Assembly (NCBI GenBank): GCA_030770425.1
Contig: JASJFT010000007.1
Location: forward strand, 252,245-316,244
Direction of reading: 5' to 3'
Length of the DNA: 64,000 nt
Source: Darksidea phi
Taxonomy: Eukaryota > Ascomycota > Dothideomycetes > Pleosporales > Lentitheciaceae
The notes under the pieces were generated by a model, which worked only from the letters and a program-made list of their open reading frames with translations, searched no databases and was not told where the DNA came from. Position 1 is the stretch's first letter; every line of letters begins with the position of its first letter. Both the position numbers and the translations under genes were made by a program. Positions 1-64,000 of the stretch are shown here, piece after piece.

Positions 1-162
1 TGTTTCATGCATAGCAATCTAGTCATTACCTCATTACGAAGTACCATCGTTGGAGGATGTGGAAGTTGCACTCTTACCACTTGTGTAGACGAGCAGTTGC
101 TGCATCCCGCTTTTATCTCAGACCAGAATTCCGCCCAACCCCCGCTCACATCGCACTCAGAC

Positions 163-1907
<1,745 letters not shown>

Positions 1908-4900
1908 CTATGAAGCCCCTCCCTCTCCTCGTCTGCCTGCTTGATGCACCTCGCGCCTTATGTCGAATAATGCATCATCGATTTCACGCTCCTCCTGTCT
2001 TCCCAGCACCAACTGTGAGCTTCTGAACAGAGCATCTTTGAGGCTCATGAGCTGGTTGATGATGCTACGCGGCGTAAGGATGACACGTTCCGTGAAAGAA
2101 CGACTGGACGTGGACACTGATGCCTGGCTTTGTTGTGGTACACTGGTAGCCCCGTTGTCAAGTGGCAGCTGCCGTGCAACCTCCGTACTCTGCTCGCCCG
2201 ACGTAGTGTCACCCTGAACGGGCCCGGTTGCTGCCTGCACAGTGGCTTGTTCGACTGCGACTGAGGAGCCTCGAACAGATGATCGAATCTCAGAGGAACG
2301 CTTCGGCGTGACTTGAACGTGACTGAGGCGCTTAGCCTGGAAAGTCTGCGAGACTTTTGGTGTAGTCTTAGCTCCACTGACGTCCTGGCCGAGGCTCCGG
2401 CGTGCTCGCTTGGATGCCAGCGTGTCCTCAACGATGATATGCTGTGACTGTGTCTCAGCTTGGCTGAGAAGCGAAGCCGAACGACGGATTCCTCGCTTGC
2501 GATTCGTCTCGGGGACAACGATCTCGCTCTCCGGGGGAGCTAGCGAGCTTCTCTTTGTCCTTTGCGCGGCAACCTTCTTTCTGGGTGTAGCAACGATGAT
2601 GTTGTCAAACATGCCATCAGCATCCGGAGCAACCTCGGATGGTACTGGGGAAGCCTCAGCCTCAGTCTCGAGCGTCTCAATCTTGTTCTTCTTGGGCCTG
2701 CCGCGGCCGCGTCCAGTGGATTTGCGTTTCGTGGCGCTGGTCGGCTGGACAGGGCTAGACGTAGCGGAGAAGCGAGAGGACGAGCGAAGAGGGTGGACTT
2801 GAGGGCTCTCCATGTCGATCGCCTGACTTGAGAAAGAGTCTCCGATGCGACTTGTGCTGCTCGTCTCAGCATCAGGGGTATGGCCATCCAATTGTGTCGA
2901 CATTTCGATTTGGGTATCTTGGATTTCAGTGTCTTTTTCGGCTGCCTGGTCGCTTGGTGCTGCCGAAGCTGCAGCGAAAGTTATCTTGTCAGTCTTTTGA
3001 GGAGGGCCACCAGTTTGCTTGCCAATGGTTGCCTCCAACTGAGCTTGCATGTCCGCATCAATCTGCGCGGTAAGCTGCAGGTCAATCGTTGAGCTTGGCA
3101 TGTCGGATGCATCAATCTCAGTTGCAAGCATGCCCTCAAAAGCTTCCCCACCGGTCGGGCCAGCTTCGGATAATACTGTGTCATCGACGGTAGTTCCCTC
3201 ATCAAATGAAAGGGAGGAGGGCTGCTCAAGCTGTGGGTACTCGAAGCTATCATCGATGACATCTTCAGAAGTATTGGTGCTACCGAGAGTTTTGGCCTTT
3301 GACTGCGCATCATTCTCGAAACGAGGAGGCGATGACCCAAGCTCTGCATCATCGTCTAGTCGAACTGTACGTACAGCAGTTGGGGTGGCTACACTAGTTT
3401 GATCGCTGGCGACCTCTTGGATGCGGGTGCGAGCCTGTGGGGTGGGTGAGGAGCCAATAAAGACGTCCATAGGTCCCAGGGAAGGCAGGGTCTTCAAAGG
3501 AGTCCGTGAGGTCTCCATTGGTAACTCATCAGCATCCAAGGCGTCAGAGTGCAGCTCTAGTGGAGAGGGAGCCGACGCTGCTACCTCTGGTCGCACAGGC
3601 GAAGTAGAGCCCAGGTTTGCGAACAGATTTGAGGTAATCATTTGACGTTCTACCATATCCCTCTGCCGCTCTGTCAAGATCTGGGATTCCTGAACGAATG
3701 GGTTAGAGGGTGAGGAAAGGATAGGTTCAAACTGGATCTGCGAGTTGTCGTGTCGGAGGCGGACTTTGGGGGTTCGGCGGATGGGCGTCCTTTTGTTGCT
3801 CCCGCTAGATACTGCGGGAGATCGCGATTTGCGGGAAGACTTGACAATCTTAAAGGGCGACTTTATTACACGAGGAGTCTTCATCTGTTTTTTCGACTCT
3901 TCGACACTAGCATCAGATTCGTAAAACGACGGCTGATCAGCCTGCTTGGGTCAGTCCATGCTGTGCATAGGTACGAGAAAGAGAAACTCACAGCATCCTC
4001 TTCTCGAACGTCCAGGGATGGCAAGGAAAGCTGCACAGAATTGCGAAGCCGCCGGAGTGCCTGTTCAAGCTGGGCTGGATACCGCAGTGTTTCTTCCTTG
4101 CCGAAAGTCGCGTTCCAAGTAGCAATAGACATGTTGACTATGCCGTGACGCCGACTAAGGAAGCCAGCGGTGATTAATGGCTCCAGATGCAGTAGAATTT
4201 GACCATCCTTACGAGGTAACCTCTCGATGGCAGCGCATACTTCTTTCCACAAAAGTATGACCTGTATTGTGTCAGTCTCTGTCATTACTGATCTCGACTC
4301 TACATACCTGGCTGTGTAACTCCTTAGATTGTTGGGTCTTGTTCTGCAATTTTCTATCCGGATCCTCAACCCAGAACCGAATCGTCGCTTGCACCCTGCG
4401 GAGGTAGACTGCGAGCAGCGCAACGGGGCACCGATGGATCGAATTCGCGAATGCTGCAAGGAACTCCTGAACGGTATTCACATCTCTGCCATTTAGCTCA
4501 TGATAAGCTCCAGAACCAATGGATGCAACCACGTCGTAGAAGTGGTTGTACGGGTCAAAGTCCGGATTCCGGCCTACATTCGTGGACGATGGCCACAACT
4601 TCTGCCGGCCTTGCTCAATAGTTCTCCTAACCATCAGCTTGGGAAGATTCCAGAGTAAAACGCTAAGCCATGGGAGGCAGGCGGATTGTTCCTTGGCAGG
4701 AATCCGCTCCAAGACATTCTCGGAGACCTTTTCAACGACGGCAAGTACGAGTGCCCCCTCACCAGCTTCTCTTCGAACGGTGTCCACGAAACTGACCAAG
4801 ACTTCTCGACCAAGGGGTTGTCCTAGGAGGTGGGTAGAACTCAGATGAAAAATGTCGACGACTACCTCATACTCTTTTCCAAGCGGTCGTGAAACCCCGT

Positions 4901-7343
4901 TAGGGTCTGCTGACTGCTCTTCAAGACATGATTTTACCAAAGAAGCAGTCTGCGTCCAGAAGATGGAGGGGACAAGGGCGTAGGTCGAAGAATCTGCCAC
5001 AGCAGCGCAGTCGCGAAGCAACTCGAGCCTGCCGAGGCGCGTGTTTTGGGATTCGTAGCAAGGCTCAATGAGCAGCTTCAGGGCCCGAAGCCGAACATGG
5101 TCAGAGAGCTTTCCTTCGGACTGATTGACGAGCAAATCAATAAAGTACAGGAGCGGCGAAGTCCGGAGTCCTTGTTGGCGAGAACGATGCGATGGTGTTG
5201 ATGCAGCCTCAAACTCATTCTGTCCATTCCGCGTGAGGCACTTATCCGAAAATTGCAATGCGCCTAGTCGTTCCACAATCGTTTCTAGCAGGAAGCAGAA
5301 TTTATCAGCCCAAGAATCCTCCTTCTCTTGTGAAAGAGCAAGTTGAGCAGTGTGCCTATCCCAAACCCGGCGGAGCAGATTGACAAGGTAAGCCATTGCG
5401 TCCTTGGATTCCGTAGACGCCATGACCTCTTGACTGCTTGCTGCTTTCAAAGAGTGCAGTAGCGATAGCCACATGTTCTTGGCAGGTTCGTCTTTGCATT
5501 CTTCTACACTCCATGGAGCCGCATCCAAGAGTGTTTCGACGAACTTCAGGATTGTAGAGAGAGACTTGCGAACCCATTTGGCGTCTAAGACGGGTAGTTC
5601 CTCGCGCTGCACCATAGCTTGAGGCCTCAAATCAAGCGCCCGTCGCGGTTCCCAGGGCTTCCTAGCACCATTGAAGAGCGCAGACACGACACGGCACGCG
5701 GCTAATGCATGTATGGGCGAAGGACTGTGCACCAGAGGGGTCCAGAAATTTGCAACAAATTCGGTCCAGCATCGATCAAGTCGTTTGTGAGATGCCAGCG
5801 GTCCGAGCGAATAGTACAATAGAGTGAAATAACCCGAGGTTGCGGCATCCCGTTCGGAGTTCTTCAATTGGCCTCGCCGTTGGAGTTGGTGTTGTGGGAC
5901 AGTAAGAAGCATCTTTGACCAGGTGCTAAGGGTGTCTTCCTTCTCCTTGTAGTTGACAGCGTATACGAGACAGCCGAACGCGACATTGGCGTGCACTTTG
6001 ACAGCATCGTTTGCAGAATTGCAGCAGTTTTGGAAGACCATAAGCCAATCTGCCAAAGCTGGAAAGTCGTCTTTGTTGAGAGAGCCTGGTAGCAGAGACG
6101 TCACCGCGGCCCAAATCTGAGGCACCATGATGGCATTGTCCGAGTCCAGCATTTTGTCCAACTCATTCGTCACTACTTTTGCGAACGTCTCTCCGTCGCT
6201 CTTCGCTCGGTTCAAGATGGTGAGAACAGCCTTGCTGACCTGCCGCTCCGTGCCAATAGTCTTCGCAGCGGTGACAGCCGTGTCTAGCGCGCTTTGACTG
6301 ATATCCTTTTGATTTGCGATTAAAGATTTGAGCGTATGTCGAAACCACCGCTCCGTGTGTTTCGTCATGACTTCGGGTCGTTGCTGAATGAGCTTCCTGT
6401 AGATTCGGATTCGGTAGGCAAGAACAGAATAGCCGGTCACGCGGTCATGGATTGTGTCGAGTGCATCCAAAATTTTCTCCACTCGTGCTGGTGTCATCGT
6501 CTTGGGTCGGAAAGTCTGTTGCATGAGCATGGCTAGATGAGAGTTGACTATAGCCTTTGGCATGGCCTTGTCTGCAGCCACATGGATGATGCGCTCCACA
6601 ATGAAGTTGCAGAAGTCATCATCCATGGCGAACCGGAGCTCAGGTAGGCGGACGAGAGCCATGAGCAGCTTCAGCGCCTGGGTAACGAGCTGGGAGTCCA
6701 ATCCGGTCCCAGTGATGCTGACGGCTTGGACATCTCGCCGTATAAATTGGGTCAAGAGCCCCATCTTGTCCAATAACGCTTGGAGGTCTGGAATCTTATC
6801 GTATGCCTGCATGGTCCGATGCAAGGAATGGTAGGCATCGAGGCTAGAGGGGCGTCTGCCCGAGGCCAGCTGCTTCATTATAGACTCCAGCATCTCGGCA
6901 AAGGATTTGTACTTGTGGGCGGGCGCGCCTTGGTCGGCCGGGGGTGGTGTGGATGCCGCGTCGGATGGCTTGAGGATCGACTTCAGAGGCTTGGACATGC
7001 GTGTCTGGGGTAAAGGTCGCAGGGGCGAGCTATGGAGCGGGGTAAAGGACTGTGAGCTGGGACCGCTGGCCCGTATCGTGCATGGTTGAGGCTGAAAGTT
7101 GACCCTCTTCTTCCTGCTTGCGGAGCTGGACGGAATGCCACCGTCCGACGACGGAGACTGCACGGGCGTGGAGAGCAGCGATTTGGTGGCCGCCACCTTT
7201 GTGACGGGGGCCTTCGTGCCGAAGGGGTCGTGTAGGAAATCGAGCACTTGGTCGGCGTCTTTGTCGCTGTCTTCGAGATCTTTGGGAGGCGTGGGAGGGC
7301 GGATGGAAAGCGACTGGAACTTGGAATTGGATAACAACACCAT
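1908..7343 (-). CDS. rif1: telomere length regulator / replication-timing factor Rif1
   Basis: Exons 7343-4308, 4261-3992 and 3941-1908 give 1779 aa. The two introns (46 and 50 nt) are both phase 0 and GT-AG. I place the start at the Met preceding LLSNSKFQ, because the open frame upstream is low-complexity and unlike the family. Residues ~147-1100 are the alpha-helical Rif1 N-terminal repeat domain. Before it lie both PP1-docking motifs known from Rif1: KRVNF (79-83, RVxF type) and SILK (122-125), in the same order as in budding yeast. The rest is long, Ser/Thr/Pro-rich and probably disordered. It has an AT-hook-like RGRGRPKK near residue 1512-1521 and a short helical C terminus. Known family role: recruits PP1 to counter DDK at origins, and acts in telomere and DSB control in the nucleus. 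It is divergently arranged with Ric8. Confidence 0.93.
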
Positions 7344-8075
7344 GGCTATGCAGAAAAAGGTACTGGGAAGCAAGAAGAAGAAAACGGCTGCACTCGCATC
7401 GCGGTAGGAGTCGACGTAGACGCGAATTGGGGACGCGGAAGGGCGGACGAGGTCGTCGTGGTTGGAGACCCTGGCCGCGCTCGAACGGGGTGGCTGCGCG
7501 AGCGTCGGTCGCGTCGCGTCCAAGAAAGCCGGGCACGTGAGGCGTTGGATGCGAGCGCGAACATTGGACCAGAATGAGGGCTGTAGCTGGCAGGCGAATA
7601 GATGATGCCTGCAATGAATTGGCTGGCAGCGAGAGGGTCGAGTAGCTTGGGCCGGCTTCATCTACTTGGCCGTTCGGTCGGCATGGCTTCGCAATGTTCG
7701 CTGGAGCACGGCGTTCTTCATATCCACATGTTACTGCATCCACATGTCTGTCGCCAGGGCCTTCTATAGCGCCATACCCGATACCCCCACACTGCTGCAC
7801 CGACGGGTAACAGACGCAACGGGTCGACACATGTGCAGCCGCATGCCCGTCGGTCATATGCTTCAAACGTCACTCATCGCCTCATGTCCAACATGTCCTC
7901 CTGACCGCCTCACATTTGACTCGACAAGACGCATAATATTCCTTGCAACCCTTCATCATGGTTGCGTCTTCCTGCCCCAGAGCTCGTGTGCCGCGCCGCG
8001 GGGTACTCCGCATCTCACCCTGGGACCTGAACACCACCGCCACACCCGACCCTCTCCACTCCTGCATAACCCACA
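7344..8075. promoter_or_regulatory. divergent promoter region, rif1 / ric8
   Basis: About 730 bp between the two divergent start codons. No gene is visible. The open frames here are overlaps without family resemblance. It must contain both promoters and 5' UTRs. I cannot point to a specific TATA or factor site. Confidence 0.5.
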
Positions 8076-9767
8076 ATGTTGACCAGGCAGGCCTCAACCC
8101 CGCGAGGCGGAAAAGGTACCATCAGGCCCCCGGTTCTGCGCAGACCGATGACTGACAGCCGCCAGCGAAGCTCGAAGATGTTACGCGAATCCTCAGCGAG
8201 CTAGAGGCAGACCTCACGGAGAAGAAGCTCCCCGCGAGAGGTATGCGCGCCAGCCAGTCCCGCTGTTTACCGTGCGACTCACATGCTAGTCAGGCCGGAA
8301 GCACCTCCTCGAAGCACTTAAAGTCCACGGCCGGACGGTGGAGAATTCGGACCCCATATTCACAAAGGATGTATGCTGCCTTCGCGCGCAATGGCTTGAT
8401 GAGCAGGATTGATACCCGAGTCTAGGGTCTACAAACACTGGGCCGCTATGCCTTTGAGGAAGCCGACGTCCAGGTCGCGCAAGAAGCGCTGCGCTGCATC
8501 GCAAACGCGCTGCTGCTCGAACCGAAGATGCGCCAGGTCCTGGTGGATCTGGGGTATGGCCCGAATGCGGCCGACAGGCTGAAGGAGAGTCTCAAGCATG
8601 CATTTTAGGAGCGCCTACTGACTCTACGTAGAGCGAGAGCATCGACGACGAGTTCCTCCTATCCCGCATCCTCTTCCTCATGACCTACGATACCGATCTC
8701 GACTACGACAAGCTCGTCCAGGAGCAGCAACTCGCCGAGCACATCAACGCGGCCATGGCACGGCACGCAAAGCGCTACTCCAGGTCTGCTCGGCGTCTCT
8801 CGCAAATGCACGCCTCGCCCATGGACCTCATGGCGCTCTCCGAAACCCTCAAGCTCCTCTTCAACATAACCCACTTCTATCCCGACCTTGCAGAACACTT
8901 CTCCCGCTCCATCCCGCACATATTCAAGATCCTCACACGCCGCAAGATACCCAGCCCACCCCTTCAAGCACCCGTCAACTACCTCATCAACGCTCTTATC
9001 AATCTAGACCTCGAAGATAAAAAGTGCCAACAGCTCAAGTTCCTAGGCATGAATGCTGTGTTTCCCAAGTTTGACGCCAAATGCAATGCTGAGCATCTGA
9101 TCAATATTCTTGATAATGCCATTGTAGCGTACTCGGAAAGGGAGTTGGACGAGACGATTGCGCCTGTACTTACACTCATCCGGCGTATCTACGAAATCGC
9201 ACCAGATAGCGTGAAGAAGTATATGGAGTGGCTGCTTCTGCCCACAGACGACGAGCGTTCCCGGCCGCTCGGGCAATCCGACACGCTTTCCGCCCGCCTC
9301 CTCCGCCTTTCCACTTCTGCAATGACACCTTCGCTGCGGGGTTCCATATCAGCCATGATGTTCGAGCTCTCCGGTAAAGACGCGAGTAAATTCGTGCAGA
9401 ACGTCGGTTACGGATTTGCATCCGGCTTTTTACTCAGTAATAACATTCAGATGCCAGAAAATGCGCTAGAGGCCCATGCAACAGCGGATCCTGAGAGGAG
9501 TTACCCTGTCAATCCTATCACAGGCCAACGATTGGATGCTGAACAGCCGAGTAAAGAAGAACCAATGACGGAAGAGGAGAAAGAGAGGGAGGCGGAAAGG
9601 CTGTTTGTACTGTTCGAAAGGTATGGGAGATTCTCCATGTTCTGCTCCAGTGATGGTACTGACAGTTGCGTAGACTCAAGGCTACAGGCGTGGTCGACGT
9701 CAAGAACCCGGTGGAGGAGGCCTATACCTCGGGGCGGATACAAGAGTTACCGGATGATTCCGACTAA
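8076..9767 (+). CDS. ric8: Ric8/synembryn, G-alpha chaperone and guanine nucleotide exchange factor
   Basis: Six exons: 8076-8115, 8166-8240, 8294-8370, 8426-8584, 8632-9620 and 9674-9767, giving 477 aa, about the family size. Ric8 signatures include EALRCIANALLLEP, DLGYGPNAADRLK, DDEFLLSRILFLMTYD, and a C-terminal ERLFVLFERLKATGV followed by NPVEEAY. The family folds and activates heterotrimeric G-alpha subunits in the cytosol. In fungi it is needed for growth and conidiation. Exon 1 encodes only 13 codons. Intron 1 must end at the second AG (8165) to keep frame. Intron 4 (8585-8631, 47 nt) has branch CTACTGAC and ends GTAG, but starts GAGAGT instead of GTGAGT. Any GT donor nearby either breaks frame or deletes the conserved LK-DDEFL spacing. 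It is either a rare GA-AG intron, a donor mutation, or a base-call error. Confidence 0.92.
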
Positions 9768-10066
9768 GAAGCTTTTCCAAGTATGCTAGCGATATTTGGC
9801 TAAGCGTCTATCTTAGCTATCGGTCCAGCACGGTATATTTCTGTTGTCTGCTTGATCAAGGTTCGAGGGTCCATGATTTTCTTTGAGCACACTTGTGGAG
9901 CCTATGCGTGCTTCACCTGATGATTACGAAACGTGCAATCGACTTGATTGCGTTGAAACATTCAGATCTCCATCTTCAACGGCCTTACGTAGCTACAGTC
10001 GCACGCCAGCAAACAGCTCGACCGCCTGCTACAAACCACCCACGCTCACACAACCTCCCTCATCCC

Positions 10067-12024
10067 CTACATCTTATGCACCTTACTATCCTTCGTCCAC
10101 CTTCTAAACACCTTCCCCTTCCACCAAAACAAGCCGCCAAACAAACACCACAGCAGCACCAAACTAGCATTCGTCATGATGGGCGGGATGAAGCCCTTCT
10201 CCTCAGCCCACGGCGTGATAAACTTGCTGAACCCATAGCCCCACAAATTCTTGTTCACGGTGATGCTCACGAACAGACTGCCGGCTACGGGCTTGTAGCT
10301 GTCGACGGCGTAGGTGCTGCTTATAGCGGGGAGCGCCGCTACTTGGATGCCCGCGCACGTGAAGCCGATGATGACGATGGCTTCCCAGGGCCAGTGGCGC
10401 TCGTAGCCGACGGCTACGACGATATTGCCGAGGTACCTGTTCGTGGTGGTTAGCAGAGTGAGTGGAAGGGGGTTGTGCAGACGAAGGACGTACATGATTA
10501 TGATATAGGGGATCATGGCGGGGAGACGCATTTCGGGCTCACGGATGCCATTGTTGCGGCGTGTGGAGCGCGCAGATATGTAATCGCTCAGGGGTCCTGC
10601 GGTGAAGAGGCCGATCAGGGCGCCGATTAGGATGGCGAAGTTTTGGAAGCCTGCATGGGGGTGTGAGTTGGTTATATGGTGGGGCTGGAGAACGGTCTTG
10701 AAGCGTGTAAAGGGAGACTTACCAATGGCCATGGGCTTCATGTTGTATGGTGGAGCGGCGAAAGCTTGACTTTGCGTCAGGTTGATGGTCAGGAAGGAAC
10801 TGCAACTCCACGATACGACGAAGCTGGCAAACTCGACGATGGGGAAGGCGAAAAGCTTCCACGGGATCCAGAGATCGAGGAAGATGCTCCTAAACGGATG
10901 TGCGTTGGGTTGGAAGACAGCCCATTGCCACTTCCCCGGTGTTCCCCTGCCCAAATAAGGATCTCGCGCGGCGGTCTCTTCGGGCGTAAGACCCTCCGCA
11001 GCTGGAAGAGCCGAGACTGCTGTGGGGACTTGCTGGATGAGCTCTTCATCGTGGGTCTTTGTATTGGCGGTGTTTTCAAGAGTAATGGGCCGTTCCTTTT
11101 CCGTCTCAGACAGGTCCGGACTCTCTGGTTTCGCCTCCTCCCTGTTGAACCGCGTCTCGGGAAACAACGCGACAACCATCAAGAAGCTGGTTCCCAATAA
11201 AGCAGTGTTTAGCCACCAAAAGCTCCTCCATCCAATATCTTCCGCCATGGCACCCGAAACAATCGGTCCCACCATCAAACTACCCATGTACACGACCCAA
11301 TACAGCGTATTCCACTTCCCGCGATCGTGCAGGAAGAAGATATCTGCAATGACGGCGGGCATGATTGTCTCAGCAGGCCCGGCGCCGAGCCCGTTGACCA
11401 CGCAGGCGCCCATGAAGGAGTTGTACGATGTGGCTTTTGCGCGCCAAACTGAGGTGCCGAAGTTGATGAGCTGGGAGAGGAGGAAGACGGGGCGGCGGCC
11501 AAAAGATGTGCTTATCGGGACCCTATTCCTCTCGTCAGTGACCATTTTCTCCAATTGGCAAAATCGACTCTTCCCCATTTTGCATTCCACGTACCATATG
11601 AAATTACTGAAGCCCAATACTAAAATGCAAACACCAGTGAACTGCACCGCCTCCTGCAATCCACACTCAAAGCTCTCCATCAACGCCGGAAACATGGGCG
11701 CCAACGCCAACGGGCCGAACCCTTGCGTGAACGTCACCATAGCCGCGGACGTGATGCAAGCGATTTTCCACGGGGTGCTCCAATTCAAGGGATCGTGCGG
11801 GTCGGCGGAGGGTTGCGGGACGAGAACGGTGCGGTGCGCGCCCTTGACGAAGTGGTGGCTCCCGACGTCGGCCATGATTTCAGTGCCGGGAAGGATCTCG
11901 GTGTGAAGCTCAGCTTCGAGCTCGCGGGCCGTCTATGTAGGATGTTAGTTCGTATAAGGTAGGTATAAGAGAAAAATAGACTAGAAGGACATGGACGGAC
12001 CTTTTCATCGTGGACGGTCACCAT
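10067..12024 (-). CDS. major facilitator superfamily transporter, DHA1 type
   Basis: Five exons: 12024-12001, 11932-11595, 11522-10723, 10650-10494 and 10436-10067, giving 562 aa. Hallmarks are PHDPLNWS before TM1, GRRPVFL in the TM2-3 loop, about 12 hydrophobic segments split by a hydrophilic loop (~residues 270-330), and the family-typical CAGIQVAALP and YGFSKFI near the C terminus. The 24-nt first exon (MVTVHDEK) is followed by ELHTEILPGTEIMADVG. That segment reads in frame and matches the N terminus of this subfamily, so the true start is upstream of the Met at 11875. Intron 4 (10437-10493) uses GTACGT and removes an otherwise open 19-codon insert. It is a plasma-membrane drug or metabolite exporter by family. 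The substrate cannot be read from sequence. Confidence 0.9.
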
Positions 12025-13237
12025 GATGGGTGGGATGTTCTGTTTGTGACCAGCTCAGAGGGCAGCCCAAAAACAACAATTACTTCTCCGAGCAGGAAAG
12101 ACGATCAGGATGCTCGAGACCTTGATATACTGCTCCAGCCCCCAGCGGCCCGATTCCCCTCTTGCCGGTCCCCTAGTTCTTACAAGGAAAACAAACTGCC
12201 TAGTCCGACGCGTCCACGGTAGATATAAGTCCCCCAAAACGGTGGTGGAAAACGGCAGTTGCACAAAAGTTTATTCAAACCCGCGCAGCCGGTCCAGGAC
12301 CCTTTAACCCGCTCGAAAAAAGAAAGCATCCATCCCAACAACCCGGGTTACCTACCAGGATAGATCCCCACGTGCGTCTGCATGCAGCATCAGCAAGCCT
12401 TAGCATTAGCAAGCCTTAGCATCAGCAAGCGCCCCTTACTCCAATGTACCCCGTAACCCCATACCCCGTCGTCACCGAGCGCGCCCCGCAGCAAGAGCAA
12501 GAATGCGAAAAAGTGCCCACCCCCAAGGAATCGCACCGCTCTCTCCCCGTCCGTCCAGAACGTCGGAAGCATTGAGGCGCGGTCACTCCCCCGCGAATTA
12601 GCTCCCGCCGTACCCCATAGGCCGCTAGGCCAGTATCTCCGAAATCGCCGGACGGCTGTGGAGACCGGCATAGCTGACGGACGGCGGTGAAGCCGCAAGG
12701 GGCATGGATTCGTGCCTCGTTTCGTATTGACAGTTCTCTAAGCGCTTAGCGGCGGTGCTTTCCTACCAAGGACTGCGGGGATGGGGCCGGGTTGGAACCG
12801 ATGCTGATCCGGTCTGGAACTGGAGCTCATGGCCCAGCCGCATTTGGCTCCCAAGATGGCTACAGCTGCCGAGAAATCTTTGGTCGACTGTGTGAGTGGC
12901 TTTGGCAACGAGTACTCGATAGACTTGAGTATTCGAAAGTCAAAGGAAGGGAAATGAGCGGTGTACATTGTCTTCATTCCGGAATCATAAGATTAAAAGT
13001 AACAAAACTCCCTATACGCATACCAGCGCGCTTTCGGAAGCAGAAGGTGTGCTCAATCTTAGCACGAGGTTTGGTATCATCAAGAAAAGCTGTGCAAACG
13101 TGACATGTCTCCCACATCATCTCCGGCCAAAATCTGACGATTCAGTATCCACCGAGGTTCCCACGCTCCAATATACACATTCCTCATATGTACAACTCAT
13201 ATCGTAAGACAAAATACCTCTTATACACCGGGTTGCA
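12025..13237. other. long intergenic region with a short tandem repeat
   Basis: No supported gene. It contains the MFS transporter promoter and the 3' flank of the TBC gene. A 16-nt unit (CATCAGCAAGCCTTAG and a one-base variant) is repeated 2.7 times at 12388-12431. Nothing else is recognised. Confidence 0.5.
12388..12431. repeat. 16-nt tandem repeat, about 2.7 copies
   Basis: Units at 12388-12403 and 12404-12419 differ at one base (C/T). A partial third unit follows to 12431. Noncoding. Confidence 0.8.
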
Positions 13238-16200
13238 CTACGATATTGTAGCATTGTTTGTGCTCAAATTCCTCTTCCACCCACCCCATCCCCATCCGCC
13301 TCCCGTAGCCGCAGGTGCTGTGTTCGACGGCGGTGTTGTCGTTGGAGGGGCTACTTTTGCAGGCGGTGTTGTGCCACCCCATCCCCAGCCATTGCCCGCA
13401 GGATTCGATGTTGGCGCGGTAGCAGTTGGCGTCTGCACTCCCATAGCCTTTTTCATGCTCTCGAACTTGTTCTTCAGCTCCTCTAGCTCCTGCTTAGCGA
13501 CCGCCTCGGCTGTCTTCGCATTCACCAGTTCCAACAACAAAGCTTCATTCTCCACGGGGGCATGGTTCTCTGTTGCGAGGACCTGCTGCGTTGCAAGTGA
13601 TGAGGAACGTTTGGCGAACTGTTGCGCCGGGGCCTTTTGCGACTTTGTAGACGCGGAGCGGCCAAGACGAAGTTCACGAAGACCGCCGGTGGTGGAAATT
13701 GCGCTGTCTGCGGTGTTGGAGCGTGATAATGATGGGGATGTATCGGGTGTTGAGTCTGCCATCCATGGCATTGATCCTTTTCGAGCACTTTGCCGTAGGT
13801 CGTTTATCGTCTTCTCGAGCTTTTGGTTCTGGTTGTATGACTCTTGCAGCCGATGTCGTGTCTCCCTGAGTGCATCGCGAGCCAAATGCAGATCTGTCTG
13901 TGTGTCGCTAACCTCCCTCATCAAAGCTTGCGCCCGAAGCGACTCTGATGTTAGCTGCTCTTTCGTCCGGGAAAGATTCTCACGGAGGACTTCCTTTGTT
14001 TCGAACATGGAAGAAGCGCGATGGTGTGTTTGATGCGTTGGGAATCTCTTGTCTAAAACCTCGGCAGCCTCCACAACCTCTTGTGGCATAATAGAGACGG
14101 GTTCCGCATTTGTCTGCGTGGAGAGCATAGCGGCCGTGATAGTGGTCCTGCGTCGCGTCTCCCGCGTTGTTGGTGTAGCAAGTGACGACTGCTTCTTTTG
14201 AAACTTGTCAACGACCATCCGTACTAGCCGATGATCTTCCTTTCGGTCTTCTCGCTGCTTCTGCAAAGCCGCCTCGAGCTCGCTATTCTGGCGCTGCAGT
14301 TGGCTCACCGACATGAGCAGCTGTTCGATCTGATAGTGCAAATCGCGGTCTTTCGATGAATGTCCCATCCTGATGGACATGGCGGTAGATTCGTGACCCA
14401 TCTTCACAGACAAAGCGTCGCCGGATGAGCCTCGTGACATGTCTGTGAGGGCTGTACTCTGTGTGCCTGTCGACGTTTCGGAGCCATCAGTAGATATAAA
14501 TGTGGATGCAAGGCTTTGTTTCGATGGTGTCCGTCGGAGAAAACTGACGGGCCTCGACGGAGCGGACAGACCGGGGCTGAGTGAGACGGATTTGGTGGAC
14601 GAGTTCGAGGGACCCCATAACCGCCCCAAAAACGAAGTCGCAGACTTTTGCACCTTTGATTTTGAGACATCCTTCTCTTGTTCCTCTTTGAAACTCGCTT
14701 CCAAACCCTGCAGCTTCTCTCGCGTAACGTCATTGGTAAAGCTGACAAAGTCGTTCACCAGCTCATCAGCTGACTTGACATTTCGGCCATACGGATCCCA
14801 CAGGGACCGTCCCAAGAGTAACTGCATCACGTCTTCAAATTCTGTGAGGGCCAGAATCCTCTGCTCGTTCCTCTTCATGAGCGCGAGCGCCACGCGCATA
14901 ACTGTCTCGGAAGCGCCCTCGACAAACAGTACATCGTAAATGCGGAACAACATAGGTAGCGGACAAGTGACGGCGAAAAAGGATAGAAACCACTGCGACA
15001 AGTAGGCCGACTCAACCTGGAGCTCGTCAAGATGGGCAGCCAAGGTGGGCATGTGCTGATGCAATAGGCGTTGGAACTGGTAAATGCGCAGGTGCAGTCC
15101 AGATAAATCCGGGAGAAAGCATGACCGCAGGCCGTAGTCTTCCATGAGCCGTACGAGGACGCAAAAAGCCTCCTTGTCGCCCATCTCCATCAGAAGGGGA
15201 CCGACCAGGAAGCCGAGGCCCTGGCAGTAGCCGATCTTGTTGTCATACAAGCTGAAGCACTTTAGCACACGGCCAAGCATCTTCTGGCCTTCTCCTTCGG
15301 GGTCTTTGAACATGTCCACGCCAGGGAAACTCCTGCCAAGGTCCTTGTTGATGATATTCTCATATGGACTGGACTCGCCGCACAACTGGTCGTACTGGTC
15401 CTCAATGAGCTTGTCCCGGGCTCCCGCTGCACTCTGCCAGACCACTCCACGTAACGGTCCAGGTATGCCGCCACGTATCTTGTTGAGGGTGAGGGTGGGT
15501 AGGCGCTGTACGGTCTGAGGGTAGTCCCGTACCAGGGCAGCCCAGAATTCGAGGCCGGACATGGGAGGCGGGGAAGGCAGCTGTGACAAGCGAACCTGCG
15601 AGGCATCTTTTTCGACGAGGCGCTTCAGCGAATTGATCGAGGGAGGGCGAGACTGGCTGCGGGCGCGCGTAAGCTTCATGCCGGATTTCGAGTCGGCGAG
15701 AAGGGCATTGTTTTCTTGCTCTAGCCGAGCGAGTAGCAGGGCCATTGCCTATACACGTTAGGAACAAGTACGAGCATACGCCTACAGAATTCTTACATCA
15801 TCCTGGCCCTGTCCTTCTGGTTCTTGTTCCTCCCTCTTGTCCAGCTCGGCCCAGTTTACGTGTGCACTTTGATTCGAGCCGCTACTGTCGCTCCTCGATC
15901 GCTCGCCATAAGTAGGAGTTCGCGGACTCTCTGGGGCTTCTTCCTCGGGAAGTGATATGGTCGGACTGATATCTGCAGACATTTGTTCCTCGTCCTGGCT
16001 GCTGCGTCTCCCAAAGGCTTTCATAATCTCGCCAGAAGTTGGTCGTGAGGAGGCACGCTTCTCTAGGATTATTTCTGGCTGGCGCGTCGTTGGCGAAACA
16101 TGGTCGTCGTCGGCCGCATTGTCGTCGGCCGCATTGGCACCGTCGGTCTCAGAAAGCGGCACCGTCACCATCGAGTCAGTGGGGAGGGGCTGACTGTCGA

Positions 16201-16279
16201 CATGAGTCCTGGGAGAGCGCTCGACCATCGGCTGTGAATTGCGAACCGTGGCGTCCTTCTCGGCGTCCATGGTGGGCAT
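13238..16279 (-). CDS. TBC-domain Rab GTPase-activating protein (Gyp5/Evi5-like)
   Basis: Two exons, 16279-15797 and 15748-13238, joined in phase 0 across a 48-nt GT-AG intron, giving 997 aa. MDAEKD at 16270 is an equally possible start. The N-terminal 160 residues are acidic, Ser/Pro-rich and probably disordered. The TBC domain follows, with the arginine finger in NKDLGRSFPG and the glutamine finger in YCQGLGFLVGPLL, so both catalytic residues of the dual-finger GAP mechanism are present. After it come a Ser-rich linker, two coiled-coil stretches (e.g. QIEQLLMSVSQLQRQNSEL) and an unusual Gly/Trp tail with two GWGWGG blocks. By family it stimulates GTP hydrolysis on a Rab/Ypt protein in membrane traffic. 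The target Rab cannot be inferred. Confidence 0.92.
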
Positions 16280-17576
16280 CTCGTTGGGAGGTCAAGATAT
16301 GGACATCTGTAGTGCGTATGCAAGACGTAGGAGGGTATGGAGAGAGTGGCCCGAATGATGTCGTTGGTACGGCGCGTGTTTCTAACGGGTCCCGGCGCAG
16401 GAATTTGGCAGGCGGGACGTCCGTCAGAGGTGCAGACGGCGTTTCGAAAGAGTGGAATGGGCCAGGCCTCGCAGTCGCAAAACAACTGCACCGAATGAGC
16501 GCCGTGGGCGTCCGGCAGATGCAAACTCTAATAATGAGTGACTCGCACAGGTGTGCAGACAAACAAACAAAAACGCAGAACAAGAAAAGGAGGGGGAGAC
16601 GCGAGATGGGAGCTTCGAGGCCGTTAAGGAGGTCATCGGTAGCTTATCGCGTGCATATTCCTTGGCGTGAATTAAAACCGTCGGCAAAAAGGGCCACTCG
16701 TTGCTCAGAGCGCCACCGCCCGTTGCGCATCGGCGGCGGAGGAGCGTCTTCATAGGCCTGCGAGGCTGCCGTCCACCTTCCCGTTTGCACTGTCGATCCA
16801 TTCGCGGCCCTGCGCGACGAGTTCGGACGCACCACTGAGTATGCAGGGCACGCGAGAGATGGTTTACTCGTGCCAATCATCCGCGTGGCTCTGACCGTGG
16901 CAGCCATGGTGGAGCATCGCGTGGAACACACCACCCGCTCTGCATCACATCGAAACAGCCATTCATTCCTGCCAAGCCCTTGGTCTCCAGCGCGCGACGG
17001 CGTAAACTTGAGTAGGAACAGACGCTCTCTGCTGAACCCATTTCATATTCCATTCGCCCTATTTTCCTCCATGTCCGTCATTCCGATGCAGTCTGGCCCT
17101 CTTCTGTAGGGTCCCACGACTCCTCATATACTACGTCTACTCCGCCTACTCCGTGGACGCGCAGACCTCCGTCCTATCACTATCTCCCCGTATCCCTCGC
17201 TATCTGTAATCGACTGTGGACTAGACGGACGTGGCCGTGTCTGCATGTCCGTCTTACTCCATCCCACCACGGATGCGTCGTTCCCTCCACGGACAATCAA
17301 CTTGCCACTTGGGTCGAAAATTCTCCGGATACTGTCTCATTTTGGAACGACCCTCGAGACATCGAAGGCGTGTGATGATATTTGCCGACTGACGCAGTCT
17401 CCGTTCGCAACATTTGAAGAGGACATTTGAAGGAAACTGGTGGTCATGTGACGAGCTCCACAACCTTGAAGGACATGTCTAAGTCTACCAACAACCCCGT
17501 AATTTCAACTGCGTATTGAAATGCAGAAAGCGGAGCTCGACGGAGCATGCAAACATCCAAAGCCGCCATCCACTTC
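16280..17576. other. intergenic region
   Basis: Promoter side of the TBC gene and 3' flank of the next minus-strand gene. Open frames here are GC-driven and lack domain resemblance. No RNA gene or repeat was noticed. Confidence 0.45.
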
Positions 17577-18446
17577 TCATTCATGATTCCGCGTGTCCTT
17601 CACCCACTCACACTCGTCCGCCCTCACATCCAGCTCCTCCCACCCATTAACCTCCATATCCCCCAGCGTCTCCGTATTCTCCCTCAACCACTGCCACTGC
17701 ATCAATGCGCTCGCGGCCCCAAACAACAGCCTCCTTCCATCCCATGCCCTCACCGCCTCGTCTGTGAGTAGTAGCAACTTATCCAGCTCCGTCACATGAT
17801 GCCTCATCGCATCGCACATCTTCCTCGTTGTATACCCACCGGGTACAGGCGCCGCTATGAGTGTTGGCCAGATATTCGGAAGAAAGGGCGGGCGGTCGAG
17901 GCGTTGGGTGTTGTAGACGGGCGCCGGCGGGAGGGCAGGGGGTGAGAGTGCAGCCCGGCTTTCAACCACGATGTAGTGTGAGTGGTCGCGTTTCTGCCAT
18001 TCGTGGAGCATGTCGTAGCGCAGCGTAATCCGCATGGAGAGGTTTCGTTTCGCCGAGTACATCCTATACATGAGTGCCCTGTTCTCTGCAACCTGCTCCG
18101 GCAGCAGCGTCCGCGTCACCAAAAACAGCAACTCCTCCAGCAAATCCCGCCCATTTTCCACCTTCGCCAATACATTTGAAATGAGAAAAGGCCATTTTGT
18201 CTTACCGTCAACATCTTTAAGCAGGACCGTGGTGAGCTCTCGCAACTCCGGGTAGATCCGTGCAAACTCGAGGATAGCATCGAGTGAAGCCTCGAGAGAG
18301 CCGGTAAAAGGCGAAGGCACCGTCGGAGGGAATAGGTATTGCGGCGGAAGTCTGGCGTCATAGCTGGCGAGAGGCGTATCTGAGGGCGCTGTAGAAAGCA
18401 CGCTGGCGGCCCGAGGAGCAGTTCGACGGCCTTCGGGTTGGGCCAT
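17577..18446 (-). CDS. uncharacterised protein, tandem paralogue A
   Basis: Single exon, 289 aa. I do not recognise the family. The middle part is helical and rich in Leu/Arg (DLLEELLFLVTRTLL, then MRITLRYDMLHEWQKRDH). A Pro-rich linker follows, then a C-terminal helical block (VTELDKLLLLTDEAVRAWD). There is no signal peptide or clear membrane segment. The order of blocks is shared with the disrupted gene about 0.6 kb upstream (19012-19870): LLEELLFLVTR compares with LQDLYIFLTR, ITLRYD with LRLRYD, and TELDKLLLLTDEAVR with TQLDPYLDEDEMAMR. The two look like an old tandem duplication. Function unknown. Confidence 0.72.
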   Translation of the reverse strand: MAQPEGRRTAPRAASVLSTAPSDTPLASYDARLPPQYLFPPTVPSPFTGSLEASLDAILEFARIYPELRELTTVLLKDVDGKTKWPFLISNVLAKVENGRDLLEELLFLVTRTLLPEQVAENRALMYRMYSAKRNLSMRITLRYDMLHEWQKRDHSHYIVVESRAALSPPALPPAPVYNTQRLDRPPFLPNIWPTLIAAPVPGGYTTRKMCDAMRHHVTELDKLLLLTDEAVRAWDGRRLLFGAASALMQWQWLRENTETLGDMEVNGWEELDVRADECEWVKDTRNHE

Positions 18447-19011
18447 GCTGGTGCTGAGGGCGGAAGTGTAAAGCGTCTAGCATTGGGAAGATTCTTTTTA
18501 AGGGTGCGGTATGGTGACCAAGGTGAAGAGGTGCTGAAGTGAAGGTGGGTTCTGACGGATGGCCGGGTAACTGGGTGGAAAGATTTGAATGGGTCTTGAT
18601 AGCCTTCTAGGGAGAACAGAAAGGCGATTTGTGAACTGCATAGGAATGTCTGGAGGATTCCATGCCTAGTGCGAAATAAGAATGGTGTTGGACAGGTGGT
18701 TGGAGACATAGAATTGCTGAGCCCTTGTTGCCTAGGTAGAAATTCTGAACCTAGTACTGAGCATCGTAATAGCCGCCAACAGACAATGCCACGATAGTTT
18801 AGACTCGCATGAGGTAACCTGGCAGCTCCAATGCCTTATACAGCTGTTCATCTGGTAAGTGAGAGTAGGAATTGAAACACGAATAGTATTACTTTTACAA
18901 AATAAAACAAGCTGCATATATACATAAACTTCAGCATAATCCTCCCACACAATCTTAATATCCACTGTATAATACACTAAAGCCATCCTAATTCTTTAGT
19001 CTGTGCCCACT
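18447..19011. other. intergenic spacer between tandem paralogues
   Basis: About 560 bp, AT-richer than the flanking exons in its upstream half. No gene seen. Confidence 0.45.
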
Positions 19012-19870
19012 TTAAGCCACCTCTCTCTCCATCCCACCCACCCGTTCCCCTCTATACCTCTCTAACCCCTCATTACACAAAACCAGCCACCAAAACAAAT
19101 GCAACACCCTCGCCGTCCGATCCAGCAATGAAGGATGCATCCTCCGCATGGCCATCTCATCCTCGTCTAAATACGGATCCAACTGCGTCTGCCGATGTAT
19201 CATCTGATGAGGGACATGAAGACGCGGTGGCGGCATATTCGGAGGCGTTTGCAGCCATTGGATGAAGTTTGTACCGTTTGGCGTTAGTCCAGAGCGAAGG
19301 ATCGGCCGAGGAGGAGATGAGAGGAAAGGGTGGGTACAGGGGGTTTTCTTGGGTTGGGGGGATGTAGTCGGTTCCGCTCCAAGGGTCGTAGCGGAGGCGG
19401 AGGTTTAAAGGGGCGTTGTGGTAGGAGAGGTAGAAGTCGAGGAGGAGACGGCGGTTAGTAATTATTGTATTTAGGATGGCGATCCGAGTAAGGAATATAT
19501 AGAGATCTTGGAGATTTCCGCCGCCTTGAAGAGCGTGGTCCGTAGTAAAATAGTGAAGTAATTGGCGCCAATTTGGCTCGGAAAGGGAATTATCCGGATT
19601 GCCAATGTGTGCGATTAGAACTGAAGGGATGTCGCGATTGGGAGGCGAGTTTGCAGGTACACTGTGGAAGTCACCAATTGCTTGTTCGGGAGTTGGAATG
19701 TTTCGAATCAGGTTATCGGGATTGCCGGTCGCTCCAAACGCGTTTGGAGGCGGATATTGTGCTCGAGAAGAAGGGTTGTTGAGTTTGTGACTGAAGGGCT
19801 TACCGAAGTTGTTATGGTTGCTGTTGTTGCTGTTGCCTTTTCTGCCGCCAGTTCCAGGTCCGAACCTCAT
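19012..19870 (-). pseudogene. uncharacterised protein, tandem paralogue B, apparently frameshifted
   Basis: The frame opens at 19870 (MRFGPGTGGRKG). It runs through an Asn/Pro-rich segment and the conserved blocks LQDLYIFLTR and LNLRLRYDPW, then loses similarity to its neighbour at about 19330-19260. Similarity resumes in the +1 frame (FIQWLQTPPNMPP, then TQLDPYLDEDEMAMR) and runs to a stop at 19012. I looked for an intron that would restore the frame. The GT donors available (CCT/GTACCC, ACG/GTACAA) are phase 2, while all three downstream AGs need phase 0. The only phase-matched option is a poor GC donor (ATG/GCTGCA). So either a one-base indel disables the gene, or the assembly has an error here. 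Function unknown. Confidence 0.55.
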
Positions 19871-20587
19871 GTTGAGGTAGCTATGAGAAATATGGAGGCA
19901 AAAAAAGAACTTGAAGCGACAGTAAGAAAAGGACTGAGATAGAAGTTCGAGGAGGAGACTGATATTCAAAGATGAAGACTTCAGAATGGCTTTATACTAG
20001 TCGACCTCAGAGGGCCTTCGTGTGCTCAAGTTCCCACATAGCACACTTCCGCCCGAATGTTCAATTCATCGATCCACATGCGTGCGCTTAAACCCTCACT
20101 CTGACTCCTAGATGCTAAATCCGTCTACTCACATGCTTAGCAGTCAAGCTTTCTACGGATATGTAAGTGGTCACGAGCGGCATTGGGAGCAAACGACACG
20201 TGGGATGGCAGCGAATATGACTCACATAATTAGTAACCGAGGCTAAACGCATATGTTGGAGCCGCAGTGCTAGCTCATCTTTCGAGAACAAGCGGATTGA
20301 ATGTGTTGCGGAAACTTGGTGCCAGAAGTTGGGATGATCAAGCTCATAGCATGGTAGCCACCCGACTGCAATGTATGAAACACACGGCACGGCGACAATC
20401 CGGAGTTTAAACGAAGTCGCACCGAAGAAGCAAGTCAGATGGAGCTTTTTCATTTTAGCCGGCCCCTCTGACTAACACCCTGTTGATTCAGAGAAAGCAA
20501 CAGCAACAACGCCCCAATTTCCAAAGCACCATCACTACAGACACAAAACTATCCATCCCCACCAACATTCTAACAACCGTGCCCGAA
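19871..20587. promoter_or_regulatory. divergent intergenic region
   Basis: Lies between paralogue B (-) and the methyltransferase (+) and should carry both promoters. No gene is supported, and the 112-codon minus frame at 20115-20453 has no recognisable features. Confidence 0.4.
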
Positions 20588-21283
20588 ATGTCTGCCCCCA
20601 ACCCCACCACCGACCTCAAGTCCCGTATGAAACATTCCTACGACGCCCTAGCGCAAACCTACTTCACCAAATTCGTCACAAGCGATGACCCCCGTCGTCT
20701 CTCCTACCTCGCCCGCCTTGTCGACCTGCTAAAAGATAGCAAGAAAGGCTCGGCCTCTATACTTGAACTAGGCTGCGGCGCCGGAATTCCAAGCACAAAA
20801 ACGCTCCTGCAACAAGAAGTGCCAAAGATGCACGTTACTGCAAACGACCTGTCAAGCGTACAGATCAACATGGCGCGGGCCAATCTTTCCGGATATGAGG
20901 ATGAGGGGAGGTTGAAGCTTGTAGAGGGGGATATGACAACGCTCGACTTTCCTGATGCTATGTTCGACGCCGTGGTCGGGTTCTACTCTGTTATCCATCT
21001 GCCGCGGAGTGAGCAAACAGAGTTCATGAAGAAAATTGTGCAGTGGTTGAAACCCGGCGGCCTCTTCCTTGCAAACTTCGCTCAGGAGGAGCTAGAGAGC
21101 GAGGTTAATCCGAAGTGGTTGGGTGAAGAGGGGTGGATGTATTGGAGCAGTTGGGGTGAAGAAGGTAGTGTAAAGATGGTGGAGGAGGCGGGGTTGGAAG
21201 TGCTTGTTAGGGAAATCACCGAGGATATTTCTGATGCGAATTTTTTGTGGGTTATTGGGAGGAAGACGCAGGAAATCAAATGA
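20588..21283 (+). CDS. class I SAM-dependent methyltransferase
   Basis: Single exon, 231 aa from the Met of MSAPNPTTDLK. The frame is open further upstream, but that stretch is Gln/Thr-rich 5' leader. Rossmann-fold motifs occur in order: motif I ILELGCGAGIPST, motif II-like VTANDLSS, the VEGDMTTLDFP acidic loop, motif IV FDAVVGFYSVIHLPR, and LKPGGLFLANF. A conserved-type YDALAQTYF precedes them, as in many small-molecule methyltransferases of the UbiE/Methyltransf_11 group. Cytosolic, substrate unknown. It stands alone, with no biosynthetic neighbours suggesting a pathway. Confidence 0.88.
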   Translation: MSAPNPTTDLKSRMKHSYDALAQTYFTKFVTSDDPRRLSYLARLVDLLKDSKKGSASILELGCGAGIPSTKTLLQQEVPKMHVTANDLSSVQINMARANLSGYEDEGRLKLVEGDMTTLDFPDAMFDAVVGFYSVIHLPRSEQTEFMKKIVQWLKPGGLFLANFAQEELESEVNPKWLGEEGWMYWSSWGEEGSVKMVEEAGLEVLVREITEDISDANFLWVIGRKTQEIK

Positions 21284-21802
21284 TAGGGAAGTTTGAAGCC
21301 GTTAAAGGGTATAAGGAAAATGCAGGGAGTGTGAAATATATATCTTTCCATTCATCAACTTGGTTGCCTTACGACTGACTATCCAAACCCGCTTGGAAAG
21401 CCCACTATTAGCCCATCTCCAGTCTCATCAGTACACTTTCTCTCATTGAACACTACTTCGCTAACAGTATCAACCCCAGCCTTAGGTTATAAGCCAACTC
21501 AAACCCCTAGCAGGGTGAGTCAAAGCTAAAGAACCAAAGCCATGGGATACTACCGGATCAGCAGATGCCCGAGAGGAAATCAGAGACGAGGAAAGGAAGT
21601 ATCGCCGGCAGTCGTGGAAGGAAAGAAGAGGGAACATGGAAATAAGCCTAATGGCAACTCCACAACCATGCAAGAAGGCCGTAAAAATGATACAACCCAT
21701 GACCGAGAAGACGCCTCAGACCAGACAACCATCCATTAACCAACGCCAGTCGACATGATTCCGCAATTTTGTTCCATGAAGACACTCCATTAGACAAGTC
21801 GT
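21284..21802. other. convergent intergenic region
   Basis: Shared 3' flank of the methyltransferase (+) and the spindle-pole protein (-). No gene seen. Confidence 0.45.
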
Positions 21803-24800
21803 TTAGTACACACCAATTCTGGGACCATTGCAAGAAAAGTCGCGCTCTGCGGTATCGTCAAAACCCTCCCAAGGCAGCTCCTCTCCACTTTCGTCATCCT
21901 CATGGAAGCTCTGAATGGTAACCTTCTTCTCTTTGCTCTTCTTCTCGACCTCCGCATCTCCGGCACGAATCTGTTCCGTAACATCCTCAACGTACTGCTC
22001 GGTGATGTCATGATCCTGTTGACCCTCGAGCACATCGTACAGGTGGTAGATCTGGTCGTCCCTTGTTTGAATCTTGGCGAGAAGCTCGGCAACGGCCTGT
22101 TCGAGTGCAATGCGTTTTTTGCGGCCTAGGCTGGGGTCGTGTGCCTGGAGCATGGCGCGCATCACGGCAAGTTCCATGTGCAGATGGGCACGCTCATCCT
22201 GAAGCTCTTTGACAACGAGCGCGAGAGCTTCCTTGGGTGATCGCGAGGGTCGAAGGGTAGCATCGCCATCATCGGGCATCCGCGAAGAGACTGGCACGAG
22301 CTTTGGGACGCGGAGTGGGTCGGTCGAGGCATCGGCAGTCTCCCGTCGGCAGTAGGTGCAGTTGTCGTTATCGTGATGCTTACTGTGAATGGTCTGTGTC
22401 AAATCGATCTTCGTAGTCGTTTGCTTGCGCGTGTCAAGCTTGATGTCCGGGACGATGAAAGCCGATGTCATCTCGGTAGGAGCACTACGGCGACGACGGC
22501 TTGTGTTGCTGAGTAAGGACGCGTCAACGGCAGACTGCTTAGTCTGCGTGGCGTCTGCGTTGGTGGCATCAACGTTGGAAACATTCCCAGTGGCATCCTC
22601 CTCGAATTGTGTAACATTGGTCCTCGTAGTGGCATCTCTCATCGATGACTTTCGTGGCAAAGAAGGTTGCCGGTTGCTCTTCGCAGAGGCAATGGAACGA
22701 ACGGTGTCCTCACGAGCCTGACGCTCGGATCGAACAGTATCCTCACGAGCGCGTTGTTCGGATCGGATAGTCTCATCACGAGTAGTTCGCTCTAGCGGAA
22801 CAGACACAGCTCGGCCGCGTGCAGCAGCTCGCTCCTCTTCGATTTGGCGCCGGAGCCGTGCAATTTGGGCGCTGTCAATGAAGCTCAACTCGGTAAGGTC
22901 CAGGTCAGCAGGAGGTTGGACAGTGGTGGTAGAGGGCATGCCAGAAGCGCCACCACGCATGACGTAAGGTGTACCACGCGGTGCGAGTGATATGTCGGTC
23001 GTAGAGTCCGCATCGCTATCGACCCCGGTGATCTTATGCTGAGAAATAGGTGCCGACGCACTACGGCTCAGATCTACCGGCAGGGAGGTGCGATGCGAAG
23101 TCCTTGAAATCTTGATATATGACTTGCGGGGACTGTCCTCAAAGTGGCTAGACTGGAAAGAGGCGTTCGCTCTGCTATTGCGCGACTCCTCCTGGACGCG
23201 GTTCCGTATGCGGGTGCGAGTGTTTTCCTCTCGTCGATAGCTTGGCTTTCGCTGGTGAGGCTTCTCATAGCCGTTTTCCTTGTCCATTGACATTGGTGCC
23301 GGAGCGCTACTTTGCTGACCATTCGCCTGGCGAAGGCTCAAAACCTCCTGTGTCATATCCACTGCATGTTGAGCGGCCTCCTCACGTTGGGAGATTTTAC
23401 GCTTCAGCTCAGACTCCTTCTTCGACCACTGCTGATTGTCTTCCTCGTGTTGGGCCGCCAATTGGGCAAGTTCCTCTCGAAGGTGCTCGTTGTCTAGTCT
23501 CATGGCCTCGTTCGTCTGTTCCTGGTCGGCGTCTTGGAAGAGACGGATGGTCTCGTCCCGTGCCTCCACCTTTGACTTCAAGGCGGCTTCCTGGTTGGAC
23601 CAGCGGCGAAGATCCTCTTCACGTTTCGCCTTCAGGGAGGCTAATTGTGACTTTAGCGCTTCGTGATTCGCCTTTAGTCTGGCATACTCGGCCTGCTCCT
23701 GACGCGCCTTGCGAAGCTCAATGTCTTTCCGCGCGAGCTGCTGGGTGTGCTCGTCTTGCTGGGCACGAACTCGAGTCAACTCAGTTTGCAGAGTTGCGTT
23801 CTGCCTCTGCGTCGCATTCTCGGTTTGGTCTACTTGCCGACGCAGCTGGATCGTCTCTTCACGATGGTGTGCCTGTTCCTGCTCTAATTGATCTCGAAGC
23901 GACTCGTTGTCGGCGCGGAGGGAATCAATTTCCTGACGAAGCGCGTCATTCTCGGAACGCAGGGCCTCTTTTTCAATCTTCAGTTCCTCGCAGGTCTGAA
24001 AGGCAACACCAAGTTGGCTGGCCATGTTGTCTCGCTCGGAGCTGAGTCGTTTTTTCTCGATCTCAACAATGGCAGTCTTGCGTTCGGCGCGGTCGAGCTT
24101 TGTACGGAGCGTTTGGACACTGGCATCAAGCCCTACATCAAAATTAGTATCTAGTGATCTTCCGGAAAGCGACATTCTTACGCGTCTTCTCGACCCTCCA
24201 AGACCCTTTGCCGGAGCCTTCGCCATCTGTTGAGCCAAGTGCGCTGTCACTCCGTCGCAGTCTCTCTTGTGCTTGAGTTGTCGCCTTTAGTTCAATGATC
24301 TCTAGCTCCTGCTCCTCCATCTTCTTCTCTGCCTCTGCCCGCTCGTGTTCCATTTGCGCAACCTTGTCCTGTAGTAATTGAAGCGCTGCGAAGATGGCCT
24401 TTTCGTCTTGAGGAATAGGGACGCTGTCGACAGGAACGTGACTCGGCTGGCGACGGCCGCCACTGTTGGGTCCGGTGAGTCGAGACCGTGCTGGAGCAGT
24501 CCTGGAGAACACAGGAGTGCCGTCTTCGAACATTCCAGAGACTAACTCGGTAAGATTGGGCATGTCCGGCAGCACAAATGACTGCGCGGTCACGTTCTGT
24601 GCGGTGGCCGGCCGTGATCGTGGCGCGGCATTCACGCGCGGGGAGGCATCAACAACACCGTCGGTCTGCAGGGAAGTCTGCCTATTGCGTGAATTGCTCC
24701 ATCGCGTGCCCTTGCTGTGCTGAAGTGTGACAGTGGGCGGGCGCTCTTCGACAAAAGAAGACTCATCTTCGGATACCTTTGCGTGCAACTGCGCAAGGGA

Positions 24801-25439
24801 AGGATGCTTGCGTTCTTGGCTAGTAGATGTTACGAGCGGTTTGCGGACGCTAGCCGGACGTGGAGACGTGGTCATATCCATATCATTGCGTGAGGCGCGT
24901 CGTATTTGTGCGTCTCGTCGCAGGCTGCCTGATTCGGCGACGTAGGATTTGCGCGAGCGGTTGGTCGGCGGTGTGATATCGTATAGGCTGTCGAAGCCTC
25001 GAGAGCTCATCTTGGCTGGTGTGCTTCGGTTGCTCCTGTGACCTCCATTACCACCACGCACCTGCTCTATTGACATATCCTCCTCGTCCGAGCCGCTGTT
25101 GAAGTTGTTGAACATCTTGTTCACCATTGAGGTGTCAGGGTTCGGTTGCTCTGAGTGAAGGGGGCGCCAAGAGTTGATCTTCTTTGCAGTAGAGCGCATG
25201 CGAGGGTACTGTGGGAGTGTATTGGTGTCGTCGTCAATCTTGTGCTGCGTGGACATCAACACGTCGTCGTTGTCGAAGAAGTCGAAAGTGTCCTCGCCAA
25301 ACCCCGACCGTTTGGTGGGGTTTGAGTCGCTAGGCGGAGGGTGGACTGGTGAAATCGATCGTTGGCTGTGGTTGAGGCTGGCCGACAGTTCCCGTATAGC
25401 GCGCGCCTTCCCGTCACTGTTTGGTGGAGAGGACTGCAT
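21803..25439 (-). CDS. Ppc89/Cep57-like spindle pole body coiled-coil protein
   Basis: Two exons, 25439-24182 and 24132-21803, giving 1195 aa. The intron (24133-24181, 49 nt) is GT-AG with TACTAA and phase 1. The N-terminal ~400 residues are Ser/Arg-rich and contain FVLPDMPNLTELVSG, a segment I associate with fungal Ppc89-type proteins. A long coiled coil follows, with dense heptads from roughly residue 420 to 700. Near the C terminus are a Cys/His patch NCTYCRRE and a Cep57 microtubule-binding-like block (ALALVVKELQDERAHLHMEL, then DDQIYHLYDVLEGQQ). Three 11-residue units of the form REDTVRSERQA lie between. The fission-yeast relative is a core spindle-pole scaffold. Assignment rests on architecture and remembered motifs rather than a search. 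Confidence 0.72.
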
Positions 25440-25791
25440 TGGACGGATGTGTAGCTGGACTGCCCGGGGGCTGTCGCGTCGCGTCGTAAATACAGGGCTA
25501 GGGGATGAGAAAGAAATACTTCGTAATTATAAGCGAAGCAAAAGGCAGTCGTCCAAGAGACTGTCCAGAGTCGGAATCAATTGGGCGACCTGTTGCGCGC
25601 AGGGAAAGTGCAATGTAGAATTGAAGACGAGGGACGTGTTGGCGAGTTGACATAACACCGGAGGTAAACACACCAAAGCGCCGACGCTAGCGCGCTCCGC
25701 CAATCAGATGCATGCAGCCCCAGCCACCAGAGAAGGTCGTTGATTGTGTAAACGTTGTTTCCTATTCATACATACGAAGTGGTATCTTTAA
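25440..25791. other. intergenic region
   Basis: Promoter of the spindle-pole gene and 3' flank of the kinase gene, both on the minus strand. Nothing else seen. Confidence 0.45.
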
Positions 25792-27979
25792 TCAAAATCC
25801 CTCCCACGACACTCCTCTCGTCAAACACAGCCTATCTAACCTCACTAGCACACCCACGATCATTACATGCACAACCAAAAGTAACAACGAGCCACCTAGT
25901 CCCCCAAATCCAAGATGGCGCCCTCGCAGTGTGAATTCAAATCCCACAAAGAGGAAGTCGAGCGAAGCAAAGCATAGCAACGGGTACGCAGCCCACGGAT
26001 CAGCCGCAAAAGGGTGGCACGGACTGAACAACGAGAAAACTTTTACAACAAAAAGGGATATCTTGCTAACGCCGATGAATGTAGGATTATGGACAAGATG
26101 ATGAAACCGAGTATGTACCGCAGGTGATGGAGGTGGAGGTAGCATTAGACGGGGCGAGTGTTCAGGCGAAGCGTTATGATCTGGTTGCGGATGTGGAAGG
26201 TCGACTTTCTCTAGCTTTCTCGGCCTGAGGATTACAGAAGCTTCGGGTGGCGAGTTATTTGATGATCGGGAAGGCGATGGGCTGGGAGACGAGTGTGCGG
26301 TGACGGAAGCACCAAGACTAGAGCGGCCAGGCCGCGTGTAGTTGGTTGAGCTTCTCTTGCGGTGATTATGTACTGGGCCTGGACTCGGCGTGTCCGCTCG
26401 AGATATCCTTGGGCCCATATCGCTGAGTCCGGAAGGGCCCGCAAACCCACTGAACTCATCGAGAACCGACGGTGACTTGAGCGCATGCAAAATCTCCTCG
26501 GTCGTCGGACGCTCATCGGGGTCCAAAGCGAGAAGGTGCTTGAGGGAGCCATACAGCTTCTCAGGAAGATCGCTTCGTACCCTCGTCTCGTCGTCAAAAC
26601 CCACCCATCTGGATATTTCGTCCCGGAGCTTATCCAAGTCTTCGTTATCCTCGTCGATACCATCCGCCTCGCGATACGGGAGTCGCGAAAAGCACATGAA
26701 GTAAACAATCATGCCCAAGGAGAAGATGTCTGATTTGGTCGTGAAGTTGCCCAAGGGTCCAGACGGCGCCACAGGTCGTAAAACCTCAGGGGCACAATAC
26801 GATATCGTGCCTGTAGCTCCAGTGCTCTTCCTCACCATATTCGCAGCTTGGACCTCCCCAAAGTCGCTGACAAGCACTTTTACTTTTTGGCCAGTGTTGT
26901 GCAGCAAGCAATTGCTTGGCTTGAGGTCTCGATGTATGTATCCATGGGCATGTAAGTGATTGAGGCCCGACGTGATGTCCTTGAAGAAGGAAATGATCTC
27001 TTCGAAATGCATTCGTCGCGGTCCGTTCATGTCCTGGGGCTCCTCCATCTGGCCTTTGGATCGCCGTCTCAGCCGCTCTTTCATTTGCTCTGTTGTCATG
27101 GTCGTCTTCGCGCCGCTCAAAATGTAACTTTGAAGGTCCCCGCCGTTACAGTACTGCTGAAGGATGAAAGCGCATGGAACGCTAGGCCCAAATGTCGATA
27201 TTCTGTAGTCTTCGAGCCATACGTGTCTGTACGAAACCAGGTTCTGGTGTGACAGATTTTGCAGCAACTGCACCTCAACCAAGACCTTCTCAAGCCATTC
27301 ATGATCGTCGCCGACGGGCACCCGCTTGCATGCAAAGAGACCAAGGTTGACATCATCCAACATGTGCCGTACCAGAAGTACGACGCCCTTGCCTCCTCTT
27401 CCGAGTTCGCGCTCTTCAACGAAGAAGGTTTTGAAGTAATTCGGACTAAATGCTCGCGCCGAGATGCCATGGTGCTTTGGCAGGGGAGGCGTGCTGCCTA
27501 CCACCTCTGCACCCGGGGGAGCATGTAGCACGCCGTCGGTGTGTCCTACTGGTGCCGGTGCGAGCTGTTTGTGCGGCGACGATGGACGCGACACTTCGGT
27601 GGAGCCAGGCTGACTACGCCGCAGCATCTGGAAGTAGCCTGGATTGACGAAGCTGGCGTCGCCATCGTGAAGAGGCGGGGGCGAGTGCTCGTGCTCGTCG
27701 GACTCGTCTGTGTCGTGGTGCGCGTTCTCTCGATAGGAGCGATGACAGTATGGACATGAGGTAGGTTCCACGGCGGTCAAGCGTGAGGCGTCGCGGAGGG
27801 AGAGTTGACGAGAGTGTTGATCGTAGACTACGACTGCTGAGCCGTGCCGTCTGTGTACTGCGTCAATAGATGCTGGATAGTGTGAAAGAGTTGTGTAAAA
27901 CGCTGCGCACGTACAGAACAATCTCTCGCGACTCAGCTGGCACGTAGGGTACCAGCGACATCTGTCGTTGTGGTTCCAT
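25792..27979 (-). CDS. Iks1-type serine/threonine protein kinase with C-terminal membrane segments
   Basis: Two exons, 27979-27915 and 27850-25792, giving 707 aa. The intron (27851-27914) is joined at the second AG, which yields REIVLRHGSAVVVYD, the family N terminus. Order: a small Cys motif CPYCHRSY; glycine loop GRGGKGVV; catalytic Lys in FACKRVPVG; an insert rich in Arg/Met/Glu; HRDLKPSN; DFGEVQ; then CAPEVLRP and DERPTTEEIL of the C lobe. All catalytic residues are intact. The tail is Pro/Ser-rich and ends in two or three hydrophobic stretches (KISLFVVKVFSLFS, YPLLCFASLDFLFVGF and a Leu/Val-rich last segment), as in Iks1 homologues, so it is probably membrane-anchored. Substrates unknown. 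Confidence 0.88.
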
Positions 27980-28470
27980 GGCTGTGCCGTAAGCTACAAT
28001 TAATATGCGGGGGAGGGCGGGGTTCCCAAGGTCCTAAGAGGCGTGACGCACTATGGACGTTCTGACGCGGAGGCAGCAACAGCAGCACATGTGCAGCGAA
28101 GAGCTGTAAACATGACTTCACTATCGCCGCTGCGCATACCCTTGTTTGTTGTTCTGGCGGGAGGTCTGATGACGGAGCAGGGGTGATGCCTTCGTCCCTC
28201 TCGGAGGCGCGTCCGGTATGTGTGTCTTACTGAAAAGCACGTACCACCCACCTTACACGACCTCATCCACATTCATCCGGTCTCATATTACATCTCGGAA
28301 TCGCTCGAGGAAGTCCGATGCAAGATGCAAAACACCAACCCTCTAGAAAATCAAGATATTGACGTTTGCTAATAGGGATTCTTTTCTTGCACCACGCTGA
28401 CAAATCCTGTTCCTGCTTCCCTTCGCTGCTTGCCTCTGCAACGCTTCAGTATCTCCAGGGATATTGCACG
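27980..28470. promoter_or_regulatory. divergent promoter region, kinase / Zn2Cys6 factor
   Basis: About 490 bp between two divergent start codons. No coding or RNA signal seen. Confidence 0.45.
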
Positions 28471-29904
28471 ATGCCTCCCAGAACAAACGCGTGCGCAACA
28501 TGCCGCAAGAAGCGCATAAAATGCGATGCCACACTACCGCACTGCCTCATGTGTATCAAATTTGGTCGCCAATGCCCAGGTCCAGGAAATGGCCCCGTCA
28601 TTATCGACATGACTGACCAGACAAAGTCAAGACCGCCCAAGAAGAAGCATAGGAATGATGCGTCTGCACTGGCACTACATGGTCTACCACCTTCAATGGC
28701 ATGGAGCCTGCAAATATCCCCGCGCAAATCGTTAAACGAGGTCTTCTACAGTACTTTCCTAGCCTACTTCACGGCGACCGGCGAAGGCGAAGACATCCAG
28801 AACCAACAAACCTGGCTCCACCGGTTGCCTGGCTTCTCAACAGACGGGACAAACGCCGCTCTCGAGGTTGCGGTACAGGCTACAGCTTCCGCCTTTAGTG
28901 GCGTGAAGACGCGGAACGTCGCCCTGCTTCAAGATGCATGCACCCTATACGGCAAGGCGTTGCACATGCACAGCCATCTTCTCCGCCTCAAGAAGGAGAT
29001 CACAGTGCACATGGTATCCACGTCCGTGCTTCTAAGCTTTTTTGAAGCCATGCACGCGACCACGGCATACGCCTACCGTGAACACATCAATGGCACAGCA
29101 AAGATGATTGAGCTAGCAGGGCCTGAGGAGTGCATGCAGGGAGTCTTGTGTCAGATCTATTTTCACATTCGAACACAACTGGCGTTCGTGTATCTGACTT
29201 CGAAAAAACATGATAAGCATAAAAGTTCTGCGGAAAAAGTCCTTCGCGAGTCGCTTCGTTATGAAAAGCTACCTGTAATGCAACGATTGTTGAGCCTCGT
29301 TTCGCAGTTATCTGAGACATACATGCGCTCAGAAGACGAGGGAGAGCTTGATGAAGCGCAGCGGATTGCAGATTCGAAGGTGTTTACAGAGGTGTACAAA
29401 GCTGTCGATGCTCTAGAGCTCGAATACAAAGCCGCAGCAGACAAGAAGGGCGAACAGCTAACCTGGAAGACACCCACAGGAGCCACCGGGTATCGCAATC
29501 CCTATACAGCTGTCTGCGTCGCCTACTTTGCCACTGCACGTATGCTCTTGTCCATTTTAGCACCACGTCTTCCAGTCACCTATCTCGACCCGACAGACTA
29601 CTATGACGTAGTTCTCGACGCAACCGCGTTTTTATCCACGGTAAAGATCGGCTGCGCGTTCATGCGTATGTGCACCCCTCTTTACCTTGTGGCGGTCCAT
29701 GCACCGAGGACGGAACAGAGGATGACAGCTTTGGGCGTCTTTGAGGGGTGGAAAGTGTCAGGATTGGGTGGCATTAGTGCGCTGGCTTTGGAGAAGATAT
29801 ATGAGCATGGGGCAAGATCTGCTCGTGCGATGCTGACGATAACGGAGACACGGCTGCCTGTTCAGCATTCAGGAAACAGCGCACATGTTCCTTACGTCTG
29901 TTGA
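28471..29904 (+). CDS. Zn(II)2Cys6 fungal transcription factor
   Basis: Single exon, 477 aa, starting at the Met directly before the zinc cluster. Upstream in-frame Met codons belong to the leader. The binuclear cluster at residues ~8-34 reads CX2CX6CX6CX2CX6C (CATCRKKRIKC then CLMCIKFGRQC), giving a Gal4-type DNA-binding domain. A basic linker (RPPKKKHR) follows, then a helical regulatory domain of the fungal-specific type (FSTDGTNAALEVAVQATASA and later Leu/Ala-rich helices). It is nuclear, binding CGG-type sites by family. Targets cannot be inferred, since the neighbours are housekeeping genes. Confidence 0.9.
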   Translation: MPPRTNACATCRKKRIKCDATLPHCLMCIKFGRQCPGPGNGPVIIDMTDQTKSRPPKKKHRNDASALALHGLPPSMAWSLQISPRKSLNEVFYSTFLAYFTATGEGEDIQNQQTWLHRLPGFSTDGTNAALEVAVQATASAFSGVKTRNVALLQDACTLYGKALHMHSHLLRLKKEITVHMVSTSVLLSFFEAMHATTAYAYREHINGTAKMIELAGPEECMQGVLCQIYFHIRTQLAFVYLTSKKHDKHKSSAEKVLRESLRYEKLPVMQRLLSLVSQLSETYMRSEDEGELDEAQRIADSKVFTEVYKAVDALELEYKAAADKKGEQLTWKTPTGATGYRNPYTAVCVAYFATARMLLSILAPRLPVTYLDPTDYYDVVLDATAFLSTVKIGCAFMRMCTPLYLVAVHAPRTEQRMTALGVFEGWKVSGLGGISALALEKIYEHGARSARAMLTITETRLPVQHSGNSAHVPYVC

Positions 29905-30654
29905 AGGGAGCTTCGTGTTAGTACCAGATGAAAGACACAGACCGAACGCCACCCAACAGACCACCAGTCCACGGTCAAACCGGAGGGAGCCCATCTCTAT
30001 CCACGAGAAACAGCGGTTTCAAAAAGAGGCCCCATGTACCCTCGCAAGATCAAGCTTCCGTCCTTCTAGCGGTGGCACCTTCAAACGTACCCCCGGATGT
30101 CCCGACCCCGACGCCACCGCTGGTTCCGTCCTTGTCACAATATTTGAATACATACCTCTTGCCACTTCCCGTCGCATTCCCCGGACCCAGCAACATCTTG
30201 CCGCTTAGCCGGGAAGTGCGAGAATGAAGTAAGAGATGGGACCAGTGGGGTGATGGAAATAGTTCGAAGTGTACTGTTTGGAGAGGCGAAAGAGGTATCG
30301 AAGTCAAGCTTGAGAGGATAGAGAAGGTGGAAAGGCGAACTCTGGCAACGTCCTCGGGTGCCTTCCGGGGTTGAACATGCGGAAATATATTAGTCTTAGA
30401 AACCCAGACCTAGAATATGAAAATATATGCCGGCAAGAGTTTACCTGTTTGTAGCAGAGTGAACAGGACCAAGAGCGCCGCTGAGACACTAGACACGGGA
30501 ACCAATCTTGTAATTTAGTTGTCTTCTAAACGACTTGCTAGATAGTTGACTCCTGCTATGCTTCTATAACTGTGTATACGGCGTTGCTTACGCTCTCGGT
30601 ATGATACAATGTGCACTCATATATTACAAAGCCCTCACATACACAGACAAGCAC
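29905..30654. other. convergent intergenic region
   Basis: 3' flank of the Zn2Cys6 gene (+) and of uL6m (-). A 99-codon Pro-rich plus frame (29928-30227) has no domain resemblance and is not called. Confidence 0.4.
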
Positions 30655-31463
30655 TCACTTTGTCCTCTTGTTCTTGAGCCTAATCGTTTCTCCATTCACG
30701 AAGATACCCTTGCCCTTGTAAGGCTCCGGCTTCCTCCACATGCGTATCTTCGCTGCGAACTGCATGACGACCTCCTTCTCTGGCCCTTCGAGTAGTAAGC
30801 GTGTGGGCTGCGGCGTGCTTGCCTTCACCCCCTTCGGTATACCGAGCTCAATGGGGTGAGAGTATCCAACCTTCAAGTTTACAAACTGCTGGCCGGGGTA
30901 TTCAGGCTCGACGGTGGTGGCGGTGGTTTCGACTGAGGCACGGTAACCGACACCGTTGAAGCGGAGGATAGCGGAGTGGCCTTCGCTGACGCCGAGGATG
31001 TGGTTCTGGAGGTAGGCGCGAGTTGTGCCTGTAAATATTAGCTTAGGCAGCAATTGCGAGAACCAAAAGATTGCGCACCCCACATGGCTCTCTGTTTTGC
31101 ATCTCTTGAGTCCTGCACCGTGAGGGTCGGGCCGGCGAGCGCGGGATCTTGGTTGATGTTCACGTAGGCAGGAATCGCCATTGAGAGCTCGCCGAGAGGT
31201 CCCTTGATCTGCACCGTCGACATGGCTTGCGCGCGAGCTGCCCTTGCTCGCGCAGACGGCGGAGTAATCTTAAAAGTGACGCCTGGCGGGATAGATAGTG
31301 GCGCAGAGCCAATTTTTGATCCACATGGTGAGGTTGTCGCGAAGCTTCTGCAGTCGGCGGGTGTCTGGAACGCCGGTAAAAGGAACGTGGGTATCGACTC
31401 TGGTGCGTTATTTGAGGCTGCCGTGAGGTGCTGAGCGCAGCGTCGGCGTGCGGGAGCGAACAT
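30655..31463 (-). CDS. mitochondrial large-subunit ribosomal protein uL6m
   Basis: Two exons, 31463-31079 and 31028-30655 (50-nt GT-AG intron, phase 1), giving 252 aa. I start at MFAPARRRCAQHL because it gives an Arg-rich mitochondrial presequence. An in-frame Met 19 codons earlier is possible. L6 features are VQIKGPLGELSM, SAILRFNGVGYRA in the first beta domain, and the C-terminal RKPEPYKGKGIF, the near-universal L6 signature. It is a structural component of the mitoribosome near the sarcin-ricin region. Clear family match. Confidence 0.93.
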
Positions 31464-32126
31464 TGAGGATGTTGTTCGGGGATGCGGTGGATGCGATGCA
31501 CATTTCATAGAGTCCTGCAAGGTCTCAGCCCTGTGTGATTAGGTAAGAGTGATGATTGGCCAATCACGACATGGCATGGGTGCTTGCGAATCCCGTGCCT
31601 GCGTGACGATTTCGCACCGGGGGTGCAGGCAGCCGCGCCCCACATACACAGGCAGACGCGACCCACGCAGACCTCAGCAACCGTGCACGAACGCGTCTTC
31701 ATCACTATCAATGTTCTTCTACCTCTATTATCTTCTGCTCATGCCGCCGCTCGCTCACGACGTGCCGTCTTCCTGTCCTCATCTTTACTCCTACGATGAG
31801 CGATTATCCAACCTAACCGGAATCCCTCGCCCATTTACCTGCGTAGCTCAGCTCTCACTTGAATACCACTGTATCAGACCTCTCAGTGAGCGGCGACGGC
31901 ACAGTCTTCTACTGCTCATTGAGGTTGATCAATTCAATTCCCGTCAATCTCTCACCTCTTTCTAAGGCGTTATCGTGGCATTCTCCACGGCTGGTATATC
32001 TGCCATCTTCTCCATATTTCAACTGCTCAATCTCTACGCCGCTGCTCCTGTCGAATCTCCATACTCTCTACTACTTCTACTCCGACGACACAAGTTTCTT
32101 CCAATCTCCTTATTCCCGGCATCAAC
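31464..32126. promoter_or_regulatory. divergent promoter region, uL6m / karyogamy gene
   Basis: About 660 bp, rich in CT tracts on the plus strand (31,690-32,100), as common in fungal promoters and 5' UTRs. No gene is supported. Confidence 0.45.
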
Positions 32127-33983
32127 ATGCGTTTCAAGGGGGTATCAGTGAACGCTTCGGCACTGATCCTCTTCCTCTGCGCATGCTATATGCCAATCGC
32201 AAACGGAGAGAGCAACTTGCCCTCTGTGGACCATGCTTACACGATCGAAACTGATCTACAGTCGCTGCTCCAGGATACTTCACTCAGTCAGGAGAAGGAG
32301 TTGACCGATATCTTGGATTGGTACCAGAATCTCTACTCTCAGGGATCCTGCGTTCAGATGGCAGCGATGAATCTCATCCCCGAATGCAAACTGCTTAATA
32401 ATCCCTCAGATTTTGCGAAAGCTCACCCCGAACTGTATCTAGACGATGTCAGAGTCGAATACACCGTGAAACTCGCCCTTTGCGAGATCGTGGGCGCTCA
32501 ACCTGACCGACCTTTTGCACCAAAACATTGCGAAGCCTTCATTCCTTCTGCAGAAGCCTGCGTCAAGCGTTCGTGGTATTGGAGACGCAACCACCAACCA
32601 CCCCCGCAGCATCTTCCCTGCTATCCAGAAGCAACCAAGAAGAATCTTCATCAATGCTTGAAAACATTCCAGGAGACTAACCAATATTGGGCCTCTTATA
32701 GCAATGCCCACGGTCGCGTTGTGAACATGTGCCAGCTCAGCAGACACGCCATCGAAAGGGAAAGGACTCTCCAACTCCACAAGAACATGACCTACGCCAC
32801 TTTCCGTGTGCAGTCATCACTTCGTGGCATGCAATCAGACCTGCGAGCATTCCAGAGTGAGTTCAGGCAGTCTACCGATGACGTCAAGCACTCCGCAGAC
32901 CATTTCAAACAGTTCGCTGAGGAAGCTCGAAGAGAGGCTCAACAAGACCGCGAGCAAACCAAGCATGAAATGCAAACCTTTCAAGTCAAGATGGCGACAG
33001 TGCATGAAATGATCATTTCTAACATTAGCGCTTACAACGCACGATTCGATGAGGCCATATATGCATCCATAACGAAAGCTATCGCCGCAGTCAGAGAAGG
33101 ACAGACCGACGCTCTTGCTAGTATAAGTGCTGATCTCGACAGCTTCTATCAAGGTCTGAAAGCGGAGGGCTTGCAATTTGCCTCAGCAATGAACGTGGAA
33201 ATACAACAACATCATGAAAAAGCCCTCTTGGCCCTTCAGATCGAGCATGGCGCAATGATGCAGAGCCACAGCATCATGACAGATAGTCTCGTGGATGTGA
33301 ACCAGAAGATATATGCCATCAAAGGGAAAATCGACGCCGTCACTAATAAGATGGATATCCTCGATGACCGACTGGACGGCTTAGGGACAAAACTAAAGGC
33401 TATCGAGCGAGCTTTCACGCTTCTGGGCGCCCTTTTCAGTCCCAAGACGATCTACTTGATTGCCGTTGTGGTCACACTGCGCTTTTGCGCAACGTGCATA
33501 CCAGGAAGAGCTTTCCAGAGCTTTAGTTGGTATATGCTAGCTCTTCCCGTATGGGGTAGCTTCATATACCTCCTTAGTCCATACGACTTCTTCGAGAAGT
33601 TCCAAGAGCCCAGCGACTATCTCACTATCGAGCCATCATTCTCTATTGCCAGCTACATCCAAGCCTCTCCGGCGATCTTCTGGGCTATCTTGGCCGTCAT
33701 TTGCTTCCTTCTAGCTGCACTTCTCCCCGAGATTAACTCATTCTGCGAGAGATTCCGCGATCGCATAGCTGCTCTTCCCGGTACTCTATACAGCGGTCTC
33801 TGGTTAGCCCGCGAGCAAGGCATTCAAGGCAATACACCAGCCGCGCTTGGACCTCAGATGCTGAGCGGTGTCCGGGCCGTTTCGCAGGAGCCCCAACTCG
33901 CCTTACGTCCGCCAATTTCATGCGAGGATCAGGCGCTTCGCACTCGACTGGAGTCTTTCCAGCGTGCGCAAACCGTGGGCTAG
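32127..33983 (+). CDS. nuclear fusion (karyogamy) protein, Kar5/Tht1 family
   Basis: Single exon, 618 aa. It starts with a signal peptide (hydrophobic core ALILFLCACYMPIA). A Cys-rich lumenal-type domain follows, with spaced cysteines as in the Tht1/Kar5 family (ILDWYQNLYSQGSC, IPECKLL, LALCEI, KHCEAFIPSAEAC, HQCLKTF). Next is a long coiled coil (~residues 210-430) and finally three hydrophobic segments near IYLIAVVVTLRFC, WYMLALPVWGSFIYLL and AIFWAILAVICFLLAALL. This matches the Kar5/GEX1/Brambleberry architecture: an ER/nuclear-envelope membrane protein required for nuclear fusion after mating. I have no second motif test, but the full layout fits well. Confidence 0.85.
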   Translation: MRFKGVSVNASALILFLCACYMPIANGESNLPSVDHAYTIETDLQSLLQDTSLSQEKELTDILDWYQNLYSQGSCVQMAAMNLIPECKLLNNPSDFAKAHPELYLDDVRVEYTVKLALCEIVGAQPDRPFAPKHCEAFIPSAEACVKRSWYWRRNHQPPPQHLPCYPEATKKNLHQCLKTFQETNQYWASYSNAHGRVVNMCQLSRHAIERERTLQLHKNMTYATFRVQSSLRGMQSDLRAFQSEFRQSTDDVKHSADHFKQFAEEARREAQQDREQTKHEMQTFQVKMATVHEMIISNISAYNARFDEAIYASITKAIAAVREGQTDALASISADLDSFYQGLKAEGLQFASAMNVEIQQHHEKALLALQIEHGAMMQSHSIMTDSLVDVNQKIYAIKGKIDAVTNKMDILDDRLDGLGTKLKAIERAFTLLGALFSPKTIYLIAVVVTLRFCATCIPGRAFQSFSWYMLALPVWGSFIYLLSPYDFFEKFQEPSDYLTIEPSFSIASYIQASPAIFWAILAVICFLLAALLPEINSFCERFRDRIAALPGTLYSGLWLAREQGIQGNTPAALGPQMLSGVRAVSQEPQLALRPPISCEDQALRTRLESFQRAQTVG

Positions 33984-36005
33984 GGTTCCAAAACCTTCCT
34001 TTACCACGCATTTCCATCGTCAAACCTAGCATCACCGGTTTCTTCGGCCTGTTATTACCTGTGTTAACTAGACTTGTATTGACGAATCAAGCACAAGACA
34101 TCGAAGGCAACTGCCCTTCACGTGCGGCCGACCGATGATCGTCCTCTACATTTACGACGTTGCGAATCGAACGACGTATATGTCATGATAAACCTTGATT
34201 GCAGCATTCTTCGAAGAATAAATGCCGCGATCATGTACACTAACCTGGTTAGCCTCTCCTACCCAACGGTGTTCGGGATAGAGTTGGTGAGCTCATTTTC
34301 AATACATGTTTATGCGGCCTGTACGTTGACGGAAATCCGGAAGCCTGTGGCATATCGGGTATTCATGGCGGTTTCTTAGTCTCCTCTAAGGTGAAACTTC
34401 GGTGGGCACAGTACACCCTCGGTCCTTTGGTTCTACCAACGCGGGCTCTTTCTTTAGTTTCTATCTTTTCAATTCAATCAACGGTTCATCTCATCAAGCG
34501 TGTTATATAAAACTGCCGAGTGGTGTACGTGTTTCCCCGTTCAAAGCACCTTCATAGGTATTCTGCGCTCGTGTTATATTATTTCTACGCAAAGGTAGAA
34601 AGAAGAATGCCTGCTTGAAGTGTTATTCAAGCCTATTTGACTAATGTAAAACAGCGTTATTGTTGCCTCACTGGCACTACGATCTTTGGAAAGATGACTA
34701 GATTAGTTTGATAGAAGGGGTTTTTTCAGTCCACGGGGTAGGAACTGCCATGTTCGAAGAGTAGGCTAATCACAGTTAGGAGGATGAATAGCTCTTGAAA
34801 GAAGCAGACGGATTAAATACCTTGAACCAAGAAGACCGATCAATGCGCGATTCAATCTGATTGATAAACGGTGGAGAATCAACGAACAATCAGTACAGGC
34901 AGCTTTTACGTGTAGTACTCAAACTCTAGTTTGTTTATCCTACTATGACCCAGACTGGAAGCATAGTCGTTGAGAAGAGTGCCATCGTCAAGCTTAGTAG
35001 CCAGCCAAAGTCATCCTCGGATCATGGCTAGGCTGTTGAGCCGCATACACACAAAAAAAGACTCTCCCGCTGCAGAGGCAGTTGATGAGATCGCTGTTTT
35101 CCTCGCTTGGCATGTATCGAACTCCACTCTAGTTTCCTCTCGCCCGTGCAATTATATACCGGGCTTAACCCACCTTCCTGCATCGGTACTGGGCCTGTAA
35201 TGGAGGAGAGTAGACTTTGTAGGACATCTAGAAAGCAATATGGCTCGTCGTGCAGGTGCTGTGCCAAACGCTAGAGCGACAGTGTAAGCTAGGTAGCAAA
35301 TAGGGATGTTGCTGGGGCACTTGCTTCCACACTGAGGAGGATCACACAAAAAGTATTCATCAACAAGGAAAGTTCTTTTTCTTCTTAAAGTGAAGTAGAG
35401 AGCTGCGCTTATCGTGCGGTACCTGTTCATCGTCTCCGAAAAACGCTAAACAATCTGTCCAAGGAAATATCATCCTAACCAACAGGCGAGCCCACATATA
35501 TAGGTTACCGGGTGACAGGTGCTCTCAGCAGCTTTCACTATAGTACCACAATCGAAGCCCTGTTACTGCAGATCCGAAATAAAACAGAATATTTATAGCA
35601 AATACACTCGTTGCTCTCCCATGGCTTGCTCTATCCGAGCCACTTGCCACAAACAGGTTGCGCAGCTCCGCGCCATCATCTATCCGACACAATGAAAGTG
35701 GACGCGTTTCGTGTTTTTGCCCAGCTTAGCGGGAAACGTCGAGAAAGGATCGAGATAGTTGTACAAGGAATAGTTGCTTTCGGTAAGACACTATTTGAGA
35801 CAGCTCAACTAAGAAGAATAGGTTAGCAAGGTTGGCTAAAAAAGAGAGCATGCAGATGTGAGAAAAAGCGACAGAAACGGAACATGGAAACCAGGTATGC
35901 TTATCCTGAGTTTGATACACAAGATGCACACGACTCACTCTGGTAGAAATCCACGATTATAAACTTACATGTATATTGTGCAACGAGCGCATGCAGAGCA
36001 AAGTC
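33984..36005. other. 2-kb gene-free region, AT-richer than flanks
   Basis: No supported gene on either strand. All frames are short and broken, and base composition is visibly more A/T-rich than the flanking coding DNA, especially 34,500-35,900. It may be an old decayed element, but I cannot identify a parent sequence. Immediately 3' of the karyogamy gene it must include that gene's 3' UTR. Confidence 0.4.
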
Positions 36006-37559
36006 TTACGACTCGTCCTCAGTCTCCGAATCGCCCTCTTCAGCCTCGATGTCGAGTTCGACATTGGATTCAGCGGATGACTCGGCTTCGGCGGCAAGCT
36101 CAGACTGCTCTTCAGCATTAGCAGGGTGTTGAGTTTCGTTATGAGTCTGGGCCTTGGTGACATGCTCAGTTACATCTGCAGGGCCAGACCGATCCGTCTC
36201 AGTCTCGCTATTGGAGTAGCTGCTGCGACGACTTGCAGTTGGCGATTGCTCATACTCCAGAGTAGCAAGTTGAGCATGCTCGTCGGAGACCCATGATGTA
36301 TCAGAGGGGGAGCTACCTGCATCCTGGTCGTTGTAACCGGCGAGATCTAGGAGCTCTTCGTCGCCATCGTTCAGTTGCGGTTGGTCAGCTAGCAGGGAAG
36401 CATAGGCAAAAGACTCATCCTCAGCGTTAGCATCGTACTGATCCACAGCATGCTCGCTGGGGGTGCATGCAGACTTCTTGGGCTTCGTCTTCTTGGACTT
36501 TATCTTCTTGCGAGCCTTTGCATCGTCCTCCGCGTCGCTGTCGTCGCTGTCATTGTTGTCAAACGCCTTATCACGGTTGCCAAATTTGTACATGCGGCTC
36601 TTGCCCGCAGCCTTCCCAGCCGTAGATTTGTCAGCCAGTTCCTTCTTCTTCGGAATCTCGCCCACGTCGTACTTGTGCTTGTAGGTCAAGTATTCATGTC
36701 GGATACTCTCAGTAGTACGACCGGTCGAGATGTAGTCCCACTCAAACGCAGTCGGCTTGGCGAAGTCCTGGTCCATGAAGCGCCAGTTGAAGCGCTCAGC
36801 AATTTCCAGGATGGATGCGTTGGGGTATTCGTTAAATATGGTGGCGAGATACTCACGCTCGAAGTTGGTCCAAGGAGGATCCATTGTGATACGGTCAATG
36901 GCCTGTTGGCGGCGATCATTCAGAGCCTTGATCGTCTGCTTGTTGTTCCAGTCCTTAGGAAGGCCGTTCTCGTAGATATAGTAAAATGGCGTCCGCCTAG
37001 GCGTCGGGTCTTTCCTACTCTTCGGTCGCATGTCAATGAGGCTCAGGATCAAGTTGTCCTGCTGGTCCAGGTTCGCTGGGGCGTCTTTGGGCATTTCCTC
37101 GCCCCTTCGGAAGGTCTGAACGAAGCGCTCGCCCTTCTTGAACCGGAACTTGCGGTCTTCCCACAATGGTGGAATCGTTTGCGCGTCATTTTCACGTGCG
37201 CAAGGCTGATCTGGGTGAGGTTTGGGCCCATCTGGGCCGGGCATGGGCTTCCGCCCCCAAGCGTCATCGAACTTTGGAAGCGCGGGCGCTTTCTGGTTCA
37301 TTGGTTTAAAGAGCGTCTTTATGGGCGGCTGTGGCTTCTTTTCCGCCTTTTTTCTACCAGTCTTGGTGATTGGCGGCGCGGTGGCCTGCTCTTGGTCTCC
37401 CGAAGAAGAAGGGCTGACAGGAACGAGACCGGCAACTTGGGTTACCTGAGCGGCGGCAGTGGCATTGGTCAACTCATCCGTGTGCTTCTTCTTTTTGGCC
37501 CCGGGGCTATCCTCCTCCTCAGAGAAAGAAGGCGGTCGCTTCTCTCCAACAATCGTCAT
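36006..37559 (-). CDS. uncharacterised nuclear-type protein with SANT/Myb-like segment and acidic tail
   Basis: Single exon, 517 aa, not recognised by name. The N terminus has a basic cluster AKKKKH and a second GRKKAEKK (likely NLS). Around residues 210-290 is a compact helical region, PPWTNFEREYLATIFNEYP then ILEIAERFNWRF and SIRHEYLTYKHKYD. The spacing of its aromatic residues (W, F, W) resembles a SANT/Myb-like or DNA-binding fold. Further basic motifs follow (ARKKIKSKKTKPKK). The last ~170 residues are very acidic and Ser-rich, ending in a run of Glu/Asp. This suggests a chromatin or nuclear adaptor, but function is inference only. The reading frame, codon structure and upstream spacing are those of a real gene. 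Confidence 0.8.
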   Translation of the reverse strand: MTIVGEKRPPSFSEEEDSPGAKKKKHTDELTNATAAAQVTQVAGLVPVSPSSSGDQEQATAPPITKTGRKKAEKKPQPPIKTLFKPMNQKAPALPKFDDAWGRKPMPGPDGPKPHPDQPCARENDAQTIPPLWEDRKFRFKKGERFVQTFRRGEEMPKDAPANLDQQDNLILSLIDMRPKSRKDPTPRRTPFYYIYENGLPKDWNNKQTIKALNDRRQQAIDRITMDPPWTNFEREYLATIFNEYPNASILEIAERFNWRFMDQDFAKPTAFEWDYISTGRTTESIRHEYLTYKHKYDVGEIPKKKELADKSTAGKAAGKSRMYKFGNRDKAFDNNDSDDSDAEDDAKARKKIKSKKTKPKKSACTPSEHAVDQYDANAEDESFAYASLLADQPQLNDGDEELLDLAGYNDQDAGSSPSDTSWVSDEHAQLATLEYEQSPTASRRSSYSNSETETDRSGPADVTEHVTKAQTHNETQHPANAEEQSELAAEAESSAESNVELDIEAEEGDSETEDES

Positions 37560-38700
37560 TGCCGGTGCGAGCTAGGTTAACTAGAATTGCGTTGGATGTA
37601 GTGAAGGAGCAGGCGTGTTTGTGCTGTATATAAGCGGTCGCGATCAGGTTTTGTGGGTCGAGGGAGATGCGGGTGGGCGTGTCGAGAATGCAACCCGCAT
37701 CCCGAGGAAGAAATTTATAGGAAGCGGCGGACGCGCCATGATGCCAGCTTGGTGAAAGATTGTTTGCGAACGTAGACACGAAAAAACCTTTTGCGGTTAG
37801 ACGGTGTCAGTTAGACGTCGGTTTTGTGCTTTCACCATGGGCGGCTTCCCCAGTGTGTATGTGTGACAAAGAGGGTAAGACGGAAGGCCTGGAGGAACAT
37901 GACAACACTGTAGCGCAACAATGCAACAAAGAATAGCAGAGACGCCGACAAAGAAGGCTCCACTATAGGACGCTGGTAACGTGACATGCAACGCTACAAA
38001 AATGTCAGTATCGTTGACCTGGAGGCAATACCGATACTCTCGTGCTGTCGGTCGTTAGAGGTCCAGAATATATATCTCATGTTTCGGTGTCTTTCCCCTA
38101 CACCTGATCCCAGGAACGGCGCGCGTTGGATTTCATTGGCTATACGTAAGATTTTCTTGATGGCCATGTGCCTCTGCAGTGAAGGTCCAGTTCAGTTTGC
38201 TAGATGAGGCTTTCCCCGGTGTTGTGGTGAGGTCTGCGGAATCCGGGCCGCTGCACAACCAATCCATCCTGATTCGTTCCTTGGTGTAGTCGCCACTCTC
38301 CGCTTTCATCAAGCGCGTCTTCGATATTCGGACACCACGTGAAGAGTAGATGTGGTGGCCTGGGTGACCAAGGTCACTTCAAATATCGAAAAGACGCTAG
38401 CGGGGCTTAGCTCTACCCACCGCGTCCTCTCTTCACCTACTATCTTTAGCTCGATCAGGCTTTTTCTCGAAGTCTTCTGCTAGGCGCTTAATTGTACCCG
38501 TAGCTTTGCCTCACGCATACTCGGAGCTGATCTTGAGCTGGAGACCATTTGGCTCAAATAGATAGCATACCCGATGTGCTAACAGCACGAAACAAAACTA
38601 GGCAACATTGTCTACCAATAGAGAATGTGCTTTGTAGGTAGATGCAGTTGATGGCCATTATAGTAGAGCCTCTTAAGGTTGGGATGCTCGGCTATCCAGC
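37560..38700. other. intergenic region upstream of the oxidase relic
   Basis: Promoter of the acidic protein gene, then about 800 bp with no intact gene. It contains the T-shaped palindrome listed separately (38315-38397). Confidence 0.45.
38315..38397. repeat. nested (T-shaped) inverted repeat
   Basis: Outer arms 38315-38328 and 38382-38397 pair over 14 bp with a 2-nt bulge (GCGTCTTCGATATT against AATATCGAAAAGACGC). Inside are two further palindromes: CACCAC (38333-38338) with GTGGTG (38352-38357), and GTGACCAAGGTCAC (38364-38377), a perfect palindrome. The arrangement would fold into a stem with two side arms. Confidence 0.75.
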
Positions 38701-39381
38701 GGTGACCGATGTTCTGTCTTTGTTCAACTCGACAAACCCGCCGCCAACTACGACATCCGGGTTGCTTCCCCTGCATTAGCACAGCTTGTCGACACTACTG
38801 CCCTCCTTACTTATGACGACACATAGTGAGGATTCTGACGCAGTGATCTCGACTCTATATATGAACTCAGCTGACGCGAACGTGTCGGCTGGCGTAACGT
38901 TCTCCGACCAAGCCCAAATGATCTCCTTCTCAGCTTAGTTCCCGCGGCCCGCTCCAGAACCCGATCAAAATTTCATCATGACTCTTAACACGGTCGGCAG
39001 CTCTTACATCCATGCGCTCAGCGGTAGCATCTACAATCAGGCTATTGATAATAGCAGTATACCCTTACTGTACCAAGAACCAAGCGCTAGCAAGCCCAGC
39101 GGCGGCATCACCATCACGACGAACAACAACACATGGGTAGATCTCATCTTCAAGGCCGTCACTGTGCCCCAGCGATCACACCCAGTTCACAAGCACAGTA
39201 ATAGAGGCTTCATCATCGGTCAAGGCGAGGGAGAATTCAATTGGACTTCTGTCGCCGAAGCAGCTGCTGAGATCGCGGAAAACTTCAATTACGGTTCGCC
39301 ACCACTACACGATGGGCTTTTTACTCCCCTACTTTCACTAAACCGAAATAGCTTGCTATGAGGTATCATGTGGTAAACATA
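38701..39381 (+). pseudogene. multicopper oxidase (laccase-like) relic
   Basis: The C-terminal half of a fungal laccase-like multicopper oxidase is recognisable. GDRCSVFVQLDKP begins at 38701 (cupredoxin domain 2). FIMTLN and SYIHALSG follow, then the copper-binding HPVHKHS with GFIIGQGEGEFNWTSV after it, and a last piece RYHVVN. The expected final copper motif of the HCHxxxH type is not present. Breaks: TAG-TGA at 38824-38829; a TAG at 38936-38938 where the family has Gln (SAxFPRPAPEP); a frameshift near 39325-39345; and a TAG at 39349-39351 where Trp is expected. At least two stops fit CpA-to-TpA change, the repeat-induced point mutation preference. The N-terminal domain is absent upstream. 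It is not functional as read. Confidence 0.8.
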
Positions 39382-40541
39382 GCGATAGCGATCCTAGATA
39401 GCGTTGATGAGCTCGTCGGAACCGGAGCGTAAACCGATGACCACCTTGTAATTATAATATCAATATGTCTCTTAGTAATCATATGCGAACCCTTCATCGT
39501 ACTGTCTTCATTGAATGTCGATTCATTATTCTCCATCCAGCCATCAATGGGGTAGCGCCAGCGTCGTGTTGACCTCGCAACTCACCTCCCATTTTGGAAG
39601 TGGCGACCATCCCATTTCCCCGCCAGAATATCGTCCACGGCCTCAATGCAGCTATTCAGATGCACAGCCCTTTCTGATGTGATCTCGCCCTCTTGGATTC
39701 TCCGTGCAAGGCCTTGCATTCGGCTGTGGATTTCGAATTTCGTTCTGGCGTGGCAAAAGGGGGCTTTTCCTTTATTCAGCTTGCGCGGCGTACTATCTTG
39801 GAGTCAGCAATCGCCTTCTAGTAGGCTTGGTGTAGTAGTGTACGTCGAGGAGAACCAGCTTCTTATCCGATTGGTTAGGGTAGTGCGCATCTTTTGCGAG
39901 AGCTAGGGAGTTCGAAGGCGAGGTAAGGTGGGGACGAGGAGGCAGAGAGCGGTAAGGGACTCACTTTTGCTTTTTTCTTCTGTGGCATCTTGTTCACTTA
40001 TCATGTACAGTGGGAGAGATGACTGTTGAGTTGAATGCATCCTACGCTCAGCAGCTTTCAAGACACGTCATTGCTTCCACATCGGCATTCAGCACGTCTT
40101 GCTGGCTAGCATAAAACGACATTTGGAAGAGTACATCCTGAGCTCGCATGTGCTGCATCAACATCGTGACTTTCCCGGTGGTGTTGAGGACCTAGCCGAT
40201 CATCGGAAGCTGACGCCCCAATCCATCCTAGCGACCTCGGCTACCGGTTCCGACATCACCCGACCGCCACATCGGCAACACCGTCATGCTTTCAACATAT
40301 ATTCACGATGGCCCCGCCCAACCCACTAAACTGTCAAACCGCAGGCTAGGTTCCCGCCACCATCTTAGCGCCCAGGAAATATATAGCTAGCCATTAGGCC
40401 TCGCTTTTACAATGCCTACACCACCATTCTCTCAACACCGCCGAGACTGGCTTGAGGAGGTTTCTGGATTATTTTCGAGAAGATCTGGCACGAAAAATAG
40501 GAGTTTGAACGCCAAATTTTCGTTACCCAAGGAGTTGAGCG
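39382..40541. other. intergenic region with an unresolved small minus-strand coding candidate
   Basis: No plus-strand gene. On the minus strand, 39791-39582 is open, with good coding character (e.g. FEIHSRMQGLARRI, then CIEAVDDILAGKWDGRHF) to a TGA at 39584-39582. Farther up, a short ATG exon MPQKKKAK (39988-39965) is followed by a GTGAGT donor. I could not find a phase-compatible acceptor joining them, so no CDS is called. Confidence 0.3.
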
Positions 40542-41731
40542 ATGATGGCGTCTCGACAAGGAGTTCCACGACTAGTAAAGCGGTGGTTGACGGGACAGGA
40601 CGGGCTTGATAAATTGAGGTTAGACGAGGCGGAATGTCCGGAGCCGGGAGAGGACGAAGTTCTAGTCGAGGTGCGGGCAGTTAGTTTGAACTACAGGGAT
40701 ACGGAGGGTATGTGTAAATCCTTCTTGAATTGCTGTATAGGCGCCCTCAGGATGCGGAATCGCTGACTAGTTGCGCAGTCGCTATGGGCCTCTACAACCA
40801 CCACAAGTCTGTTGAACACCCACCAGAACTCGTACCGTGCAGTGATATGTGCGGCGTAGTGGTCGCGGTCGGCACATACTCCAAAAATGCATCCGATCCG
40901 TACAAAAATCCAGCATTCCAGCTCAAACCAGGTGACCGCGTTATCAGCACTTTCGCTCCCACCCACTTGTCCGGCCAAGTCCAGGAGAAGGATGTTGCGA
41001 ATGCTCTTGGTGGTCCCGCACCTGGAGTCCTCACCCAATACCGTGTCTTCCCCACCTACGCTGTTGTCAAGGCCCCAGACTATTTGAGCGATGAAGAAGC
41101 CAGCTGCCTCCCCGTCGCTGCAACGACGGCCTGGATGAGCCTGAATTCTACAAGACCAAGAGGGGAGATCATTGGGCCTGGCGAAACAATTCTCTGCCAG
41201 GGCACTGGCGGCGTCGCTATCGCTGGTCTCCAGATCGCCTCAGCAGCAGGCGCTAACGTAATCATCACCAGCTCCTCTGACACAAAGCTGCAGCGCGCTC
41301 GGAAACTTGGCGCCCAAACCCTCATCAACTACCGCTCAACCCCCGATTGGGAAGCCGCCGTCTTGGAGTCAACCTCCAACGTCGGTGCCGACATCATCTT
41401 CGAACTCGGTGGTGCTAAAACACTACGGAAGTCATTCGATTGCATCAAATTCGGCGGCACGATTGCGTGCATTGGGTATCTATCGGGCAAAGAGGATGAA
41501 GGCCAGGATCGCACGAATACAAACCTGCTCTGTCTGCGGAGGAATGTAACACTTAAGGGAATATTGAATGGGCCGAGGGATCGTTTGCAAGAGGCGTTGC
41601 GTTTTTACGAGCAAAAAGGGATCAGGCCAGTAGTGGATCGTGTGTTTAAGTTCGAGGAAGGGAAGGAAGCGTTGAAGTATCTGTTTAGCGGAGCGCATTT
41701 TGGAAAGGTGGTCGTCAAAGTCAAGGAGTAG
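40542..41731 (+). CDS. medium-chain dehydrogenase/reductase, zinc-type ADH / quinone-oxidoreductase-like
   Basis: Two exons, 40542-40707 and 40779-41731 (71-nt GT-AG intron, phase 1), giving 372 aa. GroES-like N-terminal domain: PGEDEVLVEVRAVSLNYRD, then CSDMCGVVVAVG and LKPGDRVIS. NAD(P)-binding Rossmann domain: ILCQGTGGVAIAGLQIA, VIITSSSDTKLQRARKLGA, DIIFELGGAKTLRKS. The C-terminal GAHFGKVVVKV is typical. The fully conserved catalytic-zinc ligand pattern of classical ADHs is not obvious, so it is probably a zinc-independent NADPH oxidoreductase of the MDR superfamily. Cytosolic, substrate unknown. The start is the first of two adjacent Met codons. Confidence 0.88.
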
Positions 41732-43132
41732 AACGGCAGTACTGTCGCCTTGCCTAACTCTTACTAGAGGCATGATCATCGAAACATTGAGTTTGTTTGT
41801 CGCAGAGTCTATTTCTTGACTAAATAAAAGCCCAAGAATGGCAAACCTGGCTGCATGTAGAACTAATACGACATGCGCAGAGTCGTTACCGGTGATCGCG
41901 GAAGCAGCTTCTGAGTCTTGGTCTAGGTCGCTAGACCATGATCGAACCGAAATCGGATTTAGCAACACACACGGGCGAGCGCAGACCCTCGGGGAGCTGC
42001 TGAAGGCCTGTCTAGCAATAGCTTTCTTCCTCAAAGGTCTTTCTCTACTTTCGGATGGGGTGGAAATTGGAGTGCATGTGCTCGTGTGGTGGGGCGAGTA
42101 ACGTCGGATCAAGCTCCGCCAGGGACCTAATTATAATCCCGCCACCAAAGCTTCATTCTAGCCCATGCGACTGCCATAGTGCACGCTTCCCTACCGCCAC
42201 AAAACTTTCGCTTTTCTTCCATTTTCTACACAAGGCGACGGATGCATCACTCGCCATCCTATCCCATTTCGGCATGGGGTCGTGCAGGACGGGAGAAGTC
42301 ACGAAGTAGGGGTGGTGTTCATCACACTCTACTTCAAGCATCGTACCTTGCATGAATGCGCCCTCGGAACTAACGTGCGGCAAATACAACAAGCTGTTTC
42401 CCTTTTCGTTTCTTTGTCCAAGCGCTCGGCGGGCCCGCCTGTATGTGTGCACCGAATGCACTCCACACCAGACATCTACCCATGATCAATCTCCAGACCC
42501 TGGGCTTCGGGACGTGTCTCTCATCAACCCGGGTTCGGTGGAAGCTTACTGCCACCGCTTTACTCGCCTTCTGCCTCCGGATGTGCTCCGATCAAACACT
42601 CTGCCGCTGCGGAGTATGGGGATTCTTATGATGCTCCTCACGCTAGTCTGAGAGAGGCAGGACCTAAGACAACCCTGGAAGCTGTGGGGACCGCGCCCTC
42701 TCAGAATCTTGTATACCTTCTACATCTTCGATTCTGCCACTCCTGCAACTTAACGGCATTGCGGAACATCTACATTTGGGATAGGAATGAGCAATGTGGC
42801 GCCCATGTCAGTAGCCTCTCGCGCCTCTCCACTCTTCTCACTAAGAACGACCCCTGCACCCAGTCTCCGCTTACCTTCTTGTCTCGTATAATGACCCAAA
42901 CTCCCGGATGCAGCTATCAGGCGGAATAATCGACGGGCCTGGCATTTGCCATCGGTATCTTTCTCTTTGGAATTAGCTGCACGGAACGACTACCCCGGAT
43001 CATATCGCGTCTGCCGAAGACCTCGAGATATGTATTTCAATGGCTACGGCGTTCAACTCTCCTTTATTGTGCGCCGGTCTCTAGTTCCTTCGTTCATTCA
43101 CTTGCTCTTTTCAATTCTCTAGATAGCCCACT
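41732..43132. other. intergenic region
   Basis: 3' flank of the oxidoreductase and 1.4 kb upstream of the protease. Several 60-100 codon frames exist but none has recognisable content. Confidence 0.4.
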
Positions 43133-46100
43133 ATGGTGCATTGGACTAGTTTCCTTCCTTTCCTTGGAGGTATCTTCTCCACTGCTGCTGCGGCCGCAGA
43201 AATTACGGCTCAGACAGTTCCGGGTGCCTACGTAGTAGAGCTTGCTGATAACCACGTAAGTGTTTTACCGCACGGCCAAAAAAAAAAAAAAAAAAAAAAA
43301 AACCCAAAAAAAAAGGGCCCGGGTGGTTGGAGGCGGCGGGGTGATATCCCCCCCGCGGAGCCGGTGGTGTTGGGTTAAACCCCCGGATGATAATGGAATA
43401 ATCCGTGTTNNNNNNNNNNTGTTTTTTTTACCCAAGGTGGCGGGGCCGCCAAAAATTCCGGGCAACAACTGCCGGGGGGCCAACTATTAACTCTTTGGGT
43501 TAAAACCCCTAATTTTTTTACCCCCCCCCCAAAAAAAAAAAAAAAAAAAAAAAAAACCCTCACAATTCTGACCTGCTGGTAGGACTCGGCGTCGTTCTAT
43601 GACACCCTCGGAAGCACTGATGTTGCTGTCAAGCACCGGATGAATCTCGACTACTCGCTGTTCAAGGGCACGTCTTTTCAGCTGAAGAACGTCTCGGATG
43701 TTGATACTGCGGCGAAGAGGATCGCCAACATGGCTATGGTCAAGCAAATGTGGCCTGTTCGTGTGTTCGCAGTTCCCAAAGTTCAAGTCCACTGGAAAGG
43801 CAGCGATAAGAACGCAGCTGAATCAATGCTACAAAAACGGCAATCGGCCAATAGTAGCGACACTTTCTCTCCGCATGTCATGACCCAAGTTGACAAGCTC
43901 CGGGCCGACGGAGTGACCGGAAAAGGAATTCGAATTGCGGTGATCGACACAGGCGTGGACTATAACCACCCTGCGCTAGGGGGTTGCTTCGGCCCTGGCT
44001 GTCTAGTATCTTACGGCACCGATCTTGTCGGCGACAACTACAATGGGTTCAACACACCTGTGCCGGACCCTGATCCACACGATAGTTGCCAAGGCCACGG
44101 AACGCATGTTTCAGGTATAATTGCTGCGCAGTCAAACGCCTTCGGCTTCACGGGTGCAGCCCCGGGCGTCACGCTGGGAGCATATAGGGTGTTTGGATGT
44201 GGTGGTGAGGCGGGGAACGATGTTCTGATTGCCGCATACAATCAAGCGTATGAGGACGGCAGTGACATTATCACTTCTTCCATTGGAGGGGCTTCTGGCT
44301 GGTCAGAAGATCCTTGGGCTGTGGCTGTTCAGCGCATTGTCGAAGCGGGCGTTCCTTGCACCCTTTCGGCTGGCAACGACGGCGCCGAGGGGATCTTCTA
44401 CGCTAGCACTGCAGCTAACGGGAAGAAAGTTACGGCAATTGCGTCTGTCGATAACTCCGAGGCACCACTGATTCTTACAAACGCTACGTATGCCGCCGGT
44501 AACTCATCTACGAGCTCGTTTGGATGGACAGGAGGTTCCCCGAACACCTGGGGCAATGTCAGCCTCCCGTTGTGGACCCCTAACTACAACACCATTGATC
44601 CCGCGAATGGTTGCGATCCGTATCCTGCCGACACACCTGACCTTTCCGGTTACATTGTCTTAATCCGCAGGGGGACCTGCCCATTTGCCCAAAAGGCCAC
44701 CAATGCAGCTGCTCATGGAGCAAAGTTTATCTTATTCTACAACAATGTTGCTGGGTGAGTATCATGTGCACATTAGTCTGAGAAGTCAACTTATTTCCAA
44801 ACAGAATCATCTCCGTTAGTTCAGTTGTGCAGGGTATTGAGGGTGTGGGGATGGTTACCGCTAAACAGGGCGCTAAATGGATCAGCCTGCTTGCGAATGG
44901 CACCAGCATCATTGTCAACGTTGTAGATCCGGCTTCAGCTCCAAAGTTTCTGTCCGGTGAAACCAACACTGAAACGGGCGGTTTCCCCAGCATATACACC
45001 AGCTGGGGCCCAACTTGGGAGGTGGATGTCAAGCCCCAGCTTGCAGCACCTGGCGGCTTGATCCTGTCGACTTATCCACTCGCGCTGGGAGGCTACGCTG
45101 TGTTATCTGGAACCTCGATGGCATGCCCCTTGACTGCCGCAGTCTATGCCTTGATCATCAATGTGCGCGGTAAAACGGACCCAGCCACGATTGAAAGCTT
45201 CCTCTCGGCCACTTCGAACCCTAACCTCTTCCACGATGGTACACAAGCTTACCCTTACCTCGCTCCCGTCGCTCAGCAGGGCAGCGGACTTATCCAAGCC
45301 TACGACGCTGCTCACACCACTACTCTTCTCAGTGTGTCCAGCCTCTCCTTCAACGATACGGAGCATTTCATTGAAACCGCGAACTTCACCATTAACAACC
45401 TCGGTTCGGGAGGTCACGTACTCCCTCAGCAACGTTGTCGCCGCCACAGCATACACCCTGAATGCGTCCTCCATCTTTACCTCTGCCTTCCCCAACGAAC
45501 TTGTGACCACCGGCGCCTCCCTCCTCTTCAGCGAAGACAAAGTTACCGTCCCAGCTGGCGGCTCAGCCGTTGTCATCGTCTCCCCCACAGCCCCAACAGG
45601 CCTTGACACTTCCCGTCTCCCCGTTTACAGTGGGTACATTGCTCTAAACGCCACCAACGGTGAGTCCCTAAGCTTGCCTTACCTTGGTGTCGTAGGGAGT
45701 CTGCATGAGGCGACCGTCCTTGATAAGAATTCTACATACCTGAGCAAATCCACGGACGTCGACCTGAACCCGCTACCCGAAAACCAGACTTTTGTTCTCC
45801 CCGCCACAAACGGAACGGCGCCTAACGGTACCGCCTACCCGGCCTTCGTTGTTTCCTTGGTACTCGGCAGCTCCCTCATCCGCGCCGACGTTGTCCCGCA
45901 GAACCCTCAAGCGAATGCGACGACGATGCTGGGTGCACACACGCTTGGAAATATTTTTGGGTACCCGAGTAGGTACAACAGACGGGGAGGGTCGCAGAGC
46001 AGATGGGACGGGACACTGGAGGATGGCTCGTTTGCGCCGGCGGGGACATACACATTGCTCATTAGGGCGCTAAAGATTTTTGGGGACGAGAGTTTAAAGG

Positions 46101-46150
46101 AAGACTATGAGACAAAGGAAACTGTTTCGTTTTCTATCAGTTATCGGTGA
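43133..46150 (+). CDS. secreted subtilisin-like serine protease (S8) with PA insert, frame broken once
   Basis: Exons 43133-43255, 43583-44754 and 44805-46150. Residues 1-22 form a signal peptide (FLPFLGGIFSTAAAAA). The propeptide is followed by the S8 catalytic triad: Asp in IAVIDTGVDYNHPALGG, His in CQGHGTHVSGIIAA and Ser in SGTSMACPLTAA. Between His and Ser lies a protease-associated domain (VLIRRGTCPFAQKATNAAAHG). A C-terminal Fn3-like beta domain follows. Intron 1 has a GTAAGT donor and TAG acceptor in phase 0, but its body is a low-quality patch containing 10 Ns. In exon 3 the frame is lost at about 45,395-45,420: NNLGS reads in one frame and REVTYSLSNV in the next. No intron can explain this, and a one-base change restores it. 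This is likely an error in a poor-quality stretch, though a real inactivating indel is not excluded. Confidence 0.82.
43278..43556. other. low-quality assembly patch with gap inside protease intron 1
   Basis: Homopolymer A runs of 25 and 26 (43278-43302, 43531-43556), other stretched homopolymers (C10 at 43521-43530, runs of G and T) and ten Ns at 43410-43419. The texture is unlike anything else in the window and looks like poor read consensus rather than biology. Confidence 0.85.
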
Positions 46151-46643
46151 GGAAGTGTAAGATTTGGAATGTACATATGAAGTTTTGATTTGTGTTTTAG
46201 TGTACTGGTGCATACCGTGTTTCTTTGCAATCGGCATGTCGGGGTGCCGCCTTCATCAATACGTACGGATGGGCGGCACGTGGTACATGAAAAATGCTCT
46301 AATGCAGGCAGTGTTTGCGCTCATGCAGCGAAATACGATAGAAATGACACATATAAGAAGATGCGTGACGTCTAGAAGTTGGCATCCGTCAGCCACGAAT
46401 GATGATTATACGTAACAAAACATGTTAAACTTCGAAAAATAGTCAATGCACACGCGTGTATTGGGCTAATGCCAACTTATTACCCCGCGCTGCGAGGCGT
46501 ATGAGGTGAGAATGGGCGTTAATTAGTGCTGCCACGGGAACCGGGAATTGAATCGTGAAGTGAGTACGGCGCCCTTTCATCCCGTCAGATGTTCTCCAAC
46601 ACTCCTTCTTCCTCTCCATACCACTCTCACTCCCACACCAACC
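46151..46643. other. intergenic region
   Basis: 3' flank of the protease. No gene seen. Confidence 0.4.
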
Positions 46644-46979
46644 ATGAACGCAGAAAGTGGATCGTTAACGCGTAGGCAGAAGAGCAAAGCGGAGGCCGCG
46701 AAGAAAAGGGAGAAAAGATGCCGAGAGCGCCACAACCGGAAAGAAGGCGCGAGAACGGAACAAGATCGCGTCTTCGCTAGGCAAGAGAAGAATGAGGACG
46801 ACAGTCCGCGGGGCGTATGATGATATTGATGAAGAGTTTGGGGATATGTTTGGATCTGATAGCGATGATGGCTTTGATAGGTTTAGGGTTCGACGATTTT
46901 GCTGCGAGAGGATACTACGATGGGAATGGAAATGTCGACATCGACTTCCTCAGGGCACATGGATATTGAGCTCTACCTT
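46644..46979 (+). pseudogene. small charged protein gene, reading frame shifted twice
   Basis: Starts MNAESGSLTRRQKSKAEAAK, with a very basic Lys/Arg/Glu helix for ~50 residues. Coding character then moves to the second frame (AYDDIDEEFGDMFGSDSDDG, ~46805-46885) and again to the third (GFDDFAARGYYDGNGNVDID), reaching a stop at 46977-46979 after LRAHGY. The three pieces abut without room for introns, so two one-base indels are implied. It lies close to the poor-quality protease locus, so sequencing error is as likely as decay. No family recognised. Confidence 0.45.
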
Positions 46980-48270
46980 GCCATCTCCATCGTTCACACA
47001 AAAAAGGAAGCGTGGAGGAGGGCGTTAGGAGCGTGATATCTGAAGCTGATCAATTACACACATTTGAGCCGAAAACGGAGTTCTTTTTCGGAAGCTATCA
47101 ACTGATCGACATTGCATATCCAGGCACCGTTGGGGACACGTGAGCATGATCTCTGTTTCATATCTGATAGACTATCGGAAACGACATGTGCAGTACAAGT
47201 ACCCAGGTTCGCGCATTCAGGAGGATCACAGATGAGATAGGAGGGAGTGTAGCCCCGTGGGATGTCCTGTAGTGGACAAGGGGCTGCTGATAAGTGTGGG
47301 TACCAAGCATCAGTTACGCGATAACACTGTCCCTTGGTCGTAAGACATTGATACGATGAGGTGAGGAGTTGAGCCTAGATATTGCCAAGCAGCATGTTCT
47401 CTTGAGTAAATTTTTCTCATCACGCGAGTTCTTTTTTCTGCTCAAAGTGCTCAAGCTAATTAGTCCGAGGTCCTTGAGCAGCCCGGAGAGATCACCTTCT
47501 GGACCCCCTTGCCAAGTGTCGCAACCACGGGACCCGTACCAATGGCGTACCAGGTCGGCTCGATAAGCATGTTATAGGTTAGCAAATGAAAGGAGGGTGT
47601 CTTAGTAAACGGGCCGGGCGGCCTCGGCTGATATGCATGCTCGGTGCCGGTTCGGGCAATTTCAGACAAGCCGCCGCCAACGCCGCTACCCGCGAGCTAG
47701 CTGGAGCTTGAACGCACCAACACCGTCACCGTCATTTTTTCGCCCTGCTCCAGTGCGGCCGTCTCGACGTCGTGTTGCGAGCCATACTCCCGTCCATGTC
47801 GCTGCCAGCGCGCCTGTCACTTCGCGCCTTACGCGCAGCTTTCCCCCGCGTTTAGAACGGCCGTTCCGTCTTAATGCCTCGCTCGGAGACATGGCCCCTT
47901 GCAAATTTTCAACTTTTACGTCAACCGCAGCACCAAGTGGATACCACGGATGACCTGTGCCCCAGAAGCCGCAGGGAATAAGCACGTAAGATGACGGAGA
48001 CGATGGATGATCCGCTCAATGTCCCGATAGGCATTCCGGTTCTCTCCACGGCGCGGTATTACACACTCGCGGGGTGCATGATAAGGGTGCCGGTTTAAAA
48101 GTCACCTGGCATCCGTCGCCATGTACTGCATCCTGCTCAACCTTGGATCGCCCCCTTTACCCCGCGACTTCCTGGCGACCCGGCTCCCAGACTCAACGCT
48201 TCCGCACACACAAAAGGTCGCGTGTTCCCTCTCCCGGCCCTGAGCCCTCGACATCCACACAGCTTCCAAC
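46980..48270. other. intergenic region
   Basis: Promoter and 5' UTR of the amino-acid permease in its right part. Two minus-strand frames (47669-47460 and 47985-47686) have no recognisable content and are not called. Confidence 0.4.
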
Positions 48271-49671
48271 ATGGCTCTGTCTCCTGTCATGCACGACGAC
48301 CCGCTGCCCATCTACGAGCATTCTGGCATCGAAGCAAAGAAGAGCGACCCGGAGCTCAGCCTCGAAAAGACCACCACCATTGCCGAGGGCTCCGAAAAGT
48401 TCAACCGGCTCGGATGGAAGAGACTGACGGTCTGTCTGATTGTCGAGGCCATTGCACTCGGCTCTCTGAGCATCCCTAGTGCATTTGCCACTCTCGGGAT
48501 GGTGCCCGGAGTGATTATGACGGTCGGACTCGGCCTGGTGGCCATCTATACCAGTTACGTGGTCGGCCAGGTCAAGTTGAGGTACCCCACCGTCGATCAC
48601 TACTCCGATGCGGTGCGTTTGATCTGGGGGAGGTTTGGATATGAGCTTACGGGAGCCATGTTCGCCACCTTCCTGGTTCTGCTGGTTGGATCGCACGTCT
48701 TGACCGGGACCATTGCCTTTATCAACATTGTCGACAACATGGGCATGTGCGCGCTGGTGTGGGGCGTCATCTCTGCCATCATCCTGTTCCTTGTCGCACT
48801 GCCACCCACGTTTGCCGAGTTCGCCATCCTCGGCTACATCGACTTTGTCAGCATCATAATTGCCATCCTGATCACCATCATCGCGACGGGCATCCAGGCC
48901 AGCGACGCACCCGGTGGTCTTTCGGCCGTCAACTGGTCTGCGTGGCCGCAGCCAGGCACGACCTTCTACCAGGGATTCCTCGCCACGACTAACATCATCT
49001 TCGCCTATTCCTTCGCCATCTGCCAGTTCAGCTTCATGTCCGAGATGCACACGCCCAAGCACTACGTCAAGTCCATCTGGGCGCTCGGCTTGATCGAGAT
49101 ATGCATCTACACGCTGACTGGAGCCCTCATCTACGCCTTTGTCGGCCAGGACGTCAAGAGCCCAGCACTGCTGTCCGCCGGTCCGACCGTTGCGCGCATC
49201 GCTTTTGGAGTGGCACTTCCTGTCATCTTCATCTCTGGCAGCATCAACGGCACCGTAGTCGGCAGGTACATTCTGGACCGCGCCTTTCCCACCTCGCCCA
49301 TTCGCTACATCAAGGGCATGAGCGGTTGGCTCGCCTGGCTCGGCCTCCAAACCGTCCTTACCGTCATTGCTTTCATTGTCGCCGAAGCCATCCCCTTTTT
49401 CAACGCTCTCCTTGGTCTCATGTCCGCCTTATTTATTTCTGGTTTTACATTCTACTTCCCCGCCCTTTTCTGGTTCCAGCTCGTCAAGGAGGGAAAGTGG
49501 AATGCGAACATGAAGAACATCAGCCTATCGGTGCTGAACGCTGTGGTGTTGGTCATTGGGCTCCTCGTGCTGGGCTGCGGTACGTACGCTAGTGTGCAGG
49601 AAATTATCCACCTTTATGGCCAGGGAGACGTGAGGGGGTCCTTCACCTGCGATTCAAGCGCGTACACCTAG
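48271..49671 (+). CDS. amino-acid permease, AAAP (Aa_trans) family, Mtr-like
   Basis: Single exon, 466 aa. A hydrophilic N terminus (~50 residues) is followed by about 11 hydrophobic segments. The first carries LTVCLIVEAIALGSLSIPSA, the unwound TM1 substrate-binding region typical of the APC-fold AAAP family. Later segments include AYSFAICQFSFMSEM (TM6 region with family-typical Gln/Phe) and FNALLGLMSALFISGFTFYFPALFW near the end. It resembles the fungal neutral/aromatic amino-acid permeases (Mtr group) that act as proton symporters at the plasma membrane. Substrate specificity is inference. Confidence 0.9.
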   Translation: MALSPVMHDDPLPIYEHSGIEAKKSDPELSLEKTTTIAEGSEKFNRLGWKRLTVCLIVEAIALGSLSIPSAFATLGMVPGVIMTVGLGLVAIYTSYVVGQVKLRYPTVDHYSDAVRLIWGRFGYELTGAMFATFLVLLVGSHVLTGTIAFINIVDNMGMCALVWGVISAIILFLVALPPTFAEFAILGYIDFVSIIIAILITIIATGIQASDAPGGLSAVNWSAWPQPGTTFYQGFLATTNIIFAYSFAICQFSFMSEMHTPKHYVKSIWALGLIEICIYTLTGALIYAFVGQDVKSPALLSAGPTVARIAFGVALPVIFISGSINGTVVGRYILDRAFPTSPIRYIKGMSGWLAWLGLQTVLTVIAFIVAEAIPFFNALLGLMSALFISGFTFYFPALFWFQLVKEGKWNANMKNISLSVLNAVVLVIGLLVLGCGTYASVQEIIHLYGQGDVRGSFTCDSSAYT

Positions 49672-50129
49672 GCTTGGGTAGATGATTCCATGACTCCTTT
49701 TTGGATTATGAATAGAGGTTATCGTTGAGCATTAGCGAAGCGAGGATTGGGCAGTAGGTATTTTCATGTACATATTTCACGCCAATTTCACGATTCCACA
49801 GAAGACGTGTGCGCATGTCTGGGTGACCGCAGATGATGACGAAAAGAGACCTCATCGATGGTTATTCGAGTTCGTTACTATTGTTTGGTTTAATCTTCAC
49901 CATTCACTGTTCACCTTCACCACGCGTCGGGTTTGGTTGCGCCTTCATCAACTCTCAACTGCCCCGCCCAATGTAGCTTAGCGCGACAAACCTCCATAGA
50001 TAAAATCTCGAGCCCCCCGCGCCCAAACCGACTACCTAACCGCGGCTGCTTTCGCAGAGAGCGTCAAGAATTCCGCTGACGAAGAGTTCAGTTTAGCCCT
50101 TATACGTAACGATTCGCGACACTTCGACC
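49672..50129. other. intergenic region
   Basis: Permease 3' flank and promoter of the next gene. Nothing else seen. Confidence 0.4.
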
Positions 50130-51786
50130 ATGGCCATGGAGCTGTACAACCCCGACAAGGCCATGGAGCTGTACAACCCCGACAAGGCCATGGAGCGCTA
50201 CGACCCCGACAAGGCCTCCGGCGACGTCATTCTCGATGCGATCCAGACCTTCATTGTTGCCGAGCGCCGCAGCAACTTTGCCTTCCTCGCGCGCTATAAC
50301 CACTCGTACATGAAAGGCGAGGAGTTGTCCGTCTACCTTGCGCTCCCGGAGGAAATCGCACAAGCCTGTCGGGCCTGTCGGCTGTGGGACTGCAAAGTTC
50401 TAGGTCTCACAGACTTCGAGTGGTACACGTTTCGCCAGCAGTTGACTAACCTCACCGACACCGTACCAGTGCGCCATGTGAACTCGCCCACCATGGAAAC
50501 GAGTGCATTTCAGGCCAAGGACATCCTGGAGCCTCAGTCTGTTCTCGAAGCCCTAGACGTCGACACGGGGAGGTGGATGGACATTCGCGCCTGGATGAGG
50601 AAGAAGCTAGAATGGAATGACCAGTACGAGCGGAAATTCGTCCAGCTTCAGGCCGAGGAGCAGATCATCTGGTGGCGCAAGAACGAGAAGTTCTTCCCTC
50701 TGCTCCTATTGCCAGGTGAGCTGCGAGAGATCATCTATCTAGAGACTATTGGCACTGTCATTCTTCCGCGAGTACGTAAACTTTTCAAGCGGGAAAACCG
50801 TGTGCAGTCTAGAGATAGGCGGGTCAAGAGCGTGGTCAACTTTGGCTCCGGCCATTCCTCCGGGGAGAAGGGTTGGCTCGGCGCGAGACGAGATCCGGAT
50901 GTCGAGGCCCCTAACCTCAGCATTCTACTCGTCAATCGCCAAGTCCACAAGGAGGCCAAGCATGCTGTATGGAAGGGAGCAACCAAGCGCTTTCGAGTAA
51001 CTTTGCCAACAGGTTTTTCGAACCCCTGGATGGTCAACAGGACCAATTATTTGCGTGTAGTCGACAACATGCGCATACTGAAGGGCGGGGACCTTGTCCC
51101 ACCTATGGCGTTGACCCGTGTCCAGCTGGAGCTTTCCGCAATCTGCTACTTCGAGCGTACGTACCATTGAGGACCAAATCCTATCTTCGTGACACCTGCT
51201 AATTGTACAACCACTTTTAGTCATCGGTATTCGTCCCCACCCGGGATCGCCCATGGCCTCGTATGTGCCCGGCCGTCAAGATTTCCACATCAACATCCTC
51301 AAAGGCATGGAGACCATCAAGAATCTCGACTTTCGCTTCATGAGCTCAAAGCATCCAGATGCCATGTGTCCGTGGAGCTACAACGCCGGCGTGGTTGGTG
51401 GCAGACCTCCAGCCGAGCATTCCTGCCAGAAGGTTTGGATCGAATGGTTCTTCATTTTCGCTCTCGAGCACCTGCGTAGCATCAATGCGCGCATCACCAT
51501 GAGTGGCTGCATCAAGGACGTTACCCGTGTCAAGTGGGAGGGAATACTTGCACAAGAGCGCAAAGGTAACCGACGCGACATGACCATTCCGATGAGGAAC
51601 ATTCGGCTTGCGAAGAGGGATGATGACCCCATCCCATGTCACTGCAAGATCCCGTGTTACCGGAGTGCTGAGCAAGACTTTTTATGGTTCGATGGGGATG
51701 ACCAGCGGGAAATGGGCGGATCGGAGGCGGCAATGGATGAGCAGTACTGGAGCTTCAGTGATCCACCGGAGCAAGAGCCTTTGTAG
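50130..51786 (+). CDS. uncharacterised F-box/2EXR-like protein with N-terminal nonapeptide repeat
   Basis: Two exons, 50130-51156 and 51221-51786 (64-nt GT-AG intron, phase 1), giving 530 aa. The N terminus is three copies of a nine-residue unit of the form MELYNPDKA. The middle contains FPLLLLPGELREIIYLETIG followed by ILLVNRQVHKEAKHAVW, the LPxELRxxIY...L..CRQVxxEA pattern common to fungal F-box/2EXR-type proteins. The C-terminal exon has WSYNAGVVGG and a Cys/His cluster CHCKIPC. No membrane segment. Proteins of this kind are lineage-expanded in Dothideomycetes. Function unknown, possibly a ubiquitin-ligase adaptor. Confidence 0.8.
50136..50216 (+). repeat. in-frame 27-nt tandem repeat, three copies
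   Basis: Units 50136-50162, 50163-50189 and 50190-50216. The first two are identical and the third differs at a few bases. Each unit begins with an ATG in the coding frame, so initiation could occur at any of four Met codons including the one at 50130. Confidence 0.9.
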
Positions 51787-52095
51787 ATCCGGTGGATATG
51801 GGTCGAAGCATGGATCTTGGAGGTTGAGATTTACATCATGCATGGGTATGGGTATGGGCACGAACTGCTGGTCCAAGACCCTTTCGTTGTCTATAGGACA
51901 CACATCTCGGGTTAGGTATCAGACGGTTGCTCGTCTTTCGGAACTACACATTCTGGGATAAGTCTAGGATAGGTGATCGTCGCTAAGACGTACACATCTC
52001 CGAAGGTATCAGAAAAAATCTTTTCAAAACTTGTCGTCTCGCATCCGATTGATTTCCCCCTTCATGCACGCGTCCACTTATCAGCACCCTCTCAC
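51787..52095. other. convergent intergenic region
   Basis: 3' ends of the F-box-like gene (+) and the histidine phosphatase (-). Contains a GTATGG-type short repeat at about 51840-51855 only. Confidence 0.4.
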
Positions 52096-53050
52096 CTACA
52101 CACTTCCATTCCCCTTTTCCTCCCCTCCCTCCCTCCGCACCGCCCCCTCCAACTCCTCAACAATATGCGGATCCTCAAGCCCACCCGCCCTCCTCGCCCT
52201 CGACTCAGCCATCTCCTCCAAATGCGCATCCTCCGCCGTCGACGCCTCGGTAAACACAAAATCGCGCACCTCGCAATTGTTATACGCGGTCGACGTCATA
52301 GGATCGTCGACGTCCCAGTCCTCGGTTATAAAATGCGCAATCCCACCGTGCGTTACCACGACGACGTGCGGGTCTGGAAGAGTGAAGAGGTGGTTTCGCA
52401 CGTCGGCGGCGCGGCGGGTGAGGGCCGCGTAGGTGTAGGCGTAGAAGTCTTTCTGTGTTTTGGGGGGTTAGTAGGGATTTGTCACATGACGTGACGTGAG
52501 GTTAAAAGTAGTTCGTTGATAAGTAGCACGGCACAGTGATTAAGAAGAAGAAGAACAAGGAAGAGGAGAAAAACAAACCTTACTATTCCACCCCACCTCC
52601 ACCGCTCCAAGATCAATCCTCCCCAACTCAAACCCCAACTCCTCCTCTTCGCCCCTAAACATCTCAGCAATAAGACGAGGCAAGTCCCTCGCATCGGAGC
52701 CAGTATCGGCGCCCGAATCAGCAACTTCCTGCAATGACGGCAAACAGATGAATTTGAGGTCTTTGCGTGCGAGGGCGGGGCCGAAGCTGTAGGCTGCGGT
52801 TTGGATGGTGCGGCGGAGGGGGGAGACTAGGATCAGCGAGATGGTGGCGTGGTGTGGATAGGTTTTTGAGAGGTGCGCGCATTGCGTTTTGCCTAGGGGG
52901 GTTAGGAGGGGGTCCGGGAGGGTGTAGTTGCGCTGGGGGAATGGTTAGTGGGTGGGTGGGTAGTGTGTGTTGGGTGGGGGTGGGGGGGCTTACTGTTGCG
53001 TTGTGGTAGCCCTGTCCGTGACGGACGAAGGAGATTTTTGTTGGAGGCAT
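52096..53050 (-). CDS. histidine phosphatase (phosphoglycerate mutase-like) family protein
   Basis: Three exons, 53050-52994, 52932-52579 and 52452-52096, all joined in phase 0, giving 255 aa. The catalytic RHG triad lies in FVRHGQGYHN, phase-linked to RNYTLPDPLLTPLGKTQC. The conserved Arg is in LILVSPLRRTIQTA, and the second catalytic His is in VVVVTHGGI. All branch-1 catalytic residues are present. Length fits the small PGAM-like phosphatases of fungi (Pmu1-like) rather than true phosphoglycerate mutase. Intron 1 (52933-52993) is extremely G/T-rich on the plus strand. Intron 2 (52453-52578) is 126 nt with a GTTTGT donor. Substrate unknown, cytosolic. Confidence 0.9.
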
Positions 53051-53674
53051 TTGATGGAGACGGTAGAGTAGAAGTTGTTGCTGTGCTACGGTTGATTGAG
53101 GCTCAGGAAAGGTGGAGCGTGGTGGATAATATACGCAGTGGTTTGTTATGTGAATGTGGGGGTACCTGAGTCACAGCAAGCTAGCACGGAGAATGCAACC
53201 AAAACAAGGTGTGAATTCGGCGTTCAGCGATTCGTAGCAATGTAATAAGGAATACAAAACTATCGCAGTGGTCTCAGAATATATACTGCTGTGGAAGAGA
53301 AGACACGCAAGTTATATACTCTGGATCTCGAATAAGTAAGCAGTAGTTGCTGCGCGATGCAAGGTAGCTAAGGACGCACTTGCTGTCGAAACCATTCTAG
53401 TTTAGGAAGACGGATGCATCGTATTGCATGGCTAACGCTAATAGGAGCATGGCCTTAGAGGCTCAAGTCGCCCGAAGTGGGAATCGGAGTGTTTGTTTCG
53501 CAGTGTGCTCGGCTAAGTTACTCGCCGGTCTCGGGCGTTCCTGGCGGCTCGCCTTACCTCCCTTCGCCACAATCGTATAGTCGGTCGCTACGTAGCGGAC
53601 AAATACGACACAGTCTATGATTTCAACACCCCTACGTCGTTCGCGGCCTTCCTAGTCCTCGTCCTTGCCATCTG
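53051..53674. other. intergenic region
   Basis: Phosphatase promoter and 3' flank of the next minus-strand gene. No gene seen. Confidence 0.4.
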
Positions 53675-55524
53675 TTAGTCATCATCATCGGGCTCACTTT
53701 CAGGCGCGGATGAAAGCGAGGAGCCGAAGGATGAAACCAGAGGTAACAACTTACCCTTTCCTTTCCGCGGCTGTGGCGCTTTTCCTGCAGACACCTCCAA
53801 GACTTCTAATAGACCAAGAAGTCTCTCCGAAGCGGCCTGCATTATTGCGTTGCCTTGCTCTTCCTCTGCTGCGTTGCCTCTTTTACTCTTGCCACTGCCG
53901 TATACGGATTGCCGTGCCTCAATGCCAAATTCCACGGCTGCTCTCAAACGGTCGGTTGCCTCTAAGAGATCATTGTCCATCATGTAGATGAACAGCTGCT
54001 CTATGACTAGGGAAACCTTGGCATTCAGAGCTTTGCTCTGAGTTGCGCCTCCTAGAGTAAGTATAGAGCTTTCAAATTCCGACTGCACGGGCGAATCATG
54101 AATGTGCTTCAGCACTTTCCCGGAAGTGACTGGTAGCAAGGAGTTGGCGTTCAGCGCGACTTGAGAGAGGGCGGGCAGCCGGGATGTTGAGAGAAAGACG
54201 TTGAATACCATAATGGGGAAAGAATTGACTTCTTCTGTGATGGTGTCGAAGAAGCTTTCTAGATTGGCAAACTGCTCGGGAAGCTCTTGAGCTACCAGCG
54301 CTAGCTGCGTTGCGTTAGTTATGGATTTGGAGCGACGTCAGAAAGCTTACTAGAGCCACGAAGCGCTGGCGGAGTTGTATTGCCTCTGCGCCGCCCAGCC
54401 TCTCCACGGCGTCAGTGGTGGAGGCAACCGGACCATCGTGAGGGTCAGAGGAGGCATTGGAGAGCCTTCTTGGTCTGCCCCTCTCTCCAAACCGTGGAGG
54501 CGCATCCTGCATCAGCACGTCTTCATCGTCGCTGGCATAGTCCCCTAGCTCACCCGTCTCAAAGTCGACGTGGCCGACCGGCTTCTTCTTCTCGTCCTGC
54601 GGCTTCAATTCTATTGTCTCGTTAAGCCAGATTTCAGGAAACTGCGCCGTCGAGTGTCTGTCGGCCGTGGCGAGTATCGCTCGATTGATGCGCCGTCTTG
54701 TGGCCCGGTTCATCGGGTCCTGGCTGCTGATGTACTGCCATACGAGACTCTCCTGTAGAATTCTTTCCTTATCTGCAGAGTCTTCTCTCCCGTCTTTCAT
54801 GGCTGACTCCCAATCAGCTTCCAGAAAATCTAGCATGACCTCCAGCCACAGCTTCCATCTGGCCCAGCGCTTCTTGTGTGAGACGGAGCAATTGAATGCC
54901 CAGCCGACGATATGCCAAAAGTCTTCCCCACGGTACCAGATGCTCTGCGCATTGGCTGCTTGCCCGTCCAGTCGTTCGACATCGCCACCGGCGTCTGGTG
55001 AAGGACTGCCACCGTTTCTGGGGACCCGCCGTCGCGTGCGCTCGTCTGGGAAGGAGAAGGCCTTCCTTATGGTCTTGTAAGCCGGGCCGTCCAAGGTGTG
55101 TTGGACACACCGTAGGTATCGCAGAGCGGAGTCGGAGCCCTTGATCGCATCGGCCGATCTTGTCTTGGTTGTTATACGGGGGTACGCGATGAGGGTAGAA
55201 GCGAGCGCGAGCTGTACGGCGGGGGCGAGGAAGCCGGCGTAGGTTTTGGCTGGCACGGAGATAGAATTACCGGCGGCGAGCAGCGAGTATAGAAATTCGT
55301 ATCCTTGTGCGTCTGCGGCATACGTGAGCGATAGTGACAGTAGAGCAAACCGACATACATTGTTCGGCCTCGAGGTAGGCCTTTGCATGGCTTGCGAGCT
55401 CCCAACTCAGTTCTTTCGTCGGGCGCTTCTGCGGGCGGCGGGGACATTTGTCGATAGCTCTGAAGGCGAGGCCGCTTATATCTGCGAAGGGAGAAGTGGT
55501 TTCGGACGCAGCCATCTCGAACAT
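53675..55524 (-). CDS. uncharacterised protein, helical, acidic C terminus
   Basis: Three exons, 55524-55359, 55312-54351 and 54304-53675, separated by two 46-nt GT-AG introns with good branch sites (e.g. ACTAACGC), giving 585 aa. MAASETTSP nine bases downstream is an alternative start. I do not recognise the family. The protein is mostly alpha-helical with Leu/Ala/Trp-rich stretches (WHIVGWAFNCSV, WKLWLEVMLDFLEADWE, IVEQLF-type helices). A basic, Pro-rich linker lies before an Asp-rich DDEDVLMQDAPP, and the last residues are ESEPDDDD. A short basic KGKGK precedes the acidic end. This is compatible with a nuclear protein, but that is only composition. Tight introns and sustained frame support a real gene. 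Confidence 0.8.
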
Positions 55525-56916
55525 TTGTAATGGCGCGAGCGACGTTGAATGCTGATGAAGTTGCTTTAGATTGCCTAAAAGGGTAGGTTCTGGGAAGTGT
55601 GGATTACAGTCGTTTTTGTTTTGTTTCTGATCCCTCGCTACACCCAGCGGGGCTATATATGGATGCTGGTAAATTTTATTTTGTCCGCGGACACGCCTCT
55701 TTACTCATCAACATAGCTTTTACGAATCTTAGGATCGAGGATTCCATCAATGTATGAATTGTTTCCCGTACATAATAACGGTGACGTTCAGAGACGATGC
55801 TGAAGCCGTGGAAAGCGGTGAGAAACTACCCAACATTTTGATCACGCAATCTGGAATATGGCGAATCTGCTGATGATACTAATAATTGTACTCGATTGTT
55901 TTTGCAGAAGGGGCTGTCTGCGGATAATGCGTTCTGGTATGAGGTTTACTTTCGGCGACAAACCGCATTAAACTCCCACTCGATCATAATGAGCAATTGG
56001 CCGGTTGATGCGAGAAAGGTGCATTCTAGCTTTTCACATCAATGCGAGAGTTTTAGCAAGAAGATCTTGGTGCTGTTTGGGCAGTGCACGAAATCTGCTT
56101 GGTCTTTCCCGCGATACAATGCCTAGGTATATTATATCGAGCAGCTGGTCTTCACCCAAGATTCGCTATGTGCCAAATCAAACATAATCCAATAACCGCT
56201 CTCTCCGATCTCGGACGAGAGATACCCCTGATGTGTGTCCGATGCGGAGCCACCCTAAAGCGACAATTCATTGGCAAAGAGCCCGCTTTCTGTACCATCT
56301 CCGCAGCGAAGGGCAAATATATAGCCCAACCGCAAGCTTGCGTAACGCCCAGTTGCAATCCAAAGGTCGAAAAGGTCAGGTTGACCAATTCATGGTCCTG
56401 TAGAACCCCACCATCCCCTTCATTCGGTCCGACCATCTCTCAAAAGTGGAACTTCCGGAAGAGGCTAAAAGTGGTAACCGATTTTTCGGGTTGTTCCCCT
56501 GTAACAGTATATGTGCTAGTAACAGGGAAGGTTTATGTTGTGATTTGTCATTCTCGTGCTTTTAACGTTATTCTATGAAGTTATGCTTTATCTAGTCAGT
56601 AGCTCCTTCTACTATTTGAAGCGGAAGATTGCATGCATATGTGGCTATCATGTAAATAAGCGGGGGTGTCCGCGGACAGCTTTGGTAGATGGAGGAAGCC
56701 GATAGAGTCGAATTATTTCTAAACAAAAAAAATGATTAAAGAACGTCAATGCCAGTGTCTTGAGCTGTATGGCGGAATGTAAGCCGAACGGTGACGTAAC
56801 ACCCCCGGTAACCGAGGGGCGAATGTGATAGCTTGCTCTAGCTCAACAACCCCGCAGCTCAGCAATTTTATTTGAGCTATTCATATATTTTAAAACCCGA
56901 CCAAAATTCCATCAAA
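55525..56916. other. AT-rich intergenic region
   Basis: No gene supported. A TATATTTTAAAA box at 56884-56895 lies about 22-33 bp upstream of the tRNA gene, a usual position for fungal Pol III upstream elements. Confidence 0.45.
56884..56895 (+). promoter_or_regulatory. TATA-like element upstream of tRNA-Glu
   Basis: TATATTTTAAAA ends 22 bp before the first base of the tRNA. Upstream TATA boxes assist TFIIIB placement at many fungal tRNA genes. Whether it is used here is inference. Confidence 0.5.
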
Positions 56917-56953
56917 TCCGTTATGGTGTATCGGCTAGCATCCGTCGCTTTCA

Positions 56954-56971
56954 TTGCAAAATGACAAGTGC
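56954..56971 (+). other. canonical-position tRNA intron (37/38)
   Basis: Eighteen nucleotides between A37 and C38 of tRNA-Glu, the standard site cut by the eukaryotic tRNA splicing endonuclease. Confidence 0.8.
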
Positions 56972-56984
56972 CCGACGAGAGCCG

Positions 56985-57034
56985 GTTAGTACCGTCTCCA
57001 GTAATTCCAACCTTCCACACTAACAAAGTACTAG
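56985..57034 (+). other. mRNA-type (GT-AG) intron-like insert in the tRNA T-stem
   Basis: Starts GTTAGT, contains ACTAAC with its branch A about 12 nt before the terminal AG, and is 50 nt long, like the spliceosomal introns of protein genes in this window. Because of flanking G residues the insert borders can slide by one or two bases. Only one of the three equivalent registers gives GT-AG. Confidence 0.6.
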
Positions 57035-57060
57035 GGTTCGACTCCCGGTAACGGAACTCA

Positions 57061-57067
57061 TTTTTTT
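57061..57067 (+). terminator. RNA polymerase III terminator
   Basis: Run of seven T beginning five bases after the tRNA-Glu discriminator base. Confidence 0.85.
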
Positions 57068-58107
57068 GTAAATTTTTTGACACGTACATCGTAAGTCAAC
57101 AACTTCAGCGGGATTGGGATTATAATGCTAATAACTAAGCTCTTGTGCACTTGCATTGCCCTTTCACTGTGGTATTTTCTTTTACCTAGCACCTGAATGG
57201 CATGTAGTGATCATTCACCTGTGGACCTCAAGGCGTTCGCTACCCAGGCCGTTCCCAGCTCTCGCTTCGACTTCTCATAGTTGCTTTGCTCCTTCGCTCG
57301 GCGCCTCGAATCAAACAAGATTACACCTCCGCGATATATCGGACTTATTGTCGCTGGTACAATCTACGCTTCCCGAGACTCACGGTGCCTGTCCGCGGAC
57401 ACCCGCACTATGAAGCTGACACGGAGACAGTCGACGAGTACTTGCAACCACGTTCACAGGCACAGTCTACAGCGGTTAGGAGCTTCCTCGGCAAACGCTA
57501 TATAGTTCCCCACCACCCCCCTAAGCAGCTTCGAAAACACTTTCGTTCGACCGGGCACAAGAGGACTTACAAACGGGCGTTATGCTGCGTGGGACTCTCG
57601 TATGGGAACTGTGTCCTCGAGCATGAGCGTGCGTAGCCGCCGTTTCTTGTACTATGATTTTCAGTGCGCTCTGTTCTGTTTGAGCTGTCGGCCTGCCCTC
57701 GCTGTGAGACGTAGGGCTCGGTGGCTGGTCGAGGTTGAGTGCTGACGTTTGTAAGGTTTGGGCGGCCAAGTTTCTTAATGCTCATGTCTCGCTTCGGATC
57801 GAAGTAGTTCTGCTTACGTAGTTCCATTGGAAACTTCTTCTTCTTCTTCGTTGTACGAGATAGATAGGACGAGTAATTGAGCCAGTATTTTTTCTTTCGG
57901 ATTTTTACTGTCATATTTTTTTTTCTTTTTTACGTATGGCGGGTCTAGTACCCCTTCAAATCTTGTGTAAAAATTTATTTTGTTGGATTTGCATCAATGT
58001 TTCTTGGCTGTACATATTTCGCCCTGTAACCACAGCATCTTCATCCATCATCTTGAAAATGTATTTACTAACATTGTGTCACGAATTGGCTGTATCTCAG
58101 AACATTA
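57068..58107. other. intergenic region
   Basis: About 1 kb, no supported gene. Overlapping frames at 57281-57636 lack recognisable content. Confidence 0.4.
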
Positions 58108-59832
58108 CTATCTCCACCCGGCATTCCGATAAAACATTTCCCTCGTCGGCGCATCCATGCCCCTCTCGATGGAGCCAAAATTCCAATTCCACAACCTCGT
58201 GTTCCTCTCCAGCTCCTGCAGAAGCTCGTGCGCAGATTCCCTAACCTCGGGATAGTCGCTCCTCTCCACTAGATGCCTCTGCGCCTCGTCGTCGCTAATC
58301 TCGCGTGCGCCTTGTGTAACGCTCCACTTGTCACTTGCATAGTCGTACTGTAACTCAATCCAGCCACCACAGTGCGTGTGAAACGTCCAATAACGCGTAA
58401 GCATGGGCCTCTGTCCGCCGTAGGCGGGGACGAAATCATGGGCCTCGCGTCTGAAGTAGCCGGCCTCTACGACGCCCTTTGTCGCTTTGCGGATGATGGT
58501 GTAGGTAGCGCAGTGTAAGCACTGCACATGGAACGGGAAGAAGAAGGCCATGAGCACGATCGACGAACGCACCGGGATCCTCCTCAAGCGGAAGTTGTGC
58601 CCTTCGGGTAGATTGTCATCACGCCCCCAAAACCCAGGTGAATACAGTTCGCTTGGCTCCGGCCAGGCTAGCGTACAAGGTCCGTTTACCTTTATCAACG
58701 TCAATTCCTTGATGAAGGCGTATATAAAGTCGTGGAGGCCCTGGCTTCCGCTTGGACCAGGATTCAGTCTATTCAGACTTGGTGTGATGCTGAACGATCG
58801 CAGATTCGGCAAGGCTTCCAAAGAGAAGAAATATTGGCGCCACAAGTACGTCTCGTCTACGGGCGGCGTGTATGGTATTGTCAAGGCACGAGGGCGGAAG
58901 CCGTGCTCGTCGGTGCCGAAGTTGGGGGCTATATGGATGTGTGCGATGAGACACTTGCGGTAGGGGAGGAGGTTCGTTAAAAAGGTGTGCATGATGGGAG
59001 CTTCATCGAAGGCGAAGGTGTTTAGCATGTAGAGAAAATCGATGCATTCGGAGTATCTGACGATCACATCAGCATAGGTAACAGCTTACGCGGTTTGGGC
59101 TACGCACATTTGCCGGCAGGATAGCAGTAACGACAGAGGGCGGATGTCCATTGGCCATGCGGTAGGCCTGTAGAAGCCGTGTTCATCGCGCGTCTCGAGG
59201 CACAGATCTCTTCGAACGGGATCTGTAGGGTCTTCCGCAGGGCAGTACACGTTTCCTAGACGGCCGCGTCGGCGGACAATGTGGATGTGATGGCCGCCGA
59301 CGGTGTACTGCCATATTCTTTCCCTAACCTCGAAGGGGAATCTCCAAAAATGCGATTTCCCAAGCTGGTCGATGGTCTGTTGCTGCGAGCCCTTCTTCTC
59401 AACATACTCTCTTCTCTTCCGACACTTTTCCTTGCTCTCTCTCGTTTTCGGCACAAGCCCATCACTCCCCTCAATCTGATCCTCAATCGCAAACTTCCTC
59501 CCCCCCAATGTCAACCTCCGCGGCCGCTTCCTTGGCAACTCCCTCACCGCATCCCTCGCCTCCCTCGCCCTCTTCCGTCTCTCAATCTCCTCCGGACTCA
59601 ACAACTTGCGCTCAAGCCAAGCTTTTACACACCACTTTACAGCCTGTGACGCCTTGTTTACGATCCACTCGCAGGCGCTGACCAGGCCAGCAGCAGCGTA
59701 GAGAAGGGCGACGAGGGGCAGGAGGCTGATGACGTAGCATAGAGAAACAAGTCTTTTTAGAAGGGGAAAGCGGAATAGCCAGGTGTGGAAGGAGTCTTTT
59801 GCGTTGCGGAAGCGGGTTTTGAGCGGGGGCAT
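58108..59832 (-). CDS. F-box/2EXR-like protein fused in frame to a Saf4/CWC16-like zinc domain
   Basis: Two exons, 59832-59108 and 59056-58108 (51-nt intron, phase 2), giving 557 aa. The N terminus is a hydrophobic stretch (LVSLCYVISLLPLVALLYAA), then a basic region and FWRFPFEVRERIWQYTVGGH, the fungal F-box/2EXR-type entry motif, with LLLSCRQIYSECIDFLY after the splice. The last ~180 residues differ in character: FPFHVQCLHC, about 45 residues, then YWTFHTHCGGWIELQYD and VTQGARE. This closely parallels the CWC16/Saf4 (CCDC130) splicing-factor core, where a CxxC is followed by HTxCGGWIEIRTDP and a GAR motif. The second Cys pair is HxxC-like here. No stop or clear intron separates the halves, so the frame predicts a fusion. 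Two separate genes with a hidden boundary near 58,660 remain possible. Confidence 0.72.
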
Positions 59833-61517
59833 TTTGATGATGATGTGAGCGGGTTTTAAGAGAGGGGCTGCTTAGCAATATTGTCGACGGGGATCAGTGC
59901 TTGGCTTGAATTAGGGCCGAAACATATTGACTGTCATCTGTACATTGGCTTGCCGGGTATGCATCGTTCTGCTGATGTTAACATGAGTGTTGCGCTGGAA
60001 AGCGGATGATGGAAGACACGCCGCGATGCCCTTCGTAATCGGTGAAACGTGAGGCTGACTAAGGCGTGACCGGGATCTGGTCAGACTGACTCGCGTCACA
60101 AAACGCCAATTTCGTCTGTACAGTGAGCGAGGGCTGTTGAAACGATTGATGGCCAGCGACGGAGGGTGGTCTCGAGTGCTAGGAGCTAATGAGTTATTTT
60201 TGCTGCGACCTTGTGCACGGTAAAGCACCACTAAAGCTAAACCTTGCACCACTAAAGCCGAACCCTGCACCGCAACCCGAGTTTGGCCTTCCGCTTTCCA
60301 CGCGAATACCAATGGCTAGACGGAAAAGGGTATGAAACCGTACAAACATGCTCAGACTCCGGCATCACCCAAACACCGGAAAGTGGCGACCCGCGCTCCC
60401 CAAAACTCCATGGCACAACGCCGCCCCTCCAATGACGGCTCACCCCGCTCGCTCTCGGCCATCGCCCTGGCTAGTCGAACTGGCCACCCACACCACGCAA
60501 ATCGCCGCCCATGGGCCCCGTCTCAAAGGCAGTCTGTACCGATGGTGACACGGGCTCTCGCTCTTCACGCGCGTCCAAGACCGATCGCACCGACGATGCA
60601 ATCTCAATGGCAGTTTCGACGCGATAACGGCGCTGCTTCGTCCACCAAAGATAGACCGTCAACATATCTCTGCCGCCGTCCGGGATGCCGATGCGGCGGA
60701 GCGATGGGCGGATGGGCCGCTTGAAGGAAAGCGGGTGGAGCGGAGCTGGGCGGCGGGTGAGCTTTCCTGCGAGACAAGGGCGGAGCGGAGAGGAAAAGCA
60801 AGGATGATAACGACAGGATATGTCTTGGCCGAAGCTAAGAGGGGACGGGCGGCTGGGTGGGGGCAAACGCGGGGGAGCAGGGGTAATGAGTGGAGCGGAA
60901 GGCGACGGGACGAGACGGGCGGGGCGCGGGGGGGAGCGGAGGGGGAGGGGCTAGGGTGCAACTTACTAACGCGCGCCATTGAGTCGACTGGTGCCTTGCA
61001 GCGTCGTACTCGTGAGGCAGCTCAGGAATTCGGCGCGAGATGGATGCGAGGGTAGTTGATGCCGTAGCGATGGGGGCAGTCGAGGCGTTCAAGTACGTGT
61101 CGAGTCCAGTCCTCCAGGAGGGCGCGCTCTTGCGTGGGTGCGATGTACAAGGCGTGTGGTGATGAGCACGGCGGGATTGGCCTCGCGTCGCGGTCGGGGA
61201 CTTGCCAGCACGCAAAAGTGGGCACAGGAAAGGGAGACGGAAGTGCGCACGCGGGTCCATGGGGTTGCTTTAATACCGCCATCTGGTCGTTGTCGACGTG
61301 AGTGACCCTCCAGATCAAGGCCCTTACAGAGGCGGCCAAAGCTCCGACTGCATCCCCCCCACACGCCCCAGGGCCGGGGCGAGCTCCCCTTTTGTCACGG
61401 CGGCTGGATGGGATGGTTCAATCACACCGTCAGCTGTCATGCATGCGCGGCTGTCGGGCGTGGGCGTGAGAAGCAGGGATGCGAGCATGGCGCTGAATGT
61501 TGCGTAACCAATTTCGC

Positions 61518-61552
61518 GTTTCACGTTTCACGCTTCACGCTTCACGCTTCAC
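61518..61552. repeat. 7-nt tandem repeat, five copies
   Basis: GTTTCAC twice followed by GCTTCAC three times. Confidence 0.9.
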
Positions 61553-61671
61553 CAGCTGCTGGCGAGCGCTGGCGATGGGTCCCGTTTTTCGTGCGAGGAA
61601 GCAGCAGCGGCCTGATTCACTCCCCTTGACGGAATCGCACAGCAGACCGAAGAGCGCCCGCGCCGCTGTGC

Positions 61672-61746
61672 CTTGGATGCAAGCCAGCACCTCTGTCTCG
61701 GATGCAAGCCCGCCCCTCAGACTTGGATGCAAGCCAGCACCTGTGT
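61672..61746. repeat. 25-nt minisatellite, three copies
   Basis: Units 61672-61696, 61697-61721 and 61722-61746 share CT(T/C)GGATGCAAGCC. The first and third are nearly identical. Confidence 0.9.
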
Positions 61747-62021
61747 TGCCGTTGGCTGCTGCGAGTCAATGCGCCGTTGTGTCGTCAGAAAAGATTCGGT
61801 GGCATTTCTCATCAGGTCGAGCGCTGGCCGTCAGCGCTAATCATCTCCGCGATGCGGTAGCAGCTCGCTCCGCACCGGTAGCCCGACAGGAGTCGCGCGG
61901 TTCGATTCGACACCATCGACGTCCTTGCTTGCTGCCAGCGCCAGGTGACAACTCGTGCAGCTGCAGCCAGCATCACACGCCCGGTTTGCTTGCTTGGCCC
62001 CGCCTTTTGCCCAAGCATGGC

Positions 62022-62066
62022 GCTTTGGAAGCTTTGGAACCTTCGGAAACCTTCGAAACCTTCGAA
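62022..62066. repeat. 9-nt tandem repeat, five copies
   Basis: GCTTTGGAA twice, then CCTTCGGAA and ACCTTCGAA twice, showing stepwise divergence. Confidence 0.85.
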
Positions 62067-63491
62067 CCCTTCGCCGGTATCCCTCTGTGCATCAAGGTCA
62101 GTGCCACCCTGGCGATGGCGCAACTCACCGCCCTATAAGGCGCACCAGCCACATGCAACGGCCGGGGGGTTTGCCGATCAAAGTGGATCACATTTCTCAT
62201 CGTCGCCCGTCTATGGCGGAACCTCAGCCCGACCACTGGCAGCCTGCAACGTTGGGCGAAAAGGGCGGTGGGTTTCCAGGTGAAGCTCGACGCGTACACG
62301 TACCAGACGGCGCCGTTCTGGACTTGCCATCCGGCATGCGCCAGCCGCCACACGGTATCGATCCTGGCCCGGCGTTGACGTCCTCCCTGGTGCCAACCGA
62401 TGGCAGAGTCAGACGAAGGTAATGCGTCCGTTCAGCAAGCCTGGCGTCGCCCAACAGGTACGACGCCGCCTCAGGGCGAGCTGGAAGCAGATGCGCTCTG
62501 CACAGACTGGCTTGCCAGCTTGCATCTGAAAGTAGGCCGATTGGCCGTATATACAGACAGTGTGAGGGAATTTCCGAGCCAAGACCCGCGGAAGAGGCAT
62601 TGATTCAGCGGCGCTTGGATGCTGAGGCGAACAGCGCCAGTCGTCGTGGGCGGTTGGGCGGCCGGCTTAGTCACGGCGCAAATGACTAAGCAAGAGCTCG
62701 CTACCTTTGGTGCCAAGCCCCGCCGATGGCCGTCCTTGCGTGCGTCTTAGACAAGGCGCATTTGGCGAACCGGTTGCCTTTTCTCTTTTCTTCCCTGAGA
62801 CACCCCAAGCTGGTTACCCTGGCCACTTGGCTCGGCCGCCGGGGGGAAAGCGTTAGAACCGCTGCCACGCCGTTGGCCGTCGTCTACCTCCGCAAGTTCC
62901 GTGTGTTCTGGAATATCTGGACGGCTTGCTCATCCACCGGCGCCGCAACGCGACGGCTGGTGTCGGTTTTCGGACGCATCGAGGCGGCCTCCCGGAAAAG
63001 ACAATGGAAACGTACCCGTGTTGCTCGCTCTGGCGGTGAATCTTGTCGCCGTTGGCCCGCCGCTTTTGCTCCCCAGACACCGATATTATAGTGCGGTATG
63101 CAAGGGCTGCATGCGCCCAAACACCTGGATTCGTCGTAGGCAGTGCATTGTGCGTGCCAGCCAGTAGTTGCAAAAGCCCGCTGGGCGCAATCTCCACAAA
63201 ACATTGGTGGCTGCGTGGCGGTGCCGTTGTGGTGTGTACTGCTAGACTGCTGTGCGGGGCTTGACGTGGGTTGCGGCTCAATAGATGCCCCGCGACAAAG
63301 TGGCAACACCGTCACGCACATGTTTGGGGCTCCCCACCTAAGTGTCCGGTATCACTAGACTGAATTAACATGTTGCTACTCGGGCGCTTAATGCGGGAAG
63401 GGCTTTATGGTATTCGCAGTAGATTCGACCATATCATGTGCGGGTAGATCCCCCGACTTATAAGAAGCCTAACAGGGACAAATACGAAAGG

Positions 63492-63507
63492 AAAAAAAAA
63501 AAAAAAA
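63492..63507. repeat. poly-A tract (16 nt)
   Basis: Uninterrupted A run just downstream of the last minus-strand gene. Confidence 0.9.
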
Positions 63508-63552
63508 GCGAAAAGAGGCCAAGTGTGCGAGTGCAATGCAGGGTCCACACGT

Positions 63553-63984
63553 TCAGACAGCGACGAATTCGTGAATCTCAACAACAAGGGCGAAGCCGAC
63601 AAGACATTGGAGCAAGCCTGCGAGCAAAGCTTCTTGCAAGGCTCGCCTCGCCACAACCATAGCGAGAACGGAGAAACCGGAAATGATAACGGTAGCCGTA
63701 AAAATGATGCCCTTCGTGCAGGCTATGCGATTTTTTCCGATGTAACGAGCAGCCGCGTAGCGCGCTGCGAAGGCTGAGAGTGCTAGTGTGAGACCAATAG
63801 CTACGAGAAGGGCGATAAGAATGTACAGCCGCACGCGAGAGAGGGGCCTGCAGGCGGGCCTGTCGCTCTCTGCAGCCTGGGAAACACGCCCTTCTTCGGC
63901 CAATGCAAGTCGGTTTTGGTCCGACTTCACCGACCGTCGGCGAAAATACTTGGCTTCTGACACAAGGTTAGCCACGCACGACAT
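63553..63984 (-). CDS. uncharacterised small membrane protein
   Basis: Single exon, 143 aa. A ~50-residue basic/polar N terminus is followed by three hydrophobic helices: YILIALLVAIGLTLALSAFA, ACTKGIIFTATVIISGFSVL and LQEALLAGLLQCLVGFALVV. There is no signal peptide. I do not recognise a family, and an upstream exon beyond the window edge is possible. The alternation of polar N terminus and well-formed helices is unlikely by chance, but a spurious frame is not excluded in this GC-rich tract. Confidence 0.5.
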   Translation of the reverse strand: MSCVANLVSEAKYFRRRSVKSDQNRLALAEEGRVSQAAESDRPACRPLSRVRLYILIALLVAIGLTLALSAFAARYAAARYIGKNRIACTKGIIFTATVIISGFSVLAMVVARRALQEALLAGLLQCLVGFALVVEIHEFVAV

Positions 63985-64000
63985 GCAAGCACATGTGCAC

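Follow-up and report, generated by a model that had tools for sequence, protein, structure and literature searches.

Putative spliceosomal introns in the tRNA genes of Darksidea phi

A tRNA-Glu(UUC) gene with two introns of different type

The window, a 64,000-nucleotide stretch of Darksidea phi DNA, contains a tRNA-Glu(UUC) gene together with an amino-acid transporter gene and a gene for an MFS protein. Lentithecium fluviatile provides the closest match for both the transporter (91% identity) and the MFS open reading frame, introns included (77%), which places the source among the Pleosporales. The tRNA gene consists of three exons, and its features are as follows.

56884..56895, plus strand: AT-rich, TATA-like TATATTTTAAAA upstream of the tRNA-Glu(UUC) gene, recognized by eye
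56917..57056, plus strand: tRNA-Glu(UUC) gene with exons at 56917-56953, 56972-56984 and 57035-57056, from the sequence and from ARAGORN on the spliced 72-mer
56924..56934, plus strand: A box region TGGTGTATCGG, from the sequence and the consensus
56954..56971, plus strand: 18-nt anticodon-loop intron at 37/38, of the ordinary endonuclease type by its position in the loop and its lack of GT-AG ends
56985..57034, plus strand: 50-nt GT-AG intron in the T stem, between 51 and 52, of spliceosomal type by its sequence signals
56985..56990, plus strand: 5′ splice site GTTAGT of the T-stem intron, from the sequence
57020..57024, plus strand: branch-site motif CTAAC (within CACTAAC), in which the A at 57023, 11 nt from the 3′ end of the intron, is the candidate branch point
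57032..57034, plus strand: 3′ splice site TAG of the T-stem intron, from the sequence
57035..57045, plus strand: B box GGTTCGACTCC, uninterrupted by the intron, from the sequence and the consensus
57061..57067, plus strand: run of seven T, candidate Pol III terminator, from the sequence

Removal of both introns yields a 72-nt tRNA in which an acceptor stem of 7 bp, an anticodon stem of 5 bp and a T stem of 5 bp can be read from the sequence. ARAGORN identified this spliced 72-mer as Glu(ttc), and when the T-stem insert was retained no tRNA was called. The gene is thus as described in the first-pass annotation, which had proposed a tRNA-Glu(UUC) with a 37/38 intron and a further insert in the T stem; the interval given there ran on through the T run to 57067, and A73 is at 57056. 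When the whole window was submitted to ARAGORN and to Rfam (gathering score), neither returned a match.

The tRNA-Glu(UUC) gene is flanked by the 21-nt arms of an inverted repeat (56659-56679 and 57389-57409), which are 90% complementary and lie 709 nt apart. Both arms contain the palindrome TGTCCGCGGACA, a third exact copy of which is found at 55682-55693, giving three matches compared with 0.14 expected. These palindrome-bearing repeats may serve as regulator sites or represent terminal repeats.

Inserts outside position 37/38 in tRNA genes across the genome

The genome searched was a draft assembly of 51.35 Mb in 477 contigs. Loci were found with a Glu tRNA 3′-end pattern and with ungapped B-box patterns and were then read individually. 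Through this route, we identified 17 inserts outside 37/38 in 15 tRNA genes with 12 anticodons, located in D, anticodon, variable and T arms. The interrupted genes are those for Glu(UUC), Glu(CUC) (two genes), Ala(AGC), Arg(ACG) (three genes), Arg(UCU) with two inserts, Lys(UUU), Leu(AAG), Leu(UAG), Leu(CAA) with two inserts, Ile(AAU), Val(CAC) and His(GUG). None of the 17 inserts is at 37/38, and seven of the 15 genes have a separate intron there or nearby. The gene sequences matched genome DNA, the last base aside, for 14 of the 15 genes; that of the 15th, one Arg(ACG) gene (L066), was taken over directly from its locus. The possibility that the window gene is a lone oddity or an assembly error is ruled out by the 14 further interrupted tRNA genes; the first-pass annotation described a single case, and reading across the genome reveals a recurring arrangement.

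Of the five sites matched by the Glu tRNA 3′-end pattern, three are Glu(CUC) genes, one is the window gene, and the fifth is not tRNA-like. The B-box pattern GGGTTCRANYCCC gave 33 matches, which we judged to comprise 26 nuclear tRNA genes (one of them, C425, counted by acceptor pairing and length alone), two matches on mitochondrial-looking contigs and five without a tRNA. An mRNA-type intron was present in 8 of these 26 genes, a share that is probably low because genes broken at 52/53 are mostly missed by this pattern. Three B-box pattern searches gave 45 new matches, 24 of which were read, and the count of 17 inserts is accordingly no full census; the 24 comprised 10 tRNA genes, six of them with mRNA-type introns, and 14 matches without a tRNA. 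Three near-alike stretches (L074, L076 and L081, at G000:C22, C103 and C390) have a B-box-like match and no tRNA acceptor, and are possibly a repeat. A gapped pattern joining the B box to the branch motif gave 274 matches compared with 724 for its backwards control, which is no enrichment, and was excluded from the counts; the His(GUG) gene (L034) came up by chance among its loci. A covariance search scored 63 of 1735 candidates. Genes for Phe, Tyr, Trp, Pro and elongator Met tRNAs were not found in this partial genome survey.

Several interrupted genes have paralogues at which the insertion site can be compared. A GTAAG...CTAAT...TAG insert occupies the identical T-stem site in two Glu(CUC) genes and is absent from the third. 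Within the filled pair, all 72 exon bases are identical, and GTAAG, CTAAT at equal distance and TAG have all been kept; the intron interiors have a similarity of 0.48, a level reached or exceeded by 179 of 200 shuffles (shuffle mean 0.54). Two Arg(ACG) genes (L047 and L048) differ at 2 of 51 intron bases and at no exon base. The D-loop intron of a Leu(AAG) gene (L145; G000:C34:4395-4570, minus strand) is of the GC-AG kind, beginning GCAAGT, and the uninterrupted Leu(AAG) paralogue L134 represents its empty site.

Two genes bear more than one insert. The Arg(UCU) gene (L164 with L160; G000:C432:65440-65780) reads as having three introns: in our parse, two GT-AG introns bracket TAGCG, a 5-nt exon whose bases complete the D stem, and the third lies at 37/38. 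In the Leu(CAA) gene (L158 with L165; G000:C85:54290-54600, minus strand), the first GT-AG intron falls within the anticodon, at 34/35, and a second sits just ahead of the T stem. Degenerate 5′ halves were seen in two Arg(ACG) genes, L066, which has a GT-AG insert in the variable region, and L103, which is uninterrupted.

After splicing, ARAGORN called the expected anticodon in 13 of the 15 genes; the call for Leu(CAA), which has a T-T mismatch in the anticodon stem, was ambiguous, and L066 was not called. With the insert retained, six of the 15 genes gave no tRNA, four gave the wrong isotype and Leu(UAG) gave only part, while the Ala(AGC) gene (L058), Arg(ACG) L047 and L048 and the Lys(UUU) gene (L084) were still called, with one long intron. 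A run of at least four T starting no more than 12 nt past the acceptor was present at all 10 loci checked, which were nine of the 15 insert genes and one gene without an insert. For most of the mature tRNAs, the structure predicted by RNAfold fell short of the full cloverleaf.

We then asked how many genes serve these anticodons. A pattern for the 5′ half of tRNA-Glu(UUC), searched over the 51.35 Mb with up to 3 mismatches, matched the window gene, the three Glu(CUC) genes and one site that is not tRNA-like, and with a 3′-half pattern (up to 2 mismatches) the window gene was again the sole Glu(UUC). The count of other tRNA-Glu(UUC) genes, for which the first-pass annotation had called, is therefore zero by both patterns. 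By the decoding rules, tRNA-Glu(CUC) is not expected to read GAA codons. A Lys(UUU) pattern (up to 3 mismatches, whole genome) matched only the interrupted gene, although a divergent copy could be missed, since the pattern was built from the gene that it found. Both sole-copy statements apply to a draft assembly searched with patterns that allowed at most 3 mismatches.

These results bear on the possibility that the introns landed in disused tRNA copies, with working copies elsewhere. Copies without an insert were seen for Glu(CUC), Ala(AGC), Leu(AAG), Ile(AAU) and His(GUG), L066 has a degenerate 5′ half and is not called after splicing, and a review attributes most insertions into the arms of eukaryotic tRNA genes to pseudogenes (PMC4090602). 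However, the only Glu(UUC) and Lys(UUU) genes found are both interrupted, 13 of the 15 genes yield the expected tRNA once spliced, and the splice signals were kept while the Glu(CUC) intron interiors diverged. We consider pseudogenes an improbable explanation for the set. For the window gene, the pseudogene alternative raised in the first-pass annotation is unlikely, given that the searches turned up no other Glu(UUC) gene and that splicing leaves an intact cloverleaf.

Splice signals of the inserts, controls and mRNA introns

All 17 inserts have GT/GC...AG ends. Their 5′ sites are GTAAGT (seven inserts), GTAAGC (two), GTACGT (two) and six single forms, including one GCAAGT, and their 3′ ends are TAG (10), CAG (five) and AAG (two). 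A CTRAY motif with its A located 9 to 12 nt from the 3′ end was present in 16 inserts, and the remaining one, in the Lys gene, has TTAAC at 11 nt. Lengths range from 47 to 66 nt, with a median of 51. In mononucleotide shuffles of the 17 inserts, GT/GC-AG ends arose in 0.92% of trials, and such ends plus a placed branch motif in 0.17%. For only one gene, Ala(AGC) L058, did the discovery pattern include the AG end; the Glu genes were found without AG in the pattern and the others, apart from the chance find of His L034, by patterns outside the intron. None of the patterns that found the 17 inserts contained a 5′ end or a branch site.

Anticodon-loop introns from the same genome (n = 28) were used as a control. 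This set includes Thr L115, Asn L133 and Asp L150 and excludes Cys L136, the stem of which could not be placed, as well as the imperfect genes Leu(CAA) C85 and Arg L066. All 28 control genes were recognized with the expected anticodon once their introns were removed. None of the control introns starts with GT or GC, three end with AG, and none does both. A comparison of branch motifs between inserts and controls would be unfair because the controls are short (10 to 35 nt), but the comparison of ends is fair. That the anticodon-loop introns and the inserts are of the same kind is ruled out by these ends. Among anticodon-loop introns, those of three Asp(GUC) genes (L137, L150 and L151) differ in length and all end in AACAAG.

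For mRNA introns, we examined the MFS gene of the window (10067-11932, minus strand), in which gaps relative to the Lentithecium protein delimit three introns of 72, 72 and 57 nt. Their 5′ sites are GTACGT, GTAAGT and GTACGT, they have YAG ends, and two of the three have CTGAC or CTAAC near the 3′ end. Four more mRNA introns, three in the window and one in L167, were identified by eye from coding frames and read with splice sites in mind; they are approximately 46 to 51 nt long, all four are GT-AG, and three have CTAAC or CTAAT near the 3′ end. Pooled, a CTRAY motif near the 3′ end was found in five of the seven mRNA introns, a small sample. The tRNA inserts share the signals and size of the genome's own mRNA introns, and the resemblance that the first-pass annotation had noted for the window insert extends, in the same sequence marks, to the 16 others.

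We considered whether the inserts could instead be ectopic introns cut by the tRNA splicing endonuclease, as proposed in red algae or seen in nucleomorphs, with the GT-AG ends a coincidence. D-arm and T-arm introns are known in the tRNA genes of Cyanidioschyzon merolae and of nucleomorphs (PMC9602550 and PMC4090602), and genes here do bear 37/38 introns of that class. Structure alone rules out no insert. A complete strict 4-bp central helix, as in a bulge-helix-bulge, was seen in none of the 17 inserts and likewise in none of 11 anticodon-loop introns, and this comparison does not discriminate. GT/GC-AG ends in every insert, together with placed branch motifs, compared with such ends in none of the 28 anticodon-loop introns, argue against this explanation, which we regard as very improbable.

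It is equally hard to credit that an introner or other mobile family, that is, one element copied into tRNA genes, spliced or not, accounts for the inserts. Introners are known across many eukaryotes (PMC9860276), and insert lengths are nearly uniform. However, there is no detectable similarity among the 17 inserts save the near-identical pair in L047 and L048, and a 63-nt query spanning the window insert matched only itself in the genome. The same search speaks against the insert being a repeat present at many sites, which the first-pass annotation had allowed for, and found no donor copy for it. A single repeat family is rejected, as the inserts are dissimilar and the window insert is unique. 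An old family that has diverged past recognition may nevertheless underlie them, and would be compatible with the inserts being spliceosomal introns.

Proposed maturation of the interrupted tRNAs and relation to known introns

Together, the sequence data make it very probable that a U2-type spliceosomal intron interrupts the T stem of a functional tRNA-Glu(UUC) gene and that the tRNA genes of this fungus have, with this one, at least 17 such introns. In the pathway that we propose, Pol III would transcribe the gene via its A and B boxes and end at the T run. U1 and U2 would recognize GTTAGT and CACTAAC, and the spliceosome would remove the 50-nt intron, letting the T stem form, while tRNA endonuclease and ligase would separately take out the 18-nt intron of the anticodon loop. 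T-stem introns are presumably removed first because end trimming needs the T stem. Such introns may have been gained by reverse splicing, the origin that the first-pass annotation had proposed for the window insert.

It also seems likely, if less firmly so, that the spliceosome is an obligatory tRNA-maturation machine in this fungus. On this reading, spliceosomal introns occur in approximately 3 in 10 nuclear tRNA genes, among them the sole genes for Glu(UUC) and Lys(UUU), and some of these genes have two, once around a 5-nt micro-exon. As the sole genes for these two tRNAs are interrupted, GAA and AAA decoding would depend on pre-mRNA splicing of Pol III transcripts.

Counterparts are found in other RNAs. 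According to one study, interruptions are known to be frequent in no small structured RNAs other than U3 and U6 (PMC5832005). The introns of fungal U6 snRNA and U3 snoRNA are likewise mRNA-type introns in a small structured RNA, and U6 (in some lineages also U3) is a Pol III product, like tRNA. Here, in contrast, the host is tRNA, with many genes and sites, the precursors also have endonuclease-type introns, and the U6 of this genome is itself intronless (one match, full model length in 100 nt). Ascomycete 18S rRNA genes, including those of Pleosporales, the same order, contain GT-AG introns in a noncoding RNA; RT-PCR has shown excision, and spread by reverse splicing has been proposed (PMC11889510). 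The 18S intron described there is 355 bp long and occupies one site in a Pol I transcript, whereas the tRNA inserts are 47 to 66 nt long and occupy many sites.

Among tRNA introns, the ectopic ones of Cyanidioschyzon merolae and nucleomorphs resemble the inserts in lying in D, anticodon and T arms, with several per gene (PMC9602550 and PMC4090602). The C. merolae introns are tied to the bulge-helix-bulge and tRNA endonuclease, and the Guillardia nucleomorph introns measure 3 to 24 nt and their mode of splicing is given as not established; the inserts here, at about 50 nt, have GT-AG ends and branch motifs. Ordinary eukaryotic 37/38 introns, which are removed by endonuclease and ligase (PMC13149111), also occur in this genome, the window gene included; at 10 to 35 nt, with GT/GC-AG ends in none of 28, they are unlike the inserts.

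A literature search that covered few subscription papers and preprints yielded no description of tRNA genes with spliceosomal introns. Spliceosomal introns and their presence in U6, U3 and rRNA genes are known; on this search, the tRNA host class and the scale are not. A need for the mRNA-splicing machine in making tRNAs is contrary to the reviews, the rule of which fails if the introns are excised. In that case, the natural substrates of the spliceosome would include the Pol III transcripts of a core gene class, the cell could not supply its tRNAs without splicing, and a single precursor would pass through two unrelated splicing machines. Because paralogues with and without an intron have identical flanking exons, no reading frame and a known structure, intron gain is directly testable in these genes. 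Finally, as tRNA finders miss interrupted genes, tRNAs that appear to be missing from related genomes may be interrupted ones.
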